DNA from: an uncultured Treponema sp.
Lineage (GTDB): Bacteria > Spirochaetota > Spirochaetia > Treponematales > Treponemataceae
Direction: 5' to 3'
DNA length: 33,986 nucleotides
NCBI GenBank assembly: GCA_947174385.1
Contig: CAMWIU010000007.1
Span: 1 to 33,986, forward strand
The stretch's first letter is position 1. Every line of letters begins with the position of its first letter. The notes below the pieces were generated by a model. It searched no databases. It saw only the letters and a program-made list of their open reading frames with translations, and was not told where the DNA came from. Positions 1-33,986 of this stretch are shown piece after piece. A program made the position numbers and the translations under genes.

Positions 1-290
1 ATCCCGCAGGCATCGACTCCCCCATTCCGGGCAACGATGACGCGATTCGCGCGATCAGCCTTTTCACTTCGGTCATCGCGAACGCCGTGATGGAAGCGAA
101 CAACGAGGAAGGCCTCAAGATTATCGAAACTCTCGGCGACGACGATGATGTGCAGACCGATGCCGTCGTAAAGCACGACGATGTTGAAATCGACGACTAC
201 GCCAACTATCAGCCGACGGAGCAGAAAGAGGAAGACATCAAGGCGAACGAAGCCGATTCCATCGTTGACGAAGACGAGTTGTATAAATAA
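1..290 (+). CDS. rpsB: 30S ribosomal protein S2, C-terminal part (5' end outside window)
   Basis: S2 is a structural protein of the small ribosomal subunit. Only the last ~95 residues are present, read from position 3. The segment IDSPIPGNDDAIRAI matches the conserved S2 C-terminal core, where the PGNDDA motif is characteristic. After the conserved helix the protein carries a long acidic tail of ~45 residues rich in Asp and Glu (DDDDVQ, DDVEIDDY), well beyond the usual bacterial S2 end. The stop TAA at 288-290 is followed 24 nt later by tsf, the usual rpsB-tsf order. The identification rests on the conserved segment plus the downstream tsf; the role of the acidic tail is unknown. Confidence 0.93.
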   Translation, partial: PAGIDSPIPGNDDAIRAISLFTSVIANAVMEANNEEGLKIIETLGDDDDVQTDAVVKHDDVEIDDYANYQPTEQKEEDIKANEADSIVDEDELYK

Positions 291-314
291 ATTAAATTTA
301 ACTTGGAGAAAAAA

Positions 315-1151
315 ATGGCAATATCAATGGCAGATGTCAAGGCTTTGAACGAAAGCACGGGCGCGGGACTTTTGGCCTGCAAAAACGCGCGTGCCGAAGC
401 CAATGGCGACACAAAGGAAGCCGCCAAAATATTGAAGGAAAAAGGGCTTGCGGCCGTGGCGAAGCGCAGCGAACGCGCCACCAGCGAAGGCCGGATTTTC
501 GTGCGGAAGCTCGAGGACAAAATCGTTCTCATCGAAGTTACCTGCGAGACGGATTTCGTCGCGAAAAACGCGGACTTCATTGCGACCGGCGAAAAATTGC
601 TAGACGTGACGCTTGAAAAAGGTTATACGAACGTCGAGCAGGAGCACAAGGACATCCTCATGGAATTGGCGACGAAAATCCGCGAAAACATGACGGTCGC
701 AAAAGTGAGCGTCGTGGCGATTCCGCAGGGCGCGGTGGCGGCATCTTACGTCCACTCTGATTTCAAGACTGCGAGCGCGGTCGTAATCAAAGGCTCGACG
801 GACGAAGCCGTAAAGACTTTCGCCTACGATTGCTGCATGCACTTGGCGGCGTTCACTCCTGCGTACCTCAAAGCCTCGGACGTTCCGCAGTCGTACATCG
901 ACGAGCAGACGGAAATCTTCAAGGCGCAGATGGATCAGGACGAAAAGATGGCCGCGAAGCCCGAAAACGTCAAGGCCGGAATCTTGCAGGGCAAAGTCAA
1001 AAAGCATCTTTCCGAAATTTGCTTCGTAGACCAAATGTTCGTAAAGGACGACAAGGTTACGGTCGCAAAGAAAATCGAGGAAGTTGGAAAGAGCGTCGGC
1101 GCGAATTTGGAATTCGGCGAAATCGTGCTTGACGTTCTCGGAAAAGAATAA
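315..1151 (+). CDS. tsf: Elongation factor Ts
   Basis: EF-Ts is the guanine-nucleotide exchange factor that recycles EF-Tu-GDP in the cytoplasm. The N-terminal UBA-like region (VKALNESTGAGLLACKNA) and the signature CETDFVAKN are both visible, followed by the two core subdomains. The length of 278 residues is normal for bacteria. I chose ATG 315 because GGAG at 305-308 lies 6 nt upstream. A TTG at 303 would put the Shine-Dalgarno sequence inside the gene, and another ATG at 327 has no closer site. It follows rpsB as in most bacteria. The usual next gene, pyrH (UMP kinase), is absent and frr comes next, as in treponemes. Confidence 0.96.
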   Translation: MAISMADVKALNESTGAGLLACKNARAEANGDTKEAAKILKEKGLAAVAKRSERATSEGRIFVRKLEDKIVLIEVTCETDFVAKNADFIATGEKLLDVTLEKGYTNVEQEHKDILMELATKIRENMTVAKVSVVAIPQGAVAASYVHSDFKTASAVVIKGSTDEAVKTFAYDCCMHLAAFTPAYLKASDVPQSYIDEQTEIFKAQMDQDEKMAAKPENVKAGILQGKVKKHLSEICFVDQMFVKDDKVTVAKKIEEVGKSVGANLEFGEIVLDVLGKE

Positions 1152-1319
1152 ATTTGCTGCGGGCGAACGCAAAAAACAGGCGCGGATTTTGAAAAAATTC
1201 CGCGTCCTTGAAAATTGAGTTCGCGTCGCAAATCAAAGATTTGCTTACGAGTTTTTCACTTGTTTTTTCTTGTGAAAAACTCGCGTCGCAACGAACGCTT
1301 CAAGGCGTTAAGGAAAATT
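1152..1319 (+). promoter_or_regulatory. Structured tsf-frr intergenic region with several hairpins
   Basis: This 168-nt gap contains a series of inverted repeats. They are a CGCGGA/TCCGCG stem around 1176-1203, GCAAATC/GATTTGC with an AAA loop (1228-1244), GAGTTTTTCAC/GTGAAAAACTC (1249-1282) and AACGC/GCGTT (1294-1309). An 11-nt direct repeat TCGCGTCGCAA occurs at 1221-1231 and 1281-1291. The last hairpin ends next to the frr ribosome-binding site (AAGGA, 1310-1314). No stem is followed directly by a clean U-run, so a simple terminator is not obvious. It could be an attenuator, an mRNA-processing site or a dispersed palindromic element; no promoter is clear. Confidence 0.5.
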
Positions 1320-1865
1320 ATGTCAACTGAATCATCAAAGGAAAGGATGGAAAAGACAATCGCCGCGCTCAAGGATTCTTTCAATGCAATCCGCACAGGA
1401 CGCGCGAGCGCGAGCATTTTCGACAGAGTGCGCGTTGACTACTACGGACAGAAATCGCCGCTCAATCAAGTGGCGACGGTTTCGATTCCCGAGGCGCGCA
1501 CCGTCATCATAAATCCGTTCGACAAGTCGCTCATCCCCGAAATCGAAAAGGCGATTCTCACCGCGGATTTGGGACTGAATCCTTCGAACGACGGAAAAGT
1601 CATCCGCATCGCGATTCCGCCGCTCACCGCAGAACGCCGCAAGGAACTTACGAAGCAGGCAAAGGCGACGGCTGAAAATTCTCGTACCGCGATTCGGAAC
1701 ATCCGACGCGACGAAAACGAGGATTTGAAAAAACGTCAGAAAGCCGGCGAAATCACTGAAGACGAGCTTAAGAAATTGGGCGACGAGCTTCAGAAAGCCA
1801 CCGACAAATTCATCGCGGAAATAAATTCAATTTACGACGCGAAAGAAAAGGAAATAATGGACTGA
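1320..1865 (+). CDS. frr: Ribosome recycling factor
   Basis: RRF splits the post-termination ribosome together with EF-G. The 181-residue length is typical. The family pattern is clear: SKERMEKTIAALKDSFNAIRTGRAS at the start (helix 1), YYGQKSPLNQVATVSIPEAR in the head domain, and the C-terminal helices with ERRKELTKQAK and IRNIRRDEN. Start ATG 1320 is preceded by AAGGA (1310-1314). An in-frame upstream extension to 1215 only translates the structured intergenic region and is rejected. The stop TGA overlaps the uppS start by 1 nt (TGATG), indicating coupled translation. Confidence 0.96.
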   Translation: MSTESSKERMEKTIAALKDSFNAIRTGRASASIFDRVRVDYYGQKSPLNQVATVSIPEARTVIINPFDKSLIPEIEKAILTADLGLNPSNDGKVIRIAIPPLTAERRKELTKQAKATAENSRTAIRNIRRDENEDLKKRQKAGEITEDELKKLGDELQKATDKFIAEINSIYDAKEKEIMD

Positions 1866-2596
1866 TGCCTTCGGATTTTCGCAGCGAAAATTCAATTCCT
1901 CGCCATGTGGCCATCATTATGGACGGAAACGGACGCTGGGCGCAAAAACGCGCACTTCCGCGCACCGCCGGCCACAAAGAGGGCTTGGAAACTGCGAAAC
2001 GCATCGTGCGGGCCGCGTCCGATTTGGGCATAAAATATGTCACGCTCTACACTTTTTCCACCGAAAACTGGAAGCGCGCGCAGGAAGAAGTGGGCTATTT
2101 GATGGGGCTGATAAAAGGCCATTTGCGAGCCGAATTCGAATTTTACAAGGAAAATAAAATCCGCATCGAGCACATCGGAAACCTTTCCGGTTTGCCGCGC
2201 GACGTTCAGGAAGAAATTCTGAACGCGAAGAAGGACACCGAGCATTTTTCGGGAACGACTGTCGTTCTTGCGATAAATTACGGCGGTCGCGACGAAATCG
2301 TTCGGGCGGCGCGAAAATTGCTTGAAAGTCCTTCACAAGGAAAAATTCTTTCGGAAAAAGATTTCGGCGCGGAATTCGACATGCCCGATTTGCCCGAAGT
2401 GGATCTTCTCGTGCGCACGGGCGGCGAAAAGCGTTTGAGCAACTTTTTGCTTTGGCATGCGGCTTACGCCGAACTGCTTTTCACCGACACGCTTTGGCCG
2501 GACTATGACGTGGAGGAATTCAAGCGCGACGTGAAGGAATTTTCGGCGCGGAACAGGCGGTTCGGCGGCGTAGAAAATTCGGGAGGCGCAAGATGA
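1865..2596 (+). CDS. uppS: Undecaprenyl diphosphate synthase (cis-prenyltransferase)
   Basis: UppS condenses isopentenyl diphosphate onto farnesyl diphosphate to make the undecaprenyl carrier for peptidoglycan and surface glycans. The catalytic motif IIMDGNGRWA is near residue 20, with the Mg-binding Asp. GHKEG, TLYTFSTENW and the C-terminal DLLVRTGGEKRLSNFLLW are also present. At 243 residues it is of usual size. The start overlaps the frr stop by 1 nt and the end overlaps cdsA by 4 nt (ATGA). Together with cdsA, dxr and rseP it forms the classic envelope-precursor cluster, and dxr supplies the isoprenoid precursor pathway on which UppS depends. Confidence 0.96.
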   Translation: MPSDFRSENSIPRHVAIIMDGNGRWAQKRALPRTAGHKEGLETAKRIVRAASDLGIKYVTLYTFSTENWKRAQEEVGYLMGLIKGHLRAEFEFYKENKIRIEHIGNLSGLPRDVQEEILNAKKDTEHFSGTTVVLAINYGGRDEIVRAARKLLESPSQGKILSEKDFGAEFDMPDLPEVDLLVRTGGEKRLSNFLLWHAAYAELLFTDTLWPDYDVEEFKRDVKEFSARNRRFGGVENSGGAR

Positions 2597-3465
2597 ACAA
2601 GCTCGTCCAAAGACTTTTGATTTTTTTTATCGGAATTCCCGTTGTCCTCGGATTTGTTTGTCTCGACGTGTTCTCGCATCTTCCGTTCAACGCGCTTTTA
2701 ATAGTAATTTCTGCAATCGCCGCAAGCGAACTTTGCACGATTTTTTCCTCGGGTGGCGAAACTTTGCCGAAGCCCTTGTTAATCTCGCTCTGCGCGGCGA
2801 TTCCGGCTTGCACTTACATCAGCCTGTTGTTTCCATGTTGGTTCTTTGCATTCAATCTTTGCGACGGCGCGCTCATTGCGGCGGTGTTCATAATTTTTGC
2901 TTTCGAAATATTTTCCGCGCGGACATTCGAAAAATCGAACGCTCGCATAGCGCGCTCTGTCTGCACTATTTTTTACGCGGGATTTTTGCCTTCGTACATC
3001 ACGAAAATTTCCTTTACGCCATTTTCTACCGATTATCTTGTGACGTTCCTCGTGATGGTCTTCATAAGCGACAGCGCGGCGTGGCTTTTCGGAATGCTTT
3101 TCGGAAAAAACAATCGCGGAAAAGTCGCGGCAAGTCCGAACAAAAGCATCGCGGGCTTCGTGGGCGCGTACCTCGGCTGCATTTTGGTCGCATTCCTCGC
3201 CTCGTATTTGGTCTTTCCTTCCGCGTTCAGTGTTTCGAACAGGGCGTTGCGCGTGCTTGTCTTGGGCATCGTGGTTTGCACGGCGAGCATCGTGGGCGAC
3301 CTTGCCGAAAGCGTTTTCAAGCGCAGCGCGAACGTCAAGGACAGCGGAAAAATAATTCTCGGACGCGGCGGCATTTTGGACTGCGTTGATTCCGTGTTCA
3401 TGGCGGCTCCGTTCTATTATTATTTGCTGATTCAATTGTTCTATTTTCATTTTCCATCAGTATGA
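2593..3465 (+). CDS. cdsA: Phosphatidate cytidylyltransferase (CDP-diacylglycerol synthase)
   Basis: CdsA makes CDP-diacylglycerol from phosphatidate and CTP in the inner membrane, feeding all phospholipid synthesis. The protein is 290 residues and very hydrophobic, with about seven or eight predicted membrane helices. The C-terminal signature is recognisable as FKRSANVKDSGK followed by GRGGILDCVDS. It differs from the usual GHGGxxDRxDS by Arg for His and Cys for Arg. I believe variants like this occur in spirochaetes, so it is probably functional. It overlaps uppS and dxr by ATGA at both ends. Confidence 0.93.
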   Translation: MNKLVQRLLIFFIGIPVVLGFVCLDVFSHLPFNALLIVISAIAASELCTIFSSGGETLPKPLLISLCAAIPACTYISLLFPCWFFAFNLCDGALIAAVFIIFAFEIFSARTFEKSNARIARSVCTIFYAGFLPSYITKISFTPFSTDYLVTFLVMVFISDSAAWLFGMLFGKNNRGKVAASPNKSIAGFVGAYLGCILVAFLASYLVFPSAFSVSNRALRVLVLGIVVCTASIVGDLAESVFKRSANVKDSGKIILGRGGILDCVDSVFMAAPFYYYLLIQLFYFHFPSV

Positions 3466-4547
3466 AAGACATTCTCGTTCTCGGAGCGACTGGCTCAATA
3501 GGAAAAAGCACGCTCGACTTGGCACGTCGCCACAAAGACAAATTCCGCGTCGTTGGGATTCAGGCGCATTCGCAAAAGGAAAAGCTCGATTCCCTTGCGG
3601 CAGAATTCCAGTGCCGCGCGACGCTTTCTTCACTTGAGGGCGACGGTGGCATCGCAAAACTTCTCGACGCTGCAAAGCCGCAAATCGTGGTGAACGGCAT
3701 TGCGGGAAGCGCGGGATTGATTCCAAGCAAAATGGTTTTGGAGCGAGGAATCGACCTCGCGCTCGCAAACAAAGAAAGCGTCGTGATGGCGTGGAATCTC
3801 GTAAATGAAACCGCGCGAAAAAGTGGTGCGAAAATAATTCCTGTGGACAGCGAGCACAGCGCGATTTTCAACCTCGCATCGTTCTGCGGGCGCGAAAAAA
3901 TCGCCGAAATAATCCTCACTGCGAGCGGAGGACCTTTCAGGAATTTCAGCGAAGAACAGCTTGCGAACGCGACTCTCGCCGACGCGCTAAAGCATCCGAC
4001 TTGGAACATGGGAAAAAAAATTACGGTGGACTCGGCGACGCTCGCAAACAAAGGGCTTGAAGTCATCGAGGCGTGCAGGCTTTTCGACATGCCGAGCGAG
4101 CGCGTGGATGTCGTGGTGCATCCCGAAAGCTTGATTCATTCTTTGGTGCGCACTACGGACGGAATTCTCTACGCGCAAATCTCCAAGCCTGACATGCGCC
4201 ATCCGATAATGGGCGCGCTTTGCTTTCCCGAATATGTGGACAGCGGCTTGGAAAAATTTTCGCTTGCCGGGCACAACATGAGTTTCATGCAGCCGCGCCG
4301 AAAAGAATTTCCGCTTTTGGACGCGGCATATTCGGCAGTCAAAAAAGGTCCGCTTTGTACAATCGCATTCAACGCGGCGGACGAAGTGGCGGCGAACGCA
4401 TTCATCGAAGGAAAAATAAATTTCTTGCAGATTGCGCGCGTGGTGCAAAAAACGCTCGAAAAAGATTGGAGTGGAAACCTTTCGGATTGGGACGACGTTT
4501 TCCAATGCGACAAGGCTGCGCGGGCGGCCGCGGAGGAAATGCTTTGA
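3462..4547 (+). CDS. dxr: 1-deoxy-D-xylulose 5-phosphate reductoisomerase
   Basis: Dxr converts DXP to 2-C-methyl-D-erythritol 4-phosphate with NADPH, the committed step of the MEP isoprenoid pathway. The NADPH-binding GATGSIG is at residues 8-14. The metal-binding VDSEHS has Asp129 and Glu131, and the third metal ligand is Glu200 in NKGLEVIEA. HPTWNMGKKITVDSATL and HPESLIHS complete the active site. The 361 residues are somewhat shorter than E. coli Dxr (398), mainly at the C-terminus, but all key residues are present. The stop overlaps a TTG start of rseP by 4 nt. Confidence 0.96.
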   Translation: MKDILVLGATGSIGKSTLDLARRHKDKFRVVGIQAHSQKEKLDSLAAEFQCRATLSSLEGDGGIAKLLDAAKPQIVVNGIAGSAGLIPSKMVLERGIDLALANKESVVMAWNLVNETARKSGAKIIPVDSEHSAIFNLASFCGREKIAEIILTASGGPFRNFSEEQLANATLADALKHPTWNMGKKITVDSATLANKGLEVIEACRLFDMPSERVDVVVHPESLIHSLVRTTDGILYAQISKPDMRHPIMGALCFPEYVDSGLEKFSLAGHNMSFMQPRRKEFPLLDAAYSAVKKGPLCTIAFNAADEVAANAFIEGKINFLQIARVVQKTLEKDWSGNLSDWDDVFQCDKAARAAAEEML

Positions 4548-5656
4548 ACATAGTCATAGGTCTTCTCGTCTTGGGCGTAATAGTCTGCTTCCACGAATTG
4601 GGACATTTTGCCGCCGCAAGAATTTTCGGCGTAAAAGTGGAGTCGTTTTCAATCGGCATGGGACCAGTGCTTTTGCACAAGACATTTCGCGGAACTGACT
4701 ACAGGATTTCGCTTTTTCCCATAGGCGGCTACTGCGGAATGAAGGGCGAAAAAGATTTTGCGAAAGCCATCGAAGAAAAACTCCCGTCTATACAAGGCGA
4801 AAAAGATTCGCTCTACGGCATCCATCCGATGAAGCGAGCCGCCATCGCGTTCGCAGGGCCGTTTTTCAATTTGATCATGGCGTGCGCCGCCTACACAGTG
4901 ATAGCGATGACGGGCTACACTTACTACACGAGAAGCGCGACAATCGAAATCCCCGAAGACGCGGCGTTTCAATCCCCCGCCCGCGAAGCGGGCATAATTT
5001 CAGGCGACACAATCAAAAGCATAAACGGAATCAAGGTAAACGATTTTTCCGACATCGCCGAAGAAATTTCATCGCGTCCGGACGAAGATGTCGTCGTGGA
5101 AGTGTGCCGGGGAAACGAAATTCTCACTTTCACCGTGCGCACGATTTTGAACAAAAAAACAGGAGCCGGAATGCTCGGCGTGCGAAGTTCGGGCGAAATC
5201 ATTTCAAAGGAAATGCCTCGCTACTCGTTTTTTCCGGCAATCGGTCAAGGCGTTTTGCAGACAGGAAAAATGATTTCGCTCACGATAAAAAGCATCGGCG
5301 TTCTTTTCAAGGGCGTGGACGTGACGAACGCGGTTTCAGGTCCTGCGCGAATAAGCAGCATGCTTGGCGAAAGCGCGCTCGACGGATTTTCGCAGGATTT
5401 CAAAACCGGAGTCGTTGTGCTGTGCCAATTTCTCGCGCTCATAAGCGTCTCGCTTTTCATAATGAACCTGCTTCCGATTCCCGTGCTCGACGGAGGCATG
5501 ATTTTGTTCGCGCTGATTCAAGCCGCAACGAAAAAGCAGATTCCGCCAAAAATCCAATACGGAATTCAAATTGCGGGAGTGATTGTGATAGCCGCGCTTT
5601 TCATGCTCGGGCTTTCCGGCGACATACGATATTTCGTCGCCCGCGCGCGGGGATAG
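4544..5656 (+). CDS. rseP: RseP-type site-2 metalloprotease (intramembrane zinc protease)
   Basis: This M50 intramembrane protease cleaves membrane-embedded substrates such as anti-sigma factors or signal-peptide remnants. The zinc motif HELGH is at residues 17-21 in the first membrane helix. A PDZ domain follows in the middle (about residues 130-220), then the C-terminal NLLPIPVLDGG that supplies the Asp zinc ligand. I chose TTG 4544 as start because GGAGG at 4532-4536 lies 7 nt upstream and the first membrane helix begins immediately. An ATG 324 nt further upstream would read through dxr in another frame. Length is 370 residues. No anti-sigma partner is visible in the window. Confidence 0.92.
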   Translation: MNIVIGLLVLGVIVCFHELGHFAAARIFGVKVESFSIGMGPVLLHKTFRGTDYRISLFPIGGYCGMKGEKDFAKAIEEKLPSIQGEKDSLYGIHPMKRAAIAFAGPFFNLIMACAAYTVIAMTGYTYYTRSATIEIPEDAAFQSPAREAGIISGDTIKSINGIKVNDFSDIAEEISSRPDEDVVVEVCRGNEILTFTVRTILNKKTGAGMLGVRSSGEIISKEMPRYSFFPAIGQGVLQTGKMISLTIKSIGVLFKGVDVTNAVSGPARISSMLGESALDGFSQDFKTGVVVLCQFLALISVSLFIMNLLPIPVLDGGMILFALIQAATKKQIPPKIQYGIQIAGVIVIAALFMLGLSGDIRYFVARARG

Positions 5657-5703
5657 GAGAAGGAACTTGCGGCGCAATCGAATTTTGTTGTGGACAATCG
5701 CAC

Positions 5704-5732
5704 TTGCAAAGGCGTGTCAAATCTGCTATAAT
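5704..5732 (+). promoter_or_regulatory. Promoter TTGCAA-N17-TGCTATAAT upstream of the signal-peptidase-like gene
   Basis: The -35 TTGCAA is at 5704-5709, the spacer is exactly 17 nt, and the -10 TATAAT is at 5727-5732 with an extended TG. Only 9 nt separate the -10 box from ATG 5742, so transcription should begin within about three bases of the start codon. No Shine-Dalgarno sequence fits in that space. This is inferred from sequence only. Confidence 0.7.
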
Positions 5733-5741
5733 TTTTCAATT

Positions 5742-6464
5742 ATGGAAAAAAAGAGTTACATCAACAAAAACATATACGACATTTCATTTTCGATGCGAAG
5801 GGAGCGCGCGCGGAAAATTAGGAACATTTTGCTTTTTTTGTTTCTGTTCCTTTTTTCGCTCAATGCAATTCTCGCGTATCTTATAAAGCCTGTGAAGCAG
5901 TCCTCGCTTTCGATGGAGCCGAACATTTCGCGGAATTCTTTTTCTCTCGCAACGCCGCGCGCGCTTTTTTCCGACAACAGAATCCGCCGTGGAGAAATTG
6001 TGCTGATTTCGCGCCCTGAAAAAAAATCCGCCACGTTCTTGCAAAATGTTGCAGACGTTTTTTTCCGTGTGCTCACGTTTCGCAAGTTTTCAAAGGAAAG
6101 TCCTTTTTTGAGCCGAATCGTCGCGATTCCTGGCGACACGATTTACATGAAAAATTTCGTGCTTTATGTTACTCCGCAGGGCGAGCATTTTTCGTACACG
6201 GAATTTGAACTCAATCAAATTCCTTACAGCATCGACATCCGTGTGCCGCCGCCAAATTGGGACACGCTGATTGGCGTTCACGGCGACTTTGAAAAAATGA
6301 CGCTCGGTGCGGACGAATATTTCGTGCTTGCCGACAACAGGCTTTCTTCGATGGATTCGAGAATGTTCGGCGCGGTGAAAAAAAGCCGCATAAAAGGCAA
6401 AGTCATTTTGACATATTTTCCGTTCAAGGAGTTTCGCTTTTTCCGTTCCAAGGTGCGGAAATAA
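5742..6464 (+). CDS. Signal peptidase I (S26) homologue lacking the catalytic lysine
   Basis: The protein resembles type I leader peptidases, which remove signal peptides at the outer face of the inner membrane. One N-terminal membrane helix (about residues 28-48) is followed by the S26 boxes. Box B is SLSMEP with candidate nucleophile Ser57, box C is RRGEIVLI (82-89), box D is SRIVAIPGD (124-132) and box E is ADNRLSSMDSRMFG. In box D the general-base Lys that normally precedes Arg is Ser124, and box E has ADN for GDN. It may therefore be catalytically altered or a paralogue alongside a normal LepB elsewhere. Start ATG 5742 lies 9 nt after a strong -10 box. The stop overlaps hemW by 1 nt. Confidence 0.75.
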   Translation: MEKKSYINKNIYDISFSMRRERARKIRNILLFLFLFLFSLNAILAYLIKPVKQSSLSMEPNISRNSFSLATPRALFSDNRIRRGEIVLISRPEKKSATFLQNVADVFFRVLTFRKFSKESPFLSRIVAIPGDTIYMKNFVLYVTPQGEHFSYTEFELNQIPYSIDIRVPPPNWDTLIGVHGDFEKMTLGADEYFVLADNRLSSMDSRMFGAVKKSRIKGKVILTYFPFKEFRFFRSKVRK

Positions 6465-7699
6465 TGCTCCTCTATATCCACATTCCTTTTTGCAATGGGA
6501 AGTGCGGCTACTGCGATTTTTTCAGCGAGAATCCGCGCGACGTTTTTTGCGGAACCTCATTCACGATGCGAGACTACATTGAAGCCGTGTCAAATCAAAT
6601 CGAATTTCTTGTGTCGCGTTTCGACGTGAAAAATTTTTCTTCGGTTTACATAGGCGGGGGAACGCCGAGCATATTGGGCGAGGCGGAATTGGAGTTGCTT
6701 TACGCTGCAATCAAATCTTCGTCCGCGCCATTTTCGCAAGATGCTGAATTCACTATAGAAGCCAATCCCGAAAGCGTTACGGAAGAATTTTTGAAGGCAG
6801 CTCAACTTGGCGGCGCGAACAGGCTTTCGCTCGGCATACAATGCGCGGATGACGGCGTTTTAAAATCTGTCGGGCGCAGAACGAATCGCGCTCAAATTTT
6901 GGAAGCCGTGCGCCGCATAAAAAAATTCTGGCAAGGACAATGGTGCGCCGACTTCATTGCGGGGCTTCCTTTTCAAACAAAGAAGATGCTTCACGACGAT
7001 TTGAATTTCGCGTTTCAAAATGGCGCGGCGCACATTTCTCTCTACGCGCTTTCGCTTGAAGAAGGAACGCCGCTCGAAAAAAAAGTTTCGTCCGGCGCGC
7101 TAAATTACGATGCGGATTTCGCAGATGAACTTTGGCTTTTCGGAAGGGACATTTTGGAAAAGCTCGGATTTTCGCAATATGAAATTTCGAACTTCGCGCT
7201 TCCCGGCCATGAAAGCAGGCACAATGGCGGCTATTGGCAGCTTCGCGATTATCTTGGAGTGGGTGCTGGAGCGGTCGGCACGATTTGGATTGGAAACAGG
7301 AATTTCGATTTCGGAAAAAATTCGGCGCAAGAAAAAAATGGCGTGCGCTTTTCGAATACGCGCGACATAAAAGAATACGTAGAATTTTGGAAGCAATTCA
7401 AATGGAAATGCGCGGGCGAAATTCCAGATTTTCCAGGCGAACTTGAGCCAATCAATTTGCAAACGGAAGAAAAGGAATTTTTAATGATGGGATTTCGCAC
7501 GACGCGAGGAATCGGAGAAAATGAATACCGTGCTCGTTTCGGGAAAAACTTGGCGGAACGTCTCGGCGCGAAAAGCGGAATTTTCGAAAAATGGCGAGAA
7601 AAAAAACTCGCGCTAGTCATGCAAAAAAATGGCGAAACTTTCTATTCTCTTTCGCGCGAAGGGCTTTTGTTTTTGAACAGGTTTTTGCTTGAACTTTAG
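6464..7699 (+). CDS. hemW: HemW-like radical SAM protein (putative heme chaperone)
   Basis: This is a member of the HemN/HemW branch of radical SAM enzymes. The N-terminal LLYIHIPFCNGKCGYCDF holds the CxxxCxxC [4Fe-4S] motif, and SVYIGGGTPS and the SAM-binding TIEANPES follow. The C-terminal region (ISNFALPGHESRHNGGYW and DYLGVGAGAVG) is typical of HemW, which is regarded as a heme chaperone rather than a coproporphyrinogen oxidase. At 411 residues the length is normal. ATG 6464 overlaps the preceding stop (TAATG). Distinguishing HemW from true HemN rests on the cysteine spacing and should be confirmed by phylogeny. Confidence 0.88.
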   Translation: MLLYIHIPFCNGKCGYCDFFSENPRDVFCGTSFTMRDYIEAVSNQIEFLVSRFDVKNFSSVYIGGGTPSILGEAELELLYAAIKSSSAPFSQDAEFTIEANPESVTEEFLKAAQLGGANRLSLGIQCADDGVLKSVGRRTNRAQILEAVRRIKKFWQGQWCADFIAGLPFQTKKMLHDDLNFAFQNGAAHISLYALSLEEGTPLEKKVSSGALNYDADFADELWLFGRDILEKLGFSQYEISNFALPGHESRHNGGYWQLRDYLGVGAGAVGTIWIGNRNFDFGKNSAQEKNGVRFSNTRDIKEYVEFWKQFKWKCAGEIPDFPGELEPINLQTEEKEFLMMGFRTTRGIGENEYRARFGKNLAERLGAKSGIFEKWREKKLALVMQKNGETFYSLSREGLLFLNRFLLEL

Positions 7700-7723
7700 C
7701 GGCGGAAATGAAATACATTCGCA

Positions 7724-8296
7724 TTATTCGCGGATTGTTTTTAGTTTTCCTTCCAAAAACGAAACGATTGCGGAAGGCTTCGCGCCTGCTTTGTCTCCGT
7801 CCGAAACAATCATTTCAACTTCGCTTTCGAATTCAGCGCAGATTTCCGCCACGGAATGCAACGGCTTTCCGCCTGAGCGGTTCACGCTTGTGGAATAAAT
7901 TGGAGCTTTACACAGCCTGATTACCTTGCGAAGCCATTCGTCTTTCGGGCAGCGGAACGCGGTGGTGTCGCGTCCCGTGATTTTTTTGTAGCGCACGTTA
8001 TTTTCGACGATTATTGTCAAAGGTCCTGGCCATCTTCCGAAAATTTCCTGCGGCAAAATTCGGTCGGTGTAATTGTAGATGCTTTCTGGTTCGCTCAAAA
8101 GTTCTATAAAAGGCTTTTCTTCGCCACGCCCTTTTATTTCGCGGATGATTTTGTCCGTGCCGAATTCGCAAGGCTCGCACGAAACAATTCCGCTGAAGCC
8201 GTATACGGTGTCGGTCGGAATTATTACGATTTTTTCTTTTTTGATTGCGGATGAAATTCGCTCCGCAGAATCTTTTTCAGATTTGAGCAACGTCAT
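7724..8296 (-). CDS. tsaC: L-threonylcarbamoyladenylate synthase (TsaC/YrdC/Sua5 family)
   Basis: This enzyme makes threonylcarbamoyl-AMP from Thr, bicarbonate and ATP for the t6A37 modification of ANN-decoding tRNAs. The YrdC fold is clear. An N-terminal IIPTDTVYGFSG is followed by KGRGEEKPF in place of the KxRxxxkP nucleotide-binding motif, RWPGPLTIIVE and the SVNRSGG segment. At 190 residues it is a short, YrdC-type version without the Sua5 C-terminal domain. I chose ATG 8296 because GAGGGA precedes it and the YrdC fold begins shortly after. The 8323 start has no ribosome site. It overlaps the upstream FtsB-like gene by 20 nt and converges with hemW. Confidence 0.9.
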   Translation of the reverse strand: MTLLKSEKDSAERISSAIKKEKIVIIPTDTVYGFSGIVSCEPCEFGTDKIIREIKGRGEEKPFIELLSEPESIYNYTDRILPQEIFGRWPGPLTIIVENNVRYKKITGRDTTAFRCPKDEWLRKVIRLCKAPIYSTSVNRSGGKPLHSVAEICAEFESEVEMIVSDGDKAGAKPSAIVSFLEGKLKTIRE

Positions 8297-8786
8297 AGAC
8301 TGGGATTCCCTCAATGGTTTCAAAATCGCGCGAGGATTTGCGAGAAAAAGTTTTTTTCACTCCGTAGGAAACGTCGAACAAGGCGAGCACGAAAAACACG
8401 AGAAGGGCGACTGCCGCCGCCGCGCCTTTGGAAAACCATTCGCCCACGAATGCCACAGGATGGCTTTTGAGCACAGTGCCCATTTCGTACATAAGCGAGT
8501 CGGACACGCCGAGACCTTTTATTTTTACGAGTTTTTCACCAGGGAAAACATAGTCCAACTTTCGCGCGTATGCTGCGATCACGTCCATATCGCTGCGCAT
8601 CGCGGCTTTTTCCAAATGCAAGTCGTCATTTATTTTTTGGATTTCCTGCGTGTGGGCGCTGATGATTCGCTTTTGCTCCTCCATCTGCCTTTGCGCCCAA
8701 ATGCCGTTTTCGCCGCACGTTATAGAAAGCAGAACGTACACGCAAGTTCCGGCAAGCAGGGAAATCAAATATTTCATCGTAGCCAT
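8277..8786 (-). CDS. FtsB/DivIC-like septum formation protein
   Basis: Septum initiators of this family form a coiled-coil complex with FtsL and FtsQ (DivIB) during division. An N-terminal membrane helix (about residues 4-20) is followed by the conserved GxxG entry (GENGIW). A ~45-residue coiled coil comes next and ends in the family hallmark AARKLDYVFPGE-like segment (AYARKLDYVFPGE). Unusually, a second hydrophobic helix (AAAAVALLVFFVLALF) follows, so the protein may cross the membrane twice. Possible starts are 8786 and 8777. I prefer 8786, which lies 7 nt after a GATAAT (8799-8794). The next gene, tsaC, overlaps by 20 nt. Confidence 0.75.
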   Translation of the reverse strand: MATMKYLISLLAGTCVYVLLSITCGENGIWAQRQMEEQKRIISAHTQEIQKINDDLHLEKAAMRSDMDVIAAYARKLDYVFPGEKLVKIKGLGVSDSLMYEMGTVLKSHPVAFVGEWFSKGAAAAVALLVFFVLALFDVSYGVKKTFSRKSSRDFETIEGIPVYDVAQI

Positions 8787-8905
8787 TTTACAAATTATCG
8801 GCAAAAAAAAACTTTTCTTCATAAATATTTGCGTTCAGCGCGAGATTCGCAAACTTGATTTTAAAGGCGCTTTTGCATGCGTTTTGTTCAAAGCAATTTC
8901 GGAAG

Positions 8906-8949
8906 TTGCAATTTTAATCATTGCAAAAAAACGAAATGCGTGATATAAT
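8906..8949 (+). promoter_or_regulatory. Promoter with operator-like inverted repeat before the aminotransferase
   Basis: The -35 TTGCAA (8921-8926), a 17-nt spacer and the -10 TATAAT (8944-8949) are the same layout as at 5704. The -10 ends 7 nt before ATG 8957, predicting a leaderless or nearly leaderless mRNA. A perfect inverted repeat TTGCAAT-N7-ATTGCAA (8906-8912 and 8920-8926) overlaps the -35 box, a good position for a repressor. The only caution is that TTGCAA is itself a palindrome. Confidence 0.65.
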
Positions 8950-8956
8950 CTTAATT

Positions 8957-10153
8957 ATGATTTCCCGGTATTTCCAAAACCTTCTGAACGACAAAACTGC
9001 TTCCGCGATACGAAAAATGTTCGAGGAAGGAAAAATCCTAAAGCAAAAATATGGCGAAGAAAACGTCTATGATTTCAGCCTCGGCAATCCCGACTTGGAT
9101 CCGCCGCAAAAAGTCCTCGACGCGATAAAGGAAGTCGCGCTCGAAGAGCGCAAGGGCGTGCACGGCTATATGTCCAACGCGGGCTACGACGAAGCGCGCG
9201 AAGCGATGGCGAAAAAAGAAAGCGCGCAGCAAAATGTTTCCGTGGATTCTTCGTGCGTCGTGATGACTGTGGGAGCTGCGAGCGCGATAAGCGCGACGAT
9301 CAAGGCTTTGATAATGCCCGGCGAAGAAGTCATCGTTCCGTCTCCGTTCTTCGCGGAATACACGCATTACGTCCATAATCACGGAGGAACGCTCGTTCCT
9401 GTAAGCACGAAGGGCGACTTTTCGCTTGACATCGATGCGATAAAGTCAAGACTTTCTCCGAAAACCGTAGCCGTGATAATAAATTCGCCGAACAATCCCA
9501 CCGGCAAAATTTACACGAAGGGCGAAATCACATCTCTTTGCAAAGCGTTGAAAGATTTCGGCGAAAAAAACGGCGGCCGCTATCCGTATCTCATTTGCGA
9601 CGAGCCTTACCGCGACATCGTGTACGACGGCGTGGAAGTGCCGCCAGTTTTTCCCGAATATCCGTACAGCGTCATAGTGACATCGTTCGCAAAAAATCTG
9701 AGCATTCCGGGAGAGCGCGTGGGCTACATTTGCGCGAATCCGCTCAATCCAGAAAAATCCGATTTCATCGCGGCAGCTACAATGGCGTTCAGGATTTCGG
9801 GCTGCGTCAACGCGCCGGCGTTTTTCCAGCGCGTCATCGCAAAATCTTGGGACGCGCAGGCGGACTTTTCGTCCTACTGTAGGCGGCGAGACCTTTTGAT
9901 GGAAGTGCTCGACAATGCCGGCCTTGAATATTGCAAGCCTCAGGGCGCGTTCTACATTTTTTGCAAAGTTCCGCCACAATGGAATGACGACGATTCGGCC
10001 TTCGTGGACGCGCTCGCAGAACAGCACATACTTTGCGCCCCAGGCGCGGGCTTCGGCAAAAAAGGCTGGTTTCGCATAGCATATTGCGTTGGCGAAAAAA
10101 CGATCATAAATTCGCGCGAAGCCTTTTGCAAGGCGGTGCGGTCAAAGCAATAA
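8957..10153 (+). CDS. Pyridoxal-phosphate aminotransferase, class I/II (aspartate-aminotransferase-like)
   Basis: This is a fold-type I PLP enzyme that transfers amino groups between an amino acid and a 2-oxo acid. Visible motifs are FSLGNPDLDPP near the N-terminus, SPNNPTGK (cofactor and substrate site), ICDEPYRDIVYDG (Asp that contacts the pyridine ring) and SFAKNLSIPGERVGY with the Schiff-base Lys. The 398-residue length is normal for the family. ATG 8957 lies 7 nt after the -10 box and no Shine-Dalgarno sequence is present. An extension upstream would overlap the promoter. Substrate specificity cannot be read from the sequence. The gene starts divergently from the FtsB-like/tsaC pair. Confidence 0.9.
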   Translation: MISRYFQNLLNDKTASAIRKMFEEGKILKQKYGEENVYDFSLGNPDLDPPQKVLDAIKEVALEERKGVHGYMSNAGYDEAREAMAKKESAQQNVSVDSSCVVMTVGAASAISATIKALIMPGEEVIVPSPFFAEYTHYVHNHGGTLVPVSTKGDFSLDIDAIKSRLSPKTVAVIINSPNNPTGKIYTKGEITSLCKALKDFGEKNGGRYPYLICDEPYRDIVYDGVEVPPVFPEYPYSVIVTSFAKNLSIPGERVGYICANPLNPEKSDFIAAATMAFRISGCVNAPAFFQRVIAKSWDAQADFSSYCRRRDLLMEVLDNAGLEYCKPQGAFYIFCKVPPQWNDDDSAFVDALAEQHILCAPGAGFGKKGWFRIAYCVGEKTIINSREAFCKAVRSKQ

Positions 10154-10229
10154 AGATGTCCGTTTGCGCGGCGTTTTGCCATCGCGTCGGATTCCACAAA
10201 AAACACGAAACTTGATTTGGAGGAAAAAA

Positions 10230-11696
10230 ATGAAAATTCTTATGGTAAGTTCAGAGGCAGTGCCCTATGCGAAGACAGGAGGCTTGGCGGACGCTGTGAG
10301 CGCGCTCGCAATCACGCTTTCGAACATGGGGCACGACGTGAAAATCGTGATACCGAGGTATTACAAAATAGACCGCTCGCAGCTCTTGCAGCTGCAAGGC
10401 CCGATGGGAGTGCCGGCGGGTCAGGTGGAGGCTTGGACCGCCGTCTACAAGACGACGATGCCCGGCTGCGACAAGCTCGAAGTCTACTTCATCGATCATG
10501 AAGGCTGCTTCGGACGCGACGGAATCTACGGCGTTCCCGGCGAAACCGACTTCCACGACAACCCGTACCGATTCGCGCTTTTGTGCCACGGCGCGTTCCA
10601 ATTGTGCCGAAAGATAGGCTGGTATCCGGACATCATCCACGCGCACGACTGGTCGGCGGCTCTCGCGCTTTCGCTTCTCAAGCATGTTTACCGATGGCAG
10701 GATTTCGGTGGAACTGCCGGCGTGATTTCAATTCACAATTTGGGATATCAAGGTCAGTATTCGAAGGATTCGTTCCCGGCCTTGGGAATGGACTGGGGGC
10801 TTTACTATGGCGCGAGCATCGAGCATGACGGCGGAATCAATTTCCTTCAAACTGGAATCGCCAGCGCGGAAATGGTAACGACGGTTTCCCCCACTTATGC
10901 GGAGGAAATCAAGACAGCCGAAGGCGGATTCGGAATGGACGGACTTTTGCGCGCTCGCGGCGACGCAGTTCGGGGAATCTTGAACGGATGCGACACGAAG
11001 GCGTGGAATCCCGAAATTGACAAAAAAATCCCCGCGACATATTCGGCAAAGAACATGAAGGGAAAGGCGATTTGCAAGGCGGAGCTTCAAAAAAGATTCG
11101 GACTTGAGCAAAATCCCGACATTCCCGTGTTCGGCGTGGTGACGCGCCTCGCAGACCAAAAGGGAATCGCGGAACTTTTTGCTCCGAGCTACGGCTGTCT
11201 TTACAGCCTCTGCGCCAACATGAACATCCAGTTCGTCGTCCTGGGATCGGGCGAGGCTTGGTGCGAAAACGAAATCAACGTCCTGCAATCAAAGCTTCCG
11301 AATTTCCGCGCCTACATCGGCTACAACGACGAACTGAGCCATCTCATCGAAGCGGGCAGCGACTTTTTCGTGATGCCGTCTCATTACGAGCCGTGCGGAT
11401 TGAACCAAATCTATTCGATGATTTACGGCACGCTTCCAATCGTGCGAAGAACCGGCGGCCTTGCGGACACCGTGCAGAATTACAACGAAAGCACGGGAGA
11501 AGGAACTGGCTTTATGTTCGACGCGATAACTCCGAGCGCGCTCTACAACACCGTGGGCTGGGCGGTCTACGCCTACTACAACAAAAAGGAGCACATCAAG
11601 GCGATGCGATTGCGCGGAATGAAAAGCGTGTTCAGCTGGGAAGACGCCGCGAAAAAGTACCTTGAAGTGTACGACGAGGCTTTGAGAAGAAAATAG
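10230..11696 (+). CDS. glgA: Glycogen synthase (ADP-glucose type, GT5)
   Basis: GlgA extends alpha-1,4-glucan chains from ADP-glucose. The N-terminal KTGGLADAVSAL (ADP-glucose binding) is within the first 30 residues. HDWSAAL and VTTVSPTYAEEI are in the N-terminal Rossmann domain, and the C-terminal domain carries the retaining-GT signature HYEPCGLNQIYSMIYGTLPIV followed by RTGGLADTV. At 488 residues it is of normal size. The start at 10230 has a perfect GGAGGA at 10219-10224. It is a single gene here with no other glg genes nearby. The 76-nt gap from the aminotransferase shows no clear promoter, so the two may be co-transcribed. Confidence 0.96.
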   Translation: MKILMVSSEAVPYAKTGGLADAVSALAITLSNMGHDVKIVIPRYYKIDRSQLLQLQGPMGVPAGQVEAWTAVYKTTMPGCDKLEVYFIDHEGCFGRDGIYGVPGETDFHDNPYRFALLCHGAFQLCRKIGWYPDIIHAHDWSAALALSLLKHVYRWQDFGGTAGVISIHNLGYQGQYSKDSFPALGMDWGLYYGASIEHDGGINFLQTGIASAEMVTTVSPTYAEEIKTAEGGFGMDGLLRARGDAVRGILNGCDTKAWNPEIDKKIPATYSAKNMKGKAICKAELQKRFGLEQNPDIPVFGVVTRLADQKGIAELFAPSYGCLYSLCANMNIQFVVLGSGEAWCENEINVLQSKLPNFRAYIGYNDELSHLIEAGSDFFVMPSHYEPCGLNQIYSMIYGTLPIVRRTGGLADTVQNYNESTGEGTGFMFDAITPSALYNTVGWAVYAYYNKKEHIKAMRLRGMKSVFSWEDAAKKYLEVYDEALRRK

Positions 11697-11708
11697 GAAA
11701 ACGAATGT

Positions 11709-11759
11709 CAACGCTTGTGGCAGAATATGTCGCAAGCGTTGCTTCGGAGAAATTTTTTT
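11709..11759. terminator. Terminator-like hairpin between convergent glgA and lptB
   Basis: CAACGCTTG (11709-11717) pairs with CAAGCGTTG (11733-11741), a 9-bp perfect stem with a 15-nt loop. A run of seven T lies at 11753-11759. The T-run is ~12 nt from the stem, so this is not an ideal intrinsic terminator. The position between convergent genes still supports a termination role. Confidence 0.5.
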
Positions 11760-11783
11760 ACGTCAAGTGTAAAGGATTTTTCA

Positions 11784-12641
11784 TCACATTGAAAAATCTT
11801 TGCCCAAATAAAACGCCCGCGCCTTTTCGTCGTGCAGAATTTCCTCACGTGAGCCTTGCGTGATGATTTCGCCGTTGTTGATGATGATCGCGCGGTCGGT
11901 GATTTCAAGCGTGTCGCGGACATTGTGGTCGGTAATGAGAATTCCGATTCCGCGATTTTTCAAAATCGAAATCATTTTTTTCAAATCGGCCACGGCGATG
12001 GGATCGATTCCCGCGAAAGGCTCGTCAAGCAAAAGGAATTTCGGATCGATCGCGAGCGAACGCGCGATTTCCGTGCGGCGGCGTTCTCCGCCTGAAAGCG
12101 TGTATGCGAATTGCCGGCGGATTTTCGCAATTGAAAATTCATCGATCAGTTCTTCGAGCATCGATTTTTTTTGCGCTTTCGTCAAATCTTTGCGACGTTC
12201 CAAAATCGCCCAAATATTTTCTTCCACGGTGAGTTTTCGAAAAACCGAAGGCTCTTGCGGCAAATATGAAATTCCCATCTGCGCGCGTTTGTACATCGGA
12301 AGATTCGTGAGGCGATTTTCGTCAAGAAAAATTTCGCCGCGCGTCGGCTTGTGAAATCCGATTATCATATAGAACGAAGTGGTTTTTCCAGAACCGTTCG
12401 GTCCGAGAAGCCCGAGAACTTCGCCCGTGTTCACGAAAAAATCCACGCCTTTTACGACTTGCTTTTTTCCGAAAGATTTGTAGAGGCTGTTGGCGCGAAG
12501 CGTGTGCATGCTTTTTCCCGAAGGCATTTCGGACGGGGGAGGGGAAGCAAAATCTTGCGCCGCGTTTTGTTCAAGCGAATCTTTTTTTGCCGCGCTTTGT
12601 TCGGCTTCGCTTTCTTGCGGCTTTTCAAAAAAATCACTCAT
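11784..12641 (-). CDS. lptB: LptB-like ABC transporter ATPase
   Basis: LptB powers extraction of lipopolysaccharide-like lipids from the inner membrane together with LptF and LptG. Walker A GPNGSGKT (residues 80-87), the Q-loop YLPQEPSVF, signature LSGGERRR, Walker B FLLLDEPFAGIDP and the switch His (TDHN) match the LptB subgroup closely. The protein is 285 residues because ~44 low-complexity residues precede the ABC core. An internal Met45 (codon at 12509) would give a standard-size LptB. I keep ATG 12641 because GGGGGA precedes it and it overlaps the lptA stop by 8 nt. LptF and LptG are not in the window. Confidence 0.9.
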   Translation of the reverse strand: MSDFFEKPQESEAEQSAAKKDSLEQNAAQDFASPPPSEMPSGKSMHTLRANSLYKSFGKKQVVKGVDFFVNTGEVLGLLGPNGSGKTTSFYMIIGFHKPTRGEIFLDENRLTNLPMYKRAQMGISYLPQEPSVFRKLTVEENIWAILERRKDLTKAQKKSMLEELIDEFSIAKIRRQFAYTLSGGERRRTEIARSLAIDPKFLLLDEPFAGIDPIAVADLKKMISILKNRGIGILITDHNVRDTLEITDRAIIINNGEIITQGSREEILHDEKARAFYLGKDFSM

Positions 12642-13446
12642 CGTTTTCCCCCGAAGAATTTTCGCCCTGCGTTTCCGCGCTTCCGTTTTTTTCGTCCGCG
12701 GCTTTTTCTTGCGGCGACGGATTTTCCTTTGCGGAATTTTCATCGGCAGGATTTTGCGCGGAATCTTTTTCTTTGGAATTTTTTTCGCCCGAATCTTTTT
12801 TGCCGTCGTCCGTGACAGAGCCGCGCACGTTTCCTTCCATCAGAATTTCTTCCGTGTCCATGTTGAACGTGATTGCCTGCGCGCTGAACGTGTCGTCGTC
12901 CTGCACGACTTTCGCGTTGCCGTTGAGCTCTAGCATCTGCTCTTTTTTTTGATAGACGGCATACGCGCTTGTGCAGACATTTTTTTTCTGCTCGAGGCGA
13001 ACATCGATTTGCAAGACTGCGATGTCGGTCTTTGAATTGTATTCGATGATTTGCGCGGCGGCTTTCACGTCGTTGTCGATGTCAACGAGGCTTACGTTGC
13101 CCGAAAGCGTCACTACTTTCGATTCGCGGTCGTATTTCAAATTGTCGGCGGAAAATTCCAAATTCGATTCTTTGTGGATTCCGCTGATTTTTCCGCTCGC
13201 GCTTACGTATCGGAATTCCTTTCCGCTCAGCTGGATTGAGTCGGCCTTGACTTCGATGGATTCCGTGATGACGCTCGCGTTTCCCGAAAGTTCCGTGGTG
13301 TCTTCTTTCGAGCCTGCGCGTCCGCTCATAGTCCGCGCGGAAAAAGAAATTTTTTCTGCGAATGCGCTCGCGGCGAAAAATAATATTGCGAAGAATGACG
13401 CGAAAAATGCTCGCGAGCGGAGGTGGGATTTAATTTCAGTTTTCAT
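12634..13446 (-). CDS. lptA: LptA/OstA-like periplasmic protein
   Basis: LptA-type proteins form the periplasmic beta-jellyroll bridge for lipid transport to the outer membrane. The 270-residue product has a signal peptide (cleavage likely after ASAFA, about residue 30). The OstA-type repeats follow, including DNLKYDRESKVVTLSGNVSLVD and a second copy around LELNGNAKVVQDDDTFSAQ. After the domain comes a ~55-residue hydrophilic tail of Lys, Glu, Asn and Ser repeats that is not part of the family. It lies between lptC and lptB, which supports the assignment. Many treponemes are thought to lack true LPS, so the cargo is uncertain. Confidence 0.82.
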   Translation of the reverse strand: MKTEIKSHLRSRAFFASFFAILFFAASAFAEKISFSARTMSGRAGSKEDTTELSGNASVITESIEVKADSIQLSGKEFRYVSASGKISGIHKESNLEFSADNLKYDRESKVVTLSGNVSLVDIDNDVKAAAQIIEYNSKTDIAVLQIDVRLEQKKNVCTSAYAVYQKKEQMLELNGNAKVVQDDDTFSAQAITFNMDTEEILMEGNVRGSVTDDGKKDSGEKNSKEKDSAQNPADENSAKENPSPQEKAADEKNGSAETQGENSSGENDE

Positions 13447-13457
13447 GCAAATCTTAA

Positions 13458-14141
13458 TTATTCCTCTTCGGCTGATTCTTCTGGCTCCTCATCTTTTTCT
13501 TTGTCGATGTAGATTCCGTGGACTTCCGCGCCGTACGAAAATTGCTCGCTCACCGCGCTGGCGGAAAAATCTTGTCCGCTCAAAGAAACGCCGTCTTTTT
13601 CTATCGTGATTTCCTTTCCGCGCTCGCCAACGAGTTGCTCCGTCTTGCCGTTCCATTTGAGGCTTTCGCCAGAAATGTTCACGTTGTGCGTTTCGCTTCG
13701 GATTTCGATTCCCTCGAAAAATTCGTAAAGCTCCGCGTCCGTGTCCGCGCGCATAAGACCTGCCTTTCCTGTGGCGGTCGTTTCGCCGTTCGCGTTTTTC
13801 GTTTCGAACTGGATTTTTTGCGCGAGGACTTTTCCCGAGCCTTTGAATTCTTCGAGCCGCTCGCTTGAGACTTGAGCCGTGGTCTGACCTTTTTCGATTC
13901 GCGAAAAACGCGCATCATCCAGCATCAGCTCGGGAACGAATTCTTTGCTGTCGGAAACCGTGCCGTAGTCCACGGAGCAGCCTGCGAAAATCGTGAAAAA
14001 AATCGCCGCAAGAAAAATGCGCGCGAGGTTTGAATTTCCTGCAAACGCGGCGTTTGTCCGCTTGCAAGACGCGCGACTTTTTTTCCATTTTTTCCAATTG
14101 AGAAAATTATTTTTTTTGTCGCGTGATTTCTCGAAATTCAT
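13458..14141 (-). CDS. lptC: LptC-like lipoprotein
   Basis: LptC connects the inner-membrane complex to LptA. The 227-residue product begins with a basic stretch, then a hydrophobic segment ending in the lipobox FAGC, so a lipid-anchored form is expected. The core shows the LptC/YrbK pattern of repeated short strands (GSGKVLAQKIQFETKNANG and VNISGESLKWNGKTEQLVG). An acidic Glu-rich tail ends the protein. ATG 14141 has AAAGGA just upstream and overlaps the pyrG stop by 4 nt (ATGA). Family assignment rests mainly on position and strand pattern, since LptC sequences are weakly conserved. Confidence 0.75.
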   Translation of the reverse strand: MNFEKSRDKKNNFLNWKKWKKSRASCKRTNAAFAGNSNLARIFLAAIFFTIFAGCSVDYGTVSDSKEFVPELMLDDARFSRIEKGQTTAQVSSERLEEFKGSGKVLAQKIQFETKNANGETTATGKAGLMRADTDAELYEFFEGIEIRSETHNVNISGESLKWNGKTEQLVGERGKEITIEKDGVSLSGQDFSASAVSEQFSYGAEVHGIYIDKEKDEEPEESAEEE

Positions 14142-15745
14142 TTTTTCCTTTCGGCTGCCGCCGCGATGAACGCCGTAAAAAGCGGATGCGGCTTTGTGGG
14201 GCGGGAAACGAATTCGGGATGAAACTGCACGCCGATTCCCCATGGATGATCTTTCCATTCAAAGGCTTCCACTTGTCCGTCGGCGGGGCAGGTGGCGGAA
14301 ACCGTCAATCCCAATTTTTCAAGCGCGTCCTTGTAGCGCGGATCGAAAGTGTATTTGTTACGATTCCTTTCCGAAATCACGGATTTTTTGTAGACCGAAT
14401 TTATCTTCGAGCCTTTTTCGAGTTTCACGTCGCTCGCGCCGAGCTTCATCAAACTTGCCGTGGAAAGTCCCGCCTGTTCTTCGGGAAGGCTCACCACAGG
14501 ATGCGTCGTGTTCTGAATGAATTCCGTGCTGTCCGCGTCTTCCCATTTCGCAAGATTCCGCGCGGTTTCGATTGCCATAAGTTGCATTCCCAAATCGATT
14601 CCCAAATACGGAATGTTTTTTTCGCGCGCGAATTTCACGGCGGAAAGAAGTCCCAAAAATCCTCGGTTTCCCATGTTTCCCGGAATGAGAATTCCGTCAA
14701 GGCCAGAAAGCTCGGTCGCGATGTCCTGGACGCGCTCCAAATTTTCCGCGTCGATTTTCTTGACGGCGAGTTCCGCGTTGCAGCCTGTGACCGCCGCGTG
14801 GAAAAGCGATTCTTTTACGCTCTTTATGCAGTCGTCGAGGAAGTCGCGCTTTCCGATAAGGCCGATCGTGATTTTCTTTTCGGGCGAATTGAGCTTTGCG
14901 AGAAAAGCCGTCCAAGGCTTGATGTTGCATTTCAGGTCGTCGCCGAATTTCAGCTTGCGGAGAATTTCGGAATCCACGCCTTGTTTGTGAAAAATCACCG
15001 GAAGTTCGTAGATTGATTTTTCGACGTCGGTGGAAGTGAACACCGCGCCTTCTGAAACATTGCAGAAAAGCGCGAGCTTTTTCTTGAGATTCTTTTCGAG
15101 CGGAATTTCGCATCGGCACAAAAGAATGTCGGGCTGAATTCCCGCTTCCTGCAATTGCTTCACCGAATGCTGGGTGGGCTTGGATTTCAATTCCTCGCCC
15201 GTGATCACTGGAACGAGCGCGAGGTGGACGCTCACCGAATTCCCTTTTCCCAATTCGTGGACGAGCTGCCGCGCCGTTTCCAAATAAGGAATCGCCTCGA
15301 TGTCGCCGACAGTTCCGCCGATTTCAACTATTACGATGTCCGCTCCGCTTTGCGCCCCGATGCTCAGGATGCGCCGCTTGATTTCGTCGGTGATGTGCGG
15401 AATCACTTGGACTGTGCGTCCGTTGTAGCGGCCGGCGCGTTCGTTGCGAATCACTTGGTCGTAGACTTTGCCGATCGTGATGCAGTTTTGGCTCGTGAGC
15501 TCCACGCTGGTAAACCGCGAGAAATTTCCCAAGTCCAAGTCGGTTTCCGCGCCGTCCTCCGTGACGAAAACTTCGCCGTGCTGGTACGGGCTTATGTTTC
15601 CCGCGTCAACGTTGATGTATGGGTCGCATTTTACGATTGCGATTTTCAGGCCATGGCATTCGAAGAGGCTCGCGATTGCGGATGAAGCCACGCCCTTTCC
15701 GAGGCTTGAGCAGACTCCGCTGGTTACCAAAACGTATTTACTCAT
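14138..15745 (-). CDS. pyrG: CTP synthase with a degenerate glutaminase active site
   Basis: CTP synthase aminates UTP to CTP. The synthetase domain (residues ~1-270) is fully conserved: SGVCSSLGKG, KCDPYINVD, ISPYQHGEVFVTEDGAETDLDLG, EIGGTVGDIE and KPTQHS. In the class I glutamine amidotransferase domain the nucleophile elbow reads GIDLGMQ, with Asp384 in place of the catalytic Cys. The oxyanion-loop PGGFG is PGNMG. His509 and Glu511 of the triad remain (QFHPEF). The expected consequence is loss of glutamine-dependent activity, leaving ammonia-dependent CTP synthesis. At 535 residues it is full length. It heads the operon with lptC, lptA and lptB. Confidence 0.93.
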   Translation of the reverse strand: MSKYVLVTSGVCSSLGKGVASSAIASLFECHGLKIAIVKCDPYINVDAGNISPYQHGEVFVTEDGAETDLDLGNFSRFTSVELTSQNCITIGKVYDQVIRNERAGRYNGRTVQVIPHITDEIKRRILSIGAQSGADIVIVEIGGTVGDIEAIPYLETARQLVHELGKGNSVSVHLALVPVITGEELKSKPTQHSVKQLQEAGIQPDILLCRCEIPLEKNLKKKLALFCNVSEGAVFTSTDVEKSIYELPVIFHKQGVDSEILRKLKFGDDLKCNIKPWTAFLAKLNSPEKKITIGLIGKRDFLDDCIKSVKESLFHAAVTGCNAELAVKKIDAENLERVQDIATELSGLDGILIPGNMGNRGFLGLLSAVKFAREKNIPYLGIDLGMQLMAIETARNLAKWEDADSTEFIQNTTHPVVSLPEEQAGLSTASLMKLGASDVKLEKGSKINSVYKKSVISERNRNKYTFDPRYKDALEKLGLTVSATCPADGQVEAFEWKDHPWGIGVQFHPEFVSRPTKPHPLFTAFIAAAAERKK

Positions 15746-15753
15746 ATCCTTTC

Positions 15754-15782
15754 AGTATAACATTTCGTCGATGTCTTTGCAA
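15754..15782 (-). promoter_or_regulatory. Promoter TTGCAA-N17-TATACT for pyrG-lpt
   Basis: On the minus strand, TTGCAA (15782-15777), a 17-nt spacer and TATACT (15759-15754) match the two promoters at 5704 and 8921. The start codon at 15745 is 8 nt after the -10 box. The intervening GAAAGGAT would have to serve as Shine-Dalgarno if transcription began upstream, so a leaderless start is again likely. Confidence 0.6.
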
Positions 15783-15860
15783 GTGGGGGTTGCGGAGCGA
15801 ATTTGTTTGAAAAAAATCGAAAAAAAAACAAAAATAACTCTTTTCATATTTAATTTAATG

Positions 15861-15900
15861 TGTTATAATGATAAGATAAGATTTATTATCGCTAAATCTT
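15861..15900 (+). promoter_or_regulatory. fliF promoter -10 and leader hairpin
   Basis: TGTTATAAT (15861-15869) is an extended -10, and the -35 is weak (TTTTCA, 15841-15846). Just after the expected start of transcription, AAGATTTA (15878-15885) pairs perfectly with TAAATCTT (15893-15900) around a 7-nt loop. Unlike the leaderless genes nearby, fliF has a ~60-nt leader with a strong GGGAGG. I see no sigma-28-like site. Confidence 0.55.
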
Positions 15901-15933
15901 TGCAGAAAATATATTCGTTCACGGGAGGGCATG

Positions 15934-17730
15934 ATGAACGAATGGCTCAAAAAACTTGGCGACTCCGCGAAAGCGGCTTGGGCCAAGTGGTCCAAAATTC
16001 AGAAAGGCATAGTAATCGGACTCGTGGTGGTCGTGATAGTCGCGATCGTGGTAATGTTCCGCGTTTCATCTCGACCTTCGACAGTCCGGCTTTTTAACGC
16101 GCCTGTTACTGGCGAATCTCAATCTCAAATTCTTATGCGGCTTGATCAAGAAGGCGTTCGCGCCGATGTGAACGATGCGGGCTACATTTCCGTACCCGAC
16201 GAAGCGACGGCGATTCGTATGCGAGCCATTTTGTTCGAGGAAGGGCTTGTTCCCACCAATATTGATCCGTTCGCTGGCGTTTTCGATCGAGGCTGGTCCA
16301 CTACGGATGCCGATCAGAACGAAAAAATCAAGTTGGCGACGGAGCGGAAATTAAAGCAGCACATTGAATCGATTCCTGACGTTGCGAGCGCGCAAGTCAT
16401 GCTCGTTCTGCCTGAAAACCGGCTTTTCCGCGCCGACCAAAATCCTGTTACGGCAAGCGTGATTTTGACAGCGCGTCGTGGAAGCGACCTTCTTACGAAC
16501 CGCAGGCGCATTCGCGGAATTCAGGAACTCGTGCTTTCTGCCGTGGAAGGTCTCACCGAAGAAAACTGCGTCATTTCCGATTCCGAGGGAAACATCCTCA
16601 ACGATTTTGAAGGACAGGCGGATTTTGACAGGCTTGATTTGGTGAAAAAGCAGGAAAAGCTCATCCGCGACAGCGAGGCTTACTATCGCGCCCAAATTAT
16701 CAAGCCGCTTCAAAGCTATTTTACGGACGACCGCGTTCGCGATTTGAACATAAAAATCGACATGGATTTTTCCGAGGAAACGCGCGACTCCGTGGTTTAC
16801 CATCCGATTGAAATTCGTCCCGACAATCCCGACACGCCTTACGATGATTCGGAGTACCGCGACTATCTTCCGCGCTCAAGCCAAACTGTGACGCGCGAAT
16901 GGCAAGGAACGGGATTCAATCCGCAAGGACCTGCCGGCACGGAAGGGCAGAATCCGCCGGTTTATTCCGATATGTCAAATGTAATCGGTCGCCAAACTGA
17001 AACCGGCGTCACTCAAAACAACGAGCTAAATCAGGATACGATTCACCGCGTAGAAAGCCCGCGCTTTGGGCGCGTTACAGTTTCTGTGAACATTGACGGA
17101 CGTTGGGAAACCGAAAGGGACGGCGATGGAAATCCGATTTTTGTGAACGAAAAAAATTATGAAGAATTGATCGGCAGAATGAGACAGCGTTTCCCAGATT
17201 GGGACACGAACGAAATCACTCGCTCGAACGTGCGTCTGAGAATGGGAAGCGTCCTGAGAATTTATCAGCCTGTTCAGCACAATACGCTTGAGGATATCGC
17301 CGCGCTTATTCAGGGCGCGATTGGCTACGACCGCGCGAAAGGCTATATGGTCGTTGTCCGCAATATCGCTTTTGACCGCATCGCCGATTTTGAAAGCGAG
17401 GACAGCGCAATTCTCAAGGCGCGGCAGACACGCTTGACGATAATTTTGGTGCTCGTCGGACTTGCGATAATTCTCACGGTTTTCATTTTGTACCGTGTCA
17501 TCAGCCGCGAAATGGAACGCCGCCGACGTTTGCGCGAAGAGGAACTCCTTCGAAAACAGCAGGCCGCGCGCGATCAGGCTTTGTGGGAAGCAAAAGAAGA
17601 TGGCGTGGAAGTTACGATGTCCGTGGAAGAACGCCGCCGCGCGGAGCTTCAGGAAAACGCCATCGCGATGGCAAAGGAGCATCCGGAAGATGTCGCGATG
17701 CTCATCCGCACTTGGCTTATGGAAGAGTAG
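15934..17730 (+). CDS. fliF: Flagellar MS-ring protein FliF
   Basis: FliF forms the MS ring in the inner membrane, the base of the flagellar motor. Two membrane helices frame the protein, one near the N-terminus (IVIGLVVVVIVAIVVMF) and one before the C-terminal tail (LTIILVLVGLAIILTVFIL). The YscJ/FliF domain with LVLPENRLFRADQNPVTASV lies between them. The cytoplasmic tail ends HPEDVAMLIRTWLMEE, the segment that binds the FliG N-domain. I chose ATG 15934 over the adjacent ATG 15931 because GGGAGG (15923-15928) then lies at a usable 5-nt spacing. Length is 598 residues, slightly longer than E. coli FliF. FliE is not immediately upstream. Confidence 0.96.
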   Translation: MNEWLKKLGDSAKAAWAKWSKIQKGIVIGLVVVVIVAIVVMFRVSSRPSTVRLFNAPVTGESQSQILMRLDQEGVRADVNDAGYISVPDEATAIRMRAILFEEGLVPTNIDPFAGVFDRGWSTTDADQNEKIKLATERKLKQHIESIPDVASAQVMLVLPENRLFRADQNPVTASVILTARRGSDLLTNRRRIRGIQELVLSAVEGLTEENCVISDSEGNILNDFEGQADFDRLDLVKKQEKLIRDSEAYYRAQIIKPLQSYFTDDRVRDLNIKIDMDFSEETRDSVVYHPIEIRPDNPDTPYDDSEYRDYLPRSSQTVTREWQGTGFNPQGPAGTEGQNPPVYSDMSNVIGRQTETGVTQNNELNQDTIHRVESPRFGRVTVSVNIDGRWETERDGDGNPIFVNEKNYEELIGRMRQRFPDWDTNEITRSNVRLRMGSVLRIYQPVQHNTLEDIAALIQGAIGYDRAKGYMVVVRNIAFDRIADFESEDSAILKARQTRLTIILVLVGLAIILTVFILYRVISREMERRRRLREEELLRKQQAARDQALWEAKEDGVEVTMSVEERRRAELQENAIAMAKEHPEDVAMLIRTWLMEE

Positions 17731-17731
17731 T

Positions 17732-17754
17732 GGAAATGCGCGATGCGCGTTTCC
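17732..17754 (+). promoter_or_regulatory. Strong intercistronic hairpin after fliF
   Basis: GGAAATGCGC (17732-17741) pairs with GCGCGTTTCC (17745-17754) around a GAT triloop, giving ten pairs including one G-U. No U-run follows, so it is more likely an mRNA-stability or processing element that sets the ratio of FliF to downstream motor proteins than a terminator. Confidence 0.55.
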
Positions 17755-17808
17755 TTCAACTATGTTGTTGCAACGAGTTTGTGAAAAATTTTGTTCGAGG
17801 AATTTTTT

Positions 17809-18201
17809 ATGGTCAATTTGGATTTTCAGAAAACTTCGCAGAGAAACATTCCGGGAAAGAAAAAGGCTGCGATTCTTTTTGGCGAGTTGGATTCTGCGGC
17901 GGCAGAAAGTGTCATGGACTATCTCAACGCGGAAGAAAAGAAAAAACTTTTGAAGGCGATGCGGAAACTTGGCACGAAATACAATCCAAACAATTCCGCC
18001 GAAGTTCAGGACGAAATTTTCGTGCTTGAGACTTTAGAAAGATTCGGAAAAGTCCGAAACATATATAAGGACGTCGCTTCGGAAAGAAAGGCTTTTGAAA
18101 AGGTTTCGGCAACGCCCGCCGCGAAAGTTAGGCGCGCGCTCAACGACTATCCGGACAGAGTTGCTTCCGTTTTAAGCGCGTGGCTCAAAAAAGAAGAATA
18201 G
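17809..18201 (+). CDS. Small FliG-N-domain-like protein with a FliF-tail-like end
   Basis: I do not know a named family for this 130-residue protein. Residues 17-85 (KKKAAILFGELDSAAAESVMDYL and following) align by eye with the FliG N-domain of the next gene (RQKAAIFLVSVGSDVSSEVMKHL). The last ~24 residues (NDYPDRVASVLSAWLKKEE) resemble the FliF tail that binds FliG (EHPEDVAMLIRTWLMEE). It therefore seems to carry both halves of the FliF-FliG interface. ATG 17809 has GAGGA 7 nt upstream. Its position between fliF and fliG supports a motor role as an adaptor, spacer or assembly inhibitor. It could be a degenerate fliG copy, but the frame is intact. Confidence 0.7.
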   Translation: MVNLDFQKTSQRNIPGKKKAAILFGELDSAAAESVMDYLNAEEKKKLLKAMRKLGTKYNPNNSAEVQDEIFVLETLERFGKVRNIYKDVASERKAFEKVSATPAAKVRRALNDYPDRVASVLSAWLKKEE

Positions 18202-18223
18202 TTTAGATTAGAGGGGAATTTAA

Positions 18224-19315
18224 ATGGCAGAAGAAGCTGCCGCGGCAAAGCCTGCGGCAAAACCTCCGCTCAAGCCAGCCAATGCAGGCGGCGGCAAAAA
18301 AGGTTCCAAGGATTTTAAAAGTCTCACTGGTCGGCAAAAGGCCGCGATTTTTCTTGTTTCCGTGGGAAGCGATGTTTCTTCCGAAGTGATGAAGCATTTG
18401 CGCGAAGATGAAGTGGAAACTTTGACATTCGAAATCGCGCGTCTTGAAACTATTGACGCGGAAATAAAAGATCAGGTTTTGGAAGAATTCCAAGACTTGA
18501 TGAACGCGCAGAATTTCATCACCACGGGCGGCATCGACTACGCGCGCGAATTGCTCGAAAAATCTTTGGGAAGCCAAAAAGCCATCGACATCATAAACCG
18601 CCTCACTTCGAGCCTTCAAGTGCGTCCGTTCGACTTCATCCGCCGCACCGACCCTGCGCATTTGCTCAACTTCATCCAGCAGGAATATCCGCAGACAATC
18701 GCGCTTATTTTGGCGTATTTGGAGCCGGCGAAGGCGGCAATCATTTTGCAGAATTTGCCCGAAGAAATGCAGCCGGAAGTTTCTAAACGCCTTGCGACGA
18801 TGGACCGCACTTCGCCTGATGTTTTGCGCGAAGTGGAGCGCGTTTTGGAAAAGAAACTTTCTACTCTTTCTTCCGAAGATTACACGGCGGCGGGCGGCGT
18901 AGAATCAATCGTCGAAATTTTGAACCTCGTCGATCGTTCTTCCGAAAAGGCCATCATCGAGGCTTTGGAAGAGGAAGATCCGGATTTGGCGGAAGAAATC
19001 AAAAAGCGCATGTTCGTTTTCGAAGACATCGTTATGCTCGACGACCGCTCGATTCAGCGCGTGCTTCGCGAAGTGGACACGCAGGAATTGGCAAAAGCCC
19101 TCAAGAGCGTGGACGCGGAAGTTCAGGACAAGATTTTCCACAATATGTCCAAACGCGCCGCGAGCATGCTCAAGGAAGACATGGAATTTATGGGACCTGT
19201 CCGACTCAAGGACGTGGAAGAAGCCCAGCAGAAAGTCGTTTCTACGATCCGCCGCTTGGAAGAAAAGGGCGACATCGTAATCGCGCGTTCGGGCGAGGAC
19301 GAGCTTGTAAGCTAA
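18224..19315 (+). CDS. fliG: Flagellar motor switch protein FliG
   Basis: FliG is the rotor protein that interacts with MotA and couples ion flow to torque. It has 363 residues with an extra Ala/Lys/Pro-rich N-terminal stretch (about residues 1-30). The N-domain (RQKAAIFLVSVGSD), the middle EHPQ-type motif (here EYPQTIALILAYL) and the C-terminal torque domain with charged helix (DDRSIQRVLREVDTQELAKALK) are all present. GAGGGG precedes ATG 18224. Spirochaetes often carry two fliG genes. Association with fliF-fliH-fliI suggests this is the motor copy. Confidence 0.96.
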   Translation: MAEEAAAAKPAAKPPLKPANAGGGKKGSKDFKSLTGRQKAAIFLVSVGSDVSSEVMKHLREDEVETLTFEIARLETIDAEIKDQVLEEFQDLMNAQNFITTGGIDYARELLEKSLGSQKAIDIINRLTSSLQVRPFDFIRRTDPAHLLNFIQQEYPQTIALILAYLEPAKAAIILQNLPEEMQPEVSKRLATMDRTSPDVLREVERVLEKKLSTLSSEDYTAAGGVESIVEILNLVDRSSEKAIIEALEEEDPDLAEEIKKRMFVFEDIVMLDDRSIQRVLREVDTQELAKALKSVDAEVQDKIFHNMSKRAASMLKEDMEFMGPVRLKDVEEAQQKVVSTIRRLEEKGDIVIARSGEDELVS

Positions 19316-19340
19316 TTAGCGTTGAGGTTTGGGAAGTAAA

Positions 19341-20273
19341 ATGGCGAAGACTGTGTTCCGTCCGCTTGAATTCAAGGACGACAAAAAAGATGTGGTTTCT
19401 CTGAAACTTATACGCGACTACGCTCCAGTCGAGGAAGTCGCGGAAGAAGAGGAAGTCGCCGAATACACAGGACCTACCGCCGAAGATTTGCGCAATGAAG
19501 CCGAAGAGTTCAAAAAAAACTGGGAAGCGGAAAAGCAGCAAATGCTTGATCAGGCGCAGGCGGCGGCGGACGAAATTGTGAAGAAGGCCGAAGATTCTGC
19601 TTTTGCGGAAGTCAAGCGGCAGACCGATCAAGCGCAAATTATAAAAACTCAGGCGGAACAAGAGGCGCAGAAAATCCAAAATGAGGCGCATGAAAAAGCG
19701 CAGCAAATTTTGAAAGACGCGGAAGGGGAGGCTCAAAAACTTTTCGAAGATTCGAAAAAGAAAGGTTTTGACGAAGGGCGCGAGGTTGGCTACGCCGACG
19801 GCTCTGCGGAAGCCGCCCGCCTTGTCGAGCGCATGCACAAAGTGATAGAAGCCGTGATGCAGCGTCGCCAGGAAATTTTGGATGAGACCGAGCATCAGAT
19901 TGTCGAGCTTGTAATTTTGAGCGTCCGCAAAATCATCAAGACAATTTCGGAAAATCAAAAGAGCGTTATTTTAAGCAATGTCCTTTCTGCGCTCAAAAAA
20001 GTCAAAGGGCGCGGCGACATTACGATTCGCGTGAATTTGGAAGACGTAAAACTCACCACCGAGCACACGAAGGATTTTATCCAGCATGTTGAAGGCGTGA
20101 AAGGAATCACCGTGTTGGAAGATTCTTCCGTGGAGCGCGGCGGCTGCATTGTGGAAACCGATTTCGGCGCGATCGACGCGCGGATTTCTTCCCAGCTTGC
20201 GGAATTGGAAGAAAAGATTTTGGAAATTTCTCCGATAAAGTCGGTTTCAAAATCTGATGTGGTTGAGCAGTGA
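19341..20273 (+). CDS. fliH: Flagellar assembly protein FliH
   Basis: FliH binds and regulates the export ATPase FliI and links it to the C-ring. The product has 310 residues. It has a long central coiled coil rich in Ala, Glu, Gln and Lys (about residues 50-150), within which GRE- and GY-containing repeats (KKGFDEGREVGYADG) are typical of FliH/YscL. The conserved C-terminal domain follows (ILSVRKIIKTI, then ERGGCIVETDFGAIDARI). ATG 19341 was preferred over an in-frame TTG at 19329 because GGGAAG sits between them. It overlaps fliI by 1 nt. Confidence 0.92.
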   Translation: MAKTVFRPLEFKDDKKDVVSLKLIRDYAPVEEVAEEEEVAEYTGPTAEDLRNEAEEFKKNWEAEKQQMLDQAQAAADEIVKKAEDSAFAEVKRQTDQAQIIKTQAEQEAQKIQNEAHEKAQQILKDAEGEAQKLFEDSKKKGFDEGREVGYADGSAEAARLVERMHKVIEAVMQRRQEILDETEHQIVELVILSVRKIIKTISENQKSVILSNVLSALKKVKGRGDITIRVNLEDVKLTTEHTKDFIQHVEGVKGITVLEDSSVERGGCIVETDFGAIDARISSQLAELEEKILEISPIKSVSKSDVVEQ

Positions 20274-21727
20274 TGGCGAGCGACGACAAGAAATTCAGCC
20301 TTGAAAAATATCTCGAAAAAGTAAAATCCACCGAAACGATTTTGTATGTCGGAAAAGTGAAGAGCGTGAACGGACTTGAAATTTTGAGCGAAGGTCCGCG
20401 CTCCGTCATCGGAGAAATCTGCACGATTCGAATCGCAAGCCTAAAAAAGGAAATGCTCGCCGAAGTCGTCGGGCTTGAAGGCACTACGGTGCGTCTCACG
20501 GCGTTCGGCGACACGCGCGGAATCGAAGTGGGAACGGAAGTGGTGGCTTCGGGGCAGACGTTGCAAGTGGGCGTGGGCGAAAAACTTTTGGGGCGCGTGA
20601 TTGACGCGACGGGAAAAGCCGCCGACGGAAAGACAGAGCCAGCCTGCGAAATTTATTATCCTGCCTTGGCGAGCGCGCCCGATCCGATGAAGCGAAAGCC
20701 GATAACGCGCCGAATCACTACCGGCGTCCGCTCGATTGATTCGATGCTGACCGTGGGGGCGGGGCAGAGGCTTGGAATATTCGCAGGCTCTGGCGTCGGA
20801 AAATCCACTTTGATAAGTATGATGGCTCGCAACACGAACGCCGATGTCAACGTGATTGCATTGGTGGGCGAGCGCGGACGCGAAGTCCTCGATTTTATAA
20901 ATCGCGATTTGGGCGAAGAAGGCTTGAAGCGTTCCGTTGTGGTCGTTGCCACGAGCGACACTCCGAGCATTTGCCGACTTCGCGCGGCTTTCGTTGCCAC
21001 CGCAGTCGCCGAATATTTTCGCGATCAGGGAAAGGATGTCATGCTGATGTTTGACAGCGTGACGCGATTTGCGATGGCGCAAAGGGAAATCGCGCTTTCA
21101 AACGGCGAGCCTCCCGCGCGTGAAGGATTTCCGCCGAGCGTTTTTGACATGATTCCAAAACTTCTCGAAAGGACGGGCACGAACGAAAAAGGCTCGATCA
21201 CCGCTTTTTACACCGTCCTTGTCGAGGGCGACGACATGAACGGTCCGATTGCCGACACCGTGCGCGGCGTGGTTGACGGGCACATCGTTTTGAGCCGCGC
21301 TTTGGCGCAGGCGTATCATTATCCTGCCGTGGACGTGCTCGCAAGCATTAGCCGACTTGCCCGCCGCGTTACTGGAAAAGCCACCCGCGAAGCGTGCGGA
21401 AAAATCAGGCGGCTTATGGCGACTTATCAGCAGAACGAGCTTATGATTACGACCGGCGCGTATGCGCAAGGCGCGTCGCCTGCGATTGACGAGGCGATTG
21501 AAAAGCACGATGCGATTGAAGAATTTCTCAAGCAGGAAGAAAGCGACCGCTGCACGATGCGCGACACGCTTGAAAAACTTTCCGCGCTTTCCGAAACAGA
21601 AATTCCCGAGGAAGAATTCGATGACTGCCCTGCGGCGGAAATTCCTTCTGCGGCCGAAGCCGCAAGCCTTGCCGATGGCGCGAAAGAAAATCCTTCGTCC
21701 GAAACAAGTCTAAATGAAGAAATTTAA
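20273..21727 (+). CDS. fliI: Flagellum-specific export ATPase FliI
   Basis: FliI is the F1-type ATPase of the flagellar type III export apparatus. Walker A GSGVGKST is at residues 172-179, and the FliI-type P-loop neighbourhood GAGQRLGIFAGSG, VALVGERGRE and Walker B VMLMFDSVTRFA are clear. Its 484 residues exceed the usual ~440 because of an acidic C-terminal tail of about 45 residues. ATG 20273 overlaps the fliH stop (TGATG); a GTG at 20270 is a less likely alternative. The end overlaps fliJ by 14 nt. Confidence 0.96.
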   Translation: MASDDKKFSLEKYLEKVKSTETILYVGKVKSVNGLEILSEGPRSVIGEICTIRIASLKKEMLAEVVGLEGTTVRLTAFGDTRGIEVGTEVVASGQTLQVGVGEKLLGRVIDATGKAADGKTEPACEIYYPALASAPDPMKRKPITRRITTGVRSIDSMLTVGAGQRLGIFAGSGVGKSTLISMMARNTNADVNVIALVGERGREVLDFINRDLGEEGLKRSVVVVATSDTPSICRLRAAFVATAVAEYFRDQGKDVMLMFDSVTRFAMAQREIALSNGEPPAREGFPPSVFDMIPKLLERTGTNEKGSITAFYTVLVEGDDMNGPIADTVRGVVDGHIVLSRALAQAYHYPAVDVLASISRLARRVTGKATREACGKIRRLMATYQQNELMITTGAYAQGASPAIDEAIEKHDAIEEFLKQEESDRCTMRDTLEKLSALSETEIPEEEFDDCPAAEIPSAAEAASLADGAKENPSSETSLNEEI

Positions 21728-22136
21728 ATTCGAACTTGAGTCGCTCTTGAGTCTCAGAAAATACGAGCAGGAACAGGCTCAAATCGAACTTGGAAAAGCC
21801 GTGAGCGCGGAGACTAAAATCCAAGCCGACTTGGACACGCTTGCCGAGCAATATGCCACCGTAAAAAAATTGGGCGAGGGCGAGCGCGATTTTGCGAAGA
21901 TCGCCGAAGCGCAGCAATTCTATTCTTTCGTCAAATATCAGCAGGAACAACTTTTCGCGCAAATGGCGCAGGCAAAGCTCGTCACCGAAGAAAAGCGCGC
22001 TGCGTTCAACGCTGCGATGCAAAAAACCGAAAGCCTCAAAAAGCTTCGCGAGCGGAAATTTGAAGAGCACAAAGCCGCGCAAAAAAAAGAAGAGGCGAAA
22101 TTCCTCGACGACATTTCCACGTACAAATATAATTGA
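21714..22136 (+). CDS. fliJ: Flagellar export protein FliJ
   Basis: FliJ is the coiled-coil stalk of the export ATPase and an escort for export chaperones. The 140-residue product is almost wholly helical, starts FKFELESLLSLRKYEQEQA as FliJ proteins do, and keeps a Gln/Glu/Lys-rich coiled coil to the end. It overlaps fliI by 14 nt with the start codon inside the fliI tail. It is the last recognisable flagellar gene here. No terminator with a clear stem follows, only a T-run at 22152-22159. Confidence 0.85.
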   Translation: MKKFKFELESLLSLRKYEQEQAQIELGKAVSAETKIQADLDTLAEQYATVKKLGEGERDFAKIAEAQQFYSFVKYQQEQLFAQMAQAKLVTEEKRAAFNAAMQKTESLKKLRERKFEEHKAAQKKEEAKFLDDISTYKYN

Positions 22137-22169
22137 AAAGTGAGCGCGGATTTTTTTTGGTAGGGCAAA

Positions 22170-22589
22170 ATGAAAAAGATTGGTGAATTTTTTGACAAGC
22201 TCGAAGAGAAACTTGAAGGAATATTGGAAGGCAAAAACCATGAAAACAAAAAAAGAGAAAGCTTGGGATTTGGCATAGAAAAGCAAATTGGGGGCTGCTT
22301 CTTGCTTGCTCCAATCGATTTGGCGATGCTTATTGCTCTGATTTTTGGATTCGATGTGGACACCTTTTTTCTAATTGGTATAATTGTGGGAATCGTTTCA
22401 TTCATACCATGCGAAATATTTTGCCATTACCTTAACAAACGCATCGCGGCGCAGGAAACGGAAGATGCGGCGGAAGATTTGAATGACGACATAGGAAGCA
22501 TATCTTTGAAAGTATTTATTGTTGCGTTCATTATGTTCTTGGTGCTGCTCTTTTTGAGCTTTGATGTGGATCTTTCGCCTTTTAATTAG
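22170..22589 (+). CDS. Small membrane protein of unknown function
   Basis: A 139-residue protein I do not recognise. A charged N-terminal segment rich in Lys and Glu (about residues 1-32) is followed by three predicted membrane helices (CFLLAPIDLAMLIALIFGF, FLIGIIVGIVSFIPCEIF and VFIVAFIMFLVLLFLSF). An acidic loop (QETEDAAEDLNDD) lies between the second and third. ATG 22170 has a weak GGTAGGG upstream. It starts 33 nt after fliJ and may be read through from the flagellar operon, but its content marks the beginning of the accessory region. Confidence 0.7.
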   Translation: MKKIGEFFDKLEEKLEGILEGKNHENKKRESLGFGIEKQIGGCFLLAPIDLAMLIALIFGFDVDTFFLIGIIVGIVSFIPCEIFCHYLNKRIAAQETEDAAEDLNDDIGSISLKVFIVAFIMFLVLLFLSFDVDLSPFN

Positions 22590-22618
22590 GCCTCGCGGAA
22601 AATTATTTTGGAGAAAAA

Positions 22619-22846
22619 ATGAAAAAGATTGTAGGCTTGTTTTTGCTGTTCGTGTTTTCTTGCGTTTTGTATTGTGAAGATTTTAATTCCTTTATGAAGG
22701 GCAAAACCTATTTGCCCGTCGAATATTTGGATGCCTTAAAAGGCGAAGACAGGAATATCTTGCTAAAATACAATCCGCACATTGAAAACAATTCTGAATA
22801 TGATTTCGCATTTGAAAAAGATACCGAATGGTATGTCGGACTTTGA
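22619..22846 (+). CDS. Small secreted protein, possibly truncated
   Basis: A 75-residue product with a clear signal peptide (MKKIVGLFLLFVFSCVLYC), so it is exported. The mature part is only ~55 residues, polar and rich in Asp, Asn and Glu. GGAG (22610-22613) is well spaced before ATG 22619. The short length and abrupt end (EWYVGL) suggest it may be the leading piece of a longer secreted or immunity protein. I do not recognise a family. Confidence 0.6.
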   Translation: MKKIVGLFLLFVFSCVLYCEDFNSFMKGKTYLPVEYLDALKGEDRNILLKYNPHIENNSEYDFAFEKDTEWYVGL

Positions 22847-22855
22847 GAAAAGCGA

Positions 22856-22884
22856 TTGCTTGCAATGACACGTTTGTTTATAAT
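22856..22884 (+). promoter_or_regulatory. Promoter TTGCTT-N17-TATAAT before the GAD-like gene
   Basis: TTGCTT (22856-22861), 17-nt spacing and TATAAT (22879-22884) are 27 nt upstream of ATG 22912. This leaves a short leader holding AAGGAG (22902-22907). It suggests that the immunity-type genes from here onward form a separate transcription unit from the flagellar operon. Confidence 0.6.
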
Positions 22885-22911
22885 AAATATTGATGAAAAT
22901 GAAGGAGAAAA

Positions 22912-23454
22912 ATGGAATTAAAAGCATTGCGGGATTTTGAATTTCACTCGAAAGTTCCCGAAGAAACCATTAGAAAATATGCAGGGAAAGTCCCTGAACA
23001 GTTTGTCGAAATATGGAAGGGCTACGGTTTTGGAACATTCCACCAAGGATATTTCAAAGTAATACAGCCCGATGATTATATTGAATTTGTCAGGGAATCA
23101 TACTTTGAGAAAAACTGCATACCATTGTTGGCAACGGCACTTGGGGATATAATTGTTTGGGAGCGAAATGAATTTATATATATCTTGCTTTATCGATACA
23201 ATGATTTTGACGGCATTTCAAAGGGATGCAAGTATTTCTTTAATGATTTGGAAGACAAGGAGTTTATTGAAGATTGCGTCAAGCCCAAAAATTTCAAAGA
23301 AGCCTTGCAAGTGCTTGGTTCGCCCGCTTATGACGAGTGCTACGGTTATGTCCCGCTTTTGTCTTTGGGCGGGGCGGAAAAGCCGGAAAACCTTCAGAAA
23401 GTAAAGCTCCGCGAGCATTTGGAGCTGATGTATCAAATGCAAGGCGGCGTTTAA
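22912..23454 (+). CDS. GAD-like/DUF1851 immunity-type protein
   Basis: The 180-residue protein matches the pattern of T6SS-type Tdi1 immunity proteins. A GAD-like N-terminal half (VPEETIRKYAGKVPEQFVEIWKGYGFGTF, then the GYFKVIQPDDY segment) is followed by a DUF1851-type C-terminal half (CIPLLATALGDIIVWE, and GYVPLLSLGGAEKPENLQKVK near the end). Such proteins neutralise cognate toxins in the cytoplasm. There is no signal peptide, in line with that. No toxin gene is adjacent, so it is an orphan immunity gene. Family assignment is from remembered patterns. Confidence 0.72.
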   Translation: MELKALRDFEFHSKVPEETIRKYAGKVPEQFVEIWKGYGFGTFHQGYFKVIQPDDYIEFVRESYFEKNCIPLLATALGDIIVWERNEFIYILLYRYNDFDGISKGCKYFFNDLEDKEFIEDCVKPKNFKEALQVLGSPAYDECYGYVPLLSLGGAEKPENLQKVKLREHLELMYQMQGGV

Positions 23455-23508
23455 AATGATTTGCGAAACGCCGCTGTTTCTTGACAAAACTCCTAGGAGG
23501 ATGTACCT

Positions 23509-24636
23509 ATGGAAAAAAGATTAATCATTTCTGTATTTCTCGTTTTCATTTTTTCACTGAATGCACAAGCCAAAAAAGGCACATTTTCAATTGCCGGAAT
23601 CAAGATAGAGTCTCCAGCTCAAAATGAGATTGTGTTGGAAGAAGAATATTATTCAATTGATGAAAACGATTTGTTTCGTTGTGTCTACAAAATGCACAAT
23701 AAAGGCGGGAAATGTAATGTAAATTTCTCATTGAATATAACTGCGGAGAACCAAGAACAAGGCGTGAATTATTGTGAGACATTGATTCCGGAAGATTTTG
23801 CCATTTTTGTTGACGGAACAAATTCTGACTTTTCATATAAAAATGAGGATGCAGTTCTCAATAGTCAAGACATTTTTAAGATAGGCGTATATGAGCATGG
23901 CACTACGGGCGACATTGTTTTTTCTTTTGAGATGAAGCCGAATGAATTAAAAACCATAGAGATCGACTATTCAATAAATCCTCAAGGATCATATGTGGTG
24001 AATTTTGCGCAGAATATAAAATACGACAGAGACTATAAAAGAAAAGTCGCCATATCAAATGCAGACAAAACTTTTTTTATAGACAAAGTTATGACATGGG
24101 ATAAAAATCCTTATGACCGTAAGTTTTTTTTAGATTTGCATCATAATTATTTTAATTGCCCGGACATCGAATTCGAGCGAAGAAATGATGAAATTGTTCT
24201 AAACTTTGTCAATTTTGAGCTAACCAATATATGCGTCCGTTTGTCACTGTTTATGATATCGCCTTTTTCTGCCTATGACATATATCCCAGTTCAGTAGTA
24301 TTTCAAGAAGACGAATACATTTTTTATAAAGAAACAGAAATCCCCAAATTAAACCTGTTTTTTTTGAACAAAAAGCAATTGTGGTTATTAAGGAACGCGT
24401 TTTACGCCTGCCACGGCTATAAATTCGAAAATCAAACGCTGACGAATTTCTTTTTAGAAAACTGCTATAAATATTTTAATCTAATGGAACAAGGTTTTGA
24501 TGAAAATTCATTCAATGAAATCGAGCGGAAGAACATCGAGCTGATAAGGGAAATGGAAAACATGACAAATCCGCTTTCGTTTTCAGATTATTTGAATGGA
24601 GGAACGAATGAAAAAAACGAAAAAAATGCTCAATGA
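23509..24636 (+). CDS. Secreted YARHG-domain protein
   Basis: The 375-residue product has a signal peptide (cleavage near AQAKK, about residue 21). A long beta-rich ectodomain follows, with NPQGSYVVNFAQNIKY-type strands. Near residues 290-330 a YARHG domain is visible (LRNAFYACHGYKF, with Cys for the usual Arg, then NQTLTNFF). YARHG domains occur in exported bacterial proteins of unclear function. It ends 29 nt inside the next gene. SD AGGAGG is upstream of ATG 23509. The base composition is AT-rich compared with the flagellar genes. Confidence 0.65.
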   Translation: MEKRLIISVFLVFIFSLNAQAKKGTFSIAGIKIESPAQNEIVLEEEYYSIDENDLFRCVYKMHNKGGKCNVNFSLNITAENQEQGVNYCETLIPEDFAIFVDGTNSDFSYKNEDAVLNSQDIFKIGVYEHGTTGDIVFSFEMKPNELKTIEIDYSINPQGSYVVNFAQNIKYDRDYKRKVAISNADKTFFIDKVMTWDKNPYDRKFFLDLHHNYFNCPDIEFERRNDEIVLNFVNFELTNICVRLSLFMISPFSAYDIYPSSVVFQEDEYIFYKETEIPKLNLFFLNKKQLWLLRNAFYACHGYKFENQTLTNFFLENCYKYFNLMEQGFDENSFNEIERKNIELIREMENMTNPLSFSDYLNGGTNEKNEKNAQ

Positions 24637-25225
24637 AAAAATGAGAAATAGGATAATCAATGTCGTAAGTTTGCTGATTGCCTATTCCGCGACGCTATCA
24701 TGGCTTTTGCTTAATAATTGCACGTGCTTTTATTTGGGAATATATGGAAGAAGGCTTCGGGGTGGAATTGGCACAGGTCTTTTTATTCATTGGCTGTTTG
24801 TCCTTATAATCGCGCTGTCGATTGTCATCACTGTTTTGAATCGCAAAAAGTTCAAGATAATTATCATGGTCGTTTATCTGATGTATTCCTCGTTTCGTCT
24901 TTTGCCGGAATACCCGTGCCGCTGGCTTTATTTTTCAGTAGGGACCACGGTGTTTTTTTATGTCATTGACAATTTGATAACGTTTTGGAAAATGAAAAAT
25001 TCCTTGAAGGAAATTGTCGTCAATTATATTTTGGCAATTTTGATGTGCGTGTTTCTCATTGCCATTGCATTTGTGTTTTGGAATAAAACGATGAAAGAAT
25101 TTTTATTGTGGCTTGTTGTTTTGGGAAATGTGATTGTCGCGGCGGCTTCGTTTGCTTGTTATGCGTTGCGGGATAAAATCCGGGACGCGGCGGCCGCAAA
25201 GCATGATGGCGGAAAAGACAGATGA
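24608..25225 (+). CDS. Multi-pass membrane protein of unknown function
   Basis: A 205-residue protein with about five or six predicted membrane helices (for example IINVVSLLIAYSATLSWLLL, FIHWLFVLIIALSIVITVL, YILAILMCVFLIAIAFVFW and LLWLVVLGNVIVAAASFACY) and basic loops. No family is recognised. GGAGGA (24598-24603) precedes ATG 24608, which lies inside the tail of the YARHG gene. The end overlaps the next gene by 4 nt (ATGA). The overlaps suggest that the YARHG protein, this membrane protein and the next two genes are made together. Confidence 0.72.
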   Translation: MKKTKKMLNEKMRNRIINVVSLLIAYSATLSWLLLNNCTCFYLGIYGRRLRGGIGTGLFIHWLFVLIIALSIVITVLNRKKFKIIIMVVYLMYSSFRLLPEYPCRWLYFSVGTTVFFYVIDNLITFWKMKNSLKEIVVNYILAILMCVFLIAIAFVFWNKTMKEFLLWLVVLGNVIVAAASFACYALRDKIRDAAAAKHDGGKDR

Positions 25226-25908
25226 AAAAATACATTCTGATTTCATGCCTTGTTTTTATATCGTTCACAATGCTTTCATCGCAGGAAGTAAAGCCACATG
25301 ATTTTGTTCCCGAGCAGCACTATCATTTGAAAAACGGATACGAGCTTTCCATAAGCGATATCGTCAAACAAAATGAGCATGTGTGCTGCATGCTGCTCTC
25401 AAAAAATGGGCGCGCCGTAGTCATTGAGGAAATGGCGTATTTTAACAACCTGAAATATTATCCGAGATACGAGGGCATAGATTGTGACGATTTTTTTGCC
25501 ATAGGATTTTTTATGGGCGGCTATTCTTGCCGCTTGTATGAAAAAAAGATGGGAAGCAAAGTGCTTGAATTTGACACTGCCGGAAGCCGTCCAGTTTTTG
25601 AAGCGGAAAATCAGCTGTTGATTTACAGTGTTAATAATGGTGGCGACACGTTTTTTCCGAAAAGCGTTTATTTGTATGATTTGAAAAACGGGAAAAAGCA
25701 CAAGCTGAACACATTTTTGCAAAAGGCGCAGGAAAACAATTTGTTTTGGCTGAACATCTTAAATTGGTTTGACTCCTTTGAATTCGGAAACATTACGCCT
25801 GAAAAAGTTGAGATTGTTTTTTATGGCTGCTACAAGCCGCTTTTTGATGAAGCCGGAGAATTCTTCGATGAAGAAGACTGCCGTTTTTCTTTCATGGTTG
25901 AACGATGA
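25222..25908 (+). CDS. Secreted protein of unknown function
   Basis: A 228-residue product with a signal peptide (MKKYILISCLVFISFTMLSSQ). The mature part is mixed alpha/beta with several aromatic and Cys residues and a charged C-terminal segment (FFDEEDCRFSF). I do not recognise a domain. It overlaps both neighbours by ATGA, so it is translationally coupled in the operon. The local run of exported and membrane proteins suggests an envelope role. Confidence 0.68.
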   Translation: MKKYILISCLVFISFTMLSSQEVKPHDFVPEQHYHLKNGYELSISDIVKQNEHVCCMLLSKNGRAVVIEEMAYFNNLKYYPRYEGIDCDDFFAIGFFMGGYSCRLYEKKMGSKVLEFDTAGSRPVFEAENQLLIYSVNNGGDTFFPKSVYLYDLKNGKKHKLNTFLQKAQENNLFWLNILNWFDSFEFGNITPEKVEIVFYGCYKPLFDEAGEFFDEEDCRFSFMVER

Positions 25909-26525
25909 AAAATGATATTATGAAAATGATTCGCGCGAGTTTGTCGATTAGAACGCTCGGCAAGATTGCGGCTCGAACATTGAAATGGATTCTCGTCGCG
26001 CTTGCCGCCGCCGTCCTCGTTTTTTTCGCATGGATAGCACGGGAAGTGCACCTTTCCGCCTATGAGCCGCGCGGATTTGCTTCCGAGTACGACAAGGATG
26101 TTTCGCAGTTTTTTCAGGCGTGGACGCTTGGAGCGGAAAACGATATAATTGAATCTTGGCGAAGCACGTTTGATGCGGCGGAATCCCTTGAAGAAGTGGC
26201 GGGTTTTTCCGGCGCACAAATTTATTTCGACTCGGGAAAGATTTCCGGCTGGCAATTTTTCTTTGCCCTGAAAAACAAAAATTCGTTTCGTGGAATGCTC
26301 GAAGTTTCAAGCACGGGGCATGCCGCCGAGGTGTATGTCCACCGCCATTTCGCGGAGAATGCGCGCCCGATGAAAAAAGATGACGCGCTGCGTCAATTGT
26401 CCGAAATACAGCGGCAGGCGGACGAAATTGGTCTTGCCGTGTCGTATGCCTTGGTGGGCGCGGGAAAGAATGCGTTCTACAGCGACAATGGAGAGATGCT
26501 TCGGGAATATGGATATGGCGAATAG
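25905..26525 (+). CDS. Membrane-anchored protein of unknown function
   Basis: A 206-residue protein. A basic N-terminus is followed by one membrane helix (WILVALAAAVLVFFAWIA, about residues 26-43), then a soluble domain of ~160 residues, predicted outside the cytoplasm. No family is recognised. The start overlaps the previous stop by ATGA. An internal ATG at 25920 is possible. GC content appears higher than in the surrounding AT-rich genes, hinting at a different origin for this piece. Confidence 0.66.
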   Translation: MKNDIMKMIRASLSIRTLGKIAARTLKWILVALAAAVLVFFAWIAREVHLSAYEPRGFASEYDKDVSQFFQAWTLGAENDIIESWRSTFDAAESLEEVAGFSGAQIYFDSGKISGWQFFFALKNKNSFRGMLEVSSTGHAAEVYVHRHFAENARPMKKDDALRQLSEIQRQADEIGLAVSYALVGAGKNAFYSDNGEMLREYGYGE

Positions 26526-26538
26526 GATAAAAAATCAA

Positions 26539-27471
26539 ATGAAAAGAAAAATCATCGGCACTTTGCTTTTTATGTTTTTGGCGGCGGCAAACCTTTCGGC
26601 TATTTCCGGGCGCGATTCCTTTGAAGGTTTCCATGAGTTTTCTTTTTTCATGGGAGACTCGATAGTGTCATACTATGTCGGCGTTGATACGATTCGCATA
26701 AAAAACCGCTCGCTGGGAAGCCGCGCCAACAGGTATGACAAGGAACTGCATTTTCGAAAAGAATATGAGCATGGCGTTCCCTTTGTGTATTATACGGAAT
26801 CGGACGCGCGCTTTGTCGAAAGCGAAGATTCTCCATGGGGCGCGGCTCCCGTTGAAACGCGGGTATCGGATTCCATAGAAAAAAAGGCGGTGTTCCTCAA
26901 GTCCGACTATTTCTTCTTGCTCATCCATGAAAATGGCGATTTTTATTATGGGGTGAAAGATGCGTATGTCTCATGGGAAAAGCATCTTGGGGCGATGGGC
27001 GCACGGCAAAGTTCGTTCTTGAAAGAAGGCGGAAAATCGTATTCCTGCGATGACATCGACTTTGATTTTCCCCATCATGCCGTGCAATGGGGGAAGCCTT
27101 GGGCGGAAGGAGCGAATGGAAATGGAATCGGGGAATGGATTTCGTTTCTTGTTCCAGACGGTGCTGCCGAGACGCAGCTGCACGGCGGGCTGAAAGGATT
27201 CATATCGATTGGATATGTCGATTACAGTCGTCCTGATTTGTATGAAAAAAATTCGCGTCCTCGGATTGTCTCTGTGTACATAGACGATGTTTTTTATAAG
27301 GATGTCCTGCTTGAAGATACTCCGGATTATCAGGACATAACGCCTGGAAAATTCCTCACAGGCGCGGAGGAAATAAAAATCGTCATAAAGGACGTGTATG
27401 CCGGACGGCTGTATGAAGATGTCTGCATAAACGATATTGTCGTTCTTCCCGTCGCTTTTTACGGGCAATAG
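26539..27471 (+). CDS. Secreted protein with NADase-type glycan-binding (discoidin-like) domain
   Basis: A 310-residue product with a signal peptide (MKRKIIGTLLFMFLAAANLSA). The C-terminal ~110 residues fit the NADase-type glycan-binding pattern. A GYxxYxxPDLYEKNSRPR strand region is followed by VYIDD-type beta strands, then IKIVIKDVYAGRLYEDVCINDIVV, where KDVYxGxxYxDxCIxDI is the hallmark. Such domains are found in exported bacterial proteins and may bind sugars. ATG 26539 is preferred because the signal peptide starts there, although AGGA is 11 nt away. ATG 26515 in frame is an alternative. Confidence 0.65.
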   Translation: MKRKIIGTLLFMFLAAANLSAISGRDSFEGFHEFSFFMGDSIVSYYVGVDTIRIKNRSLGSRANRYDKELHFRKEYEHGVPFVYYTESDARFVESEDSPWGAAPVETRVSDSIEKKAVFLKSDYFFLLIHENGDFYYGVKDAYVSWEKHLGAMGARQSSFLKEGGKSYSCDDIDFDFPHHAVQWGKPWAEGANGNGIGEWISFLVPDGAAETQLHGGLKGFISIGYVDYSRPDLYEKNSRPRIVSVYIDDVFYKDVLLEDTPDYQDITPGKFLTGAEEIKIVIKDVYAGRLYEDVCINDIVVLPVAFYGQ

Positions 27472-27481
27472 GAGGATAATA

Positions 27482-27577
27482 ATGGCTAAATCGATAATGA
27501 TAGGCAATAAAATGAATACATTTCCAAAAGAAATAAAAGAAACACTTTATTATGAAAACATAATAGTTGTTTTATAA
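27482..27577 (+). pseudogene. Short gene remnant with perfect ribosome site
   Basis: A 31-codon reading frame starts at ATG 27482 behind a perfect GGAGGATAATA. Its product (MAKSIMIGNKMNTFPKEI and following, ending YYENIIVVL) looks like the first part of a small immunity-type protein family with an N-terminal FPxEIKxxLxYxxxIIVLL pattern, and then stops. The strong translation signal with no proper product suggests a truncated gene. It could instead be a real 31-residue peptide. Confidence 0.45.
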
Positions 27578-27619
27578 GGAATTTGTAAGGTAAAACTTGA
27601 TAATACACAGGAGCAAAAC

Positions 27620-28738
27620 ATGAAAACAGCAGAACAGTTCAAGGAAATCCTTGCTCGTTATTATCAGCGCGATGAGGAAACAAAGAAATTATATGAGGAA
27701 TTCACGGCATATTCGTATGCGCCATTAAACGACCTTCTTGACGCAATGCCGAGGATTGAAGAGAAATTCAACCTAAAGCTGCCTGACGAATACAAAACAT
27801 TCATTGAAGCTGACAATGCGTGGTATATGAATGGAGAAACGGAACAGTTTGGAATTTATGATGAAAAGGAAATCTATGAATTTAACTGCATAGGCAAACA
27901 TACAGGAAATTCCTCGATAGAAGAGATGAAAGACTACTTCATGTTCGGGCAGGATTATGGAGAAAAAAGTTATTTTTTTGATCCTTTTAATAAACTTGGC
28001 TATGGCATTGATGCGGTCTGGAGGGTAAACAGATGTTCGTGTGAAAAACAGGATTTCGAGCTTGTCGCGAAAGATTTCTATGAACTTGTTGAAAAATTCT
28101 GTGATAAAAAAGACGAAGATTTTGAGCGGCCTTTTGAAAACGAAAAACCTGTTTACGAGGGGACTGCCATAAAAGATATTCTTGAGAAGCAAGTGGAAAA
28201 TAATTCTGATTTGATGAAAAGAATATCAAATATGCAGGAAAAAATCAAAGAGTATTATGATGTCATGATTGCTAATGGTATAATAAGAAGGGCACGAATA
28301 ACGGAAAATGACTATGATGAAGATGAGACTTTTAGATTGAAAGAAACAACTAACATTCCGTTAGATGTGTTGTACGTAATAGAAAAAAATATATATAAAA
28401 TATCTTTTTCAAGAAAAGTGTCATTTCATACTGAATGTGATGAGGCTTTAATCAACACAAATTCAGGCAAGTATTCAATGAAAATTTTAGAAGATATGTT
28501 TGTCTTTGCAGAAATAGCAGGTTCTGTAATCAATAAAGAATCAGAGTTTATATCAGATTATTTCTTTGTAGATCCGACAAACATTTTAGGCAACGGCTCG
28601 GAAGCCGTCTACATGATCTACACAAAATCCAAAAGATTGGAGGAAGCCTGCCATGTCGCCAAGGACATCGTGGACTTGTTCCGCATCTTCGCCGAGGGCG
28701 AGAAACTGAACACAACGCCGATCGGCAAGATAAAATAA
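27620..28738 (+). CDS. Tandem SMI1/KNR4 (SUKH) immunity-type protein
   Basis: The 372-residue protein has two related halves. The first (about residues 30-190) shows the SUKH pattern IEEKFNLKLPDEYKTFI, then FGQDYGEKSYFFDPFNKLGYGIDAVW. The second (about 200-365) ends with SDYFFVDPTNILGNGSEAVYMIYT, which parallels the first. SUKH proteins are frequent immunity factors against nuclease toxins. A duplicated SUKH in one chain may neutralise two toxins or one dimer. No toxin gene is adjacent. The GAGC before ATG 27620 is a poor Shine-Dalgarno site. Confidence 0.72.
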   Translation: MKTAEQFKEILARYYQRDEETKKLYEEFTAYSYAPLNDLLDAMPRIEEKFNLKLPDEYKTFIEADNAWYMNGETEQFGIYDEKEIYEFNCIGKHTGNSSIEEMKDYFMFGQDYGEKSYFFDPFNKLGYGIDAVWRVNRCSCEKQDFELVAKDFYELVEKFCDKKDEDFERPFENEKPVYEGTAIKDILEKQVENNSDLMKRISNMQEKIKEYYDVMIANGIIRRARITENDYDEDETFRLKETTNIPLDVLYVIEKNIYKISFSRKVSFHTECDEALINTNSGKYSMKILEDMFVFAEIAGSVINKESEFISDYFFVDPTNILGNGSEAVYMIYTKSKRLEEACHVAKDIVDLFRIFAEGEKLNTTPIGKIK

Positions 28739-28755
28739 AGCGCGGAGGAGCGTGT

Positions 28756-29508
28756 ATGTTGTACAAAAAAATAGCATTGGTTTTTCTCTCCGCCGCATTT
28801 TTGCTGTGCGGATGCCATAAAAAGAACGAAAGGATGTTGCAGGCGGAAGAAAAGTACAAGGACTATTCGCTCCATCTGCTCGCGCTGGCAAACAAGCCCA
28901 TCGATAACAATAAAAACCTTGACCTGTCGCTCATAAACGAGTCCGTGTATGGACGTACTCCGCTGCAACTTTTGGTCGAGTATCACTATCAATATCGCCG
29001 ATTAAAAAAAAGAAAATCCATAAAAGTATTGAAAAACTTTGTGGAGCATGGGGCGGACATAAATTCCTTATGGGACGATGCCTTTAGATTTAAATGCGAG
29101 GTGATTTGTGTTTGCATTATGGACAATGCAAACAGTTATTTACAAGAATTTCTCAGACTGTCGGGGCGCGAGTATGTTGATTTGAGTTTTGCGGGAGACG
29201 AGGTGGGAGGGGCAGAATATGTTATGGGCGCAATCAGTTTTTTAAATTTCGATGCGGTTCCTATTCTTCTTCCATACACGAAAAATATAAACACCACGAA
29301 TAAGAAAGGACAAAATGCACTCCATTATGCCGCATCGTATCCAGCTCCCTATAAGACTATAAAACTGCTAATCGACAACGGTGCAGATTTTACCATGAGA
29401 GATGTGGACGGAAGGACACCGTATGACTTGTATCTGTACAACAGTCCAGACAAATTTCATTCGAAGACGGCGCGTCTGTTTCGAGAAATCAGTGGTTTAC
29501 GATATTGA
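28756..29508 (+). CDS. Ankyrin-repeat lipoprotein
   Basis: The 250-residue product has a lipoprotein signal ending LLCGC, so the mature protein is lipid-anchored. Ankyrin-type helices are visible at about residues 95-105 (NFVEHGADIN) and again near the end (NKKGQNALHYAASYP, then LLIDNGADFTMRDVDGRTPYDLY). Ankyrin repeats mediate protein-protein contacts. SD GGAGGAG precedes ATG 28756. Its 5' flank GCGGAGGAGCGTGTATG recurs in modified form before two further genes downstream. Confidence 0.72.
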   Translation: MLYKKIALVFLSAAFLLCGCHKKNERMLQAEEKYKDYSLHLLALANKPIDNNKNLDLSLINESVYGRTPLQLLVEYHYQYRRLKKRKSIKVLKNFVEHGADINSLWDDAFRFKCEVICVCIMDNANSYLQEFLRLSGREYVDLSFAGDEVGGAEYVMGAISFLNFDAVPILLPYTKNINTTNKKGQNALHYAASYPAPYKTIKLLIDNGADFTMRDVDGRTPYDLYLYNSPDKFHSKTARLFREISGLRY

Positions 29509-29530
29509 TTTGTTGACAGGAGGACACTTG

Positions 29531-29560
29531 ATGAAAGAGATGGGCAGGAGGCGTGTATGA
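29531..29560 (+). other. Nine-codon leader-like minicistron
   Basis: A 9-codon frame (MKEMGRRRV) starts at ATG 29531 after a GGAGG. It contains the ribosome-binding site of the next gene (CAGGAGG) and ends with a TGA that overlaps that gene's ATG. This layout suggests translational coupling. It could be a relic of a deleted gene. Confidence 0.35.
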
Positions 29561-29844
29561 AAAGAGGAATTGAATTGCGTTTGGCGGCGGGATTTGTTCT
29601 GTTTCTGTTATTCGACATTTTTTTTCTTGTATGCATTTTATTTAATATAAAACTTTCTGACAAAGCATTTGCAATAACATCGGCAATAATTTGTGTTCTA
29701 TCTTTTTCAGGTGGACTTATTTTGAACAAAAATTATGATCCAAATGACGACAATTATGATAACTATTTTCTTATTGTTGATGTCCTTCTAGGATGCGCCT
29801 ATATAAAATTATTGGTGTTTGTTGCAAAAACATTGCGAATATAA
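29557..29844 (+). CDS. Small membrane protein of unknown function
   Basis: A 95-residue protein with three likely membrane helices (AAGFVLFLLFDIFFLVCIL, AFAITSAIICVLSFSGGLIL and FLIVDVLLGCAYIKLLVFVA) and an acidic loop (DPNDDNYDN) between the second and third. No family is recognised. ATG 29557 follows CAGGAGGCGTGT, nearly the same 5' flank as the lipoprotein gene at 28756, and overlaps the minicistron stop by ATGA. Transcription continues in the same direction from the ankyrin gene. Confidence 0.6.
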   Translation: MKRGIELRLAAGFVLFLLFDIFFLVCILFNIKLSDKAFAITSAIICVLSFSGGLILNKNYDPNDDNYDNYFLIVDVLLGCAYIKLLVFVAKTLRI

Positions 29845-29924
29845 TAAGATTTAATCTTGCATATATACGAAATAAATTCGCATGGCTCGGAAAGCTGACA
29901 GACACTATAGCGGAGGAGCAATGT

Positions 29925-30242
29925 ATGTTGGACAAAAAGAAAATAAAAAGGCTGTGCAAGATATCAGAAGTTCTAGGCTTTCTTTTTATAGTTGGAGGAT
30001 ATTTTGGAGGTTTCTTTATTTTTGGAATGTCTGGAAAACAGTGGGAGGGAATAACTATGAAAATATCAAGCCTTGCACTTTTTTTTGGAGTATTGCTTCT
30101 TATACCGCAAGATGTTTTTGATAAAAGGGAGCGGGATGAATTAGGCGATTTTTCATTTCAAAGTATTGTTCCCTCAATAAGACTATGTGCGGCACTCGTG
30201 TTTGCTTTGTATATCGTGTTTATGACTTGGACGCATTATTGA
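29925..30242 (+). CDS. Small membrane protein of unknown function
   Basis: A 105-residue protein with three likely membrane helices (VLGFLFIVGGYFGGFFIFGM, ITMKISSLALFFGVLLLI and ILRLCAALVFALYIVFM-like near the end). A charged loop (FDKRERDELGD) lies between the second and third. I chose ATG 29925 because GGAGGA (29912-29917) is 7 nt upstream. A longer frame from 29793 has no ribosome site. It is the last gene of the plus-strand accessory run before the repeat-flanked module. Confidence 0.6.
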   Translation: MLDKKKIKRLCKISEVLGFLFIVGGYFGGFFIFGMSGKQWEGITMKISSLALFFGVLLLIPQDVFDKRERDELGDFSFQSIVPSIRLCAALVFALYIVFMTWTHY

Positions 30243-30270
30243 AAAAGGCATCAACTGCCACTTGAATGAA

Positions 30271-30576
30271 ATGCAGGGAAAGCACCAGTACGCGCCTTTT
30301 TTGCAGACACGCCTAAATCCGCGTCCGCGACTGTGACATACTTATGTCCGCGCCCAGTGCGCGAGAACGTCCATAACGCGGACACACTTTAGTCCCTGTA
30401 AGGGACGTGCACATGTCCCCGTCGGGGACAAAACGCCGCCTTTTCAACTCCGCGCCGAATTTATTTGCGGAAATACGTAAAAATATTTGCGGAAAAACGT
30501 GTGCATATTTCCCGAAATACGTGTACGTATTTGCGGAAATACGTTTGCGTTTTTGCGGAAATAAATTCGAAAAAAC
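30271..30576 (+). repeat. Structured dispersed repeat, copy 1 (left flank of restriction module)
   Basis: About 306 bp that match a second copy at 33428-33760 in the same orientation. Shared blocks include CGCCTAAATCCGCGTCC, GCGCGAGAA, CGCGGACAC, TTTAGTCCCTGT and the whole AT-rich 3' part. Short hairpins are visible: GACATA-CT-TATGTC (30335-30348), GTCCCT-GTA-AGGGAC (30392-30406) and GTCCCC-GTC-GGGGAC (30415-30429). The 3' third is a 22-bp tandem array. Some short ORFs cross it but have no family or coding support. The rest of the gap (30577-30671) holds one hairpin (30575-30595) and no gene. Confidence 0.8.
30464..30569 (+). repeat. 22-bp tandem array inside repeat copy 1
   Basis: Four full 22-bp units start at 30464, 30486, 30508 and 30530, and a partial fifth starts at 30552. 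Each begins TTTGCGGAAA or a variant. The array is framed by an inverted repeat CGAATTTATTT (30456-30466) and AAATAAATTCG (30559-30569). The units vary more in their second half. Because 22 is not a multiple of three, the open frames across it are by-products. Confidence 0.8.
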
Positions 30577-30671
30577 GAAAATGCGGGCATTTCGTGGTTC
30601 GCTCAAAAAGAAATGTGCTGTCCAACAATCTAAATTTGCAGATAAAATCAAAAAACTGGTACGGCAACACG

Positions 30672-30734
30672 ATGAAGTTTTTACCGCTTATGTTTTTTCT
30701 TCTTGGTTTCTCACAAAAACTTTACACACATTGA
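30672..30734 (+). pseudogene. Possible signal-peptide remnant at the module edge
   Basis: A 20-codon frame starting MKFLPLMFFLLGFSQ looks like the signal peptide of an exported protein and stops after 20 residues. Its end overlaps the terminus of the minus-strand nuclease-like gene. It could mark a gene interrupted where the module joined the chromosome. No convincing ribosome site is present. Confidence 0.3.
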
Positions 30735-31276
30735 TAAATTCTTAGGTATTCTTTCATGTTGTTCGGGATTCTGTATTTCTTTTCGCGCGGCTTTCCGTTG
30801 CACGGACTTACTTCAAATTCCTTTAGGTATTTGAACGCAAACTGATTTATTTCATACACGCTCATATTCTCAAACGTTATGGAATACTTCATTCTGCTGG
30901 CGTATGAAAGCAGTTTGTCTTTCCCTAGTTTTTTGTTCCACCAAATTGTCGTTTCGTTGTTGTGTTTTGAATCCTTTTCCGGCAGGAATTCAAACACCAC
31001 ATACCAAAGGCGACCTTTCCTGTCCTTAACAAGAATGTCTATGTTGCTTTTCTTGTTGCCTTGAACGCTCTTTTTTGCGTCGTCGGACTTCACGTCTCTG
31101 TAAAAGTTCTCTTCGGTAAGAAACTTTAAGTCAAAATCCAGTTCGCCTTGTTTCTTGCTCGACCACCATTTGATTGCGTCTGCAGGATGCTCTTTCAAAT
31201 ACTTTTTCACATAGTATTCCATGTACCACCCTTCCCACGCGCTTTGCCTTTTGTTTTGGTCATCGTCCGCGAACAT
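30722..31276 (-). CDS. PD-(D/E)XK-type nuclease-like protein, probable restriction component
   Basis: The 184-residue protein has features of a PD-(D/E)XK nuclease. There is an N-terminal helix with Glu (QSAWEGWYMEYYVKKYL), then GELDFDLKF with candidate Asp47 or Asp49, then RDVK with Asp61 and Lys63, followed by a strand IDILV and a Trp-rich region. The exact family is not recognised. It is the last gene of the minus-strand module that begins with the methyltransferase. No good Shine-Dalgarno site precedes ATG 31276, and only 5 nt separate it from the previous stop. Confidence 0.5.
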   Translation of the reverse strand: MFADDDQNKRQSAWEGWYMEYYVKKYLKEHPADAIKWWSSKKQGELDFDLKFLTEENFYRDVKSDDAKKSVQGNKKSNIDILVKDRKGRLWYVVFEFLPEKDSKHNNETTIWWNKKLGKDKLLSYASRMKYSITFENMSVYEINQFAFKYLKEFEVSPCNGKPREKKYRIPNNMKEYLRIYQCV

Positions 31277-31281
31277 TTGTA

Positions 31282-31569
31282 TTATCTAGACCTACAGTTC
31301 TCTAACCAATTTTCTTTTTTAGAAAATACACCGCCGTTTTCATAACTCAGACGGATTGCATTTTTTATCACTTCGAGCGTTTCTATTATGTCGTCACCAT
31401 TCATATTTATCAACGACATATTTTTCTGTCTTTTGCTTGTAGGTTTGTAGTGTCCAAAACCATCACTATCTACATCGCCCCCAAGCATATCTAGCACGCT
31501 GTTAAAAATTTCTCCAACGACATCAATCTCGCTCACCGTACCTGTTATTTTCAACATTCTTTCCGCCAA
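31282..31569 (-). CDS. Small protein of unknown function in the restriction module
   Basis: A 95-residue product with no recognised family. The start is uncertain. TTG 31569 lacks a good ribosome site, and the frame is open a further 15 codons upstream to a stop without an ATG. The open stretch encodes helix-like sequence (LTKITDLIKLGKKHVLAER), so the gene may once have been longer. It lies 5 nt from the following nuclease-like gene in another frame, so the two could also be parts of one broken gene. Confidence 0.4.
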   Translation of the reverse strand: MAERMLKITGTVSEIDVVGEIFNSVLDMLGGDVDSDGFGHYKPTSKRQKNMSLINMNGDDIIETLEVIKNAIRLSYENGGVFSKKENWLENCRSR

Positions 31570-31636
31570 AACATGTTTTTTACCAAGTTTAATCAGGTCT
31601 GTGATTTTTGTCAGCTACAATTTTGCAAATTTTATG

Positions 31637-32155
31637 TCAATAACCAACGAGCAGGATTCCTTTCATCGGAAGTTTTATTCGATTTGAAATGTACAATGTT
31701 TCCAAGAATGTGTAGACCAACTCAAAATCTTTGCTGTTGTGAAGTGGCTGATAAATATTTCTTACCGCCAAGACAAGATATTCAACATTAAACATACAAC
31801 TTGCTTCAAAAATATCTTTCAAAAACTGGTTGTTTGCGATTGCGCGACCTGCTTCCACTTCCATCACAATCCGACCGTCCTTGCTCAATGCGTCCGCATT
31901 AAAGTATTTGTCGATATTGTTGTTTCTCCCAAAAAGAACGGGAACTTGAATCATTTGACTCGCCGATTTTCCAGTTTCAACATTAAAGTCTATCTTCTGC
32001 AAATGAGGCTCAAGAAGTTTAAGTACGGTATTTGAACTTAGTTTTTCATGAGTTTCAGAATCAATCTCATCCGCTACAACCTCGAAACAATCTATTATTT
32101 GTCGAATTTCCTGTGTAATCGCAACTGAACGAGGGAAAAGTTGGTAATTTATCAA
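31637..32155 (-). CDS. Nuclease-like protein next to the methyltransferase, probable restriction endonuclease
   Basis: The 172-residue protein has the sequence DGRIVMEVEAGRAIANNQFLKD near residue 95-115, where D-x(n)-ExE resembles the PD-(D/E)XK active site in its ExE form. A conserved-looking core (VEYLVLAVRNIYQ) follows. This fits a type II restriction enzyme, but the family is not certain. TTG 32155 is the start because AGGAGA is 6 nt upstream. It is immediately downstream of the truncated methyltransferase, the usual place for the cognate endonuclease. Confidence 0.55.
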   Translation of the reverse strand: MINYQLFPRSVAITQEIRQIIDCFEVVADEIDSETHEKLSSNTVLKLLEPHLQKIDFNVETGKSASQMIQVPVLFGRNNNIDKYFNADALSKDGRIVMEVEAGRAIANNQFLKDIFEASCMFNVEYLVLAVRNIYQPLHNSKDFELVYTFLETLYISNRIKLPMKGILLVGY

Positions 32156-32185
32156 TTTAATCTCCTATGTTTAAAATATCGATTT

Positions 32186-33370
32186 TTATGCAGCAAAGTT
32201 TATACTCTCCCCCGCCTGCCATTCGAACTTTCTTTCGGTCGGCGTAAGTCCGTTCAGGTCGTTCCATTTTTCCGCCCATGAATCTATGAATTTTTTGTTG
32301 TTTTTGTATAGCGCGCGGTTTTTGTGGCAGATGTCCGCCTTCCATTCGGGCAAGTCGTCAGTATCGTAAGTCGCCCTGAATTCCGAAAACCAAATGGGAA
32401 ATCCGATTACCGTCTCTTTTATTCCTTTGTAGAATTCGTCCCAGCAATTCAGGACTTTCTCCTCGTGCTCGCTGATTTTGTACTTTGGGTCGGGATGCTC
32501 GTCGATTATTCCCGCTTTGTAAATATCAAGGCTCTCTTTTTTTACGTGCGGAACGTTGAATTCCAATTTGCCGTCATAAATCTCTTTCCTGACCCCAAGG
32601 ATATAAACGCGCTCCCGAAGTTGTGGCACTCCCAGTTGATGCGGACTCATGAGCACTTCTTTGCAGTTATAACCCACCTCATCAAGAGTGTCCTTGATCA
32701 CCCTCCAGGTGTTTTTGTTGTCATGTGAAAGCAGGTTGCGGACATTTTCGAGAATTATGTAGTCAGGACGTATCTTTTCATTTTTTAAGATTCGCACTAT
32801 TTCAAAAAACAGAGTTCCCTTTGTTTGGTCGGTAAATCCCATTTGTTTTCCTGCTTTGGAAAACGTTTGGCAGGGAAAGCCTGCGCATAGCACGTCGTGC
32901 TTGGGAAAATCCTCGTCCTTAATTTTCGTGATGTCCTTGTTTGAGTCGATGCCATAGTTGTCTAGATAGGTGTCGATGGCAAAAGAATCGATTTCAGAAG
33001 AAAGAAGGCATTTTCCATTCAACTGGTGCATGGCTTGGTGAAAGCCACCGATTCCTGAAAACAAGTCTATGAAAGTGAAATACGGCTCCTTGGGCTGCGG
33101 GAAAGGGATTTTGAACAATTCCGGGAAAAGCGCGTGCAAGTCAAAATAGTTTTCCTCGCGTACCTCCAGTTCACCAAAAGAATTCGGCATCCTTTCTTTG
33201 CTTTTTAAATCCGCATATTTTCTTGCATAGAAAGCATTGGTCGATGGAGACTTTTTTGAATTTTTATTGATATAGTCTAATGTAATTTTATAGAAAGCAT
33301 CAGTCATGGGCTGTTTATTAAAATTTTGTGGAGTATGGTTTATTTGGTAAATACTTTCAGCGGAATTCAT
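32186..33370 (-). CDS. C5-cytosine DNA methyltransferase, C-terminally truncated
   Basis: A Dcm-type enzyme transfers methyl from SAM to cytosine C5 in DNA. Motif I FIDLFSGIGGFHQA (about residue 98), the catalytic Cys in GFPCQTFSKAG (motif IV), LENV (motif VI) and QLRERV (motif VIII) are present. The target-recognition region and motifs IX and X are not found. The chain ends at residue 394, shortly after a KFEWQAGE segment that I recall as lying before the C-terminal part in this kind of enzyme. It may be inactive, or a partner may supply the rest. The start has a TATAAT 6 nt upstream. Confidence 0.8.
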   Translation of the reverse strand: MNSAESIYQINHTPQNFNKQPMTDAFYKITLDYINKNSKKSPSTNAFYARKYADLKSKERMPNSFGELEVREENYFDLHALFPELFKIPFPQPKEPYFTFIDLFSGIGGFHQAMHQLNGKCLLSSEIDSFAIDTYLDNYGIDSNKDITKIKDEDFPKHDVLCAGFPCQTFSKAGKQMGFTDQTKGTLFFEIVRILKNEKIRPDYIILENVRNLLSHDNKNTWRVIKDTLDEVGYNCKEVLMSPHQLGVPQLRERVYILGVRKEIYDGKLEFNVPHVKKESLDIYKAGIIDEHPDPKYKISEHEEKVLNCWDEFYKGIKETVIGFPIWFSEFRATYDTDDLPEWKADICHKNRALYKNNKKFIDSWAEKWNDLNGLTPTERKFEWQAGESINFAA

Positions 33371-33376
33371 GGTTTT

Positions 33377-33387
33377 ATTATAGCAGA
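33377..33387 (-). promoter_or_regulatory. Extended -10 promoter of the methyltransferase
   Basis: On the minus strand TATAAT (33382-33377) preceded by TG is 6 nt before ATG 33370, which predicts transcription starting at the A of ATG. The nearby -35 candidate TTCAAT is weak. The promoter core TCTGCTATAAT is identical to that of the signal-peptidase-like gene. Confidence 0.55.
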
Positions 33388-33427
33388 TTTTATCATTTTA
33401 TTGAAGATGCCCGCGCGATTTTATGCC

Positions 33428-33760
33428 ATGCGGAAAAGCACTAGCGCTCGCCGTTTTTGGCAAACGCGCCTAAATCCGCGTCCACGACTGCGACATGCCC
33501 ATGTCCGAGCACGGTGCGCGAGAAAATCCCCAACGCGGACACGCTTTAGTCCCTGTCAGGGACGTGCGCATGTCCATGGCAGGGACTAAATGCAAAACAG
33601 TCCCCGCCATGGACAAAACATCACTTTTTTAAGCCCGCGCCGAATTTATTTGCGGAAATACGTAAAAATATTTGCGGAAAAACGTGTGCATATTTCCCGA
33701 AATACTCGCACGTATTTGCGGAAATACGTTTGCGTTTTTGCGGAAATAAATTCGAAAAAA
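33428..33760 (+). repeat. Structured dispersed repeat, copy 2 (right flank of restriction module)
   Basis: Same orientation as the copy at 30271-30576. Some hairpins are kept by paired changes: GACATG-CC-CATGTC (33492-33505) corresponds to GACATA-CT-TATGTC. GTCCCTG-T-CAGGGAC (33549-33563) has a longer stem. The third hairpin is expanded to GTCCATGGC...GCCATGGAC with an inner AGGGACT/AGTCCC stem (33572-33614). Base-paired changes support selection for folding. The 3' part is again a 22-bp array. Confidence 0.8.
33649..33754 (+). repeat. 22-bp tandem array inside repeat copy 2
   Basis: Units start at 33649, 33671, 33693, 33715 and (partial) 33737, matching the five units of copy 1 in order, with small differences in unit 3. 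The framing CGAATTTATTT (33641-33651) and AAATAAATTCG (33744-33754) are also kept. Confidence 0.8.
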
Positions 33761-33777
33761 GTGCTCCATGCGCACAT

Positions 33778-33986
33778 CTTCCAACATTTACATTTAAGAC
33801 ACCCTTCAATCGCGGTTAAAGACGTTCCAAAACGTACGTTGAAGACTCCCTTTAATTGCGGTTAAAGACCTTCCAAAACTTATATTACAGACACTCCAAA
33901 ATTTGCATTATGAGGATATCTATCATTTACATGAAAGAACCTCTAACACGTACGTGAAAGGACCTCTGACACTTAAGTGAAAGACC
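33778..33986. repeat. Degenerate 23-bp tandem array of near-palindromes, running off the window end
   Basis: Nine units of exactly 23 bp start at 33778, 33801, 33824, 33847, 33870, 33893, 33916, 33939 and 33962. Most end AAAGAC, AAGAC or a variant. Cores include perfect palindromes AACGTACGTT (33831-33840), CACGTACGTG (33947-33956) and CACTTAAGTG (33970-33979), where both arms change together. No coding sense, no identical repeats with distinct spacers. Its right end is not visible. Confidence 0.75.

Follow-up and report, generated by a model that had tools for sequence, protein, structure and literature searches.

The window--that is, the whole stretch of 33,986 nucleotides analysed here, corresponding to positions 1-33,986 of contig CAMWIU010000007.1 (assembly GCA_947174385.1) from an uncultured Treponema sp. 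of the family Treponemataceae--harbors a small gene, termed here X, between the flagellar genes fliF and fliG (Table 1). On the 3' side of fliG lie fliH-, fliI- and fliJ-like genes, as judged by eye and from conserved gene order. The best promoter-like match in the stretch is located at 15841-15869, just 5' of fliF, and a scan of the stretch for promoter-like matches found no forward one between fliF and X; hence X probably is co-transcribed with both fliF and fliG. What lies 5' of fliF is, by eye, a divergent gene resembling CTP synthase (14138-15745), in the place where other loci harboring X within the operon (L050, L051 and L068-L070) have flgB-, flgC- and fliE-like ORFs; thus the flagellar operon is split in the window.

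Table 1. Coordinates of gene X, of its component parts and of the two adjoining flagellar genes within the window.
Feature	Position	Strand	Description and basis
fliF (MS-ring)	15931..17730	+	TIGR00206, Pfam; own tail HPEDVAMLIRTWLMEE intact
Shine-Dalgarno AGGA	17798..17801	+	7 nt 5' of the gene X ATG; from sequence
gene X	17809..18201	+	ATG to TAG, 130 aa; FliG-D1-like domain and FliF-like C-terminal tail
FliG-D1-like domain of X, residues 12-85, four helices	17842..18063	+	Pfam FliG_N, hhalign, Foldseek/VIA to 5tdy, 5wuj, 8wiw, 8umd
Variable linker of X, residues 86-102, at the place of FliG D2	18064..18114	+	low model confidence, no D2 profile match
FliF-tail-like C-terminus of X, residues 103-130, motif [N/Y]PDxxAxxLxxWLxxE	18115..18198	+	tail profile finds FliF C-termini
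fliG (fliG-2 type)	18224..19315	+	Pfam: N, M and C domains complete; TIGR00207 496 bits

The N-terminal half of X resembles FliG. The Pfam FliG_N model matches residues 14-69 at 28.2 bits (cut-off 25) and likewise matches all 38 aligned relatives of X; a profile-profile alignment pairs residues 12-85 with FliG residues ~32-104 (probability 97%, E 6e-11); and a profile of the X family, when compared to the PDB, finds the Thermotoga maritima FliG_N chain 5tdy_B, which is from a FliF:FliG complex, at E 1.9e-10. In the numbering of the Salmonella C-ring, FliG subdomain D1 comprises residues 1-67 and D2 residues 73-99 (PMC11087270); on our own reading of the alignment, the likeness of X to FliG appears to involve D1 only. 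Searches for other FliG components found none: the best match of a D2 profile to 110 X sequences has an E-value of only 0.19, that of a FliG_M profile to members of the X family 0.046, and there is no Pfam match in X to FliG_M or to FliG_C. The TIGR00207 (FliG) model scores X at 14.6 bits, far below its cut-off of 226.7, Pfam finds in X neither of the YscJ/FliF ring-building domains (PF01514 and PF08345), and NCBIfam contains no model dedicated to X.

Structural models, which were built from X sequences alone (i.e., without FliG sequences), point to the same domain. For the window's X the model is of moderate confidence (pLDDT 67.9, falling below 50 at linker residues 89-101); Foldseek ranks 5tdy_D first with a probability of 0.98, and VIA returns 8wiw, 8umd, 5wuj, 5tdy and 8umx at Z 7.0-8.0, followed by 8ucs (also FliG) at 5.4 and then by a fall to 2.6. 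The model of a shorter relative, L056, is more confident (pLDDT 82.1, pTM 0.74) and matches 5tdy with a probability of 1.00 at 2.0-2.1 A (for 5tdy_B, 2.0 A over 64 residues), with FliG in all six of its best VIA rows. For a helical domain, Z values of this size are moderate, and what carries the predicted match is its agreement with the sequence homology together with the gap to the next row. Within the L056 model the tail helix has a pLDDT of ~90, and this confident placement of the protein's own tail suggests that X may close on itself. Among the FliG and FliF chains listed by VIA and Foldseek, no match spans the X tail, which is uninformative, given that in the solved complexes the tail either comes as a chain of its own or stands ahead of FliG-N. 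A covariation analysis between the D1 region and the tail of X showed no enrichment, with 23 pairs as against 38 expected, but was underpowered due to too few sequences.

The C-terminal tail of X, in turn, resembles that of FliF. A profile of this tail (residues 104-130 of the window's X) was searched against 14,880 ORFs from the window and 38 loci. The X proteins rank first, followed, in register, by the extreme C-termini of 21 FliF proteins at E 0.001-0.03--one of these, at L043, being a row without a label that fits FliF in its position and in its FliF-tail score--and thereafter by noise starting from E 7.8; no FliG was matched among these ORFs. In the reverse search, with a FliF-tail profile, X tails rank first behind FliF itself (E 0.011 and up). 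When searched against the whole 2.3-Mb genome from which the window derives, the tail profile finds X at 6e-10 and, as its sole significant non-self match, the last 25 residues of FliF (17653-17727; E 0.0045), with no further match in that genome below E 0.36. Against the PDB, FliF, with a match that extends to residue 565 of its 569, ranks second at E 0.28 and is the sole flagellar match, the first rank being a designed repeat protein matched in weak pieces only. Across the phylum FliF tails mostly read PEDVAxLIRTWLxE or nearly so, X tails read NPDxIAxxLxxWLxxE, and W125 is retained in 97% of the 110 unique X sequences. Judged by these comparisons, the resemblance of X to FliG_N and its resemblance to the FliF tail both lie above chance. 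The latter, though significant, is short; because it extends over ~22-25 residues only, it is compatible with homology and with convergence alike.

X thus is a relative of FliG subdomain D1 that bears a FliF-like tail and that lacks the FliG D2, M and C regions. An earlier note, made from the letters of this stretch, had correctly placed X along with its frame and ribosome site; its claim that the last 20 residues are FliF-like is borne out, as is the fold similarity to FliG-N that it proposed to seek by structure prediction, which is found for both models of X alone. The FliG N-domain likeness that it saw by eye over residues 17-85 is likewise real, but it covers subdomain D1 and not the domain as a whole.

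X is patchily distributed within the family. Counting matches to short ORFs, 113 of 274 Treponemataceae genomes contain X, at 114 loci in all; of these genomes, 99 belong to the window's genus and 14 to three other genera. X is undetectable in the remaining 161, which include a genome of 1.1 Mb. (A match covering FliG_N only in one genome classed as X-negative, G200, was rejected as X, inasmuch as it belongs to a longer, FliG-like N-terminus that the end of a contig interrupts.) All but four of the X-positive genomes (109/113) also have a FliG match, and these four are incomplete. X lies between fliF and fliG at 40 of the 114 loci--conserved copies such as the earlier note proposed to search for; at two others (L023 in G102 and L026 in G092) it precedes a fliG1-like gene by ~200 nt; and the other copies occur elsewhere or at contig ends, in varied neighbourhoods. 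One genome (G210) contains two different dispersed X genes (L140 and L145), and a dispersed copy (L045) is also present in a cultured species, T. socranskii ATCC 35536. Because roughly two thirds of the copies lie outside of the flagellar operon and because 161 of the 274 genomes have no detectable copy, X is not essential to this type of motor.

Spacing within the operon reflects these arrangements: the gap between fliF and fliG is 0-18 nt in 30 X-negative genomes and in 23 sampled genomes with dispersed X, as compared to 364-503 nt in seven sampled cases with X in the operon. FliF retains an intact tail in all 60 genomes sampled, which implies that X supplements the interface with a further copy rather than replacing it. 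Beyond the family, no X was seen among the matches listed for a 296-genome sample of the phylum; the listed matches outside Treponemataceae are FliG-length ORFs (mostly 334-402 aa, a few 182-293 aa) that are not X-like. Moreover, at 28 of 30 FliF loci from across the phylum fliG directly follows fliF, leaving no room for X (one gap being 280 nt), and at the remaining two the locus or contig ends first.

X is under purifying selection. The reading frame is intact at all 114 loci, and dN/dS is 0.05-0.23 over the 15 pairs with usable divergence, a range similar to that for fliF (0.03-0.17) and higher than that for fliG (0.01-0.05); in two pairs of nearly identical sequences it is 0.10 and 0. Of the outcomes that the earlier note named as speaking against its proposal, frameshifts in related genomes thus do not occur among the copies found, none of which is broken, but absence is common. 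On a tree of X proteins, the position changes 6 times from operon to dispersed or back, as compared to 31.7 when positions are shuffled; copies in the operon are scattered among the deep branches; and both interface motifs are conserved even in dispersed copies. These 6 changes indicate that X has probably moved several times, with both of its modules kept and its presence remaining patchy.

Many Treponema genomes also encode additional FliG paralogues of 224-321 aa that have the M and C domains without FliG_N--for instance, L282:998-1729 (-), L282:4104-4778 (-) and L283:719-1684 (+)--and that therefore are the complement of X. In a sample, such paralogues are weakly commoner in genomes with X (11/30) than in same-genus genomes lacking X (2/18); the window's genome has none. 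The last of these examples has, at the place of FliG_N, what looks by eye like a RelB/DinJ antitoxin-like stretch (MAKIEFEIDDEIAGKLGEFTSSTGIPVETLCSLFVRKVASEQ).

What might such a protein do? FliG-N folds jointly with the FliF tail, changing its shape as it does so (PMC6079021); within the Salmonella ring, the D2 subdomain of one FliG completes the D1 of the next (PMC11087270). The proposal put forward here, to which we would give about an even chance, is that X works as an accessory protein in the flagellar rotor of Treponema, where it would cap or plug the joint between the MS-ring and the C-ring or regulate the assembly of that joint. The X tail would either fold back into the groove of its own D1 or swap with a FliF tail or a FliG-N pocket, in both cases giving rise to a closed, self-complemented D1:FliF-C (i.e., FliG-N:FliF-C) unit. 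This unit could then accept the D2 of a neighbour, or could take up a FliF tail or FliG-N pocket that is free; lacking D2, M and C, it could neither extend the ring, nor bear torque, nor bind FliM. With no D2 to pass on, and with neither M nor C, X would serve as a cap, plug or regulator and not as a torque-bearing subunit. The earlier note considered both capping and chaining of the contact: the former, or plugging, is favoured and the latter disfavoured, since X is without the D2 that completes the neighbouring D1 in Salmonella.

Alternatively, X may be an assembly chaperone or a competitive inhibitor--that is, a soluble protein that masks FliF tails, FliG-N pockets or both until the ring is ready, or that limits the number of FliF-FliG complexes, and that is absent from the finished motor. 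This is a serious possibility, albeit a less probable one: X possesses the two halves needed for binding, is devoid of domains for binding FliM or building the ring, and at 40 loci is encoded between its two putative partners. FlhF, which holds FliG and blocks FliM/N (PMC11236974), is a precedent for the regulation of FliF-FliG assembly. Dispersed X genes, however, would need to be coordinated separately with the flagellar genes.

It is unlikely, by comparison, that X has left the motor altogether, its FliG-N/FliF-tail module being reused with some other partner, such as FliG1 or a non-flagellar system, and its site between fliF and fliG being a relic. The ~72 of 114 copies situated outside of the fliF-fliG operon, with their varied neighbours, and the two copies adjoining a fliG1-like gene are what such a history might leave behind; yet the few positional changes on the tree, the presence of operon copies on its deep branches, the retention of both motifs in dispersed copies and the co-occurrence with FliG in all but the four incomplete genomes argue against it. 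A role for X as a stoichiometry adapter is a rather speculative idea, and one that we consider improbable. The C-ring is 46-fold in Borrelia (PMC6663468) versus 34-fold in Salmonella (PMC11087270), and in a spirochaete C-ring wider than that of enterobacteria there may not be a FliF tail for every FliG-N pocket; X would then supply surrogate FliF tails and D1 units that fill or cap the vacant pockets, thereby tuning ring size or switching in those Treponema lineages that have it.

Two further readings concern what X is rather than what it does. That the X tail instead corresponds to PQTIALILAYL, the helix with which the middle domain of FliG begins, X being merely a C-terminally cut FliG, is very improbable: the two motifs do have P..(I/V)A..L in common, but the tail profile picks out FliF C-termini in register and no FliG, the FliG_M profile attains no better than the E-value given above among X members, and most X copies end a few residues past the tryptophan, as FliF does, whereas FliG_M of the window's FliG has no tryptophan there; this reading was rejected. 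Hardly credible at all, and likewise rejected, is the earlier note's third possibility, a decayed and inert copy of fliG, or else a duplicated piece of that gene, for while X is indeed a partial FliG-N homologue beside fliG, its frames are intact throughout, its dN/dS is comparable to that of fliF, and its conserved FliF-like tail is absent from fliG.

If X is an accessory protein of the rotor, as is proposed here, it would act at a joint of some importance: it is through the FliF-tail:FliG-N joint that the C-ring passes torque on to the MS-ring, and the way in which the numbers of the two rings are matched is debated (33/34 in Salmonella; a 46-fold C-ring in Borrelia). With both halves of this joint in one chain, their order reversed and the remainder of FliG missing, X provides a natural probe of how the joint is formed, capped and regulated; for many Treponema species of the gut and mouth, it also lengthens the list of flagellar parts by one conserved, uncharacterised gene. 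A search of the literature for Treponema proteins that consist of FliG-N only, or for truncated forms of FliG, turned up nothing relevant. The parts of X are all known; of their arrangement, no description was found in the searchable literature.

Three known systems illustrate this point. X is akin to the FliG N-terminal domain (PF14842; complexes 5TDY and 5WUJ) in the sequence and fold of D1, helices 1-4; unlike that protein, it lacks D2, FliG_M and FliG_C and has a conserved GELG motif and a FliF-like tail of its own. With the C-terminal cytoplasmic tail of FliF it shares, in register and at the very C-terminus, the motif [H/N]PxxVAxxLxxWLxxE; in X, however, this tail is joined to a FliG-N-like domain rather than to the periplasmic ring-building domains of FliF. 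Finally, FliF-FliG fusions (constructs such as 8Z4D) resemble X in that both halves of the interface reside within one chain, but in X the order is reversed--with FliG-N first and the FliF tail last--and the chain consists of the two interface pieces only.
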